Below, piece by piece: positions 1-39,943 of a stretch of DNA of 39,943 nt (position 1 is the stretch's first letter; every line of letters begins with the position of its first letter). The stretch covers positions 1-39,943 of the IMG/VR virus record IMGVR_UViG_3300048793_000066, one strand, 5' to 3'. Below the pieces are notes generated by a model, which ran no database searches, was not told the DNA's origin, and was given only the letters and a program-made list of their open reading frames with translations. The stretch is from a virus. The position numbers and the translations under genes were made by a program.

Positions 1-135
1 CGTGATGGGTCGAGCCGCGTGAGGATCCGCCGCACGCGCGTACTCTCGGCCCGGAGTTCGACGATGATGTTCGGCATGGGTCACTCCCTCTATCGAATAA
101 CGAATGGTCCGAACGACGCCAGCCAGGGCAGGATG
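1..135. repeat. Terminal overlap, left copy (circular map)
   Basis: These bases match 39809-39943 except at position 127 (g here, a at 39935). The copy holds the first codons of the gene at 39682-39885 (its start is repeated at 75-77) and the end of the gene at 90-260. A GpA-type terminase normally makes cohesive ends, so I read the overlap as the join of a circular assembly, not as a true direct terminal repeat. The unique genome would then be 39,808 bp. Confidence 0.9.
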
Positions 136-260
136 AAAAAGCCGCACAGAAAAACGTAGCCGCCGATCGTGGCCCACTTGTCCTTTGAGGTCCCGAAGAC
201 GAGCAGTCCGACGATGAGAGCGACTACCGGAAAAGCCCACTCGTGCACTTGGTGGTTCAT
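90..260 (-). CDS. Small two-helix membrane protein, unknown function
   Basis: A 56-residue protein starting at the ATG at 258-260, preceded by the purine-rich Shine-Dalgarno stretch GAAGGAAG. Two hydrophobic segments can be seen, at about residues 10-23 and 33-50, joined by a short charged turn (TSKDKW), so a small inner-membrane protein is likely. No family is recognised. Its stop lies 12 bases upstream of the gene that starts at 77 (39885 in the other copy), so on the circle the two are cotranscribed. The one mismatch between the terminal copies changes codon 45 from proline (CCC) to leucine (CTC), inside the second helix. Confidence 0.7.
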   Translation of the reverse strand: MNHQVHEWAFPVVALIVGLLVFGTSKDKWATIGGYVFLCGFFILPWLASFGPFVIR

Positions 261-442
261 GTATTCTTCCTTCTTTCTTCCCTCACGCGAGGGAGTAAAA
301 CCGGAACTTTTACCGGCGGCGGGGGACGTCCGCCGCCGGTCATTCCCGATGTGGCCACGTCTCGGTGAACGTCTAGTGACAGCGGGCTTGGGTCCCGCTG
401 ACGGCCCGACGGAGTGCAGGCGAGGGTCTGCGGCTCCGAAGA
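261..442. other. Non-coding gap with clustered hairpins
   Basis: I see no convincing gene here. The stretch has several perfect inverted repeats. One is an 11-bp GC stem (312-322 with 330-340, 7-base loop). Leftward of it is GTAAAA/TTTTAC (stem at about 298-316, sharing its edge with the GC stem), then CCCTC-GCGT-GAGGG just before the Shine-Dalgarno site of the gene at 90-260. A separate 7-bp stem, CAGCGGG/CCCGCTG, is at 380-400. None has a clear U-tract, so mRNA stability or attenuation is as likely as termination. Confidence 0.5.
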
Positions 443-550
443 TCAATTCCTCAAAAACGCATGGAGCCACGCGAAAAGCCAGTAGCGGTGCTCGCAGCCG
501 GGAATGCCGCAACTCCAACACAGCCGAATTTTCCTTCGCTTCCACGGCAT
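443..550 (-). CDS. 35-residue CGxPGCxH motif protein
   Basis: A 35-residue reading frame beginning MPWKRRK, 8 bases after the stop of the gene at 559-810. Its core, W-x-CGIPGCEHRYWLFAWLHA, is a near copy of the C-terminal motif of that gene (W-x-CGVPGCRHKYRMAAWLHA), which suggests a tandem duplication kept as a mini-protein. Two Cys and two His could bind a metal, but that is inference. No strong Shine-Dalgarno site is seen (GCGCGAGC), so translation may depend on coupling to the upstream gene. No function known. Confidence 0.5.
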   Translation of the reverse strand: MPWKRRKIRLCWSCGIPGCEHRYWLFAWLHAFLRN

Positions 551-558
551 GCTCGCGC

Positions 559-810
559 CTATCCACGCCGGAGCAGCCAGGGACGCTTCCACGCTGCGTG
601 CAGCCATGCGGCCATCCGGTACTTGTGTCTGCAGCCCGGCACGCCACAGATCCACACGGCGGGACTCGGCCACGGATCGAGTCGCCTCGCGTACCGGAAT
701 TTGCCACCGGCGTCACGTACGATGACCACGACCAGGACCGTGAGACCCGCGGCGCTCATCGCCGCGGTTGCTCCCAAAGCCCACACCAGCCATTCCGGAA
801 AGCAATCCAT
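559..810 (-). CDS. Membrane-anchored CGxPGCxH motif protein
   Basis: An 83-residue protein. Residues about 7-31 form one transmembrane segment (WLVWALGATAAMSAAGLTVL...). They are followed by a basic stretch and a C-terminal motif W-x-CGVPGCRHKYRMAAWLHA that recurs in the next small gene (443-550). The start follows the recurrent junction TGAGGAGGCG(CGG)ATGG, in which TGA ends the upstream gene (821-1057) and GGAGG is the ribosome site. The topology suggests a bitopic protein with a small, perhaps metal-binding, head. Function unknown. Confidence 0.65.
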   Translation of the reverse strand: MDCFPEWLVWALGATAAMSAAGLTVLVVVIVRDAGGKFRYARRLDPWPSPAVWICGVPGCRHKYRMAAWLHAAWKRPWLLRRG

Positions 811-820
811 CCGCGCCTCC

Positions 821-1057
821 TCAACGAAATGCGCTGTGCTTCGGACAGAAGTCCTTGTCCGGTCCTACCTGGCGGGCGTGATTGCCGCACATCGGCGCGT
901 CGCACGTAATGGCATCGCCGCCGAGCGTTTTCCCGACGATGGCGTCGCAAAGTTTAGTGCTCCTCAAAAAGCAGAAGCGACACTTCGGAGCGCGCGCCCT
1001 TGAGTGCCGCACGATGGCTACAGTTCCGTCTGGAAGTTTTATCGTTGAGCAAACCAT
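821..1057 (-). CDS. Cys-rich putative zinc-binding protein
   Basis: A 78-residue protein starting at MVCSTIK. The start was chosen because a strong GGAGG site (junction TGAGGAGGCGGAGATGG) sits just upstream and the upstream gene stops there. Cysteine and histidine are spaced as CRFC...LCD...TCDAPMCGNHA...FCPKH, the pattern of a small compact zinc-binding phage protein. I know similar cysteine-rich proteins from many phage early regions but no assigned role. It lies in a run of small leftward genes with shared junction sequences. Confidence 0.7.
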   Translation of the reverse strand: MVCSTIKLPDGTVAIVRHSRARAPKCRFCFLRSTKLCDAIVGKTLGGDAITCDAPMCGNHARQVGPDKDFCPKHSAFR

Positions 1058-1073
1058 CTCCGCCTCCTCAGTC
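1054..1073. repeat. 20-bp direct repeat, left copy
   Basis: CCATCTCCGCCTCCTCAGTC is present here and again at 1814-1833, one copy at each end of the alanine-rich gene. On the coding strand each copy contains the ribosome site and start of the following gene. A partial copy (CTCCTCAGTC) is at 2150-2159. Confidence 0.9.
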
Positions 1074-1817
1074 CCCCAGCGGTGCCGCCGCAAGGAGATC
1101 TAATAGTTTTTCCGCCTGTGCGGAGCGCCAACGAGCCGCAGCCGCAGCCGCATCCGCAGCCGCAGCCGCATCCCGCCAAGCCGCATCCCGCCAAGCCGCA
1201 GCCCGCCAAGCCGCAGCCCGCCAAGCCGCAGCCGCATCCGCAGCCGCATCCGCAGCCGCAGCCGCAGCCGCATCCGCAGCCCGCCAAGCCGCAGCCGCAT
1301 CCGCAGCCCGCCAAGCCGCAGCCGCATCCGCAGCCGCAGCCGCATCGCTCCGCAACCTTTCCCAGTTGGGAACCTTCTCCGTGCCGTTCACTACGGACTG
1401 ATAGGCGTCGGCAACGTCCTGGATTGCCTTCTTCGATGGCTGCGTATTAGCGAATTGAAGGACGCCCCATTTTTCATCCACGAGCATCCACACCGCGAAG
1501 CGCGGCCAAACGAGTGACAGATCCGCGCCTGGCTCGATGGAGGAGAGAAACCGTTCCGGCCAGAGCATTGCCGAGCCGTTGGGAAGCGATTCGAATATCC
1601 CGTCCTCGAGACGCGCGAGAGTCTGTGGGATTCCGAGCAACCGCTCGTAATCGGCATGTTTGCCGCTGTGAATCGTGCAGCCCACGGCGCAGCCCTTTCC
1701 ATGTTCCCAATAGGTGCCCTTGATCAATTCGTCCGCCTCACGGTGCGCACGAACCCGCGAGAGGAATTTCTCCTTGACCTCGGATTTGCCAAGAAAAGCT
1801 TTCATCACGTCAGCCAT
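1068..1817 (-). CDS. Protein with alanine-rich WRAADAAAA repeat tail
   Basis: A 249-residue protein. An in-frame ATG at 1835 also exists and overlaps the upstream stop (ATGA), but the ATG at 1817 (MADVMKAFLG) has the better Shine-Dalgarno site and is preferred. The N-terminal part (about residues 1-155) looks globular, with a Cys-containing segment (KGCAVGCTIHSG) and several tryptophans. Residues about 160-235 are low complexity: runs of AAADAAAA broken by WRA or WRDA units, likely a long helix or helical repeat. The C-terminus (QAEKLLDLLAAAP) looks like a closing helix. From memory, proteins of this layout occur in diverse bacteria and phages without known function. The gene is flanked by identical 20-bp sequences. 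Confidence 0.8.
   Translation of the reverse strand: MADVMKAFLGKSEVKEKFLSRVRAHREADELIKGTYWEHGKGCAVGCTIHSGKHADYERLLGIPQTLARLEDGIFESLPNGSAMLWPERFLSSIEPGADLSLVWPRFAVWMLVDEKWGVLQFANTQPSKKAIQDVADAYQSVVNGTEKVPNWERLRSDAAAAADAAAAWRAADAAAAWRAADAAAAAAADAAADAAAAWRAAAWRAAAWRDAAWRDAAAAADAAAAAARWRSAQAEKLLDLLAAAPLGD
1133..1346 (-). repeat. Low-complexity tandem codon repeats
   Basis: A degenerate array of GCGGCT, GCGGAT and TGGCGG steps on the coding strand encodes the Ala-Asp-Trp-Arg repeat of the gene at 1068-1817. The repeat unit varies from 3 to about 24 bases, so slippage and length change are likely. All six frames stay open here, so proline- or glycine-rich shadow frames in this stretch should be ignored. 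Confidence 0.85.
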
Positions 1818-1833
1818 CTCCGCCTCCTCAGTC
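1814..1833. repeat. 20-bp direct repeat, right copy
   Basis: Identical to 1054-1073. Recombination between the copies would precisely remove the alanine-rich gene while leaving a working start signal for the next one. Confidence 0.9.
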
Positions 1834-2101
1834 ATTGGCTTTGCGAAACGGGATCAGAGCGCGCAGATACACGATCACGGTCATCAAACGCCGGCCACGA
1901 CCAGGTGCCGGGATCCGTTCCGAGCATGACGCTCGTCTTTCGATGGGTCATTTCGTTGGAGTCCTGAAAAATGGTGAGCATGACGCACGTCTCGCTGAAC
2001 ACGCGAACGATCACAGCCGGAACAGACTCTGCGCCTTGCTGAAATTCCTTTTCTGAATCGGTGTTTTTGTAGCGAACGATCCTTCCGATGCTTGGATTCA
2101 C
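1832..2101 (-). CDS. Small conserved phage protein (PSIGRIV type)
   Basis: An 89-residue protein starting at a GTG (2099-2101), with GAGG 5 bases upstream. It begins VNPSIGRIVRY and ends with a GTWSWPAFD segment. I recognise this arrangement (PSxGRIVxY near the N-terminus, ...GTWxWP near the C-terminus) as a small beta-rich phage protein found in many early or accessory regions. It is usually annotated hypothetical and is probably an SH3-like barrel. Its stop overlaps the first possible ATG of the next gene (ATGA at 1832-1835). Confidence 0.75.
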   Translation of the reverse strand: MNPSIGRIVRYKNTDSEKEFQQGAESVPAVIVRVFSETCVMLTIFQDSNEMTHRKTSVMLGTDPGTWSWPAFDDRDRVSARSDPVSQSQ

Positions 2102-2153
2102 GACTTCCTCATTCCGCCATTCGCGGCTGGCGTTGCCAGAAAATTCCAACTCC

Positions 2154-2561
2154 TCAGTCCTTGAACGCCGGCTGCACAAAGTAGCCGAGCTTTTCCATGC
2201 GTGGGATCCGGCGGAGCTGCCGCTGCGCATCGACCAGGTCCGCCTTAGCCCGGAGGTCCATGTGGACGAACCTGATTCCCTCGGAATCATCGCGGCAGTC
2301 CCAGACGCGGAGCGTGTTCGCCTTCAAGTCGAGCTCCAGGGCAAGCCCCAGAGGGTGAAAGAATTGGCGGTTCGCTTCCTGCAGGTAACCTTCGTTGCGA
2401 AAGGTCTCCCCGTCCAAGTACTTCACGCCCGTCTCCACTGGTGCCACTTCCTGAGCTGTGGGAGGCGCTTTGGGAGGCTCGGGTGGCAGCGGCATTTCCC
2501 GTGGCATGGGAGGGAATCCAGCGCGCCTGCCGTGCGTTTCCGCCTTCTGTTTTTTCGCCAT
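2154..2561 (-). CDS. Conserved phage protein, unknown function
   Basis: A 135-residue protein. The first 40 residues are basic then proline-rich (PPMPREMPLPPEPPKAPP) and probably disordered. The rest contains NRQFFHPLGLALELD, RVWDCRDDSEGIRF and a C-terminal GYFVQP, a pattern I recall in unannotated phage and prophage proteins. The start follows the TGAGGAGGCG junction shared with neighbours. No function can be assigned. Confidence 0.75.
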   Translation of the reverse strand: MAKKQKAETHGRRAGFPPMPREMPLPPEPPKAPPTAQEVAPVETGVKYLDGETFRNEGYLQEANRQFFHPLGLALELDLKANTLRVWDCRDDSEGIRFVHMDLRAKADLVDAQRQLRRIPRMEKLGYFVQPAFKD

Positions 2562-2570
2562 TTCGCCTCC

Positions 2571-2894
2571 TCAGACGCTTCCGAGCTTGTCCGCATCGAT
2601 TTTCTCGACGTCCACTTTCATTCCAGTGACCCGCGCGCCGAGCTTGATGAGAGCGAGCCCTAGCCAAAGCCTCAATTGCTTCACCTCGAGCGGCAGATCC
2701 CCTGCGAGCCGAGCACGCCCGGCGACATGCCCGTCGAGCGGTCCTCCCTTGCACACCGGACAGCCCTCACCAGGTGCCACTTTCATGGCGTCCGTGGGCA
2801 CCCAGGGAGCATCTGGATTCGGAACTGAGCCGGACCGCGAGTTCTTAAATTTGTCGCGGGTGTAGGTCACCAGCGGGTCTTCGTTTTCCGTCAT
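2571..2894 (-). CDS. Hypothetical protein with CPxC motif
   Basis: A 107-residue protein preceded by a strong GGAGG site 5 bases before the ATG. It holds a single CPVCKGGPLDGHV motif, resembling one half of a zinc knuckle, and a C-terminal segment with a hydrophobic helix (LRLWLGLALIKLGARVTG) that is amphipathic rather than clearly transmembrane. It is the first gene after the 2895-3013 gap that carries the tRNA-like fragment. Not recognised. Confidence 0.65.
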   Translation of the reverse strand: MTENEDPLVTYTRDKFKNSRSGSVPNPDAPWVPTDAMKVAPGEGCPVCKGGPLDGHVAGRARLAGDLPLEVKQLRLWLGLALIKLGARVTGMKVDVEKIDADKLGSV

Positions 2895-2900
2895 TTTGCC

Positions 2901-2954
2901 TCCAAATTCACAGGACTCGTAGTCCTGTGCGCTATTCCTGTGCGATACCTAAAG
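2901..2954 (-). other. tRNA-Arg-like fragment, candidate attP core
   Basis: Read leftward, this stretch looks like the 5' two-thirds of a tRNA: T8-A9, a D-arm with CGC/GCG stem and a GG loop, then a perfect anticodon arm CAGGA-CTACGAG-TCCTG with U33 and anticodon ACG (Arg). The T-arm and 3' acceptor strand are missing. Its inverted repeat CACAGGA/TCCTGTG around a 7-base centre (2911-2927) has the form of a tyrosine-recombinase core site, and a second TCCTGTGCG lies at 2936-2944 next to the one at 2923-2931. It sits in a 119-bp non-coding gap. It could be the attP core, a decayed tRNA, or a chance hairpin. Confidence 0.4.
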
Positions 2955-3013
2955 CCGCCCGTACCAGTCATTTGCAACGCAGTAAAAATTACTCTCACAA
3001 CGAAGTGCCATAC

Positions 3014-3532
3014 TCAGTGGCGCTGCGTTTCGAGGCGCTTTCGATCTGTTTTTCGCTTGAAGCGATACTGTCCGCGCTGTTGGCATTTCCGACATCCGCG
3101 TCCTCCGTTCGGTCTCAGGACTAAGTTCTCGCCGGCGAGCGGATGGCCATGATTGCAGTGCGTCTTCCGCGCATTGACGGCGCTCGGTCCGTTGCCGCGA
3201 AGGATGTTTGTCCGCTGACTGACCGCCTCCAGGTGATCGGGATTCACGCAGCTCGTGACCAGGCACAGGTGATCTGGGACGTGCTTCAACGGAAAATCGC
3301 CCTTCGTGAGGCGATACGCAATGCCGTGAGCCGAGACGCTGACCCACTTCGCTCCGGGCGAAGGGCAAAGCGTGAAGTACCCATAGCCGTCCCAACTGGA
3401 GATCACCTTCCACAGCCAACATGGTCCGAGGTCTGGTCGCGCTTTCGGGACGGGACCGTTCTTGTCGACCTTCGACCAAAACCGTGCAATCGTTCGCTCG
3501 TCGAGCGGCCACGGGATCGCCATCACCTTCAT
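3014..3532 (-). CDS. HNH endonuclease
   Basis: A 172-residue protein starting at MKVMAIPWPLDERT; the start overlaps the upstream stop as ATGA (3529-3532). It shows the HNH layout of phage nucleases: an N-terminal segment DERTIARFWSKVDK...GPCWLWK, an HGIAYRLTKGDFP segment, then the core DHLCLVTSCVNPDHLEAVSQRTNILRG (H of DHLC, N and H of NPDHL), then a Cys/His cluster near residues 125-150 (HCNHGHPL...GCRKCQQ) likely to bind zinc. Such enzymes nick or cut DNA. In phages they are either free-standing homing-type nucleases or packaging partners. Its place in the early block, far from terminase, favours the first. Confidence 0.9.
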   Translation of the reverse strand: MKVMAIPWPLDERTIARFWSKVDKNGPVPKARPDLGPCWLWKVISSWDGYGYFTLCPSPGAKWVSVSAHGIAYRLTKGDFPLKHVPDHLCLVTSCVNPDHLEAVSQRTNILRGNGPSAVNARKTHCNHGHPLAGENLVLRPNGGRGCRKCQQRGQYRFKRKTDRKRLETQRH

Positions 3533-3828
3533 GGCGTTACCTCTCCGTTTTTGATACTTCCGTTCCAGCAATTCGTGTTGATCCTCGGGTGAAGCGAGAG
3601 CACCCGGAAGTCATCTCCCTGTTTGCCGTCGCACCGCCACACGTACGTTCCGACCGTGTAGGGACGGCTCGTCGGCATTCCATCCGCCGACACCGGGATC
3701 CGGAGCCGGTGTCCCATCCCGCACGGGCAATTGAACTCCAGAACCCGCACGTCCGCGCCGTGATGTACAGCCGGCTCGATGCCAGGAGTCGGAGTCCTCC
3801 ACCGCGGGTTGAGATCGAGCAGCTTCAC
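3529..3828 (-). CDS. DUF6527-like metal-binding protein
   Basis: A 99-residue protein, start overlapping the previous stop (ATGA). It contains FNCPCGMGHRLRIP, a WRCDG segment, and near the end LSLHPRINTNCWNGSIKNGEV. The order CPxG...H, W, 'L.P.I' and C..xI.xG is what I know from DUF6527-type phage proteins, where Cys and His residues are thought to hold a zinc. The assignment rests on this pattern only. Function unknown. Confidence 0.65.
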   Translation of the reverse strand: MKLLDLNPRWRTPTPGIEPAVHHGADVRVLEFNCPCGMGHRLRIPVSADGMPTSRPYTVGTYVWRCDGKQGDDFRVLSLHPRINTNCWNGSIKNGEVTP

Positions 3829-4055
3829 GGCTTCACCCTTTCGATCGACTTCTCAGGCTTTCCGCCCGACCACTTTTCGATCCTTCCGCCCGGCCAGAAC
3901 CGATACACGCTGGGATTGCCCGGGAAGGCCGCGAAGACGCAATGGCCGGTGATCTCCGCAAACGCCATCGCCTTGTCGACGCTCCCGAACAGATACGGCA
4001 GTTCCCGACTAGACTTCGGCTTCCACTGGACATTCCCGATGTAGATCGATTTCAC
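3825..4055 (-). CDS. Hypothetical protein
   Basis: A 76-residue protein starting at a GTG that overlaps the upstream stop (GTGA at 4052-4055). It begins VKSIYIGNVQWKP and has the segment VYRFWPGGRIEKWSGG, likely a small beta-rich domain. Both ends are joined to neighbours by 4-base overlaps, which strongly supports the frame and the GTG start. Not recognised. Confidence 0.65.
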   Translation of the reverse strand: MKSIYIGNVQWKPKSSRELPYLFGSVDKAMAFAEITGHCVFAAFPGNPSVYRFWPGGRIEKWSGGKPEKSIERVKP

Positions 4056-4270
4056 CGCTTCCGCCCTCCATCCGTCTTCATGGGCGGCGCCGGAGTCAGG
4101 CGCGCCGGAATGCCCGGCGTCTCGATGAACTCCTTGTGCACCCGGGACTCGTCCTCCCAGAGCACAAGGATGCCGTGCCTTCGCACGCCTCCGGCGGTAT
4201 CGACGAACCCGATGGCAAGCGCGTAGGGCGGACACTCCGAGAGCCGCTTCCGGAGGTCGTTGACGGTCAT
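4052..4270 (-). CDS. Hypothetical protein
   Basis: A 72-residue protein starting MTVNDLRKRLSECPPYALAIGF. The opening resembles the common small phage 'TVxDLxxxLSxxPxxxxV' fold, in which a short helix packs on beta strands, with a predicted strand HGILVLWED later. The Shine-Dalgarno site is weak (GAAAGCGAAAAT). It is coupled to the next gene by GTGA. Function unknown. Confidence 0.65.
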   Translation of the reverse strand: MTVNDLRKRLSECPPYALAIGFVDTAGGVRRHGILVLWEDESRVHKEFIETPGIPARLTPAPPMKTDGGRKR

Positions 4271-4298
4271 ATTTTCGCTTTCAGTTCGATTCGATATT

Positions 4299-4457
4299 TC
4301 ACGCCTGCCTCCTCGCCTGCGCTTCTCCTCGACACACCGCACAGAACCTGTGACCGCACCGCTGGCAGACCACCGTGGCCTTGCGCGTCACGCGCCCGCA
4401 TTGGCAGCACTTCCTCCAGGTGAACATCTGGGCAAACCATGCGAAGAAACGCCTCAC
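4299..4457 (-). CDS. Small zinc-ribbon protein
   Basis: A 52-residue protein from a GTG that overlaps the upstream stop (GTGA at 4454-4457). After an aromatic N-terminus (RRFFAWFAQMFTW) come three pairs: CCQCG, CQRCGHRF and CAVC. This is the double-knuckle spacing of a zinc ribbon or a treble-clef mini domain, which could bind nucleic acid or protein. The coupling decides the start; a longer frame upstream lies out of phase inside the neighbouring gene. Confidence 0.65.
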   Translation of the reverse strand: MRRFFAWFAQMFTWRKCCQCGRVTRKATVVCQRCGHRFCAVCRGEAQARRQA

Positions 4458-4714
4458 GCGGGGAGCTCCTCGAATGACCGCTTGCCTGTGCGGTGCTTTT
4501 TCGTTTCCCACTCTACGAATGTGGCAAGGATCCCGAGACAGCCCTCGTCGAACAAGGTCTTTCCCGCAGGGAAGAAACAATATTTTCGCCACGGCGTGTG
4601 CCAAACGACTCTCCCGAGATGAATCCCGCCGCTGAGACTCCACACTTCCCACGTGTCCGTCTTGGCTCCCTGGCGGCGTTCGTTCAGTTGGAAACTCATC
4701 CGCGGTTCGGTCAC
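4454..4714 (-). CDS. Conserved small phage protein
   Basis: An 86-residue protein whose ATG overlaps the methyltransferase stop (ATGA, 4711-4714). The core, WEVWSLSGGIHLGRVVWHTPWRKYCFFPAGKTLFDEGCLGILATFVEW, follows a pattern I know from small phage and prophage proteins: 'LGxVxWxxxWRxYxFxP...FdxxCLxxIaxF', a single alpha+beta domain of unknown role. It may work with the methyltransferase it is coupled to, but that is only positional inference. Confidence 0.75.
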   Translation of the reverse strand: MTEPRMSFQLNERRQGAKTDTWEVWSLSGGIHLGRVVWHTPWRKYCFFPAGKTLFDEGCLGILATFVEWETKKHRTGKRSFEELPA

Positions 4715-5706
4715 TTCAGGAGCCTCCGAGTAAGAACAGCAAACGCGACCGCAGCCTGCAGCGCCACAACTCCATTTCCGATTGCGCGGAGCTGATCGGC
4801 GCGGTATTCGTCCACCACCACGGCATCCCCATGAGCCACGCTGCGAATGCCGGGTTTAATCGCCGGCGCGAGCCAAAGCTCTCCGGCGAGAATGTCTCGC
4901 CATCGGGGATCTCCCGGTCCGGGAGCGAAGAGACCATTCCCGCGCGCTTCGAGTCCACCGCTGCCGGTGTTTGCCACAGAGACGAGGTTTCGTTGAGATT
5001 CGAGACACCCGCCCCGGTCGCCGTGCGCATCGCCGCAATCTGTTCCGGCGTTTTTCCGTCCTGTGAGTCGTGAGCTTGCGGCGTCATCCAATGCCGAGTC
5101 ACTCCCGTCAGCGAGTCGCCCGAGTGCGAGCCGACCGAAGGATGATTGCCGCAGGACTCCGCGTCCTCGGCACGCGTCGACGGCCAGAATGAAGATTCGC
5201 TTTCGGAGATGGGCGGCTCCCACGTCGGCTGCGGTAATAGAACACCACTCCGCATCGAACCCGAGTCCGGCAAGGTCTCCGAATACGCGATTGAGTCCTC
5301 GTCCAGCAATGAGCCCTGGCACATTCTCAAGGAAAACGCTCGGGGTGCCGGAGTCCCGTATGCCGTCGAGGATGCCTGGCCAGATCCATCTGTCATCGTC
5401 GGTGCCGCGCTGATTTCCGGCTGCGCTCCACGGCTGGCACGGGAATCCCGCAGTGAGGCAGTCCAGCGCTCCACGCCACTCCCGGAATTTGAAATCTTCA
5501 AGAGGTCCGCACCAAACAGGTGCCGCGTCCAGAGACGCGTCGCCCATCCTCGCCAGGAGAAGGGCTTCAGCGAAGGCTTCCCGCTCAACGTAAGCCACAG
5601 TCCGCGCTTCGGGCAGAGCGCCGCGAATTCCCTCATCGAGCATGCCTGTCCCGGAGCAAAGCGAGAGGACATGGAAGCCGGTATCAGCCACATGGGCCCT
5701 CTTCAT
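4711..5706 (-). CDS. DNA (cytosine-5) methyltransferase
   Basis: A 331-residue Dcm-type enzyme that transfers a methyl group from S-adenosylmethionine to C5 of cytosine. Motif I is LSLCSGTGMLDEG (about 14-26), motif IV the catalytic GFPCQPWS (nucleophile Cys at about 90), motif VI ENV (about 127-129), motif VIII LRKRIF and motif X LRAIGNGV near the end. The target-recognition region is short, as is usual in phage enzymes. It overlaps the integrase end by 23 bases. A GTG at 5691 has the better ribosome site (GAGG) and may be the true start. No partner restriction nuclease is seen nearby, so protection from host restriction is the likely role. Confidence 0.95.
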   Translation of the reverse strand: MKRAHVADTGFHVLSLCSGTGMLDEGIRGALPEARTVAYVEREAFAEALLLARMGDASLDAAPVWCGPLEDFKFREWRGALDCLTAGFPCQPWSAAGNQRGTDDDRWIWPGILDGIRDSGTPSVFLENVPGLIAGRGLNRVFGDLAGLGFDAEWCSITAADVGAAHLRKRIFILAVDACRGRGVLRQSSFGRLALGRLADGSDSALDDAASSRLTGRKNAGTDCGDAHGDRGGCLESQRNLVSVANTGSGGLEARGNGLFAPGPGDPRWRDILAGELWLAPAIKPGIRSVAHGDAVVVDEYRADQLRAIGNGVVALQAAVAFAVLTRRLLK

Positions 5707-6739
5707 TCATCTTCTCGGCCGCCGCCTGGCGGTGATCGGCGGCGAGGTGCGCGTAGCGCATGGTCATCACGATGGACTTGTGGCCGAGCAGCTCCTGCAC
5801 GGTGCGGATGTCGACGCCGCGCATCACCAGGCGCGAGGCGAACGTGTGCCGGAGGTCGTGCCAGTGGAAGTCAGTGACGCCTGCTTTTTTCAAGGCATCG
5901 ACGAGCCATCTGCGGGAGTCGCGCTTAGCCTCGTCCCACGCATCCGGGCAAACAAACTTTGCACCGCCGGAGACTTCCCACAGCCGGCTCAGAGCTGCCA
6001 GCGCGGAACGATTCGTGACAATGTGCCGGCGCCCGGTTTTCCCTTTGACCGTCAGGATTCCCCGTTCGAGGTCCACGTTCTTCCACTCGAGCATGAACTG
6101 TTCGCCGCGGCGCATGCCGGTGTGCAGCGCGAGATCGAACTCGTCCACGTGCGCGCGGCACACATCGATCTGGATCAACTGGTCTTCGGGATCCAGAATT
6201 GCCTTTCGAAGCGCGACCTCTTCCTCGGGCTTCAGCCATCGAAGCCGGGAGTCGTTCTCCTTGAACCGTTTCACCTTGGAAAGCGGATTGAACGAAAGTT
6301 TCCCGGCATGCACGGCGAACTTGTAAATGCTGCTCATGAGCGAGTGATATCGATTCGCGGTCGAGGTAGAGACGCTGGCGCGGAGACTTGCCAGCGTCTC
6401 TTCGACGCGCACCGGCGTGAGCCGGTCTGCGGGGACGTTTCCTATAAGCGGGAGCAGCTTGCCGAGCCGCCCCATGTCGGTCTCGTAGGACAGCGGAGCG
6501 AGCCTCAATTTCTTCTGCGTCATCGCTGCGTGGGAGAGTTCGCGGAAGGTGAGACGCGCCCCTTTTTTCGGCGGAATAAACCGGCCGTCCTTGACCTCCA
6601 TCCGTCGTCGAGCGAGCGCGTCCAGCGCAGCGGAACGCCGGCCGATTTTCTCCCGGTGACGTTTGCCCTCGACGTCACAGTAGGAAATCCACCAGGTGCG
6701 GCTGCGCGGCGGACGCTCGAAGATGCCTCGGATCGCCAC
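5684..6739 (-). CDS. int: Tyrosine-family integrase
   Basis: A 351-residue site-specific recombinase that inserts and excises the phage genome at att sites. The start is a GTG 2 bases after the TAA of the upstream gene. It has a short N-terminal beta segment (SRTWWISYCDVEGKRHREKIG), a SAM-like core-binding domain (about 65-150) and the catalytic domain with Arg in HTGMRRGE (about 210), Lys in VKGKTGR, HxxR in HDLRHTF (about 294-297), His in LLGHKS (about 320) and the tyrosine in MRYAHL (about 329), so it looks complete. It is read with the early leftward genes and overlaps the C5 methyltransferase. Confidence 0.97.
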   Translation of the reverse strand: MAIRGIFERPPRSRTWWISYCDVEGKRHREKIGRRSAALDALARRRMEVKDGRFIPPKKGARLTFRELSHAAMTQKKLRLAPLSYETDMGRLGKLLPLIGNVPADRLTPVRVEETLASLRASVSTSTANRYHSLMSSIYKFAVHAGKLSFNPLSKVKRFKENDSRLRWLKPEEEVALRKAILDPEDQLIQIDVCRAHVDEFDLALHTGMRRGEQFMLEWKNVDLERGILTVKGKTGRRHIVTNRSALAALSRLWEVSGGAKFVCPDAWDEAKRDSRRWLVDALKKAGVTDFHWHDLRHTFASRLVMRGVDIRTVQELLGHKSIVMTMRYAHLAADHRQAAAEKMNEEGPCG

Positions 6740-6741
6740 GT

Positions 6742-7014
6742 TTACTCGACGAAGCCTGTCTGCGGTTCGATGGAGATGCTCAGATTGTTGTACGGGCCAG
6801 CCTTGGCGAAGTAGTCCTTGAACCCCGCGCTTCCTGATGCATTTACCTTTACGACGCAGTTCGGGTCCTGTGCCCCAAGCGAGGATGCTATGGATTTCCA
6901 CGCATCCTGCCTGACGTATTCCTCCGGCCCCTCACAGGGGTTGGTTGCAAACTTCTTTGCAAGACTCGCGATAACTGCGGGTGGCTTACCAATTGCTGAA
7001 ACGCTCCAAGACAT
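6742..7014 (-). CDS. Conserved small phage protein
   Basis: A 90-residue protein starting MSWSVSAIGKPPAV, with a strong AAGGAGAACCACC ribosome site. The pattern 'MSW.xSAxGKPxAV...PEExVrxxxxxxIxxxL...VxAxGSxxxxx...LxxxIxPxxxFVE' is one I recall from short phage and prophage proteins near the early genes, without a known role. It sits directly before the integrase, which starts 2 bases after its stop, so the two are probably co-translated. Confidence 0.75.
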   Translation of the reverse strand: MSWSVSAIGKPPAVIASLAKKFATNPCEGPEEYVRQDAWKSIASSLGAQDPNCVVKVNASGSAGFKDYFAKAGPYNNLSISIEPQTGFVE

Positions 7015-7049
7015 GGTGGTTCTCCTTTCAGATTCCTCCCGCGGGAGGC

Positions 7050-7799
7050 CTAGCTGATCACCGGAACCTTTCCGGCGATTTTTTCGGTGAGCCATTCCGC
7101 GATTGCGGCAATGGCCGAGAGATGCCAGCGACCGCCGTCCGCCTCATATAACGCGAGGTTTACGGAATCGTTGCCAATGCGCGCGCGGAACACGAACTGC
7201 GAGAGCTGCTGGTCGATTTCGGCGAACGTGCGGTAGGGAGCAAGATTCACCCGTGGTTTTAGATTGGTCTGCTCCTTCAGCGCGATGCCGCGGCGGGTTG
7301 AAACCTTCTGCGAGATGCCGTCATCGTCGGCTGTCTGGATCGCTTCGGCGGTGATCGCCGAGGCGACTTTCAGAACGTAGTCGAGGTCCAGGGCGAACGT
7401 GCCGTCTTCGTTCTCGATCTTCACTCGCTGGAAACCGGACTGGCATCCGATGATGAAATTCTCGGTGTCCAGCCACGTCCCGAACCTGAACGGAGTAATG
7501 AGCTTCGGATACGTCGCCCGGGCCCAGCACCGGCGGCGTTCGAAGTCGTCGGTCTCCCGCGAAATAATCTCGACGCTCGTCGAGCTGGTGACGTGAAAGA
7601 AAACGTCGCCGTCCTTTTTCATGTCGTCGAGTTCCCCGTTGTAAAGGTCGATAAGTCCCTGCAGCGTGCTGATCTCGATGGGATCCGCGACGGGATCCTT
7701 GAGCAGGTACATGCCCTTATCGGTGTAGACGAGACCCGCGTGCTCAATCTGGTTCGGCGCCGCGAGCTGAATAATGCGATTGATCGCTTCCGTGATCAC
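7050..7799 (-). CDS. Conserved phage protein (LAPYRTF family)
   Basis: A 249-residue protein. The middle has VTSSTSVEIISRETDDFERRRCWARATYP, and the C-terminal part has VNLAPYRTFAEIDQQLSQFVFRARIGND...ALYEADGGRWHLSAIAAIAEWL. I recognise this 'LAPYRTFxEI.QP.S.FxFR...LxEADGGxW' ending from proteins in many phages and prophages, with an overall plan like DUF2303 proteins. It is found next to the gene at 7837-8181 in other phages as far as I recall. A link to DNA replication or recombination is suspected from that neighbourhood only. Confidence 0.75.
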   Translation of the reverse strand: MITEAINRIIQLAAPNQIEHAGLVYTDKGMYLLKDPVADPIEISTLQGLIDLYNGELDDMKKDGDVFFHVTSSTSVEIISRETDDFERRRCWARATYPKLITPFRFGTWLDTENFIIGCQSGFQRVKIENEDGTFALDLDYVLKVASAITAEAIQTADDDGISQKVSTRRGIALKEQTNLKPRVNLAPYRTFAEIDQQLSQFVFRARIGNDSVNLALYEADGGRWHLSAIAAIAEWLTEKIAGKVPVIS

Positions 7800-7836
7800 A
7801 ATTCCCCCCTCGGTTTCTTGATTGAATTCCCTGGCC

Positions 7837-8181
7837 CTACATCACGTCGTTTCCGGCCTTCTGCTTCCCGTCGAACATTCGAATTTGCTTCGGGTCGTGC
7901 GGGACGGCGACCATGACGAGCCCGCGGCGCTGCAGAAACACCGTGCCCTTCACCTCCTCGACCGGAACCGTCTTCGATTTGCAGGCGAACGTCACCTGCG
8001 CGCCGGAGCGGTCCTCGAACGGCTTGATGGTGAATTCCAAAGTTATTTTCCGTTTCGCCTCGGGGTTCGTGTTGACGTCCGCGATGTTGGCGAGCACCGA
8101 CGCGAATTCCCTCTGGAACACTTCCTCGATCGCACCGCCGCACAAATTGCTCAAACTCACATCCTCTGTTTCGCGATCCAT
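7837..8181 (-). CDS. Conserved protein of 'replication terminator protein' type
   Basis: A 114-residue protein with a strong GAGGAGG site before its ATG. It shows VSLSNLCGGAIEEVFQREFASVLANIADVNTNPEAKRKITLEFTIKPFEDR, followed by an SKTVPVEE segment. In phage databases, proteins with 'GGaxxExfxxxLxxVLxNIxDxNTxxxxKRxITLxxxxKPxxDR' are often labelled replication terminator protein, but I know of no experimental proof for the phage members. It is the second gene of the leftward early block, after the HTH regulator. Confidence 0.75.
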   Translation of the reverse strand: MDRETEDVSLSNLCGGAIEEVFQREFASVLANIADVNTNPEAKRKITLEFTIKPFEDRSGAQVTFACKSKTVPVEEVKGTVFLQRRGLVMVAVPHDPKQIRMFDGKQKAGNDVM

Positions 8182-8224
8182 GATTTCCTCCTCGCTTGAA
8201 AGTCGGCCCATTCGGATGCGCCGG

Positions 8225-8503
8225 TCAGACGCACGCTGATTCGGGTTTACGGGATGAGGTCCGCCCACGTTCGAGCCGGACCTCGTGAAAGATTTCCTCG
8301 AGCGACAGTGCGACGTGACGGCGCTTCGCGAGCATCTGGATCTCGCGCGCGTGCGACAGACGTGGGTGAGTCGCGCCCCTGACCCATTGGTAGATTGCGC
8401 CGCTGCTGACGTGCAGCCGGGATGCGAGCAGGGCTACTCCGTACGAGTCAACGAACCGCGCAAACCCCGAATTCCATCGCTTGTCATCGGAACGAGCCGG
8501 CAC
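8225..8503 (-). CDS. Cro/YdaS-like HTH regulator
   Basis: A DNA-binding protein of about 92 residues. The frame is open from 8524, but I prefer the GTG at 8503, 9 bases after GGAGG. The HTH is FARFVDSYGVALLASRLHVSSGAIYQWVRGATHPRLSHAREIQMLA: helix 2 at GVALLASRL and recognition helix at SSGAIYQWVRG. This is the compact one-domain plan of Cro and YdaS-type regulators, with a basic C-terminal tail and no peptidase domain. It is the first gene of the leftward early block, faces the only rightward gene, and an 18-bp palindrome lies between them. It is likely the Cro-like member of the lysis-lysogeny switch. Confidence 0.85.
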   Translation of the reverse strand: MPARSDDKRWNSGFARFVDSYGVALLASRLHVSSGAIYQWVRGATHPRLSHAREIQMLAKRRHVALSLEEIFHEVRLERGRTSSRKPESACV

Positions 8504-8522
8504 GCTCACATCCCTCCGATAC

Positions 8523-8540
8523 ACGTTGTGCGTACAATGT
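8523..8540. promoter_or_regulatory. 18-bp operator-like palindrome
   Basis: ACGTTGTGCGTACAATGT is an imperfect palindrome (ACRTTGTRCGYACAAYGT) in the gap between the divergent genes at 8225-8503 and 8612-8929. It covers the -35 area of the rightward promoter proposed at 8550-8558. The half-site ACAATGT also occurs at 9250-9256 in the second promoter of the switch. It is a candidate binding site for the HTH regulator or the RHH protein. Confidence 0.55.
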
Positions 8541-8549
8541 CACGTTCTG

Positions 8550-8558
8550 TGCTAGTAT
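8550..8558 (+). promoter_or_regulatory. Extended -10 promoter for the rightward gene
   Basis: TGCTAGTAT fits an extended -10 element (TGnTAnnnT). No good -35 box is present at 17 bases, which is usual for this class. Transcription would begin near 8565 and leave a leader of about 47 bases before the GTG at 8612. The palindrome at 8523-8540 would block it if bound. Confidence 0.4.
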
Positions 8559-8611
8559 CTTGCCCCGCGAAGCCTGAACGTAAGGCGCCTCGCAAACGGA
8601 GGATTTGGAAA

Positions 8612-8929
8612 GTGTCCGATACGCCAGAAATGGTCCCCTTGGATTTCCTGCTGACCGCATCAAAGAAGTCACTCGAAGACGCCATGCTCAATCGATTTTC
8701 AGAATCGAGCAACCGGCGGAAGCAAATATTGGAATTGCTCGACTCGTGGGCGGAACGGCGAGCGGAGTCACTGCTGCTGACGTGGTTTCTGAACCACGGG
8801 AACGAGCTGATGGCCACCATAACTCTTCCGCCACGAGTAACAGAAGTGATACCACTCTTGCGCGCCCGGGCAGGACCTCTCTCGGCGGAAGAGTTCAGGG
8901 ACTCCCTTAGAAGTCTTGTGGAATCATAG
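8612..8929 (+). CDS. The only rightward gene, helical protein of unknown function
   Basis: A 105-residue protein starting at a GTG with GGAGG 9 bases upstream. The frame is open further upstream, but that part covers the promoter. The sequence is helical and charged (MVPLDFLLTASKKSLEDAMLNRFSESSNRRKQILELLDSWAERRAESLLLTWFLNHG), with no membrane segment and no motif I recognise. Standing alone on the opposite strand, back to back with a Cro-like gene, is the place of a lysogenic repressor or of a gene expressed from the prophage. It has no obvious HTH, so a repressor partner, an immunity factor or a defence protein are all possible. Confidence 0.7.
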   Translation: MSDTPEMVPLDFLLTASKKSLEDAMLNRFSESSNRRKQILELLDSWAERRAESLLLTWFLNHGNELMATITLPPRVTEVIPLLRARAGPLSAEEFRDSLRSLVES

Positions 8930-9025
8930 CTGTGAGTTGTGTTAACTGCGAGGTAACGTAATTCAGCGTGCTTCGGATGTGCTATATTATGTTTACTCCA
9001 GGCCGAGGCGGCGGGGGTCATTTTT
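8930..9025. terminator. Convergent gap, possible weak terminator
   Basis: The rightward gene and the leftward RHH gene meet here. A short GCCG-AGG-CGGC stem followed by GGGGGTCATTTTT at about 9002-9025 could end rightward transcription. The AT-rich stretch TGCTATATTATG (about 8981-8992) resembles a -10 box but lacks a clear -35 partner. Confidence 0.3.
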
Positions 9026-9226
9026 CTAGGCTCCCGCTTCCGAGGTTTTGCTATCTGCTTCCCGATGAAGGAGTTGCCGCGCGAGTTCGCTGATGTCGGT
9101 GTGGCGGGATTTTGCGAGCTTCTGAAACCTGCGTTTTTCCAGTGCATTGACTCTAATGAAGATACGCGCTTCTCGTTGCCGGGCAGCGCCGTTGCCGTTC
9201 GCCCCTTGCTGGTTATTTCCGCTCAT
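9026..9226 (-). CDS. Ribbon-helix-helix DNA-binding protein
   Basis: A 66-residue protein starting MSGNNQQGANGNG. After a disordered start it has the RHH core EARIFIRVNALEKRRFQKLAKSRHTDISELARQLLHREA: a beta strand (ARIFIRVN) that reads the major groove, then two helices separated by the TDIS turn. Proteins of this Arc/MetJ-like class act as dimers on repeated operators. Its promoter would start the mRNA at the A of the ATG, so the message is probably leaderless, as for lambda cI from PRM. It is likely a regulator in the lysogeny switch, and possibly controls its own promoter. Confidence 0.85.
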   Translation of the reverse strand: MSGNNQQGANGNGAARQREARIFIRVNALEKRRFQKLAKSRHTDISELARQLLHREADSKTSEAGA

Positions 9227-9230
9227 GGGC

Positions 9231-9261
9231 ACACATTAAGGCTGTCCGAACAATGTGTCAA
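9231..9261 (-). promoter_or_regulatory. Strong promoter with overlapping operator for the RHH gene
   Basis: Read leftward: TTGACA (9261-9256), a 17-base spacer, then TAATGT (9238-9233), close to the sigma-70 consensus. The start point falls at about 9226, the A of the ATG. A perfect inverted repeat ACACATT (9231-9237) / AATGTGT (9252-9258) overlaps both boxes with centres two helical turns apart, a good operator for an RHH dimer pair. Confidence 0.75.
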
Positions 9262-9298
9262 GAGACCTTCGAACGAGCCTCTGTGGATTTGTGGGAAT

Positions 9299-9943
9299 CT
9301 ATTTGCAGTGCCCGGAACCGCATACAGCCGCGGCTCCCACACCGATCCCGATCACGAGCCATTTCGCCGCGCGCTTGGTCCTCGTCCAGAACGAACCTCC
9401 TTTCGACGCTTTCACGGCCGCGTCCCGTTCCTTGCTCATCGCGGACAGCTCCGCACCGGCCAGCGCGAGCCTTTCGTCGCGCGAGGCTACATCGGCTTCG
9501 GCCGCGGTGAGCTTTAGTCCGCATTCCTGGCACTTCTCGATCTGGTCGCGCAGGGCGGGAAGATCGGACTGTGGAATGGACGCCATGGCGTTCGGCGCGG
9601 GGTTTGCAGCGGTCGGAGTTGGAATCGTGAACGTGATGGGTTGCGGCCCCGCAAGCTGTTTGGGAAGCCAGGATGCGATTTCGCCGGGCGTAACCTGCTT
9701 GGCCGCGGCCGCTGCCAGAGCCGCCACGTTCGCCGCCGTCATTTTGTCGCGTTCGGCCTCGGCATCTAGCAGGTCTCTCGCCTGCTTTGCCGATGCCGCA
9801 ATGACTTGCTGCTGCGCGTCGATGGTTGCCTTCATTCGAATGCTGTCCTCGCGCGCGCCAAGCCAGGACCCGCCAAGGATCGCGACGATGAGAAGCGTGA
9901 GGAACCCGCCGCCGATTTCCCACTTCTCCCTACTTGTCAACAT
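9299..9943 (-). CDS. Membrane protein of the lysis cassette, candidate spanin-like
   Basis: A 214-residue protein with an N-terminal transmembrane segment (about 9-28, EIGGGFLTLLIVAILGGSWL), a long alpha-helical coiled-coil periplasmic part rich in Ala, Glu, Gln and Lys (40-95 and 130-175) with a proline-rich break between, and a second hydrophobic segment near the C-terminus (about 192-208). The N-terminal anchor with periplasmic coiled coil resembles an i-spanin, while the second hydrophobic end is closer to a unimolecular u-spanin-like plan. It overlaps the holin-like gene by 14 bases. It is the last gene of the late block. Confidence 0.6.
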   Translation of the reverse strand: MLTSREKWEIGGGFLTLLIVAILGGSWLGAREDSIRMKATIDAQQQVIAASAKQARDLLDAEAERDKMTAANVAALAAAAAKQVTPGEIASWLPKQLAGPQPITFTIPTPTAANPAPNAMASIPQSDLPALRDQIEKCQECGLKLTAAEADVASRDERLALAGAELSAMSKERDAAVKASKGGSFWTRTKRAAKWLVIGIGVGAAAVCGSGHCK

Positions 9944-10163
9944 CGGGACCTCCCTGCTCCTGGTTTTTGACCAGAATGTTTTCTTGAACCGAGTGGCCGA
10001 GCACTAAACCGCCGAGCGTCCCCATGAACGCAACGTAAGTCGGACTCAATTTACCGATGAACGCCATCCCGTGCCCGGCGAGAAAAAACGCAATGAAGAA
10101 CGCCGTGGTCCTTCCGTGCGTGATCTGCATGATCTTGTGAGACAAATTGCGGAGCCAGTCCAT
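9930..10163 (-). CDS. Holin-like two-helix membrane protein
   Basis: A 77-residue protein with two transmembrane stretches, at about 20-36 (TTAFFIAFFLAGHGMAFI) and 43-59 (YVAFMGTLGGLVLGHSV), and a charged C-terminus, the plan of a class II holin that times lysis by opening the inner membrane. It lies one gene downstream of the endolysin gene pair and has its own GAGGT ribosome site. A second candidate holin is at 10961-11269; sequence alone does not decide which one is active. Confidence 0.65.
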   Translation of the reverse strand: MDWLRNLSHKIMQITHGRTTAFFIAFFLAGHGMAFIGKLSPTYVAFMGTLGGLVLGHSVQENILVKNQEQGGPDVDK

Positions 10164-10173
10164 GGGAATACCT

Positions 10174-10380
10174 CTAGAGTTTGGCTTCGAGTTTAAGAAT
10201 GAGCGCCTGGACCTTGACCTTCGCCGCCTCGGCGTCGGTCACAAGAGTGTTCCTCAGCTCTTGCGCCCAGCCCGCAACCTCCGATTTGGACGCGGCAATG
10301 TCCTTCTCTATCGCCGCATGACTGACGGCTCCCACGGCGATCCCCACAATTGCGACCAGCACGAAATAAACTATCGTCAT
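10174..10380 (-). CDS. Small bitopic membrane protein of the lysis cassette
   Basis: A 68-residue protein: one N-terminal transmembrane segment (TIVYFVLVAIVGIAVGAVSHAA) followed by a helical, charged periplasmic or cytoplasmic tail (WAQELRNTLVTDAEAAKVKVQALILKLEAKL). Its ATG overlaps the endolysin stop (ATGA at 10377-10380). It could be an antiholin, a pinholin-like or a spanin-type protein. No specific family is recognised. Confidence 0.65.
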   Translation of the reverse strand: MTIVYFVLVAIVGIAVGAVSHAAIEKDIAASKSEVAGWAQELRNTLVTDAEAAKVKVQALILKLEAKL

Positions 10381-10964
10381 GTCCCTACCTCCGTTGAATT
10401 CCCGGCCCTTGCCGGGTTCAGATTGAGCACGGTGATGAGCTTCGTCACCGCGTCCGAAAATCGTGGCCATCCATTCATCCCGCCGTTCACGCGGCGCCGA
10501 ACCATGCCCCAGTTCCGCGCATTGGCAAACTGCGGAATGCTGCGCTCCTTGAAAAACAAGACGAAGATTTCGGCGGCGATGGCCGGGTCGAGCGCGAGCG
10601 CGGGATCCCCTACGAGGTCGTGCCCGGTCTCCGTTCCAAAATGCTCGTAGTCCCATCGGCCGGTGATCTGCACGAAGCCGCGGCCCTGGTACTTTGCGCC
10701 GTCACCCGGCTGGATGTTTCCGAGGTCCTTCCGGTTCTCATAGAGCGCGGTGAGATATGCCGGACCGCCGCGCTCCTTGATTGGAGAAAAGCATCCCGTT
10801 TCGACGGCAATCGTCGCGATGGCAGCGACGGCGGTCATCTCGGAATAGATTCCGGCCTCAATGAGCGCCCCCTCGACAAGTGGCCAGTTGGTGCTCACGG
10901 ATTCGACGGGTCCGTAAGCCCCGAGAACCGCCGAGATCGTCGCTGAATCGATTGGAAAATTCAT
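10377..10964 (-). CDS. GH19 (chitinase-like) endolysin
   Basis: A 195-residue enzyme of the glycoside hydrolase 19 fold that cuts the glycan strands of peptidoglycan at the end of infection. The start MNFPIDSATI overlaps the upstream stop (ATGA, 10961-10964). The likely catalytic Glu is in AVETGCFSPIKER (E55, second acid E64), and the substrate cleft motif YQGRGFVQITGRWDYEHFG is at about 92-110, both typical for phage GH19 lysins. There is no signal peptide or cell-wall-binding domain, so export depends on a holin. Confidence 0.93.
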   Translation of the reverse strand: MNFPIDSATISAVLGAYGPVESVSTNWPLVEGALIEAGIYSEMTAVAAIATIAVETGCFSPIKERGGPAYLTALYENRKDLGNIQPGDGAKYQGRGFVQITGRWDYEHFGTETGHDLVGDPALALDPAIAAEIFVLFFKERSIPQFANARNWGMVRRRVNGGMNGWPRFSDAVTKLITVLNLNPARAGNSTEVGT

Positions 10965-11269
10965 TTCCTTGTCAGCACCCACTTGATCAGTTCGAAGGTC
11001 ACGACCCCGCCGGCCGAGAGGACCGCTGCCATCACCCAGTTCTTGATCGTCAGAATCCCGCTCTGTTTCGATTGTTCCTTCGAGGCGTCCTCGAGGACCC
11101 GTATCCTGCTGTGAGCGGCATTGATGTCCTTCTCCGCCTTCGACACGACGGTCTGTCTCATGACGGCCTCGGATTCGATTTGCCGGCGCTGCTCGGCCTT
11201 CAGATCGTCGATGGCGCGCAGAACGAACAGCCGTTCCTCGCGCCACTCGCCGCTCGTTTCCGTGCTCAT
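10961..11269 (-). CDS. XhlA-like coiled-coil membrane protein, candidate holin partner
   Basis: A 102-residue protein. A long charged coiled coil (about 8-75) is followed by a C-terminal transmembrane segment (NWVMAAVLSAGGVVTFELIKWVL). This is the layout of haemolysin XhlA / holin-associated proteins encoded next to endolysins. It overlaps the endolysin start and its own start overlaps the upstream stop (ATGA), so three lysis genes are translationally coupled. Role by position and topology only. Confidence 0.65.
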   Translation of the reverse strand: MSTETSGEWREERLFVLRAIDDLKAEQRRQIESEAVMRQTVVSKAEKDINAAHSRIRVLEDASKEQSKQSGILTIKNWVMAAVLSAGGVVTFELIKWVLTRK

Positions 11270-11550
11270 AGATGGAAACGGTCGGAGACGTGAGCGATCT
11301 GCGCGCTTACCTCCGCGAGCTCCTTCGCGAGTTCCGAAATCCGCAAGGTCATCTCCGCTCCGGTCGATTTCCGCAGTACGTCGAGCTGCACCAGAATCAA
11401 TTCGCGATGCACGAACGGCCGCAGACAGTCCCGATAGTCCGCGTAGTCCGCGTCTTTCTTCTCGTGATCGCGCATCTGGACCATGACGGAATACGCCACG
11501 GCAGCTAGACGTCCCTCTGGCGATGGCTCACTTCTGATTCTTCCGTCCAT
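11266..11550 (-). CDS. Hypothetical helical protein
   Basis: A 94-residue protein with a strong GGGGGGAAAA leader before its ATG. It is predicted helical and charged (QMRDHEKKDADYADYRDCLRPFVHRELILVQLDVLRKSTG, then LRISELAKELAEVSAQIAHVSDRF). It stands between the last tail gene and the coiled-coil lysis gene, to which it is coupled by ATGA. No family is recognised; a tail-fibre or lysis accessory role cannot be told apart. Confidence 0.6.
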   Translation of the reverse strand: MDGRIRSEPSPEGRLAAVAYSVMVQMRDHEKKDADYADYRDCLRPFVHRELILVQLDVLRKSTGAEMTLRISELAKELAEVSAQIAHVSDRFHL

Positions 11551-11564
11551 TTTTCCCCCCGGGC

Positions 11565-12017
11565 CTATGGCCCCATTACAAAAGTGAGTGTCCGCGGAGT
11601 CCCCGAAAGCGCTCCGTTGACCGGAGTGATCGTGATGGACGTGGCGAGAGCCGCGTTCGAGTTATCGATGAGCCGCTGCGCGCGGGTGTACGTGTAGGTC
11701 TTCCCCGTGATCGCGGTGACCGTGCGAATCGTCACGCCGTTGATCACGATTTGGATCGAGTAATTCCCTTCCGGTCCGCCGGAAACGTCCGCGGCATCCT
11801 GCGCCACGATGAACGGACCGAGCCGGTAGCGATGATTCCAGGTGATGACGGCGTCGCCGGAAGTCGCGGACGGAAATGCCGCGCCGTTCACCATCACGTT
11901 GCCGGGCGGGTACGGATTCTGCGCGCGGCCGGCATAGGTCACCGAGACCGGCGTGAGCCCGGCAATCGCGACTTCGCCGGTGAGAGAATATGGCGCGAGT
12001 TTCACACTGACCGACAT
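11565..12017 (-). CDS. Beta-rich virion-associated protein
   Basis: A 150-residue protein without charged clusters, rich in Thr, Val, Ser and Ala, with alternating beta segments (VKLAPYSLTGEVAIAGLTPVSVTYAGRAQNPYPPGNVMVNGAAF) of an Ig- or fibronectin-like sandwich. A pattern NYSIQIVINGVTIRTVTAITGKTYTYTRAQ is seen mid-length. It follows the J-like tip protein, where phages often carry small decoration or fibre proteins. Likely structural; no certain family. Confidence 0.6.
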   Translation of the reverse strand: MSVSVKLAPYSLTGEVAIAGLTPVSVTYAGRAQNPYPPGNVMVNGAAFPSATSGDAVITWNHRYRLGPFIVAQDAADVSGGPEGNYSIQIVINGVTIRTVTAITGKTYTYTRAQRLIDNSNAALATSITITPVNGALSGTPRTLTFVMGP

Positions 12018-12044
12018 CGTTCCCCCTTTCGCCGTGCGCCTGAA

Positions 12045-15000
12045 CTACGGGGAATCTGCATCTATGACGAGCTGATTCAACGTAATCCCGTTCGCGTAAC
12101 CTCCAGCGGTGTTGAAACTGCCGACTATCCAATTTACCGCCACGGCGGTGGTGGGCAAGTTCGTGGTGATGGTTGCAACGAGGACGTCGTTTATGTAGAA
12201 CGTGAGTGTCGCGGTCCCATCGTTGAAAATTATGGTAAACCTTTGCGGAGAGTTCGAGGTAGGGACAACACCACTCGATACGACAGTTTGCGTTGTGCCA
12301 TCCTTCGTGACGCATTGCCAAGACGTGTCGCCTGCGAACGTTGAGTAACGAAAGGCCGCGTAATTTCCCGCCGGATTGTCCGAGCCAAGCATCGTCGCGA
12401 AGGTTTGATCCGAAATCCCAAACCATGCACGTTCAGTTAATAAATAGTTCAGCCAACCGATACACCAAAACGTGATGTTGGTGCCGGTTAGGTAATTCTT
12501 CGTCGAGCTGCTAAATCCGAAATTCGCGTTGGCGCTCCCCCCGGTTACGTTGACTCCGGGCCCCCCCTGTGATTGAAAATTTCTCGGTTGAACGAAGTCG
12601 CCAGTAGCGGTAGGCGCAGATTCACCCGACATCTGAAATGTAGTCGTAGTGCCATCGCCACGCGCTACCGTTTCTCGCCGGAAGACTTTCCCGCCTCCGC
12701 CGCTTCCGCCAGTCGCGCCAGTCGCCCCTGTGGCACCAGTCGCACCAGCGGGTCCTGTCGCGCCTGCGGATCCGGTTGCTCCCGTCGAGCCCGTGGCGCC
12801 GGTTGACCCGGCTGCTCCCGTTGAGCCCGTTGCTCCCGTGGCGCCGATCGGTCCCGCGGCGCCGACGGTCGGAATCGATGACGCCTTCAGGAAGTCGTAT
12901 CCGGTCTCGAAGAACACGACGCGCGTTCCGAGCGGATGATCGGCTGGCACGGTGTCGAAAATTCCGCGCATGACATTGGCGATCGTGATCGTGCCGTCGG
13001 TATTGACCGTGACGTTTTCCCACGCGCACAGCTCCCCTGTATCCGCGAACATCAGAATCAGGGAACCATTCGCGAGACCGGAGGCGTTCGTCCCGACGAG
13101 CGCAGCGAGGTCTCGTGCGCCGGTTGCCGAAAGAATAAATCCCGTGGCGTCGGTCGCCGCGGTGTTGACCGGATAGTCCGCTGCGAGCAAGCCCGACGGC
13201 ATGAACCCGTCAACCGTGTCATAGGAGACGTAAGAGCTTCCGCCCGCCTCGTCCGCGAATTTCTCGAAGCCCTTGCTGATGGCGTCCCCGCGCACACACC
13301 CCACGGTGATGCGCTCGTCCTCGGATTCCTGAAAAGCGAACGGGCTTTCCATCGCGAGCTGGTAGTCGGGGAGTGCCGGCGCCGCGTTAGGGTTCACCCA
13401 TCCGGATACCGGCGGAGCGCCGAACGCGGTCTCGTTGATGCCGAAAATATCCTCCACGGCATCGATGGTGATCTTTCCGTCGACGAGCTCGCCGTAGCCG
13501 ATGCGCGTGATTCTGAAAATCTGGTCGGTGATTTCGAGTGGAGCCCAAGTGAATTTGAACAGTCCGCCTACGCGCCACTGCCATGCTGCACGGTTCGTGA
13601 TGATTTTGATTTTGCAGAGCGGGTACGTGAACATCTTCAGGACCCGCGTCGCTATGAGTGACGCAGTCGCCTCCTGCGAAATCCCCATGAACGCGATGGT
13701 CTGCGGGCGCACCTGCCCGGTGATCGCGATGTTCGCCGGATCGTACGCTCTTACCAGGCGGCTATTAAAATTGTTGGCCCTCGAACAGAACGTGATCCCC
13801 ACCAGGTTTGTCGTTTCCGGCCAGGAGATGCGCGAGAAATCCGGCGTCGCGAGGACGTTGTCTACCGTCAAAACCGGAAGCGTGGTCGGGTCGTAATCGG
13901 CGCGCGAAAGTTTCAGCGTCCAGAGTCCGGTCGCCGGGTCGGTGTAGAGCACACCGTCGACGTGGCGAAGGATTTCGCCGATGAGATTGTCGGCGCTCGC
14001 CTGCGAGTCGAACTGCATCGAGAGACCGAGACCCTCGGTCGCGAGGGTCGTCGCGACCGCCTGAAAGTTCGCGATATCGATACGCGCCGCGGGGATCCCC
14101 AGACCGAAGTCGATATCCGTGAGCAGGTCGTAGATCATGTCAGCCGCGTTCGCATCGCCGTTGATGTTCGCGATCGAAGAGCCCTGACCGAGCGGGTCCG
14201 GGCAACGCCGCACGATGAATGCCAGCGGCTTTATATAATTCGAGACTCCGAGGTAGAGCTGCTCGAACACTGCGTAGCAGAGCTTCGGATAAGCCGGTGC
14301 AATGTGCGAGTGAAGAGTCACGATCACGAACCGATCGCCGACCGAGAACGGCGTGCTCCCGGTAGTAACCGTGAAATTGACTTGCGCCGCCGAAAACGCG
14401 TTGTCCGCGAAGCACCCCTTGGAGCCGTCGCCGTTTGCGATGGATGCCTGGATTGTCCCGGAGATCGAGCCATGGACGGCGAACTGCATCTTGAGGTAGG
14501 TCGAATGCGCGATGTTATTGTCGACCCCGGTCGCCGTGATCGTGATCGTTTCGTTCAGCGCGGAGCTTCCGCCGGACTCTCCGGTGATCGTTCCGTTCCC
14601 CACGCCGGAATAGGTGTAGCCAATGCCACTCTGGTCGAGCACTACGCGACCTTGCTTCGCACTCAAATAATCGTTTGGCTGCTGTCCGGGAACCCCGCGG
14701 TAGAAATCGATGGTCCCGACAATGCCTCCGCCACCACCAGCGGCTTTGATCCCGCCGAACAAATTCGGCGAATTCGCCGCGAGCTTGATGTAGTTCTCGG
14801 AACCGTTTCCGTTCAGGATCGTCGTCGGGGCGTAAGCGATGTCCTTCGCGTCCGCCTCGATCGCGATGAGCTCGTCGACCGTGCCCTGGCAGAGAGCGAA
14901 CTGACAGCCGAGAAAGTACTGGAAGCCTGTCGACTGCGCCGTGCCAAAAGAGAAAATCACGGCGAGCGCCGACGGCCTAATCGGTTTGACATATAGGTCG

Positions 15001-15224
15001 CCCCACCAGATCGTGTTCCCTCCGGCGATTTTCACCGTCCCATAGACTACGGGGATCGCGCGCCCCTCCTGCGCGGTTGGGACATTGAAATCCCCGAGCG
15101 CACTCGGCTGCGGACCCTGAGGATGCGGGGTCAACAGAGCGGTTACGATTGTGAAAACAACCATCGCGAGCAAAAGCCAGAAAATGGTGTCACCACCTTT
15201 CGAGCGCCTAGCCGATGCTGGCAC
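12045..15224 (-). CDS. J-like tail tip / host-attachment protein
   Basis: A 1059-residue central tail-tip protein. Residues about 12-33 are a hydrophobic segment ([19 protein letters not shown]), followed by the conserved J start [31 protein letters not shown]. The middle (about 360-640) carries tail-hub features ([37 protein letters not shown]). Residues about 786-840 are collagen-like GAT/GST/GPA triplets that should trimerise, and the last 210 residues form a beta-sandwich domain resembling lectin/LamG folds, probably the receptor binder. It overlaps the upstream gene by 17 bases. Confidence 0.88.
12694..12866 (-). repeat. Collagen-like Gly-X-Y coding repeat
   Basis: On the coding strand, 9-base units such as GGT/GCG-ACT-GGC encode G-A-T, G-S-T, G-S-A and G-P-A triplets (about 18 in a row, ending in SGGGG). 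They lie between the hub part and the C-terminal receptor-type domain of the tail-tip protein. Such repeats in phage tail proteins form triple-helix stalks and change length easily. Confidence 0.85.
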
Positions 15225-16005
15225 TCCCGTCGAATGGATTTATTTCAGGGATCAAATCAAATCCTAGAAAATTGAACGTGTTCTTGTACGCGGAGCACGC
15301 GGCGAACGTGAGCTGACACCCGGCGATGCCGAGCACCGAATCTCCGACGTCCAGATCCGGGATGGCCGACAGCAACGTGACGCTCGTCCCGGTGTGCGCC
15401 ACGACCATTCGCACCTCATCGCCGAAGCGGAGATAGCCGCCGGTCAATGAATCCGGGAGCGCTCCGAAGCCGGTCACTGTCAGCACTGAGCCCGTCGAGT
15501 CGATCGTCGCGATCGTGCCCGGGTAGGTGTGATCGATAAGGTTCACCGTGCATCCCGCGTCGCCAAAAATGTGCGAGCAGGGAGACTGGTAGAGCTGCAC
15601 AGGAATTTTTCGCTGCAGCAAGTACTGATCCGAATTGCAGGTGAGCTCGCACTGGTCGGTGAATCGCGCCGACGCCACGGTGCCGGTGAAAAGGACGACT
15701 GTCTCCGTGTCCGAATAGTGCGAGGCGTAAACCGTGATCGCGATCGGCGACGATGGCAGGTACGGAAGAAAAAGCTGCGCGAGAGGATGATCTTTCTGGA
15801 TGAATATTTTCATCTGCCCGGAAACGACTTCGTTCGACTGCTCCGACTCGCTGCGCGAAATCGTCGAGGGAACAAACGTGTTTCCGAGATAGGTGATCGG
15901 CTTGTCGGCGCTCGTCAGTCCGAAGGAAATCCCCGTACCTTGAAACAGGTACAGCTCGTAAGGCTGCGCGCCCGCGCCGATTTGCTCCAGTGCGTCGTAG
16001 CTCAT
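15208..16005 (-). CDS. DUF2163 / BR0599-family baseplate protein
   Basis: A 265-residue tail protein. The start [21 protein letters not shown] overlaps the previous stop (ATGA at 16002-16005). The C-terminal half has [25 protein letters not shown] and [33 protein letters not shown], which match the Cys-paired ending of the DUF2163 / BR0599 proteins that lie next to J-like genes in many siphoviruses and gene transfer agents. It is expected in the tail-tip complex. A longer frame upstream lies out of phase in the neighbouring gene and is not real. Confidence 0.85.
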
Positions 16006-17720
16006 GCCGGCAACTCCCGGGGAACTTCCTCGAGCGAAAGATTTGCCTGCGCGAGGTCCGCGCTCATCCATTCGATTTCCGTGCGGTCGGAACCAAGCCG
16101 CGCGAGCGTGAGGAAAGAAACCATCGACTGCGCCGCGGGGAACGCCTTTCCCGTGGGAGAGTCGAGTACCAGGCTCTCGGTGCCGTCGCCGTTGTCCGTG
16201 GACGCGGTGATTTTCCTGTACACGTTTCCCGTGCCGTTCGTTGGAATAAAAGCGATGAACCGGCGCGCCGGGTTCGGAAAGAAAAACCGCGAATAGAACT
16301 CTGACTTGATGACGATGCCCGTGTCGCTCGCGCCGACGTCCACGGCGAGGACCAGATCCTGGTCCCATGACGGAAGCCAGAACGAATTGAGCTGGCCGAA
16401 TCGCCGGAGAATGAAAGCGCGAAACGTCGTGACTGCCGGGTGCCCGTTGAGGAACCACGGGAACTCCTGTCCCACGATGGCGCTTCCGCCCTTGTCCACG
16501 ACCGTGATCGGACCGATCTTCGGATCGATGGTTACCATCGACCGCTTGTAGGTGCGGTTGAGCGTATCCTTCCAATTTGGCGAGATTTCGAGAACGTCGA
16601 TGCTCTTGTATTGCGTGGGCGAGACGGACGGCGCCGGAGCTGTCTGCAGGGCTTCCCCGATGAACTGCAGGTCGATTTGGTCGATCTCGCTCGTGAAGCG
16701 GCGCACCTCGACAGAGTCGGGGATTCTGGCGAGGAACACGGGCATTACCAGAGTTGCCGGCGAGCCCTTCCAGTTGAGCTGCGTCGGCGAGGACACCGTG
16801 ACCGCGCCAGAGGCGACGCTTACAACCGAGAGCGCCTCGAAGACGAACTCGCTCTGCCAAATGCAGCACAGCCCTCCCGCGGCGAACTGACGGTCAACCG
16901 TATTGCATGGGATGACAAACGACCCTGCAGGCGTGTCAGAGGCCATTGCCGAGGCGTCCGGCCACCAAGGAACGCCAAACGGCTGGTTTTGCCACCCCCA
17001 CACCAAAGATTCCATTCCAGCCGCGTCACGGGCATTCAGGGCGCTTGCGCGGAGCCGTAGCGCGCGGCGAGGGAACTGGCGAAGTCCACGTCGCTGCTCG
17101 TTATCTGAGTACGCTTTCATCACATCCGTGAGGTATTCGATCGTCTCGGCCATTCCCTCGTCCCAGTCCGGAGCTGCGGAGAAAAGCGCGATGCGCGAGC
17201 CCGTGACCCCCAAGTTCGCGCCGAGAATGCCGGACAGGAAAGCGAACGCGACAAGTTGGTTGATGGTGACATCGCCGGAGCCTGGGAGCGTCGCCTGGTA
17301 GACGCGGGAACCCTGCGCGGCATAGATGAGCGGCTCGCCGTACGGGTCCGTGATGACGATCCCGCCCGATCCGGATATGGCGATCGATACGAGCTTCTGG
17401 TCCGTGTCGCGGAACGTGTTCCACACTTCCACGGGGAACTGCGTGGCGGTCAGCACATAGCCGAGAGCCTTGAGACTCGGGAGAGTGATTACGCGTTCGA
17501 ATAGCAGCCCTCCGAATGTGTCGACGATGACTCCGGTCTTTGCGGTGTGCGAGATGGAGACCGCCGGCTGTGGCGTTCCCTGATTGCCAGCGAGCGGAAG
17601 TTTCCCCGTGCTGGCCGAGAGAGCGGTGATCGCAATCATCCCCGCGACGTCCGTCGATATTCCTTTCGGGCTCACGCGGCCCGGGCCGAGACCCTCCAGA
17701 TATCCAGCGAAGTCCGCCAT
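16002..17720 (-). CDS. Tail structural protein
   Basis: A 572-residue protein beginning MADFAGYLEGLGPGRVSPKGISTDVAGMIAIT. It is beta-rich with long Ser/Thr/Val stretches and a WQNQPFGVPWWPD motif near residue 230; a second motif, HPAVTTFRAFILRRFGQLNSFWLPSWDQDL, is at about 425-455. The order after the tape measure and before the DUF2163 and J genes is that of distal-tail proteins. It starts in a TAATG overlap with the gene at 17720-18709. I cannot name a family; virion membership is inferred from position. Confidence 0.75.
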   Translation of the reverse strand: MADFAGYLEGLGPGRVSPKGISTDVAGMIAITALSASTGKLPLAGNQGTPQPAVSISHTAKTGVIVDTFGGLLFERVITLPSLKALGYVLTATQFPVEVWNTFRDTDQKLVSIAISGSGGIVITDPYGEPLIYAAQGSRVYQATLPGSGDVTINQLVAFAFLSGILGANLGVTGSRIALFSAAPDWDEGMAETIEYLTDVMKAYSDNEQRRGLRQFPRRALRLRASALNARDAAGMESLVWGWQNQPFGVPWWPDASAMASDTPAGSFVIPCNTVDRQFAAGGLCCIWQSEFVFEALSVVSVASGAVTVSSPTQLNWKGSPATLVMPVFLARIPDSVEVRRFTSEIDQIDLQFIGEALQTAPAPSVSPTQYKSIDVLEISPNWKDTLNRTYKRSMVTIDPKIGPITVVDKGGSAIVGQEFPWFLNGHPAVTTFRAFILRRFGQLNSFWLPSWDQDLVLAVDVGASDTGIVIKSEFYSRFFFPNPARRFIAFIPTNGTGNVYRKITASTDNGDGTESLVLDSPTGKAFPAAQSMVSFLTLARLGSDRTEIEWMSADLAQANLSLEEVPRELPA

Positions 17721-18709
17721 TACACGACCTTCAGCACGGCGAAATTGGGGAACATTTTGTAAGTGTCGGCGCCAATCGCGTACTCGCTCGCGTTCGAAAA
17801 TCCGTTCCCTACCCCGTTCGAGGCGAAAACCATCGGAAGGCTTCCGAGCAGCGAGTAGCCGGTCGAGCTGCCGTCGCGATTCACCCAGAGCAGAACGGGG
17901 AGAAGATTCGCGCGACTGTCTTGTACGCTGGTCTGGACGTTAAGGAATTCACTGGTCCCACTTGAGAGTGCGTAGACCGGGATGGTGGGACCTTGACTCT
18001 CCATTCCTAAGGAACTCGCGCCGGGCTTTCCTGTATAGCCCTGGGTCGGGCCCGCGGCGGGGCCGATGCTAATCCACTTCGAGATGAAGGAATCCACGTC
18101 GGCACGCACGAACGTGCTCGGCAAACTGAATTTGTCCTGGAAGTTCCCGGGACACAGCGAGGTCGTCGTATAACCGGGACGGCTCCCTCCCGGATTCGTC
18201 GTGCTCCTCCAACCGCTCGATGAACCGAAGAAGTAAGCCCCTCCGGTGAAGCTGCCTGCTTTGTTGAGCGACAGACCCCATCCGACGAAGGTGAAAAATC
18301 CCGGAGTCACCTCGACGACCACGACCACGTTGTCATGCCCTGAATCGGTCATGAAATAGTAATTCGCAAACGGGCCCACCGACGTGAACGCGCTCGATCC
18401 AACCGGATAGGTTGCGCCACTTCCGACCGGCGCTCCCGTGGTCTGATTGTTCCACGGCTGGCCAGAAGAAAATCCGGTGCCGAGGTAGACGTCGATGCCG
18501 TAGCTCGTGTCGCCGACGTTCTGCTGGAAAGCCCTCTCATTTTCGCGCGCCCGGAGATGGACGTAGTTCCCGCTTTTGTGCAGATGCGCGCGCCATCCGA
18601 AGCCTTCCGCCTGACTCATGTCCTCGGTCCAGCCATTCGCGACGAGGAACGTGACAAGCTGCTGGACGAGGTCGGTCGAGGTCGTCGCGGATCCGTTGGA
18701 ATACGCCAT
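17720..18709 (-). CDS. Tail structural protein with GWT-type N-terminus
   Basis: A 329-residue protein. The N-terminus SNGSATTSTDLVQQLVTFLVANGWTEDM matches the 'AT..xDLLxxLxxFLxxxGWT' start I know from tail proteins, and resembles the N-terminus of the neighbour at 18721-19896 (ATDYADLLNQLDTFLTGKGM), so the two may be distant paralogues. The rest is Gly/Ser-rich beta structure with many Tyr and Trp residues, as in tail-tip decoration proteins. Structural role inferred. Confidence 0.75.
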   Translation of the reverse strand: MAYSNGSATTSTDLVQQLVTFLVANGWTEDMSQAEGFGWRAHLHKSGNYVHLRARENERAFQQNVGDTSYGIDVYLGTGFSSGQPWNNQTTGAPVGSGATYPVGSSAFTSVGPFANYYFMTDSGHDNVVVVVEVTPGFFTFVGWGLSLNKAGSFTGGAYFFGSSSGWRSTTNPGGSRPGYTTTSLCPGNFQDKFSLPSTFVRADVDSFISKWISIGPAAGPTQGYTGKPGASSLGMESQGPTIPVYALSSGTSEFLNVQTSVQDSRANLLPVLLWVNRDGSSTGYSLLGSLPMVFASNGVGNGFSNASEYAIGADTYKMFPNFAVLKVV

Positions 18710-18720
18710 TGACTTCTCCT

Positions 18721-19896
18721 CTAGCTCAATCGGACCGCGAAGAAATCCGACTTAGTGTTGCGAAACACGTTCTGGACGACGAGGTGCGGGATGCCCGCAA
18801 CGGTGACGGTGTTTTCCACGCTCTGCGAAAATCCCGTGACCGCCTTCACACCCTCAAGTTCCCCGTAGACATTCGGCGTCTCGTCGCACAGCACGACGGG
18901 CAGGAGTGAGTATCCGCCGTCGAGATCCGGCCTCCAGTCCCAGCTCGATGGAACGACCCATCCGTAAGGCCAAATTCCTCCGGTAGAGGTGCTGGTGTTG
19001 ATGGACGAGAATCCGCGCCACACTCCTGACACCAGGCGCAGCAGAAGGACGGCTTCGGAATCCGAAGTCAGCCCTCCAGTCCTTCCGATCGGGAACGCGG
19101 CCATCTCGGCTCCGGTGTAGCTCCATCGCCAGTTGGTGCTCGTTGATGCGGGCTCGCTTCCCAGAAATGCCAAACTTCCACCCACGACCAGCGGATAAGG
19201 GAATGCCCCCGGAGCCATGTAGGAAGCCATCAAACCGAGATAGCAACTGGTGTACACCGTGGAAACCTTCGCGATGACGATCACGCGGCGGCCGTTCGCG
19301 ATGAACCAAAACGGGATCGTCGAGTTCCATAGCGGGAGCACGGGAGATGGAACTGACTGCCCTGAACCGCCGACGTATCCCGCCTGCATGTTGAACGCGA
19401 GCGCGGAATCGAACGCGGTGAAGCCTCCCAGCCTCCAGTTGTAATAATCGGCGCCCACGTCCGAGAAAACGCTCGCGCCGACGATGATTTGGTCGAGACC
19501 GCCGTTGCCGGGAGCCTGCCAGATCATCTCCACGCCCGATGTCCGCCGGAGTGAAGTCCATTTTGACGTGACCGCAAAAGTGAAGGCATCGGTAGCAACG
19601 AACGCGGTCAAGCCGGCAGTGATCGTCAGATTTGCCTTCGTGGAAGTGAATGGCGTGCCCACCACGCCCGTTCCGAGGGACCCGGAGACCGACCCCACCA
19701 CGCCGAACGCCGTGGCGCTTGTGAACGTCACTGTGATCGTTTCCACTACACTTGCCGAGCCGCCCTGCGCGTCAATCGTCCCGTTCCCAGTTCCAACGAA
19801 CGATGGCGTCAGCGCCATGCCCTTCCCAGTGAGAAACGTATCGAGCTGGTTTAGCAAGTCGGCATAATCGGTCGCCGACCCGATTAGTACGCTCAC
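18721..19896 (-). CDS. Tail structural protein, paralogue of neighbour
   Basis: A 391-residue protein starting at a GTG that overlaps the tape-measure stop (GTGA at 19893-19896). The N-terminus shares 'ATDxxDLLxQLdTFLT' with the next gene, but it carries an inserted 70-residue domain rich in Thr and Val (ITVTFTSATAFGVVGSVSGSLGTGVVGTPF) of Ig-like character. The C-terminal part resembles the neighbour again in its SxxSWDW-rich pattern. Immediately downstream of the tape measure is the usual place for distal tail proteins. Confidence 0.75.
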   Translation of the reverse strand: MSVLIGSATDYADLLNQLDTFLTGKGMALTPSFVGTGNGTIDAQGGSASVVETITVTFTSATAFGVVGSVSGSLGTGVVGTPFTSTKANLTITAGLTAFVATDAFTFAVTSKWTSLRRTSGVEMIWQAPGNGGLDQIIVGASVFSDVGADYYNWRLGGFTAFDSALAFNMQAGYVGGSGQSVPSPVLPLWNSTIPFWFIANGRRVIVIAKVSTVYTSCYLGLMASYMAPGAFPYPLVVGGSLAFLGSEPASTSTNWRWSYTGAEMAAFPIGRTGGLTSDSEAVLLLRLVSGVWRGFSSINTSTSTGGIWPYGWVVPSSWDWRPDLDGGYSLLPVVLCDETPNVYGELEGVKAVTGFSQSVENTVTVAGIPHLVVQNVFRNTKSDFFAVRLS

Positions 19897-22559
19897 GTCT
19901 GGCTCCTTCCCAGTGCTTTGCCCGCAGCCTTCGGATTATTTGTCAAATGCTGAAGGATGATCCTGCCGGCGTCCTTCGAACTGAGGTGATGCAGAATCAG
20001 CCCTTGGTCGAGCCCAATGCCGAGATTGATGCTCGATGACGAACCGCTACCCCCGTCGGGAGCGACCAGTCCGCCATCCGCGAATTTCGGGAGCGAACGG
20101 TTTATCTCTCCGATCGATAACGGCTGCATTCCGCGATTGATCGCCTCGAGGTTGTGCGCGCCGATCGCGCTGACCGCCGATGCCTTCACTACAAACTCTC
20201 CCGCCGAGAGCCGTGCGGGGATAGAGTCCGCAGTCGGACCGCCAGTCCCCTTGATGAGACCGCCGCCGGCGAGCCCGACGCCGGGAACTAGTCCCCCACC
20301 AGAAAAGCCCACGGCGGCAAGTAGTTTTTTGACCGCGAGCTCAACGAGCATCTGCACGATCACTTTTTCGATGGAGCCGACGATGCTGGCGGCCAGATTT
20401 TCAAACGAACGCGCCACAGTCTGCGTGCCGCGGCCGACGGTCTCGAAAAAATTCGTGAAACTGTTGGTCAGTCCACTGTCCACTGACTCTCTGAGTTTTT
20501 TAATGTTCTGCCCGGTCACATCGATGTTGGTCTTCTGAGTATCCACATTCTTAGCGGCTCCTGCCGCTGCAGCTTTGTCGGCATCGGATCCCGTGACCTC
20601 GGCCCTCGCCGAAAGTTGCTGGGCAATTTGCTGAAGGATGACCAGTCGGTCCTGCTCGATTTTCTTAATATCCCGTTCGCCCTTCGCCTCAAAAATCTGC
20701 CCGTCCTTGACCCGATTGAGCACTTCGTCGCGCTTGTCGGAATTCTCCTGCAGCGCATCCTGCTCGGATTTTTGCTGTTGCTCGAACGCCAGCGTCTGAA
20801 GACGCGTGTCCGTGAGCTTCTGAACTTCAGCCGCGGATGTACCAGAGGACGCCAGCGCGCGCGGATCCTGCATTTCCTTGCCTTCGGCGATGATCTTCTG
20901 GCGCGCGGCTTCGAAGGTTTTTCCCTGCGCGACGAGCAACTCGTTCTCGAACGTCAGGCGCTTTTTTTGAAGTTCGTCCACCGCTTTGGACTGCTCCATG
21001 TTGAGCGCGGTAATTTTCGTCGAGGCGGCGATCTCGCTCTCCTGCAGCTTGGTCTGGAGGTCCATCACTTTCGTGAGAGCCTCGATCTTGGCCGCGTTCT
21101 GTTTGTCCTTGTCCTTGTCGGTCGTCGCGTGCCTGGCCGCAACGGCGGCTTTTTCAGCCGCGTCGATCTGGGCGGTGATTTCGCGCTGCGTGATTCGGGA
21201 CTCCTCGGCGGCGTCCGTTGTCACTTCGGCCCTGCGGTGGTCGAAATATTCCTGGAGCGAGATTTCGCCCTGGTCGTACTTCTCTTTCTCGATTTCCTCG
21301 GTTTGCTTCGCGTTCGCGCGGACGAGCGCGAGCTCGTCCTGCAGGTATTTCTCGAACTGAGAAGCCGCCGCTTTCTGCGCCGTATCGGACGTCGCCTTCA
21401 CGGGCAGACTTCCCGATCCCTCTTTGCCGGCGGATCGTTTCGGCGGAGTTGGATTCGACGCGCCGCCGAAAATATCCAGGTTCGCTTTGTCGTTCTCGTC
21501 CTTGAACTGTTTCTCGATAGCCCCGATTTGCGCCGCGAAATCCTTGCCGGCGTTCGTCAGACCAAGCTCCTTCATTTTCGCAAAAGCGCCGGTTATGTTT
21601 CCGGTGAGCGCTTCCCCGAGGACGATTGCCGAACCCTTCATGTGGGAAATCGCGAAGTCCCAGGCGGTCTCCATGATCGCGATGGACTCCGCGACTCTCT
21701 GCCCGGTCGTGACGAGTCCGTAGGCCACTTTTTCAACGAGCGACCCGACTCCCTCGCCGAGCGCTTTAAACCCGCCGCCGGCTCCGCCGTTGATGACTTG
21801 AACGATCGCGCTCGATACGTCCGTGATCGCGGGAATCAGTCCGACCTCGAATTGCGTCGCGGCGCCCTCGGCCTCGGACTTGAGGTCCTCCATCGATTCC
21901 TTCATCGTGAGCATCGATTGGGCGGTCTGATTGTCGAGCAGGATGCCCATCTTCCGAGCCTCGGCCTCCACCTCGGCGAACCCTGAGCCCGCGAGCTGCT
22001 GCAAAACTGGAAGCGCTGCCGCGCCGCCACGTCCGAGCAATTGCTGCGCAAGCGCCGCTCGATTCGTTCCTTCCGCCATTCCTCCGAGGCGGTCGGTGAC
22101 GAGTTTTATTTTCTGGTCGGTGTTCAGTCCAACAAAATCCTTCGCGGAAATTCCGAGCTGCTTAAATGCCGCGACGGTTTGAATATTGCCGGTCTGAAAG
22201 TTGAGAATCGATCGCGAGAGGCGGACGAAACTCTTGTCGACCACTTCGGCGTCGACCCCGAGATCTCCGGCTGCCTTGTGGAACACGCCAATGGTCTGGG
22301 CGGACGCGCCCGTGATCTGCGCGGTGCGCGCTACTTGCGTGCCGGCATCGAAGACGCTCTTTGCGAATGCCGCAACGCTATAGGCGACGGCGCTGAAAGC
22401 AATGCCCTTCAGCGCTGTCGAGAGATTAAGGGAACTGGCTGTCGTCGCCACTTCCTGCGTCTTGAGATTTTTGAGCTGAGAGCCGAGTTCCTTGATTGCA
22501 GCGGCCACCCCAGCATCTTCAGCGGTTAGCTTGACCTTTATCTCTGGCGCGTCAACCAT
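19893..22559 (-). CDS. Tail tape measure protein (lambda H-like)
   Basis: An 888-residue tape measure that sets tail length and may help eject DNA. Residues 1-60 include an N-terminal helix and a hydrophobic patch (GIAFSAVAYSVAAFA). Residues about 380-690 are a charged, helical, coiled-coil rich region. Residues about 715-830 hold the SFENLAASIVGSIEKVIVQMLVELAVKKLLAAVGF hydrophobic helix and the Gly-rich GLVPGVGLAGGGLIKGTGGPTADSIPARLSAGEFVVKASAV ending, which is typical of lambda-type tape measures. It abuts the GT frame directly (TGAATG). Confidence 0.95.
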   Translation of the reverse strand: MVDAPEIKVKLTAEDAGVAAAIKELGSQLKNLKTQEVATTASSLNLSTALKGIAFSAVAYSVAAFAKSVFDAGTQVARTAQITGASAQTIGVFHKAAGDLGVDAEVVDKSFVRLSRSILNFQTGNIQTVAAFKQLGISAKDFVGLNTDQKIKLVTDRLGGMAEGTNRAALAQQLLGRGGAAALPVLQQLAGSGFAEVEAEARKMGILLDNQTAQSMLTMKESMEDLKSEAEGAATQFEVGLIPAITDVSSAIVQVINGGAGGGFKALGEGVGSLVEKVAYGLVTTGQRVAESIAIMETAWDFAISHMKGSAIVLGEALTGNITGAFAKMKELGLTNAGKDFAAQIGAIEKQFKDENDKANLDIFGGASNPTPPKRSAGKEGSGSLPVKATSDTAQKAAASQFEKYLQDELALVRANAKQTEEIEKEKYDQGEISLQEYFDHRRAEVTTDAAEESRITQREITAQIDAAEKAAVAARHATTDKDKDKQNAAKIEALTKVMDLQTKLQESEIAASTKITALNMEQSKAVDELQKKRLTFENELLVAQGKTFEAARQKIIAEGKEMQDPRALASSGTSAAEVQKLTDTRLQTLAFEQQQKSEQDALQENSDKRDEVLNRVKDGQIFEAKGERDIKKIEQDRLVILQQIAQQLSARAEVTGSDADKAAAAGAAKNVDTQKTNIDVTGQNIKKLRESVDSGLTNSFTNFFETVGRGTQTVARSFENLAASIVGSIEKVIVQMLVELAVKKLLAAVGFSGGGLVPGVGLAGGGLIKGTGGPTADSIPARLSAGEFVVKASAVSAIGAHNLEAINRGMQPLSIGEINRSLPKFADGGLVAPDGGSGSSSSINLGIGLDQGLILHHLSSKDAGRIILQHLTNNPKAAGKALGRSQT

Positions 22560-23224
22560 TCAACCCCTCAAAATCTCCGGAAGATCCGGCGCTTTCGATT
22601 GACGTTTCTGGTGCGGCGCGAGTACTGCCCATACGATTAACTCCACCTCGTAGTTCCGTCTCGCCTGGTCGCGCAGCCTGTCGATGAATCCGAGGAAAAG
22701 ATCTCGCAACGGCCAGTCCATCACTTCGTCGTACCGGCCAGGATCGTACCCGGCCATCTCCCGAATCAGTGTGGCAAACTCCCCAACGTCTCTGCCTCCG
22801 CGTTCGCGGTAGGACTTCCCTTTGCGCGTCGGTTCGAAGATTTCGGGGAATTCGGCGCAGATTTCTCCCCTAATGAAAAAAAACCGATCACGACGCTGAC
22901 GATCGCCTCGCGCATGGCGTTCTTTTCGGTCTGGTCCGTGATCCCCGCGAACGCCGCGGCGTTGCGGTCCGCCTCCGCGCGATTCCACTTTTTTCCCGCC
23001 TCGGTCAGGCATCCGGCGAGAACGAACGAGGTTCTGCCCGAGACCAGTATCTGCGTGAGCAATTCCTCTGCTTTTTTTTCTGGAGTTCGCTTGCCGCCAG
23101 CGTCGGCCAGAATGTCCATCGCGCCCGACAAACGCAGATGAGCGAGGATGTAATCGTCCTGACTGGCCGTAAGATTTTGAGTTATTCCCTCGAAGTCCCT
23201 GCCGTCCAACTTCAGAGTTTCCAT
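22560..23224 (-). CDS. Tail assembly chaperone, GT-type frameshift form
   Basis: The G frame can be extended by a -1 shift at GGT-TTT-TTT-TTC, after which the reading continues FIRGEICAEFPEIFEPTRKGKSYRERGG...GRYDEVMDWPLRDLFLGFIDRLRDQARRNYEVELIVWAVLAPHQKRQ to the stop at 22560, next to the tape-measure ATG. This extension is like the T domain of lambda GT, and gives a product of about 220 residues. The position and -1 direction match the rule for tail chaperones in siphoviruses. The shift itself is inference from sequence. Confidence 0.8.
22766..23224 (-). CDS. Tail assembly chaperone, G-type short form
   Basis: A 152-residue protein ending ETLGSLPH. It contains TPEKKAEELLTQILVSGRTSFVLAGCLTEAGKKWNRAEADRNAAAFAGITDQTEKNAMREAIVSVVIGFF, the small helical domain expected of a tail assembly chaperone placed just before the tape measure. 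In lambda such proteins bind the tape measure while the tail tube is assembled and are not in the virion. A fraction of ribosomes should shift to the -1 frame at the T8 site to make the GT form. Confidence 0.85.
   Translation of the reverse strand: METLKLDGRDFEGITQNLTASQDDYILAHLRLSGAMDILADAGGKRTPEKKAEELLTQILVSGRTSFVLAGCLTEAGKKWNRAEADRNAAAFAGITDQTEKNAMREAIVSVVIGFFSLGEKSAPNSPKSSNRRAKGSPTANAEAETLGSLPH
22876..22885 (-). promoter_or_regulatory. -1 ribosomal frameshift site (T8)
   Basis: On the coding strand GG-TTTTTTTT-C is read GGT TTT TTT TCA in the G frame. Slipping one base back gives TTC ATT AGG, which joins the extension frame of GT. A run of eight T is a good slippery site of the XXXYYYZ kind (TTTTTTC). 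Confidence 0.75.
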
Positions 23225-23254
23225 GTGTCCTCCGGGTCGGCGCCGCCGCCCGAT

Positions 23255-23329
23255 TCATCTCATAAAAAAAATTGCGGGGAGCCTCCCCTTGAGAAACACG
23301 GGAACTGTGCGCGTCCCGTGCTTCTTCAT
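23255..23329 (-). CDS. Possible 24-codon leader peptide
   Basis: A frame MKKHGTRTVPVFLKGRLPAI... of 24 codons, ATG at 23329, with GGGAG 6 bases upstream and TGA at 23255. It runs over the whole terminator structure between the tail tube and tail chaperone genes, including its T8 tract (ATT TTT TTT ATG). If translated, ribosomes would melt the terminator. It could also be a chance frame. No homologue is known to me. Confidence 0.35.
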   Translation of the reverse strand: MKKHGTRTVPVFLKGRLPAIFFMR

Positions 23330-23343
23330 CCGCAGCTCCCCGC
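23263..23343 (-). terminator. Terminator with competing stems
   Basis: Read leftward: arm GCGGGGAG (23343-23336), an inner hairpin CACGGGA/TCCCGTG (23320-23297), then CTCCCCGC (23281-23274) followed by AA and eight T (23271-23264). The outer 8-bp stem plus T8 is a good intrinsic terminator. A local GGGGA/TCCCC hairpin (23288-23276) shares the last arm, so two alternative shapes exist. It lies after the tail tube gene and before the low-abundance chaperone gene, which suggests it lowers downstream expression. Confidence 0.6.
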
Positions 23344-23372
23344 CGTCTGCACTTCAAGGGATGCGTCAGTCC

Positions 23373-24167
23373 CTAGAAGAACGTTTCCAAATAGAACGGC
23401 GCGCTCGGGTGATTCGCCGTGTCGTCCAGGATGTTCCCATCGAGCGTCCAATTCCCGTAGTCATCGGCGATGAGCCCGATTTGGCCGTTCGGATTCAGAT
23501 TGCAGCGCCAGATGTCGCACTGGATTTTTTGCCCGTCGACCGGATCCGGAACGAAAAGCAGATGGCCCTGCACGAACGGAATCGTCGCGCCGGCGACCTG
23601 GTCGAAGTTCCCGACGAGCGTCTCGTAGGTGACGGTCACGGCGTGCGAGGCGATCGCCGAACCCGCCGGGATGTAGAACAGTCCCTTGATCGGATCCATC
23701 AAAATGTAGTCCGTGCCCGCGACGAGAACGACGGCGTTTGACGTGAGGATCGGAGGGACTCCCGTGGAATCGACATTGATTTGCGCCACGCGGAAAAATC
23801 TGCCGATCGCGGAGGGCGCCTGCGCCGCGGTGATGAGTACCTCGCTCGTTATGGTCGCGGCGACCTGCGCGAGCGTCGTCTTGCCCGAACTCATCGAGAA
23901 AATGGCGGCGTGCTTGGAACTGAAGTCGGTGCCGACGATGGTGAGCTTCGGCTGGCGTTTTTTCAGAGCGGTCGCGATCAAAGTAACGCTTTTGTTGATC
24001 GACTGGTACAGCTCGGCAATGTCGTCCTTCAGGTCAAGTTCAAACTTGGTGCAGTTCCCCAGATGCTGGAAGCCGGTCGGGAGCCCGCTCGCTGGATCGA
24101 ATATATCGAGCAGCACCGAACCTTTTCCGAGCATCGGGACATGAGGTACTGGATAGGTCAAGGGCAT
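23373..24167 (-). CDS. Major tail tube protein
   Basis: A 264-residue protein with an AGGAGG site before its ATG. It starts MPLTYPVPHVPMLGKGSVLLDIFDPASGLPTGFQHLGNCTKFELDLKDD, and has IATALKKRQPKLTIVGTDFSSKHAAIF in the middle: the 'GxLxlxxxxxxGxxxGfxxLGnCtxxxl' start is what I know from siphovirus tail tube subunits. It polymerises as hexameric rings around the tape measure. A hairpin terminator follows, in keeping with its need for high expression relative to downstream genes. Confidence 0.88.
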   Translation of the reverse strand: MPLTYPVPHVPMLGKGSVLLDIFDPASGLPTGFQHLGNCTKFELDLKDDIAELYQSINKSVTLIATALKKRQPKLTIVGTDFSSKHAAIFSMSSGKTTLAQVAATITSEVLITAAQAPSAIGRFFRVAQINVDSTGVPPILTSNAVVLVAGTDYILMDPIKGLFYIPAGSAIASHAVTVTYETLVGNFDQVAGATIPFVQGHLLFVPDPVDGQKIQCDIWRCNLNPNGQIGLIADDYGNWTLDGNILDDTANHPSAPFYLETFF

Positions 24168-24176
24168 CGTGTCCTC

Positions 24177-24632
24177 CTAAGACGTCGAAGTCGGATCGAG
24201 TCTGCTCGTCCGATATTTGATCGTGAAGTGAACCGTGGCGGCGGCGATGGGATCGTCTCCCTCGCGCGAACTCCAAACCGTTCGGTCCTCCTCAACTCCG
24301 TTGGCGAGACCGCCAAAAGTCTCGTTCGCCATAACTGTTTTCATTGCCCAGACGAGCACTGGATCGAGAGCCTCGTCCGGCGAGACGCCTATCGATCCCT
24401 TCGCTCTCGACTGAACGCCGATAGAGAGCTGCCGCTCGGTGAGCGGCGCGCGGTAGTTCTGGTTTCCGAGGTTCTTCGGCTGCTCGTCCTCGGCATAAAA
24501 CATAATTGCCGGGAGAGAATCGAACTCGATTGCTCGCGTTCTCTCCCGGTGGACAGTGAGCCCCGCTGGACCGCCCGCTCCGAGCGCGGTCTCCAGCGCG
24601 ACCATAATCTGCTCCCGAATCGAAGCTGACAC
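24177..24632 (-). CDS. Tail terminator / minor tail U-like protein
   Basis: A 151-residue protein starting at a GTG after GGGAG. The sequence SIREQIMVALETALGAGGPAGLTVHRERTRAIEFDSLPAIMFYAEDEQPK has the layout of the small alpha+beta tail terminator proteins (lambda U-like): helix, strand with LPAI-F.... , then a C-terminal strand HFTIKYRTSRLD. It lies between the head-tail joiner and the tail tube gene, the conserved slot for the tail terminator, which caps the tube at its final length. Confidence 0.7.
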   Translation of the reverse strand: MSASIREQIMVALETALGAGGPAGLTVHRERTRAIEFDSLPAIMFYAEDEQPKNLGNQNYRAPLTERQLSIGVQSRAKGSIGVSPDEALDPVLVWAMKTVMANETFGGLANGVEEDRTVWSSREGDDPIAAATVHFTIKYRTSRLDPTSTS

Positions 24633-24657
24633 GGCGCTCCCTTACGACAAAATTCTG

Positions 24658-24972
24658 CTAGGCCGTGCCGAGCAGTAGCTTGGTCAGCCCGCCATCTCCC
24701 ATCCGGAGACGCTCGCGGACCGTGAAGTTCTTGGCTCCCACTGCGACCGCTGCGTCGATGGCGACGGCCGGAAAGTCCGAAGTTCGAACCGTCATCGTGG
24801 TCATCGTCACCACCACCTGGCCTCGCGTTGCATCCTGGATGAGGATCTCATCGGCCTCGTCGAGGAGTCCGATTCCGCCCACTCCGCCGATGGTAATTGC
24901 GATACCCATGTCGCCCATGAGGGCGGGGATATCGCTGTCACCGAACGCGGCGGCCGTGGACGGACGCGGCAA
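24658..24972 (-). CDS. Head-tail joining protein (FII-like)
   Basis: A 104-residue protein starting with TTG right after the upstream TAA, with AAGGA nearby. It has an acidic N-terminal half and a C-terminal stretch ATRGQVVVTMTTMTVRTSDFPAVAIDAAVAVGAKNFTVRERLRMGDGGLTKLLL resembling the small beta-barrel of lambda FII-type joiners ('v.vrxxdx...xgdxxxvxgxxYxVRxxxxdGdGxxxxxL'). Its slot between capsid genes and the tail terminator fits. The assignment is by pattern and order. Confidence 0.65.
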   Translation of the reverse strand: MPRPSTAAAFGDSDIPALMGDMGIAITIGGVGGIGLLDEADEILIQDATRGQVVVTMTTMTVRTSDFPAVAIDAAVAVGAKNFTVRERLRMGDGGLTKLLLGTA

Positions 24973-25122
24973 TTATTTTTCCTTGGCCGCATCCGACTTG
25001 GTGCGCTTCGGACGCGGAGCTGAGTCGGGACGTGTCACGTGGCTCGGCCCGAGGTCTTTTTTCACCTCGGGATCTTCCTGCCGCGGGCCCGTCGGTTTGA
25101 ATTTATTCGCATTTTTCGCCAT
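24973..25122 (-). CDS. Small basic protein in the head module
   Basis: A 49-residue protein starting MAKNANKFKPTGPRQEDPEVKKDLG, with a strong AAGGAGAACC ribosome site. It is very hydrophilic and rich in Lys, Pro and Asp, and therefore probably disordered. It is directly upstream of the head-tail joiner (TAA next to TTG). No family is recognised; head-region proteins of this size are often accessory. Confidence 0.65.
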   Translation of the reverse strand: MAKNANKFKPTGPRQEDPEVKKDLGPSHVTRPDSAPRPKRTKSDAAKEK

Positions 25123-25235
25123 GGTTCTCCTTCCTGCTGACGTTCTGAGATGGGCGGTTGCGCGGAGCAGCCCGCCCACCACGTCGATCCCGCCCTCGAG
25201 GGGACATGAACCGAACTCTGAAGTGGCCCTGGGTG
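25123..25235. other. Short gap with hairpins
   Basis: No gene is seen. Two inverted repeats can be drawn: TGGGCGG (25151-25157) with CCGCCCA (25172-25178), and the palindrome CCCTCGAGGG at about 25193-25202. There is no U-tract, so these may slow RNA decay or pause polymerase between capsid genes. Confidence 0.4.
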
Positions 25236-25526
25236 TTACTTCTTCTTGTGCGCGGGCTCGCTCTCACGCTTATGCGTAGCCGGATCGCCGTGCTGCCCCG
25301 TGGTGGGATCCCGGTGCTGCACTTGCGTCCCTTCGCCGGTCGTGGTGACGGTCGTCGGGCGCTCGGACCGTTCCTGGCCCTCTTCCAAGTGCTCCTCGGC
25401 CGTGCCGGCGCCGATGAGTTCGTGCGCCGTGTGAATCGGCACCTCGCGAACGTCGCCGACCTCCGCGTGCTCACCGTCCACGATGATTGGACTAGTGATC
25501 TTCACTTTCTTTGTGGTCTTCTCCAT
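25236..25526 (-). CDS. Head-region protein (DUF7210-like N-terminus)
   Basis: A 96-residue protein. Residues 5-45 (KKVKITSPIIVDGEHAEVGDVREVPIHTAHELIGAGTAEEH) have the 'V.i..pixxdGxxxxvGdxvevpxxxAxxLIxxGxAE' pattern of a small conserved head-module domain (DUF7210-like). The C-terminal half is hydrophilic, rich in Glu, Thr, His and Lys, and likely disordered. It follows the capsid fusion gene after a strong hairpin, and might be a head-completion or accessory protein. Confidence 0.65.
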   Translation of the reverse strand: MEKTTKKVKITSPIIVDGEHAEVGDVREVPIHTAHELIGAGTAEEHLEEGQERSERPTTVTTTGEGTQVQHRDPTTGQHGDPATHKRESEPAHKKK

Positions 25527-25552
25527 CTGACTCCCCTTTCACCTTCTGCGTA

Positions 25553-25579
25553 GACGGGCGATGCCTTCCGCCGCCCGTC
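25553..25579 (-). terminator. Hairpin after the capsid gene
   Basis: GACGGGCG and CGCCCGTC form a perfect 8-bp stem with an 11-base loop, just after the capsid stop at 25599. There is no U-tract. Given that capsid mRNA must be abundant, protection of its 3' end is as likely as partial termination. Confidence 0.45.
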
Positions 25580-25598
25580 ACACTGAGAAACAACCGTA

Positions 25599-27677
25599 CT
25601 AAGAGAGCGCGACCGCGGACGCCACGACGAACGCCTGCGGATAAGTTAGCGTGATATCCGTAAGCATAAAAGTCGTGAGCTCGATCATTCCTTGCTTTTT
25701 CAAGCGATAAGGATCCACAACGATTTCGAATCCTGAGCCCCACATTCCGATTATCAGGGTGTTCCACACGCCTAGAATGAGCACGGCAAGGTTCGTGCCC
25801 GTGCCCTTCGTTCCGTTGCCGGGGATCTGGTTCGTGGAAACAGCCTTGATCCCGTCCAGCTCCATCTTGTCCCAGAGAGGGACGCCGATGGTGTTGCCAA
25901 GGCGCGCCGTGCGCTTCAGCAGACCCTTCACGCGGGGCGTCGTAAGCCATCCTGGATCGCCGAGCTGGTCCGCGTTGGCGGTTTCCAGCTTGACCTCCAT
26001 GTCGACGATGTCGGGATAAGTGACGAGTCCGCCGTTGCCGGTATCTGCGGCCACGACCTCGCTCTGCACGCCGGTGGTGTTCAGGATGCCCCTCGGCTGA
26101 TTGCTGGAGCCCAGACCGGAGATCGCCGCCGTGTCCACGGCGAGAGCCAGATCCCGCGCCAGGTCTTCCCGCACAAGCGAGTCGATGTCGATGATCGACT
26201 GCGCGAGTAATTGGCGTGAATAACTGGTCGAGGACTGGTAGGTCTTCGGCGAGCTGAGGATGGAGCCGAGCGTGAGCGCGGAATCCGCAACGTCCACACC
26301 GGGATTTTCAGGGACCCAGTAGCCCGTGACCCTCCCGGTTTGCTTGGGATAGGACACGTTCTCTCGCAGACCAGAGATGGTCCGGGCGCCCAGTTCCTTC
26401 ACGCGCATCCGGTTGTACAGAAACTGGATGAACTCACCAGGCTCGGTGAAAACGAGTTCCGCTCCGGCCGTGGTGGTTTTCGAGTCCAGCCCGGCGCGCT
26501 CGGAAATGTTGTCAATCCTGAGTCGCTTCCGCGTTTCGGGTGTCATGGAGTGACGGATGCTCCACGGCACAAACAAGCCGCCGTGCCGCGCGCCTTTCCA
26601 AGCCTTCTCGATCTCCTCGGAGATTTCCATCTCCAGGCAGTTCTCACGCTTGGTGCTGCTCGGGTTCGACGCGTTTTCTATGTTGGCCACCGCGGTCATG
26701 ATCCCGCGCGCGATGTTGTAATCTCGCTGCTCTTTCTCGCTGAGGTTGATTTTGTCGGCTTCCTCTGGCGCCGGCTGCGCGAGCGGTTTTGCGCCACGCT
26801 TCTCGACGTCGGAAAGAATTTCACGCGACGCCTGTTCGACGGTCAGACCGTCTCCCACCATCTTTGCCACGCGTTCATGATCTATCCCGTGTAGCTTGCC
26901 GAGCCGAATGATTTCAGCGGCGGCGGTCCGGGACTCTTCAATTGTGATTGCCACGGTAACCTCCCTCAAATTCGGCTTGGAAGCCGGTGAATTTTTGGTG
27001 CCCACAAGAACCACGGGAAACGTGCGTTCCCCGTCCTTGCGGTCGTGCCCAACAGTCGGGTCGGCGGGAATGCCGACCGAGCTGACCTCCATCGGAGTCC
27101 ACTTCGTCGCTCGATAGGTGTCGCCTTCGTCCTTCGAAGACTTGTCGAGCGTGTACTCGTTGACTCCATAACCGACAGAAACGAACCGCCGGATCCCGTC
27201 CTGAATGTCCTGCTTCACTGCTTGCGCGGGTGCGCTGCGGCTGAATCTGAGTTTTCCTCGGAGCTTTTTATCGTCGCCGACCTTGGCCTTCTCGACGATG
27301 CCGATCACGCTTTTTGCATCATGCGAGTCCAGGAACGAGAGACCCAGCTTGGCGCGCGACAGGTCAACCGAAGCCGCGGAATGGTCGAGGATTTCCTTCC
27401 CGAACCACCGCTCGACCGGGTACTCCGAAGAAATCGAAATGTCGAACGTGTCCGCGTCACGCTCGCCCTCGGCTGCATTTTCCTCGTCGTCCTCTTCGCC
27501 TTCACCTGGCGTCCCTGCAGCGCGGCGGGCCGCAGCGGCGGCTTTTTCCTCCTCGGTCCTGCGCTTGACCGGTGTCATTGAGAGAATTTCAAAATCGCGG
27601 AATAGGATCGGGATCTCGGCGCCGAGTTCATTTTTTTCGCGAGCGCCTGGGATCGCGGCTGGCGGTTTCACTGGCAT
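25599..27677 (-). CDS. HK97 prohead protease fused to major capsid protein
   Basis: A 692-residue fusion with a strong GAGGAGGG site and a TAATG overlap with the portal gene. Residues about 20-230 are the HK97-type serine protease: His in SFLDSHDAKS (119) and Ser in TPMEVSSVGIPAD (199/200). An acidic, alanine-rich stretch (EEEKAAAAARRAAGTPGEGEEDDEE) and a delta-like helical part (about 230-345) follow or interrupt it. From about 345 to the end is the HK97-fold capsid protein (ITIEESRTAAAEIIRLGKLHG then ...YPKQTGRVTGYWVPENPGVDVADSALTLG...). The protease must release the capsid by self-cutting. Such fusions are known in several phages. Confidence 0.92.
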   Translation of the reverse strand: MPVKPPAAIPGAREKNELGAEIPILFRDFEILSMTPVKRRTEEEKAAAAARRAAGTPGEGEEDDEENAAEGERDADTFDISISSEYPVERWFGKEILDHSAASVDLSRAKLGLSFLDSHDAKSVIGIVEKAKVGDDKKLRGKLRFSRSAPAQAVKQDIQDGIRRFVSVGYGVNEYTLDKSSKDEGDTYRATKWTPMEVSSVGIPADPTVGHDRKDGERTFPVVLVGTKNSPASKPNLREVTVAITIEESRTAAAEIIRLGKLHGIDHERVAKMVGDGLTVEQASREILSDVEKRGAKPLAQPAPEEADKINLSEKEQRDYNIARGIMTAVANIENASNPSSTKRENCLEMEISEEIEKAWKGARHGGLFVPWSIRHSMTPETRKRLRIDNISERAGLDSKTTTAGAELVFTEPGEFIQFLYNRMRVKELGARTISGLRENVSYPKQTGRVTGYWVPENPGVDVADSALTLGSILSSPKTYQSSTSYSRQLLAQSIIDIDSLVREDLARDLALAVDTAAISGLGSSNQPRGILNTTGVQSEVVAADTGNGGLVTYPDIVDMEVKLETANADQLGDPGWLTTPRVKGLLKRTARLGNTIGVPLWDKMELDGIKAVSTNQIPGNGTKGTGTNLAVLILGVWNTLIIGMWGSGFEIVVDPYRLKKQGMIELTTFMLTDITLTYPQAFVVASAVALS

Positions 27678-29221
27678 TATTTGTCCCTCCTCATCGAAAC
27701 GAGATTCCTGCCGGCTGCCGCCGATTTTTTTGCTTCCACTTCCGCTTCGGGCTCGTCTTCCTCGCCGTCGCCGGCGGTGACGGAGTCCTTCGGACCTTTC
27801 GCCACGGACGGCTTCATGGCGGAAATGTCGAATTCGAGTCCGTAGGACTCGGCCATTTTCTTCTCCGCGGACAGTTGCTCGAACACTTCCTCGACGTCGC
27901 CGCCGCCTTCCGCGATGATCGCGTCGCGCGAATCGAAACCCGCACCGACCGAGAGGATCGACGCTTGCACGTCCTTGAGCGGATCGACCCATTGCCATCC
28001 CCGCGATTCCCACTTCCCTTCCATGAACCTGGACGGATCACGCGAATCCAGAACGAGCTGTCCGGAGAGCAGCGCCATCGAAAGCCAGGTCTCGAAAATC
28101 GGCTGCAGGAAGTCCTCCTTGACCATCGACTGGCACATCTTCCACTGGTCGCGTTCGATGAGCAGACCGGAGCGCATGGACGAGTAGTTGACGCCTTCGA
28201 GGTCGGACGCGAGCGCGTTGTAGGAGACGCCCAACGCGCCGGCGATAAACCGAAGCATGGACTTCACGAACATCGGGAACGCGTTCGCCGGATGATCGGG
28301 ATTCCACTCCTGAAACTCCATGCCCGGAGGAAGCGTTTCGATCACGCCTGGATTTGCGTCGATGCTGTACCTCGCGTCCGCGTTGGGCTCTTCATACGAC
28401 GAAGCATCGATGTGCTTCAGGAAACCGATCTTCGCGGCACCGACACGCGCCGCTACCAGCTCCGCCTCGACGTAGCCGCCGAGCATGCGCATCTCCTGCA
28501 TGACCGGATGGAACCAGGTGACGCCGCGGGTTTGATTCACGCGCTCGGGATCGTAGAGGTGCAGGATGTACTCGGCTGGAATTCGCTCGCGGATGAGCGA
28601 GCCGCCAAGGTCGGACGGATGCGCCGGGTTGATGTGGTACGCGACTGGCTTTCCCCAGACGTCCACCTCAATGCCCATGCGGATCTCGTTTTCTTGTTTG
28701 GAGGCGAAGCGGGTGAATAGGTGATCGACCTGGTCCGCATCGACCATCTGCAGGGCGAAGCGGTACTTATTTTTGAAGCCCGGAACCATTCGCACGAACG
28801 CCTCGCCGTCCGTCGCAATCGTCTTCAGCACCAGATTCTGAACCGCGCGAAAGGATTTTTTCCCGTCGACGGTGCAGCTCCCGCGCTTTGACCATTCTTT
28901 CCACGCGACCTCGATTTTTGTGTTGAACGGCTTGTTGAGCTGCTGGTCGTTGTTTCGGACCTGCGGCTGGTAGCCGACGCCCTTCTCGCCGAGGACGTTC
29001 GCTACGAGGATTTTCAGGTAGCTCTTGGCGACGGCGTTGTTTCGCGACAGCTCCCGCGCGCGCGCGCGGAGCAGACGCATGTTGCCTTTTATTTCCTGAT
29101 CGGCCGAGAGGATCGATACGACCCAGTCCATCGTGAGACGAGATCCCGACGCGCCATTGAAAACGGTAAGGTTCCGCTTTCCGGAGATGAAGTTCAGAAC
29201 GCGCCTGACGAGTTTGTTCAT
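27677..29221 (-). CDS. Portal protein, lambda family
   Basis: A 514-residue portal protein that forms the dodecameric DNA gate at one capsid vertex. Typical stretches are LRARARELSRNNAVAKSYLKILVANVLGEKGVGYQPQ (about 48-85), GEAFVRMVPGFKNKYRFALQMVDADQVDHLF (about 138-168), and GVTWFHPVMQEMRMLGGYVEAELVAARVGAAKIGF (about 233-267). An acidic, low-complexity C-terminus (GEEDEPEAEVEAKK) closes it. It overlaps the upstream joiner by ATGA and the capsid gene by one base. Confidence 0.95.
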   Translation of the reverse strand: MNKLVRRVLNFISGKRNLTVFNGASGSRLTMDWVVSILSADQEIKGNMRLLRARARELSRNNAVAKSYLKILVANVLGEKGVGYQPQVRNNDQQLNKPFNTKIEVAWKEWSKRGSCTVDGKKSFRAVQNLVLKTIATDGEAFVRMVPGFKNKYRFALQMVDADQVDHLFTRFASKQENEIRMGIEVDVWGKPVAYHINPAHPSDLGGSLIRERIPAEYILHLYDPERVNQTRGVTWFHPVMQEMRMLGGYVEAELVAARVGAAKIGFLKHIDASSYEEPNADARYSIDANPGVIETLPPGMEFQEWNPDHPANAFPMFVKSMLRFIAGALGVSYNALASDLEGVNYSSMRSGLLIERDQWKMCQSMVKEDFLQPIFETWLSMALLSGQLVLDSRDPSRFMEGKWESRGWQWVDPLKDVQASILSVGAGFDSRDAIIAEGGGDVEEVFEQLSAEKKMAESYGLEFDISAMKPSVAKGPKDSVTAGDGEEDEPEAEVEAKKSAAAGRNLVSMRRDK

Positions 29222-29829
29222 CCGTCAAGACCCGTTATGTCAACCCACGTCGGCGGAAAATTGCTCTCTTCGCGCTCCGTGAACCCGACCCTGTAAGGAA
29301 TGCCGAGCCGTCCAGGATGCTCCTGGCGCCACACGGCCGCGCGGAACATGCCGCGCAAATTCATGAGTTCGGACATCTGGTATTTACTCACTGCGCGCCC
29401 GGCGATTTGATAACTCTGAATTCCTCCGGAAAGATTGCCGGAGATCGCCGCTTCGAGTACGGCGAGCGTGCGCTCCTCGAAGGTTTGAAACGCGCCGGCG
29501 GCGGAGGACGCGACGTTTGGCTCGATGTTGATCACCAGCTCGTCGCCGTCGATGTCGTACGTTTCTCCGCTATCGGAATTGACCACGCGCTCCGCGAAGC
29601 GGTAAGGACCGGCAGGGAGAGACGCCGTATCTGATGGGACGAACTCGATGAGGAAGGTAGCGCCGTCCTGAACCGTAGCCGCCTTGTTGAATTTGGCGGC
29701 GGGACCGTTCAAATAAATCGTGTAGCCCCAGTTGCCTGACGGCTGGAAATCATCGAGGGAGCGGGTGTATTTGACAGTTGTACCAGCCGTAAAATTCAGA
29801 GGGACCGAGTCGGGGATTATAGGTGGCAC
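29218..29829 (-). CDS. gpW-like head-tail joining protein with N-terminal beta domain
   Basis: A 203-residue protein. The C-terminal part FEERTLAVLEAAISGNLSGGIQSYQIAGRAVSKYQMSELMNLRGMFRAAVWRQEH matches the small gpW domain (helix, 'G...YxIxGRxvsyxxxxeL..LR'). The N-terminal 100 residues are beta-rich and resemble a small Ig-like domain fused to it, an arrangement I recall upstream of lambda-family portals. The GTG start has no clear Shine-Dalgarno site, so the exact N-terminus is uncertain. It is coupled to the portal by ATGA. Confidence 0.7.
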   Translation of the reverse strand: MPPIIPDSVPLNFTAGTTVKYTRSLDDFQPSGNWGYTIYLNGPAAKFNKAATVQDGATFLIEFVPSDTASLPAGPYRFAERVVNSDSGETYDIDGDELVINIEPNVASSAAGAFQTFEERTLAVLEAAISGNLSGGIQSYQIAGRAVSKYQMSELMNLRGMFRAAVWRQEHPGRLGIPYRVGFTEREESNFPPTWVDITGLDG

Positions 29830-29905
29830 TGAGCATGAATCTAAGGTGTTTGCCCGATGGACTGAAATGTAGAATTACTGTGATGCGCAAAGTGGAACTG
29901 AGGCT

Positions 29906-29932
29906 CGGACGGAGCCGCTGCGTCACCGTCCG
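29906..29932. terminator. Hairpin after the secreted cargo gene
   Basis: CGGACGG and CCGTCCG form a perfect 7-bp stem with a 13-base loop, in the 118-bp gap between the cargo gene and the gpW-like gene. In rightward reading it is followed by AATTTTG; in leftward reading there is no U-tract. Its role is unclear. Confidence 0.4.
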
Positions 29933-29947
29933 AATTTTGCCGGGTAT

Positions 29948-30586
29948 TTACTGTTGCGCAGCCTTCTCCGCCTTCATGCGGCGCGCGTAATCCCCGAGCG
30001 ATTCCGGTTCAGGATCGGCGCTGACCACGGTCATCTGCGGAGTCGCCGCGGCTGCTGGATGAGACGTTATTTGCACTGGCGCGATGTCGCTGTCTTTCCG
30101 GATCGAAATTGTTTCAGGGTTCGACTCTTGGATGGCTGCCAGGTCCGCGGCACTGTACTCATGCATGCGGATTTTGCCGCTATCGAAGGCTTCCTTCCAG
30201 TGCTTCGCGAGGCATTCCGCGACCGACTGCATGTGACGCCCGCCCTTTTGACAGGTGTAGCTATAGACCAGGTCCTTCGACCGTCGGTCCGTGATGCTCA
30301 TAGACACGCGTTCATACGCGCCGTCCATGTAGATGCCCCACGCGAGAGAGGTCATGACGCCTTGCGTTTTCGAGCCTTGATTGGTCGCCCACGAAAAACT
30401 GGCAACGTAGCCCGATTCCCGACGATCTGCCGTCAGAGTTACAGGTACATTTTTCTTAATGACGCCCGCCGCAAAGTCGTTTGCGAATTCGTCCTTTGAT
30501 TCGAGATACACGGTGGGATGGAGCGTCTGGGCCGATGCGAACGATGCCGATGCCGCGAGCAAAACGATCAAAGCTAGGGTCTTCAT
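29948..30586 (-). CDS. Secreted protein, probable lysogenic-conversion cargo
   Basis: A 212-residue protein with a clear signal peptide (MKTLALIVLLAASASFASAQ, cut after about residue 19-20) and a GGAGG site. The mature part, YLESKDEFANDFAAGVIKKNVPVTLTADRRESGYVASFSW, follows a pattern I recall from acidobacterial exported proteins of unknown function ('F...xAAxIxKKxVPVxxxxDxxxAdY'). There is one Cys pair (TCQKGG...AECL). It has its own start signals inside the late block between terminase and head genes, as 'moron' genes do. Possibly it alters the lysogen surface. The family match is from memory. Confidence 0.75.
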   Translation of the reverse strand: MKTLALIVLLAASASFASAQTLHPTVYLESKDEFANDFAAGVIKKNVPVTLTADRRESGYVASFSWATNQGSKTQGVMTSLAWGIYMDGAYERVSMSITDRRSKDLVYSYTCQKGGRHMQSVAECLAKHWKEAFDSGKIRMHEYSAADLAAIQESNPETISIRKDSDIAPVQITSHPAAAATPQMTVVSADPEPESLGDYARRMKAEKAAQQ

Positions 30587-30656
30587 GAAAGCCTCCGTAG
30601 AACAGTGTGTACCGAGTTAAAGAGTAAATCTGTAGTACTTTTCCAAGAGTGCAACA

Positions 30657-30833
30657 TCACCACGGAATCGGGAGTTTTCGCTTCTTTTTCGCATCCTTGC
30701 GAATCCCGCGCCGCTCGCGGACCTTCTCCATGTCGCGCTTGTATTCCGGAGATTGCCAAGCCCGAACCGAGCCGAGGAGCAGAAACACAAACACTAGGAA
30801 CGAAACGCCGTATGTGATGCGAAACCAGATCAT
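30657..30833 (-). CDS. 58-residue bitopic membrane protein
   Basis: A short gene of 59 codons beginning MIWFRITYGVSFLVFVFLLL. The ATG overlaps the stop of the upstream gene as ATGA (30830-30833), which supports it. One transmembrane helix (about 7-22) is followed by a strongly basic tail (YKRDMEKVRERRGIRKDAKKKRKLPIPW), so by the positive-inside rule the tail is cytoplasmic. No family is recognised. With the genes at 29948-30586 and 30830-31015 it forms a small cargo island. Confidence 0.65.
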   Translation of the reverse strand: MIWFRITYGVSFLVFVFLLLGSVRAWQSPEYKRDMEKVRERRGIRKDAKKKRKLPIPW

Positions 30834-31015
30834 TGTCGCGCGCCAGACTGCCGGGCCATTGCGAGGTCGACTTGCGCGTCGATCGCCTCAAAATAAGCGT
30901 CATTGCCGAGCAGCGTGGCAGTGAAGCCGTTGAGCATACGTTGGTGATCGGTATACGGCCGGAATTCCTGTTTTTCTTGGGGAACTGTTTCTGGTAGGGT
31001 TTCGTTAGCCTTCAT
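30830..31015 (-). CDS. Hypothetical protein of the cargo island
   Basis: A 61-residue protein starting MKANETLPETVPQEKQEF, with GAGGTG upstream of the ATG. It has a C-terminal helix (FEAIDAQVDLAMARQSGARQ) and no membrane segment or motif. It follows the 141-bp gap after the large terminase gene and is coupled to the 58-residue membrane protein by ATGA. Not recognised. Confidence 0.6.
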   Translation of the reverse strand: MKANETLPETVPQEKQEFRPYTDHQRMLNGFTATLLGNDAYFEAIDAQVDLAMARQSGARQ

Positions 31016-31041
31016 GGTGACTCACCTCACTTTGTCGGTTA

Positions 31042-31076
31042 GGGACTCATGGGAGCGTCTAACTCCTGTGGGTCCC
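31042..31076 (+). terminator. 14-bp hairpin, better on the plus-strand RNA
   Basis: GGGACTCATGGGAG and CTCCTGTGGGTCCC (7-base loop) pair at all 14 positions in the rightward RNA (three as G-U), followed by GACTTTCTTTT. In the leftward RNA the same three positions become A-C mismatches. This favours a rightward terminator or structured RNA in a region without any rightward gene. No gene is seen elsewhere in 31016-31156. Confidence 0.45.
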
Positions 31077-31156
31077 GACTTTCTTTTGCACCTTCATAAT
31101 CGCATTCGCAGCCGCTCAGTACCATAGAGCTAAAGTACCGTTTTTTAAACCGATGG

Positions 31157-33088
31157 CTACCCACGCCATTTGTTCACCCAGTTTGACCCCCGTCCCGAAC
31201 CCCTGGACCCCCCTCCTTGATCGGGATCACCCCCAGAACCCCCATTCTTGCCCCCTTCCGGCCCCGTAGGAGGGACTTTGAGCGCCTCGGCGAGTTCCCC
31301 TAGCCTGCGGAGCGTTGCCTGCCCCAGAACGTACAGGGCGGCCAAAGCATAGACCTCCAGGTCGAGCGCCTCGTTCCGGGCCCGGATCTTCACGTATTCC
31401 CGGACGGTGCCCCGCCCGCGCTTGTATCGGCGGACGGCTTTCTCGGCCGTGAGCTGCGCGAGGTATTCCTCCTCGATGAAATCGGGGAGGTGCATGAAGC
31501 CGGGCCCGTGCGCTGGGATTTTGAGTCGCGCGAAGATGCGGTCCTTCGCCGTGTCGGTTCCGATCGTGAAGAGACGGACGCGGTATTGATTGTTCGTGGA
31601 GAATTTTCCGAGGATTTCCTTGGCCGACTCGCTCGACCCTTTGAGCGCGAACACGCGGCGCCCCTGGCGAGCCCTCACGAACTTATAAACCGAATCGGTG
31701 TGCGAGCCGCCGGAATCGATCATGGTCGAAGAGATTTTTACATTCTGCCCGGAACCGTGCTCCCATGTGGAAACGAGGAACGAATCGAGTTCGTCCCACA
31801 CCTGCTCCTGCCCGGGATCTCCCCAGAATTGCTGGTACGCAATGAGCCACGATTCCTCCTTGTCGCCCCATCCTTTCACGACCGCTTCGAGCCGATCGCC
31901 CTGGACGTCGACACTCGCCGTGAGCAGACCAACTCCGTCCGGGACTTCCGCTTTATACGCCTCGAGTCGGGACTTCAGAGTGAGCGCCTCGATCGCGTCG
32001 CCGTCCTCCTCCCACGTTTCGCCAAGCCGGAGATTGATGAACGCCTTCAGCTTCTCGGCATTTTTCTCGCGGTTCGCTTCGTGCCACTCCTGCGCGAGCG
32101 CGAACCAATTCTCGCGCCATGGCGAGTAGAGCGCATTGATGTGAAAGCCCACGACCGGACGCCCGGGCATTTCCGCGACCCACGCGCCGGCGTTGAGCAT
32201 TTGCTGCTTGTAGCGCTCCGGGATTTTTACTTTGCAGCCGGCACAGATGAACGCGACGCTCGCCGGATCGACCTGGTGATCGGCGTTCGTTTCGTAGTGC
32301 AACCGATACTCCTTGGTCTCCGGGTCCCTCCACCAAAGCACCTGCATCATTCCGCAGAACGGACACGGGACGTGGAACCTCCGCATGTCGCTTCGCAGGA
32401 AGTCGCGCTCGATCGGAGAGATACCTTTCGGCTTTGCCGGCGTCGACCCCTTCACGATCTTAAAATCGGCGTACGCGTCGGTGCGCCGCGTGCCGATGGC
32501 GACTGGATCTCCTTCGCCGTCGACGTCGAGCGGGTAGCCGTCCACCTCGTCGAATAGAACAATTGGCACGGGATCCGAGCGGAGCCCGGCGCCGGAGTTC
32601 GCTCCGGTCAGCTTCAGGAATCCGCCCGGAAATTCTTTCAGCGCGAGGGTGTTCCCTGCGCGCCTCGAGGTCGGCGGCCGGATTTTCGCGCGCAGCGCAG
32701 CGCACGCGTCGATCATGGGAGTGATTCGCTTCTTCCCGTAGTCCTTCGCGTTATCGATGGTCGGCTGAACCATCATGATCGGCTTCGGATCGGCGTCGAC
32801 GAAATAGCCGATGACGTTATTCAGGACCGCATCCGAGTAGCCCACCTGCGTGGACTTCATGATCGCGACCTCGTGAACGAGCGGGTCAAGAATGCAGTCC
32901 ATCATTTCGATTTGGAATTTTTCGGGCTTGAACGGACCGGGACGCGACGTCGTGCCCTTCGGGAGAATGCGGTTGCTAATCGCCCACTCCGAGATGGTGA
33001 TGTCGGGCGGCGGGTCGAAGTGATTCCAAACTCGGGAGACGAGGGACGCGCAGTTAGCCTGCGCGCTTTCGTGTGTTCGTGTTTCCAT
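31157..33088 (-). CDS. Terminase large subunit (GpA family)
   Basis: A 643-residue DNA-packaging motor of the lambda GpA type (phage_GPA). The ATPase domain has a Walker A-like KSTQVGYSD (about 78-86) and Walker B IVLFDEVDGYP (DE at 180-181). A zinc-knuckle-like CPFC...CAGC pair lies at about 246-281. The C-terminal nuclease part has acidic residues in VQGDRLEA and TMIDSGGSHTDSV. It should make staggered cos cuts and pump DNA into proheads. A Gly/Ser-rich tail closes it. Overlaps the small subunit by 35 bases. Confidence 0.95.
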   Translation of the reverse strand: METRTHESAQANCASLVSRVWNHFDPPPDITISEWAISNRILPKGTTSRPGPFKPEKFQIEMMDCILDPLVHEVAIMKSTQVGYSDAVLNNVIGYFVDADPKPIMMVQPTIDNAKDYGKKRITPMIDACAALRAKIRPPTSRRAGNTLALKEFPGGFLKLTGANSGAGLRSDPVPIVLFDEVDGYPLDVDGEGDPVAIGTRRTDAYADFKIVKGSTPAKPKGISPIERDFLRSDMRRFHVPCPFCGMMQVLWWRDPETKEYRLHYETNADHQVDPASVAFICAGCKVKIPERYKQQMLNAGAWVAEMPGRPVVGFHINALYSPWRENWFALAQEWHEANREKNAEKLKAFINLRLGETWEEDGDAIEALTLKSRLEAYKAEVPDGVGLLTASVDVQGDRLEAVVKGWGDKEESWLIAYQQFWGDPGQEQVWDELDSFLVSTWEHGSGQNVKISSTMIDSGGSHTDSVYKFVRARQGRRVFALKGSSESAKEILGKFSTNNQYRVRLFTIGTDTAKDRIFARLKIPAHGPGFMHLPDFIEEEYLAQLTAEKAVRRYKRGRGTVREYVKIRARNEALDLEVYALAALYVLGQATLRRLGELAEALKVPPTGPEGGKNGGSGGDPDQGGGSRGSGRGSNWVNKWRG

Positions 33089-33554
33089 CCTTGCCTTTGT
33101 TCGCGAGGTACGCGAGAGCTTCCTTGATCGCCTTCTCGATCTTGGCCTGAATCATGACTCGCGAGGTTTCGCCCACCAGCTCGGGAGCGAGCCGCGGCGG
33201 GATCGACATCATGCGGGCCTTCGTCGTGAGCACCAGATCCGTAAGCATTTGCTCGATGTCCGGGATCGCTACGAGCTGGGAGCGCTCCTTCGCGAGCTCA
33301 ATCTCACGGAGATCCGCGTCGGCCCGCAGCAACCGAACCCGCTCCTCGCGCTCGCCGGCATACGCGCCGTCGCCCACCGGAACGGATTTCTTTTCGAGAG
33401 CCGCCTGCAGGTACCGGATGTACCAGAGCATGCACTTCACGGGATCGTACTGCCCCCGCGCTTCCTTGGGCATGCCCTCCTTGACGAGCTGCTGAACCCG
33501 TTGCTCGGTGAGGTTCAGTGCCTGGGCGACGCGGCCAACATCAGCAAGTGGCAT
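33054..33554 (-). CDS. Terminase small subunit (Nu1-like)
   Basis: A 166-residue protein. The start MPLADVGRVAQALNLTEQRVQQLVKEGMPKEARGQYDP is a winged helix-turn-helix of the Nu1 type (recognition helix TEQRVQQLVKEGMP), which binds the cos region. The middle is helical (REERVRLLRADADLREIELAKERSQLV), as in Nu1-like subunits that bind the large subunit. It overlaps the upstream gene by 14 bases. The longer frame before this ATG lies in another gene and is not part of it. Confidence 0.88.
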   Translation of the reverse strand: MPLADVGRVAQALNLTEQRVQQLVKEGMPKEARGQYDPVKCMLWYIRYLQAALEKKSVPVGDGAYAGEREERVRLLRADADLREIELAKERSQLVAIPDIEQMLTDLVLTTKARMMSIPPRLAPELVGETSRVMIQAKIEKAIKEALAYLANKGKDGNTNTRKRAG

Positions 33555-33753
33555 CGCGAACTTCCGGGACGATACAGTACGCGAACACTTGGCGGTACTC
33601 GGCGGCGCACGGGTCCTCGGGTTCGTCGAGCATCTTGTGGAAGCCAAAAAAACGCTCGCCCCACACGACCACCTCGGGCAGCTTCTGAAACGGCGGGATG
33701 GTAACGTCCGCGACATACGCTCCATTGTCCATTGCTAGTCGAATCCTCATCAT
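33541..33753 (-). CDS. Hypothetical protein between methyltransferase and terminase
   Basis: A 70-residue protein starting MMRIRLAMDNGAYVADVTIPPFQKLPEVVVWGERFF. The first ATG overlaps the methyltransferase stop (ATGA at 33750-33753). It looks like a small beta-rich domain with a C-terminal AAEYRQVFAYCIVPE. I recall similar short genes beside terminases, without a role. The coupling on both sides supports the frame. Confidence 0.7.
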   Translation of the reverse strand: MMRIRLAMDNGAYVADVTIPPFQKLPEVVVWGERFFGFHKMLDEPEDPCAAEYRQVFAYCIVPEVRDATC

Positions 33754-35060
33754 TGCCGCGCCTCCCGTTTTGCTTTCTTCCCCGTGGCCTGCTCCCAGCG
33801 CAGAGCGATGACGTCGCAGAATTTCGGCTCCAGCTCGCACAGGTACGCCGCGCGGCCGAGCTTCTCGCATGAGATGAGCGTCGACCCGAATCCGCCGAAG
33901 GGATCGAAAACGATGTCGCCTTTCTTCGTGGAATTTTTCAGCAGCTTGTCCATGAGCGCAACCGGCTTCATGGTGGGGTGCTCTTCGTTCCGTTTCGGCC
34001 GTGGGATCTTCAGGACCGTGGTGGAGATTTCCTCGACGGCCATCTTCTCGCCGCGGATTTCAAACCACTGGTCGCCAAGCCTGAGACGGTAGCGATTCGG
34101 CTCGACCTGGGTGAGCGGCGCCTCCAGCATGAACTCCGAGATCGTTGTGGACTTGCGGTCGCCGTACCACCTGTGCGAGGCGGTGGGTTTCCATCCGTAG
34201 AGAATCGGCTCGTGCTGCCACTGGTAGTCCGACCGGCCGAGCACCAGCGCGTCCTTGCACCAGACGAGGCAGCCGGCAAGCTTGAAACCTGTTTCCTTGA
34301 ACGCGCCGCGAAAGTTGAGTCCCTCGGTGTCAGCGTGGCAAACATAGATCGCGCCGCCATCCTTCAGCATGCGGAACATCACGCCGTACGCGCGGACGAG
34401 GAACTTCCGGAACTTCGAGTCCTCCATGTCGTCGTTCTGAATCTTGCCGGCGCCGCCTTCGTAGTTCACGTTGTACGGAGGGTCGGTGAAGATGGCGTCC
34501 GCGCGCGCGCCGGCGAAAAGTTTCTCGATGATGAACGGGTCCGTCGAGTCACCGCAGATGACTCGATGCTTTCCGAGCGTGATGACTTCGCCTGGGAAAG
34601 AGGTGGGTTTTTGCGGCGCCGCCGGTACCGCGTCCTCGTCGATGCCTTCGAGCAGTCCGCCATCGCCCATCGATAAGAGCGCGGAGAGCTCGTCCGCATC
34701 GAACCCCGTCGCCAGGAGATCGAAGCCCATCTTCGACAAGTCTCCCAACTCAAGCTTCAAGAGATCCTCGTCCCACTCCGCCTCCTGTCCGGATCTGTTA
34801 TCCGCGAGGCGAAATGCCTTGACCTGCGCGGGAGTGAGACCTGTGGCGACGTGGACCGGGACTTCCTTCATGCCGAGACGGAGCGCGGCGAGCAACCTGG
34901 TGTGCCCCGCGATGATTACGCCGTCCTTGTCGACGATGATCGGGACGCGGAATCCGAACTCCTTGATCGATGCCGCTACTTTTTCGACGGCCGCTTCATT
35001 TTTTCGTGGGTTCCCCTTGTACGGGGTGATTTTATCGACGGCCCACGCGGAAACTTTCAT
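33750..35060 (-). CDS. ParB-domain DNA N6-adenine methyltransferase
   Basis: A 436-residue fusion. Residues about 1-110 are a ParB/Srx-type domain (SIKEFGFRVPIIVDKDGVIIAGHTRLLAALRLG: the IIAGHTR box binds nucleotide in this fold). Residues about 160-425 are a type II N6-adenine (or N4-cytosine) methyltransferase with DPPYNVNY (about 193) and the S-adenosylmethionine site FDPFGGFGSTL (about 385), order beta. The start is taken at MKVSAWAVDK; GTG codons 12-15 bases upstream are possible. Such ParB-methyltransferases are common next to phage terminases and may protect or mark DNA. Confidence 0.93.
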   Translation of the reverse strand: MKVSAWAVDKITPYKGNPRKNEAAVEKVAASIKEFGFRVPIIVDKDGVIIAGHTRLLAALRLGMKEVPVHVATGLTPAQVKAFRLADNRSGQEAEWDEDLLKLELGDLSKMGFDLLATGFDADELSALLSMGDGGLLEGIDEDAVPAAPQKPTSFPGEVITLGKHRVICGDSTDPFIIEKLFAGARADAIFTDPPYNVNYEGGAGKIQNDDMEDSKFRKFLVRAYGVMFRMLKDGGAIYVCHADTEGLNFRGAFKETGFKLAGCLVWCKDALVLGRSDYQWQHEPILYGWKPTASHRWYGDRKSTTISEFMLEAPLTQVEPNRYRLRLGDQWFEIRGEKMAVEEISTTVLKIPRPKRNEEHPTMKPVALMDKLLKNSTKKGDIVFDPFGGFGSTLISCEKLGRAAYLCELEPKFCDVIALRWEQATGKKAKREARQ

Positions 35061-35194
35061 CTCTGTGCCCACCACGCCTCCAAAACGAAAAAGAAAAACA
35101 AAGTCCGTCAAAACTTTTCAGTCGCAAGACATTAATCGCACTCGCCGTCACCCGCCGCCGGCGCCCCCAGGGGGAGGACCCAAACGACACCGCA
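35061..35194. other. 134-bp non-coding gap, candidate cos/promoter region
   Basis: No gene is seen. The stretch has a palindromic CCCCC-A-GGGGG (about 35164-35174), a GC-rich CGCCGGCGGCGGG tract and, on the leftward side, TTTTGACGGACTTTG followed by a T-rich tract. As the last clear gap before the packaging genes it is the likeliest place for the late promoter or the cos site, but I see no certain signal. Confidence 0.35.
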
Positions 35195-35950
35195 TCAGGT
35201 GAAACAAAACGCGGTGTTGCACCCTCTGTCCTCGCCTGCCGAGGCCTCGGCGAAGACCACGTCGTCGAGCGGCACACATGACCCATGCAGGTAGAAGTGT
35301 GGATCGATCGCACGCATCTCACGCTCAAGCATGACCGCTGCCACGAAGTCAGCCGGCCAGTTCGTCTTCATGTCCAGCCACTCTTCATCTCCGGCGTTCG
35401 GACACATCCAACACGCTGACCGTGGCGGTCGCGGCCATCCAAGAGATTCCAGAAGCGCCAAGCACTCACGGCGCCGGAGCCGCAGATCCCACACGATCGG
35501 ATAGTAGTGCTGGATCCAGTTTCGATGTGGGTTGCGAACCCGGCGCATCTCGTCAAGCGATATCCCGAACCACAGACGGCACGTCTTCACGCCAATGGAA
35601 CGAAGCCAACGCTCGATGACGTCGCGCTTCCACGTGCCGGAGCAAAAGTTGCTGAGTTTGCCCTTCGCACTGAGCGTGGTGAAGCCGGGTAGCAGAGGCG
35701 AATTCTCGATATCGAACAGCCGAACCTGCGTGAAGGAATCACTGCGTACGCGCTCAACCGATACTCCCGCAGATTTCAATCTCGGATAGATGCAGCCATC
35801 GAAGTATTCCCACGTCGCAGATCGCTCCCTACCTGTGTCCACGATCACCGCGAGATCTGGCTTCGCCAGCTTGCCTGAGCAGATTGCCGCGCCGATCGCA
35901 GCACTCTGCGTTCCTCCGCCGCAACACCACACTTGCGTTGGATCGCTCAC
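35195..35950 (-). CDS. PAPS-reductase-like PP-loop protein (IbrA-like)
   Basis: A 251-residue member of the adenine-nucleotide alpha-hydrolase superfamily. The PP-loop is CGGGTQSAAIGAAI (about 10-23), followed by a DTGRERSATWEYF segment and a C-terminal Cys pair SACWMCPNAGDEEW (Cys 180 and 183); another Cys is in NFCSGTWKRD (103). Enzymes of this fold activate substrates by adenylation, for instance in sulfate reduction or tRNA/DNA modification. Phage members (IbrA, DndC-related) lie beside ParB-like genes, as here. The GTG start lacks a strong ribosome site. Substrate unknown. Confidence 0.85.
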   Translation of the reverse strand: MSDPTQVWCCGGGTQSAAIGAAICSGKLAKPDLAVIVDTGRERSATWEYFDGCIYPRLKSAGVSVERVRSDSFTQVRLFDIENSPLLPGFTTLSAKGKLSNFCSGTWKRDVIERWLRSIGVKTCRLWFGISLDEMRRVRNPHRNWIQHYYPIVWDLRLRRRECLALLESLGWPRPPRSACWMCPNAGDEEWLDMKTNWPADFVAAVMLEREMRAIDPHFYLHGSCVPLDDVVFAEASAGEDRGCNTAFCFT

Positions 35951-36005
35951 AGCGATGCCGCCTTGTGCAGGACTTCCCCTGAAGCGAGTCGGCTGTCTCT
36001 ACCTC

Positions 36006-36305
36006 TCACTTCGGCACCCACCTGACGGACACCTCAAAGTGCCCGAACAGAGTCAGTAATTCCAGGCGACCGCGAACGTCGAACTTACGGTACACGAGTG
36101 CAGCATATTCCTTCGCCGTTCTCTCCGTGATGTTCAAAGCGGTTTGAATCTCCTTATTGCTACGTCCAGTCAAGAGCAGCTCGAACACTCGATATTGCTG
36201 CGGGGAGAGGTTGACGTTTCTGACCTTGAGCGAGAGCTTTTTCGATAATCGCGCTGCGGTTATCGACGAGCCGCCGAGTTCGATATATTTATCCTCCCAA
36301 TTCAT
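36006..36305 (-). CDS. LuxR/GerE-type HTH regulator
   Basis: A 99-residue protein with the GerE-type HTH: LSPQQYRVFELLLTGRSNKEIQTALNITERTAKEYAALVYRKFDVRGRLEL, in which the recognition helix is ERTAKEYAALVYRKF. There is no receiver or ligand domain, so it is a bare DNA-binding protein. Its start overlaps the minor-tail-like gene (ATGA at 36302-36305). It lies one gene before the methyltransferase and terminase, so a late-gene activator is a fair guess. Confidence 0.85.
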   Translation of the reverse strand: MNWEDKYIELGGSSITAARLSKKLSLKVRNVNLSPQQYRVFELLLTGRSNKEIQTALNITERTAKEYAALVYRKFDVRGRLELLTLFGHFEVSVRWVPK

Positions 36306-36949
36306 CCCGCGAGGTGGCCCGCTTTCTGTAGGATCTCGCGAGAAAACTCTTCCGTAAAGATCGTCGCGAACCGTTGACCTATGACCGCGACCATTGCGTC
36401 GCGCAGATGCGTGTGGATTGGCAGTCGCGCGGACGCTTTGAATGAATAAATCTCGACCGTATCGGACGAAGTCTTGCCCGTCGCGATGCGCTGGAACACA
36501 CCGACGTTCGGAATGATGAACGTGTTTTTTTTGCCCTTGTTGCCGATGAAGTTAAGATTTGTGTAGCGAAAAGCGGTTGGCACAGACTGAGAAAATGACG
36601 GTCTTGCAGCTTCGCCGGTGAGCGGGATCGCGATACCTTCTCCTGCAATAGGCTCCTTCGTTCCGCCTTCCTCGAGGAACCCGAGCAGCAACGGCGCTCC
36701 CTGCACATTCGTATCGACACCGATGATCGCCGTCAGATTGCCCACTTTACTATATTGCAAAATCTTAATGCGATTTAAAATAAATTGCTTCCGAATCGTC
36801 AGTTCGCGCTGCATATCCTTGCGACCAGCATCCACCGCTTCCTTTGCGGTTCTCGTGATCGCATTGTTCGTCGCGTATGGAAGCTGGCGAAGAACGGCGG
36901 CTGTAAGCTTCACGACCGACTCGATGTCCACGCTAATTTTTATATCCAT
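36302..36949 (-). CDS. Minor tail protein Z-like
   Basis: A 215-residue protein starting MDIKISVDIESVVKLTAAVLRQLPYATNNAITRTAKEAVDAGRKDMQRELTIRKQFILNRIKI. This matches the start of prophage minor tail protein Z (a helix with 'ALNxTAxxAxxxxxxxLxxxxxIrxxxIrxrI'). The rest has GTKEPIAGEGIAIPLTG and ...HTHLRDAMVAVIGQRFATIFTEEF. In lambda, Z stands beside U in the tail genes. Here it lies far away, between an early-type gene and an HTH gene. The upstream stop (TGA) is one base before its ATG. Confidence 0.65.
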   Translation of the reverse strand: MDIKISVDIESVVKLTAAVLRQLPYATNNAITRTAKEAVDAGRKDMQRELTIRKQFILNRIKILQYSKVGNLTAIIGVDTNVQGAPLLLGFLEEGGTKEPIAGEGIAIPLTGEAARPSFSQSVPTAFRYTNLNFIGNKGKKNTFIIPNVGVFQRIATGKTSSDTVEIYSFKASARLPIHTHLRDAMVAVIGQRFATIFTEEFSREILQKAGHLAG

Positions 36950-36950
36950 T

Positions 36951-37364
36951 TCACCCTCTCAGAAACGCGCGAATTTGGTCGAAGTCCTCGGTGATCAGCG
37001 CCGCCATTTTCACCATCAAATCGGGTTCTCGAATTTCGGGCGCGTACACGGCGACTGGCCTGCCGGCTCCGACAGCCCAGCCCATCTCCATGCTGGCGCT
37101 CGGACCGCACGGCATCACCATCACCAGAGCCTCGCAGGATCTCAGAGCGTTCATGTCTCGCGCGAATCCACGATTGGCACACTCGTGCTCCAAACCGAGA
37201 ATATATTCAGTCGGAGACCATGTTTGCCAAGCCGGATCAACCTCTCTCCAGCTGAAACCCTCAGAGGTTCTGAAGTCGTACACTTCATGCCCGTCATCTC
37301 GCAGGATTCCCACGACTGCTTGCTGATATGTGTTTCTCCATGAACTCGCAACGTAGATTTTCAT
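36951..37364 (-). CDS. Nucleoside 2-deoxyribosyltransferase-like protein
   Basis: A 137-residue protein starting MKIYVASSWRNTYQQAVVGILRDDGHEVYDFR, the N-terminal strand-turn-helix of the nucleoside 2-deoxyribosyltransferase-like fold. Then come DMNALRSCEALVMVMPCGPSASMEMGWAVGAGRPVAVY (the 'SxSxxxExGxAxGxxxPv' binding loop). The fold binds nucleotides or their sugars. Phage members may act in nucleotide salvage or signal degradation. ATG overlaps the upstream stop (37361-37364). True activity unknown. Confidence 0.85.
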   Translation of the reverse strand: MKIYVASSWRNTYQQAVVGILRDDGHEVYDFRTSEGFSWREVDPAWQTWSPTEYILGLEHECANRGFARDMNALRSCEALVMVMPCGPSASMEMGWAVGAGRPVAVYAPEIREPDLMVKMAALITEDFDQIRAFLRG

Positions 37365-37576
37365 TGCCTACTCCTGAACCGATCCGCGACCCGGCAATTT
37401 CCCCAATGCGGCTCAAGCGCTTCAACGCCAGCGGTTGTCCGGACGTCGAACGGCATTTTCTTCCCCTTCGGCGTGTTCCACCATTCGATTGGCGCGTTGC
37501 AACCGCTGCAGTGGGACAGGTTCAGGAACGAGTAGCCGAAGGACGTGAGATCGTCGCGCCGGTTTGGAATTGGCAT
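37361..37576 (-). CDS. Small zinc-binding phage protein
   Basis: A 71-residue protein starting MPIPNRRDD with AGGGGAAAGAAA upstream, just after the TAG of the previous gene. CSGCNAPIEWWNTPKGKKMPFDV followed by HWGNC is a zinc-binding pattern (CxxC...C-C/H) I know from phage proteins ('CxxCxxxIxWxxTPxGKxMPxd...H..xC'), which may relate to replication or host-takeover genes. Alternative upstream ATG at 37615 lies inside the previous gene and lacks a ribosome site. Confidence 0.75.
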   Translation of the reverse strand: MPIPNRRDDLTSFGYSFLNLSHCSGCNAPIEWWNTPKGKKMPFDVRTTAGVEALEPHWGNCRVADRFRSRQ

Positions 37577-37586
37577 TTTCTTTCCC

Positions 37587-38219
37587 CTAACCAGAGATTT
37601 TGAACTTCCGTTCAAGCTGCTTGGCCTGCTCTCGGAGGAACGCCCGGCGCTTTTCGACTTCCGCCTTCGTCATCGCCGGCTTTTCCACCGTGTGAGCCCG
37701 GGCGATGGTTTGGAACGCGGTCTTGCTTGTTTCTTCGTTCTTTTCTTCTATAAAGGAATACGACCGCCACTTCTGGCGGGAGGGTCCCGCCACTTTTGGC
37801 GGGAGGGTAGTACTAGAACTACTCGGCTTTTCCACAGCTTTTTCACCGACCTTTCCACTGCTGAATTGGACTGGTTCTGGCGGCGGGAACAGCGACGGTT
37901 GCATCGGTTTTGCCGGCCACTTTTTTTGATTCAAGACGCGGACTCTCATGCCGTGTTGCGAACTGACGGCGACGCACTCGATGTATCCACGGTCGCGGAG
38001 CCGAGCCATCCACCGCTGCAGCGTTCGGAGCGGCGGCGCGTTCTCGAACCGCTCGCTGATCCACGCATAGGTGATGAGCCTGCCGTAGTGGACGCGACCT
38101 TCCTCGTTCGTCTGGTGGTCGATGAGGAAGTCGTGGAGGAACACGGCCTTTCCCATCGCACAGATATGTTTGCCGTCCGCGCGTCCCGGAGAGATGGCGA
38201 CGTAACGAAACTTCGACAT
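37587..38219 (-). CDS. Winged-helix replication-type protein
   Basis: A 210-residue protein. Residues 1-115 form a helix-turn-helix region (ITYAWISERFENAPPLRTLQRWMARLRDRGYIECVA), as in phage replication initiators and replisome organisers (DnaD/O-like). The rest is disordered then helical (KAEVEKRRAFLREQAKQLERKFKI). It likely binds the phage origin and loads a helicase; no helicase gene is seen in the window, so host DnaB would be used. This role is inferred from fold and position. Confidence 0.7.
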   Translation of the reverse strand: MSKFRYVAISPGRADGKHICAMGKAVFLHDFLIDHQTNEEGRVHYGRLITYAWISERFENAPPLRTLQRWMARLRDRGYIECVAVSSQHGMRVRVLNQKKWPAKPMQPSLFPPPEPVQFSSGKVGEKAVEKPSSSSTTLPPKVAGPSRQKWRSYSFIEEKNEETSKTAFQTIARAHTVEKPAMTKAEVEKRRAFLREQAKQLERKFKISG

Positions 38220-38231
38220 CCGAAACCCCTC

Positions 38232-38741
38232 TCAAGGCAATGCCCTCTTGTTCCGTTCCATCTGCGGACGCAGGTACGCGTCCACATCGAACGCGGACCA
38301 GGCGACCATCACCAAGGCGCCGCGAACGTGCTTCGACAGCAAAAATTCGAGCTGTTCGTCGGACGGTTTTCCGGCCGGGCGAATCACCGAACCCGTCCCG
38401 TCAATCCACCGCGGCGCTTTGACCTCGATGTAGAGCGAGCGACCTTCCGGCGCGAGCGTCGCCTCCAGGTCCGCAAAACCTTTCGGGATTGCGCGTCCAG
38501 TTTTTACGTTCTGAATTCCACAAAGGTTCACGCCTGCCGCCTTCGCCGCGCCCATCATCCGGCCGCGCTGGCGTCTGCCGCCGGCATCGATCGGAATAGC
38601 GTCAACGCGATATATTTCGAGCAGCTCGATGATCTGCGCCTGTACAAACGATTCCTTGACGCACTGCATCAGGTAGAGCCACGGGAGACGCTTCGGCTCC
38701 TGCCACGGGAATGGAAACGACGCGACTGAGAGCTTCGTCAA
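38232..38741 (-). CDS. VRR-NUC-like nuclease
   Basis: A 169-residue protein. After the start (ATGA overlap at 38738-38741) come ESFVQAQIIELLEIYRVDAIPIDAGGRRQRGRMMG, then GFADLEATLAPEGRSLYIEVKAPRWIDG and SDEQLEFLLSKHVRGALVMVAWSAFDVDAYL. The order (E..v...i..L......R, GxaDL, IEVKAP, Q) is that of VRR-NUC / Holliday-junction-resolvase-like nucleases of the PD-(D/E)XK fold (D in GFAD, E-x-K in IEVK). It may process recombination or replication forks in the phage. Confidence 0.88.
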   Translation of the reverse strand: MTKLSVASFPFPWQEPKRLPWLYLMQCVKESFVQAQIIELLEIYRVDAIPIDAGGRRQRGRMMGAAKAAGVNLCGIQNVKTGRAIPKGFADLEATLAPEGRSLYIEVKAPRWIDGTGSVIRPAGKPSDEQLEFLLSKHVRGALVMVAWSAFDVDAYLRPQMERNKRALP

Positions 38742-39376
38742 CCGGTGACCTCTTTGAGAGCCGCATCGCGTGCGGCATTTAACTCAGCCATGGAATCGTG
38801 CGAGCCTCCGACGTCAGGATGCCGCTTCGAAGCGAGCATGCGAAAAGCGTTCCTAACCATTTCAGCCGTCACATTTGTGCCCGGGTGAAACTGCAGGACG
38901 TCACGCCAAGGCCGCTGTGTCACGATCGATGCCGGGAGCTGCGCGAATCCAGAGAACGCGCGGTCGAGAATTGCGCTGCCGCCGTGCCGTTCGATCGCGC
39001 GGAGCGACTCCAGGGTTGCGGCGACGGCCGCGAGGTTATCGGCGACACGGTCGTAGATGTCGATCGGCATGCACTGCTTCTTCCCCGCCTTGCTCGTCCA
39101 GTAGACCGTGACGCCGGGATCCTTGGGCTCCCCGCGGTCACTCCGCGGAACGCCGTCAAGCCGCGTCGGAATATTGGTCGAGACGATGCAGGAACCGGCT
39201 GGCACCTTGAGCGCGCGCATTTCTCTGTCGATGCGCTGGATTGAGTCCCACACACTCAACTTCTCTTTCCACTTGCCGTTCGTGTTCTCAACGGAGCGAC
39301 CGAAGGACGCGGAGGTTCGCTGCTTCGTTCGTTTCCATCCCTCCGGCCAGCAAAGCGGATATCGCGTTTCGTCCAA
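38738..39376 (-). CDS. J-domain protein
   Basis: A 212-residue protein with a TTG start 5 bases after GGAGGGAG. The C-terminal part (about 155-212), PWRDVLQFHPGTNVTAEMVRNAFRMLASKRHPDVGGSHDSMAELNAARDAAL, is a J-domain with the HPD motif (186-188) that stimulates DnaK ATPase. The N-terminal part (about 30-150) has RSVENTNGKWKEKLSVWDSIQRIDREMRALK and is unrecognised. Phage J-domain proteins may recruit host chaperones to the replication complex. It is coupled to the nuclease gene. Confidence 0.92.
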   Translation of the reverse strand: MDETRYPLCWPEGWKRTKQRTSASFGRSVENTNGKWKEKLSVWDSIQRIDREMRALKVPAGSCIVSTNIPTRLDGVPRSDRGEPKDPGVTVYWTSKAGKKQCMPIDIYDRVADNLAAVAATLESLRAIERHGGSAILDRAFSGFAQLPASIVTQRPWRDVLQFHPGTNVTAEMVRNAFRMLASKRHPDVGGSHDSMAELNAARDAALKEVTG

Positions 39377-39388
39377 AACTCCCTCCTC

Positions 39389-39685
39389 TTACCGTGCGAT
39401 CTTCGGCAATGGCAGTGCGGGCCTGGCGTACGGTCGAGTCTCCATGATCTTTTCTGTCTTCACGTAAAGCCGGTACTCTTTGTGATTCGCGCCCGCGCGC
39501 ACTCGATGTTGCAGGTCGTGGACGCCGTCCTGGGACAGTTCGACCAGCAACTTCCAGGCGTCGTTTCGCAGGCAGCGAACCCCATCCTTGCGAAGCGCGC
39601 GCAAAATTTCGGTCATGGTCTCCCACCGGCCGTGCATCGTCGCGGCGAGCATGTGATTGCGAAGCTGGCCTTTCTGGTCGATCAT
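39389..39685 (-). CDS. Small phage protein, winged-helix-like
   Basis: A 98-residue protein starting MIDQKGQLRNHMLAATMHGRWETMTEILRALRKDGVRCLRNDAWKLLVELSQDGVHDLQHRVRAGANHKEYRLYVKTEK. The helix-turn-helix with a basic wing (HRVRAGANHKEYRL) looks like a small winged-helix DNA-binding domain. The start overlaps the upstream stop as ATGA (39682-39685); the longer frame upstream is not real. It lies before the J-domain gene. Function unknown. Confidence 0.7.
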   Translation of the reverse strand: MIDQKGQLRNHMLAATMHGRWETMTEILRALRKDGVRCLRNDAWKLLVELSQDGVHDLQHRVRAGANHKEYRLYVKTEKIMETRPYARPALPLPKIAR

Positions 39686-39885
39686 TCCGGCTCCTTCGGT
39701 TGCACGTTGATTTCGCGGAGATCGGCGAGCGACTCCTTCATTCCCTCGAGCGAATTGAGCGCGATGTTCTCGTCGGCGAACCGGACGCAGTTCGCTGCGT
39801 AGACACGTCGTGATGGGTCGAGCCGCGTGAGGATCCGCCGCACGCGCGTACTCTCGGCCCGGAGTTCGACGATGATGTTCGGCAT
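39682..39885 (-). CDS. Hypothetical protein at the circle junction
   Basis: A 67-residue protein starting MPNIIVELRAESTRVRRILTRLDPSRRVYAANCVRFADENIALNSLEGMKESLADLREINVQPKEPE. It is helical with a basic first half. GAGGGAG lies before its ATG. On the circular map it follows the membrane protein gene at 90-260 by 12 bases. The first 25 codons are duplicated at 1-77 by the terminal overlap. No family is recognised. Confidence 0.7.
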   Translation of the reverse strand: MPNIIVELRAESTRVRRILTRLDPSRRVYAANCVRFADENIALNSLEGMKESLADLREINVQPKEPE

Positions 39886-39943
39886 GGGTCACTCCCTCTA
39901 TCGAATAACGAATGGTCCGAACGACGCCAGCCAGAGCAGGATG
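39809..39943. repeat. Terminal overlap, right copy (circular map)
   Basis: This repeats bases 1-135, differing only at 39935 (a; g at 127). It includes the start of the gene at 39682-39885 and, at 39898-39943, the last codons of the gene at 90-260. In this copy the latter gene reads Leu instead of Pro at codon 45. Join at this overlap to close the circle. Confidence 0.9.

Follow-up and report, generated by a model that had tools for sequence, protein, structure and literature searches.

Conserved hairpins behind the tail tube and capsid genes of a group of uncultivated soil phages

Gene order and features of the tube-chaperone junction

The window, i.e. the whole stretch of DNA analysed here, is an IMG/VR virus record of 39,943 bases from an uncultivated soil phage group. 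Its late genes are encoded on the minus strand in the order large terminase, capsid fused to protease, tail terminator, tail tube, G-like chaperone ORF, -1 frame, and tape measure. The gap between the tube gene and the chaperone ORF (Table 1) is single in the contig; no second copy of it was found, neither as a repeat nor as a mobile copy. No PHROG or Pfam match was obtained for the G-like ORF or its -1 frame, and the name is based on its place in the gene order, the slippery run, and the overlap of the two frames, all of which recur in relatives; by the rule used, a T7 run was picked as the slippery site at 42 of 57 loci.

A tube search of viral contigs yielded 69 related loci, most of them with a gap and a chaperone start. 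The nearest two relatives are L004 and L005 (tube identity 83-84%). At some loci (L013, L035, and several distant ones), extra genes apparently separate the tube hairpin from the chaperone gene. The same search in genome contigs gave a single bacterial match for this phage group, a 159-kb contig of a metagenome-assembled genome (MAG) from Terriglobia (Acidobacteriota) with a 75% identical tube (L095), whose tail module hints at an Acidobacteriota host.

Table 1. Positions of the genes, hairpins, and frames discussed in the text
Feature	Position	Strand	Basis or remark
Tail tube gene (major tail protein with Ig-like domain)	23373..24167	-	phrog_807, E 1.6e-28; TAG stop 23375-23373
G-like tail assembly chaperone ORF	22766..23224	-	position; slippery site and long -1 frame kept in relatives
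T8 slippery run (-1 frameshift, G to GT)	22876..22883	-	T frame ends at 22560
Tape measure gene	19893..22559	-	several PHROG tape-measure families, e.g. phrog_2854, E 5.5e-20
H1 hairpin, AGGGA/TCCCT	23357..23374	-	5' arm in tube stop codon; similar stop-codon hairpin in most relatives
H2 main hairpin	23274..23343	-	5' arm GCGGGGAGC 23343-23335; 3' arm GCTCCCCGC 23282-23274; fold and paired changes
Extra hairpin nested in H2 loop	23290..23328	-	fold; peculiar to the window phage
Short alternative hairpin GGGGA/TCCCC, GGGGAGGCTCCCC	23276..23288	-	shares the H2 3' arm; -7.8 kcal/mol
T8 tract after H2	23264..23271	-	AA between stem and T8
24-codon ATG frame	23255..23329	-	ATG 23329-23327, TGA 23257-23255; judged a chance frame
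H3 hairpin, CGGGCGGC..CCGACCCG	23233..23252	-	ends at chaperone Shine-Dalgarno; nearly invariant in relatives
Strong hairpin without T tract	25548..25583	-	just after capsid stop 25601-25599; equivalents in nearly all relatives

Among all candidates for a hairpin followed by a T tail on the coding strand of the window, H2 with its T8 ranks first in stability. The outer stem is GC-rich and comprises 9-10 bp; the best structure reaches -44.8 kcal/mol, and the RNA of positions 23240-23360 folds at -49.4 kcal/mol (z = -2.2 against shuffles). A first-pass annotation of this DNA had pointed out the outer stem, the T8 tract, and the shorter hairpin on the same 3' arm; all three lie where it placed them, and folding of the minus-strand RNA confirms the outer stem (P = 0.998) and a stability above that of shuffles. 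For the local H2 hairpin z is -4.9, in a GC-rich sequence where local minimum-energy z-scores are uninformative (mean z about -1); helix-score nulls were therefore used instead. The nested hairpin of the H2 loop is absent from L004 and L005, whose loops are short. Both sequence features of an intrinsic terminator are found in the window, i.e. a GC-rich stem-loop and a U-tract, the latter as AA followed by T8. No Rfam family scores above its gathering threshold in the window; lax thresholds return weak snoRNA matches, far below gathering.

Conservation of the hairpins among relatives

Across about 25 related gaps, the H2 stem is kept with paired changes. In an alignment of 23 sequences, 88% of the cells form standard pairs compared with 72% after shuffling, a value that none of 500 shuffles reaches, and 47 cells carry two-sided changes versus 18 in shuffles. 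Sliding the registers by 1-3 columns lowers the pairing to 44-58%. This alignment is anchored on the GGGAG core of the stem, which favours pairing; hence shuffled gaps were passed through the same helix selection as an additional null. The mean helix score of the tube gaps is 28.1, against 18.8 in the identically selected shuffles (sd 0.6, maximum 20.0). Since helices are selected by pairing, the null for the native-minus-swapped difference applies that selection to shuffles as well; by this measure the tube hairpin (-7.2) does no more than reach the limit of the null distribution (mean -5.7, minimum -7.2). The marginal difference is in keeping with a GGGGAG/CTCCCC core common to most loci, and the paired changes are found mainly outside this core. 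Because its stem is kept with paired changes across relatives, H2 is, on this pattern of substitution, a real and conserved RNA element; the paired arms noted by the first-pass annotation thereby extend to related phages.

A comparable picture emerges behind the capsid gene, where the gaps of nearly all relatives hold strong hairpins that lack a U-tract and frequently come as a tandem pair. Here the helix score is 29.5 versus 19.6 in identically selected shuffles, and the native-minus-swapped difference is -11.2 versus -5.7. Downstream of 67% of the capsid genes and 47% of the tube genes the helix score exceeds the 95% background, as compared with at most 23% for other genes, a comparison weakened by the tight packing of many other junctions, which leaves little gap for a hairpin.

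The T tract is less widespread. It has eight residues in the window, six in L004, and five in L005; sporadic T runs occur in L014 and L022, and most relatives have none. The hairpin is hence more widely conserved than the terminator signature: a stable, conserved hairpin without U-tract occupies the tube gap in most relatives as well as the capsid gaps, while the tube hairpin of the window has a U-tract. Six reference phages possess a distant homolog of the tube. The hairpins of Suso and Cr-LKS3 are strong but lack a U-tract, and that of Clavibacter phage 33 is followed by TTTT; no hairpin was found after the tube gene in the remaining three (RHph_X2_30, Tom33, and Summit). Judged by these phages, the post-tube hairpin is not universal.

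Interpretation of the junction

Siphophages require many tube subunits and few chaperones and tape measures, all from one late operon. What can be seen directly in the sequence is one conserved hairpin 3' of the tube gene and another 3' of the capsid gene. We consider it probable that, in the late operon, an intercistronic hairpin behind the gene for an abundant virion protein keeps the expression of the next genes low relative to that gene, through partial termination, protection of the 3' end of the upstream mRNA, or both. By its stem and T run, the element resembles an intrinsic terminator in the window, L004, and L005, and for the window phage partial termination is the most likely mode of action, with the AA between stem and U-tract as a point against termination. 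The U-tract of these three phages would turn the tube hairpin into a partial intrinsic terminator, and partial termination would let fewer transcripts pass into the chaperone and tape measure genes. In relatives without U-tract, and at the capsid sites, the hairpin would block 3'-5' exonucleases, whereby the upstream segment would be stabilised. The first-pass annotation had proposed a terminator that sets the ratio of tube protein to chaperone and tape measure under the control of a translated leader. A terminator-type hairpin with a conserved stem could indeed set this ratio; the leader and the switch did not hold up, as set out below.

It is possible, albeit rather unlikely, that in all these phages the hairpin only protects the 3' end of the mRNA or marks a processing site, and that the U-tract of the window is incidental. 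Such a role would suit the stem that most relatives keep without U-tract and the capsid hairpins, which lack one as well; moreover, hairpins with a protective role have been described in E. coli, and the puf operon offers a case of segmental stability (PMC6238624). However, the U8, T6, and T5 behind the stem in the window, L004, and L005, together with the sporadic runs in L014 and L022, are what a terminator predicts.

A further reading treats the gap as a composite regulatory RNA, in which H1, H2, and H3 control chaperone translation and H3 acts as a protein- or ribosome-binding operator. We regard it as doubtful. H1 does recur at the stop codon, and the 12 nt that begin at the stop form better pairs with the downstream stretch of their own locus than with the stretches of other loci, a result matched by 0 of 2000 permutations. 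H3 is nearly invariant and adjoins the Shine-Dalgarno sequence; an exact-pattern scan of viral contigs for CGGGCGGC..CCG(T/A)CCCGGAGG found it in 24 contigs, once each and at the tube-chaperone junction only. Just one of these contigs (L092) lies outside the tube set, and a tube is encoded directly upstream there. Yet no fold that hides the Shine-Dalgarno sequence was seen, no Rfam family applies, no ligand is known, and H3 hardly varies, which places its pairing beyond the reach of covariation. That a conserved three-part RNA module jointly sets the tube:chaperone ratio, with H3 as a site-specific translational operator, seems similarly unlikely. The composite reading is compatible with the intercistronic-hairpin reading given above, and both could be true.

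An H1-like apex (GGCGC..TTCCGGCG) follows the tube stop in L016, L018, L020, L024, L026, and L096 (phage Suso); Suso shares it despite a tube identity of only about 25% with the window. As a firm motif, the apex was discarded: a scan for TGGCGC..TTCCGGCG returned four contigs, three of which (L019, L020, and L026) were already in the tube set, and the site in the fourth (L102) has no tail homology around it.

Very little speaks for a ribosome-controlled attenuator, in which translation of a 24-codon leader would melt or reshape the terminator and so set the tube:chaperone ratio. This was the proposal of the first-pass annotation, and its components are present as described: an ATG, a GGGAG upstream, and a frame that spans the hairpin. 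However, this GGGAG, six bases upstream of the ATG, is the conserved 5' arm of H2, and the ribosome site is thus buried inside the stem. The start and most codons of the frame sit in a loop region whose length in the window far exceeds that in L004 and L005. None of the 24 relatives examined, L004 and L005 included, possesses an equivalent, and the idea of a conserved short ORF fails on this point: L004 has no frame at the leader position, and the ATG found at a comparable point in L005 starts a frame of 244 codons that runs into T. In the relatives' gaps, frames appear at random positions and with random start codons and lengths, and the 24-codon frame therefore amounts to no more than chance; on this comparison, it is a chance frame without a role. 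Neither does the fold ensemble offer a switch, with P = 0.998 for the outer stem versus about 1e-8 for the inner hairpin, and forcing the latter costs about 10.7 kcal/mol (-34.1 vs -44.8). The fold analysis revealed no antiterminator conformer. The outer and inner hairpins use one and the same 3' arm ahead of the U8, and hence neither would prevent termination. A leader-peptide attenuator is characterized by a conserved, translated leader ORF and by mutually exclusive terminator and antiterminator structures; the junction displays neither.

Read-through of the tube TAG into an open frame running to the end of the T frame is rejected as exceedingly improbable: the tube frame does stay open past the TAG and through the gap into T in the window phage and L005, but it is soon closed in most relatives, gap lengths fall into all three phases, stop codons vary, and the openness shows no excess (median 19 codons vs 20 and 27 in the other frames).

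Comparison with known systems

By analogy with described phages, the arrangement of a hairpin behind the tube gene has clear precedents and is a known phage strategy; the first-pass annotation had been aware of no described phage tail attenuator of this form, and SPP1 and CKA15 contradict the view that nothing similar is on record. In SPP1, a Rho-independent terminator is predicted at 11,255-11,304, between the tube genes 17.1/17.1* and the chaperone gene 17.5, which starts at 11,363, and another one at 8775-8815, right after the capsid gene 13, with the next gene at 8828 (PMC6316719). SPP1 and the window phage hence share predicted elements at the same two junctions, post-capsid and tube-chaperone. 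They differ in that the SPP1 stems have U-tracts at both sites, whereas in the window group only the tube site of a few phages has one; furthermore, the host groups are different. In the Listeria phage CKA15, ONT-cappable-seq mapped intrinsic termination to a site behind the tail tube gene (PMC12282133). The likeness lies in an intrinsic termination site 3' of the tube gene, which is measured in CKA15 and predicted from sequence in the window; unlike the window phage, CKA15 is contractile-tailed, and its chaperone has its own start site.

The single phage terminator of T7, Tphi, is located after gene 10 and is read through for genes 11 and 12 (PMC5592923). As proposed for the window phage, a leaky terminator thus stands behind the most expressed structural gene, and the downstream genes depend on read-through; Tphi, however, acts on T7 RNA polymerase and follows the capsid gene, not the tube gene.

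The hairpins after capsid and tube genes, mostly without U-tract, suggest that the tuning of stoichiometry by mRNA structure is common and does not necessarily involve termination. In E. coli operons, stabilised upstream segments have their 3' ends at hairpins without U-tract (PMC5927463), and for the puf operon of Rhodobacter, segmental mRNA stability is described as contributing to complex stoichiometry (Klug 1987, as cited in PMC6238624). These are cellular operons, for which the effect was shown by RNA mapping or decay, whereas the window phage is known from its sequence; as in the relatives of the window phage, their hairpins are stable, lack a U-tract, and stand behind the gene with excess mRNA.
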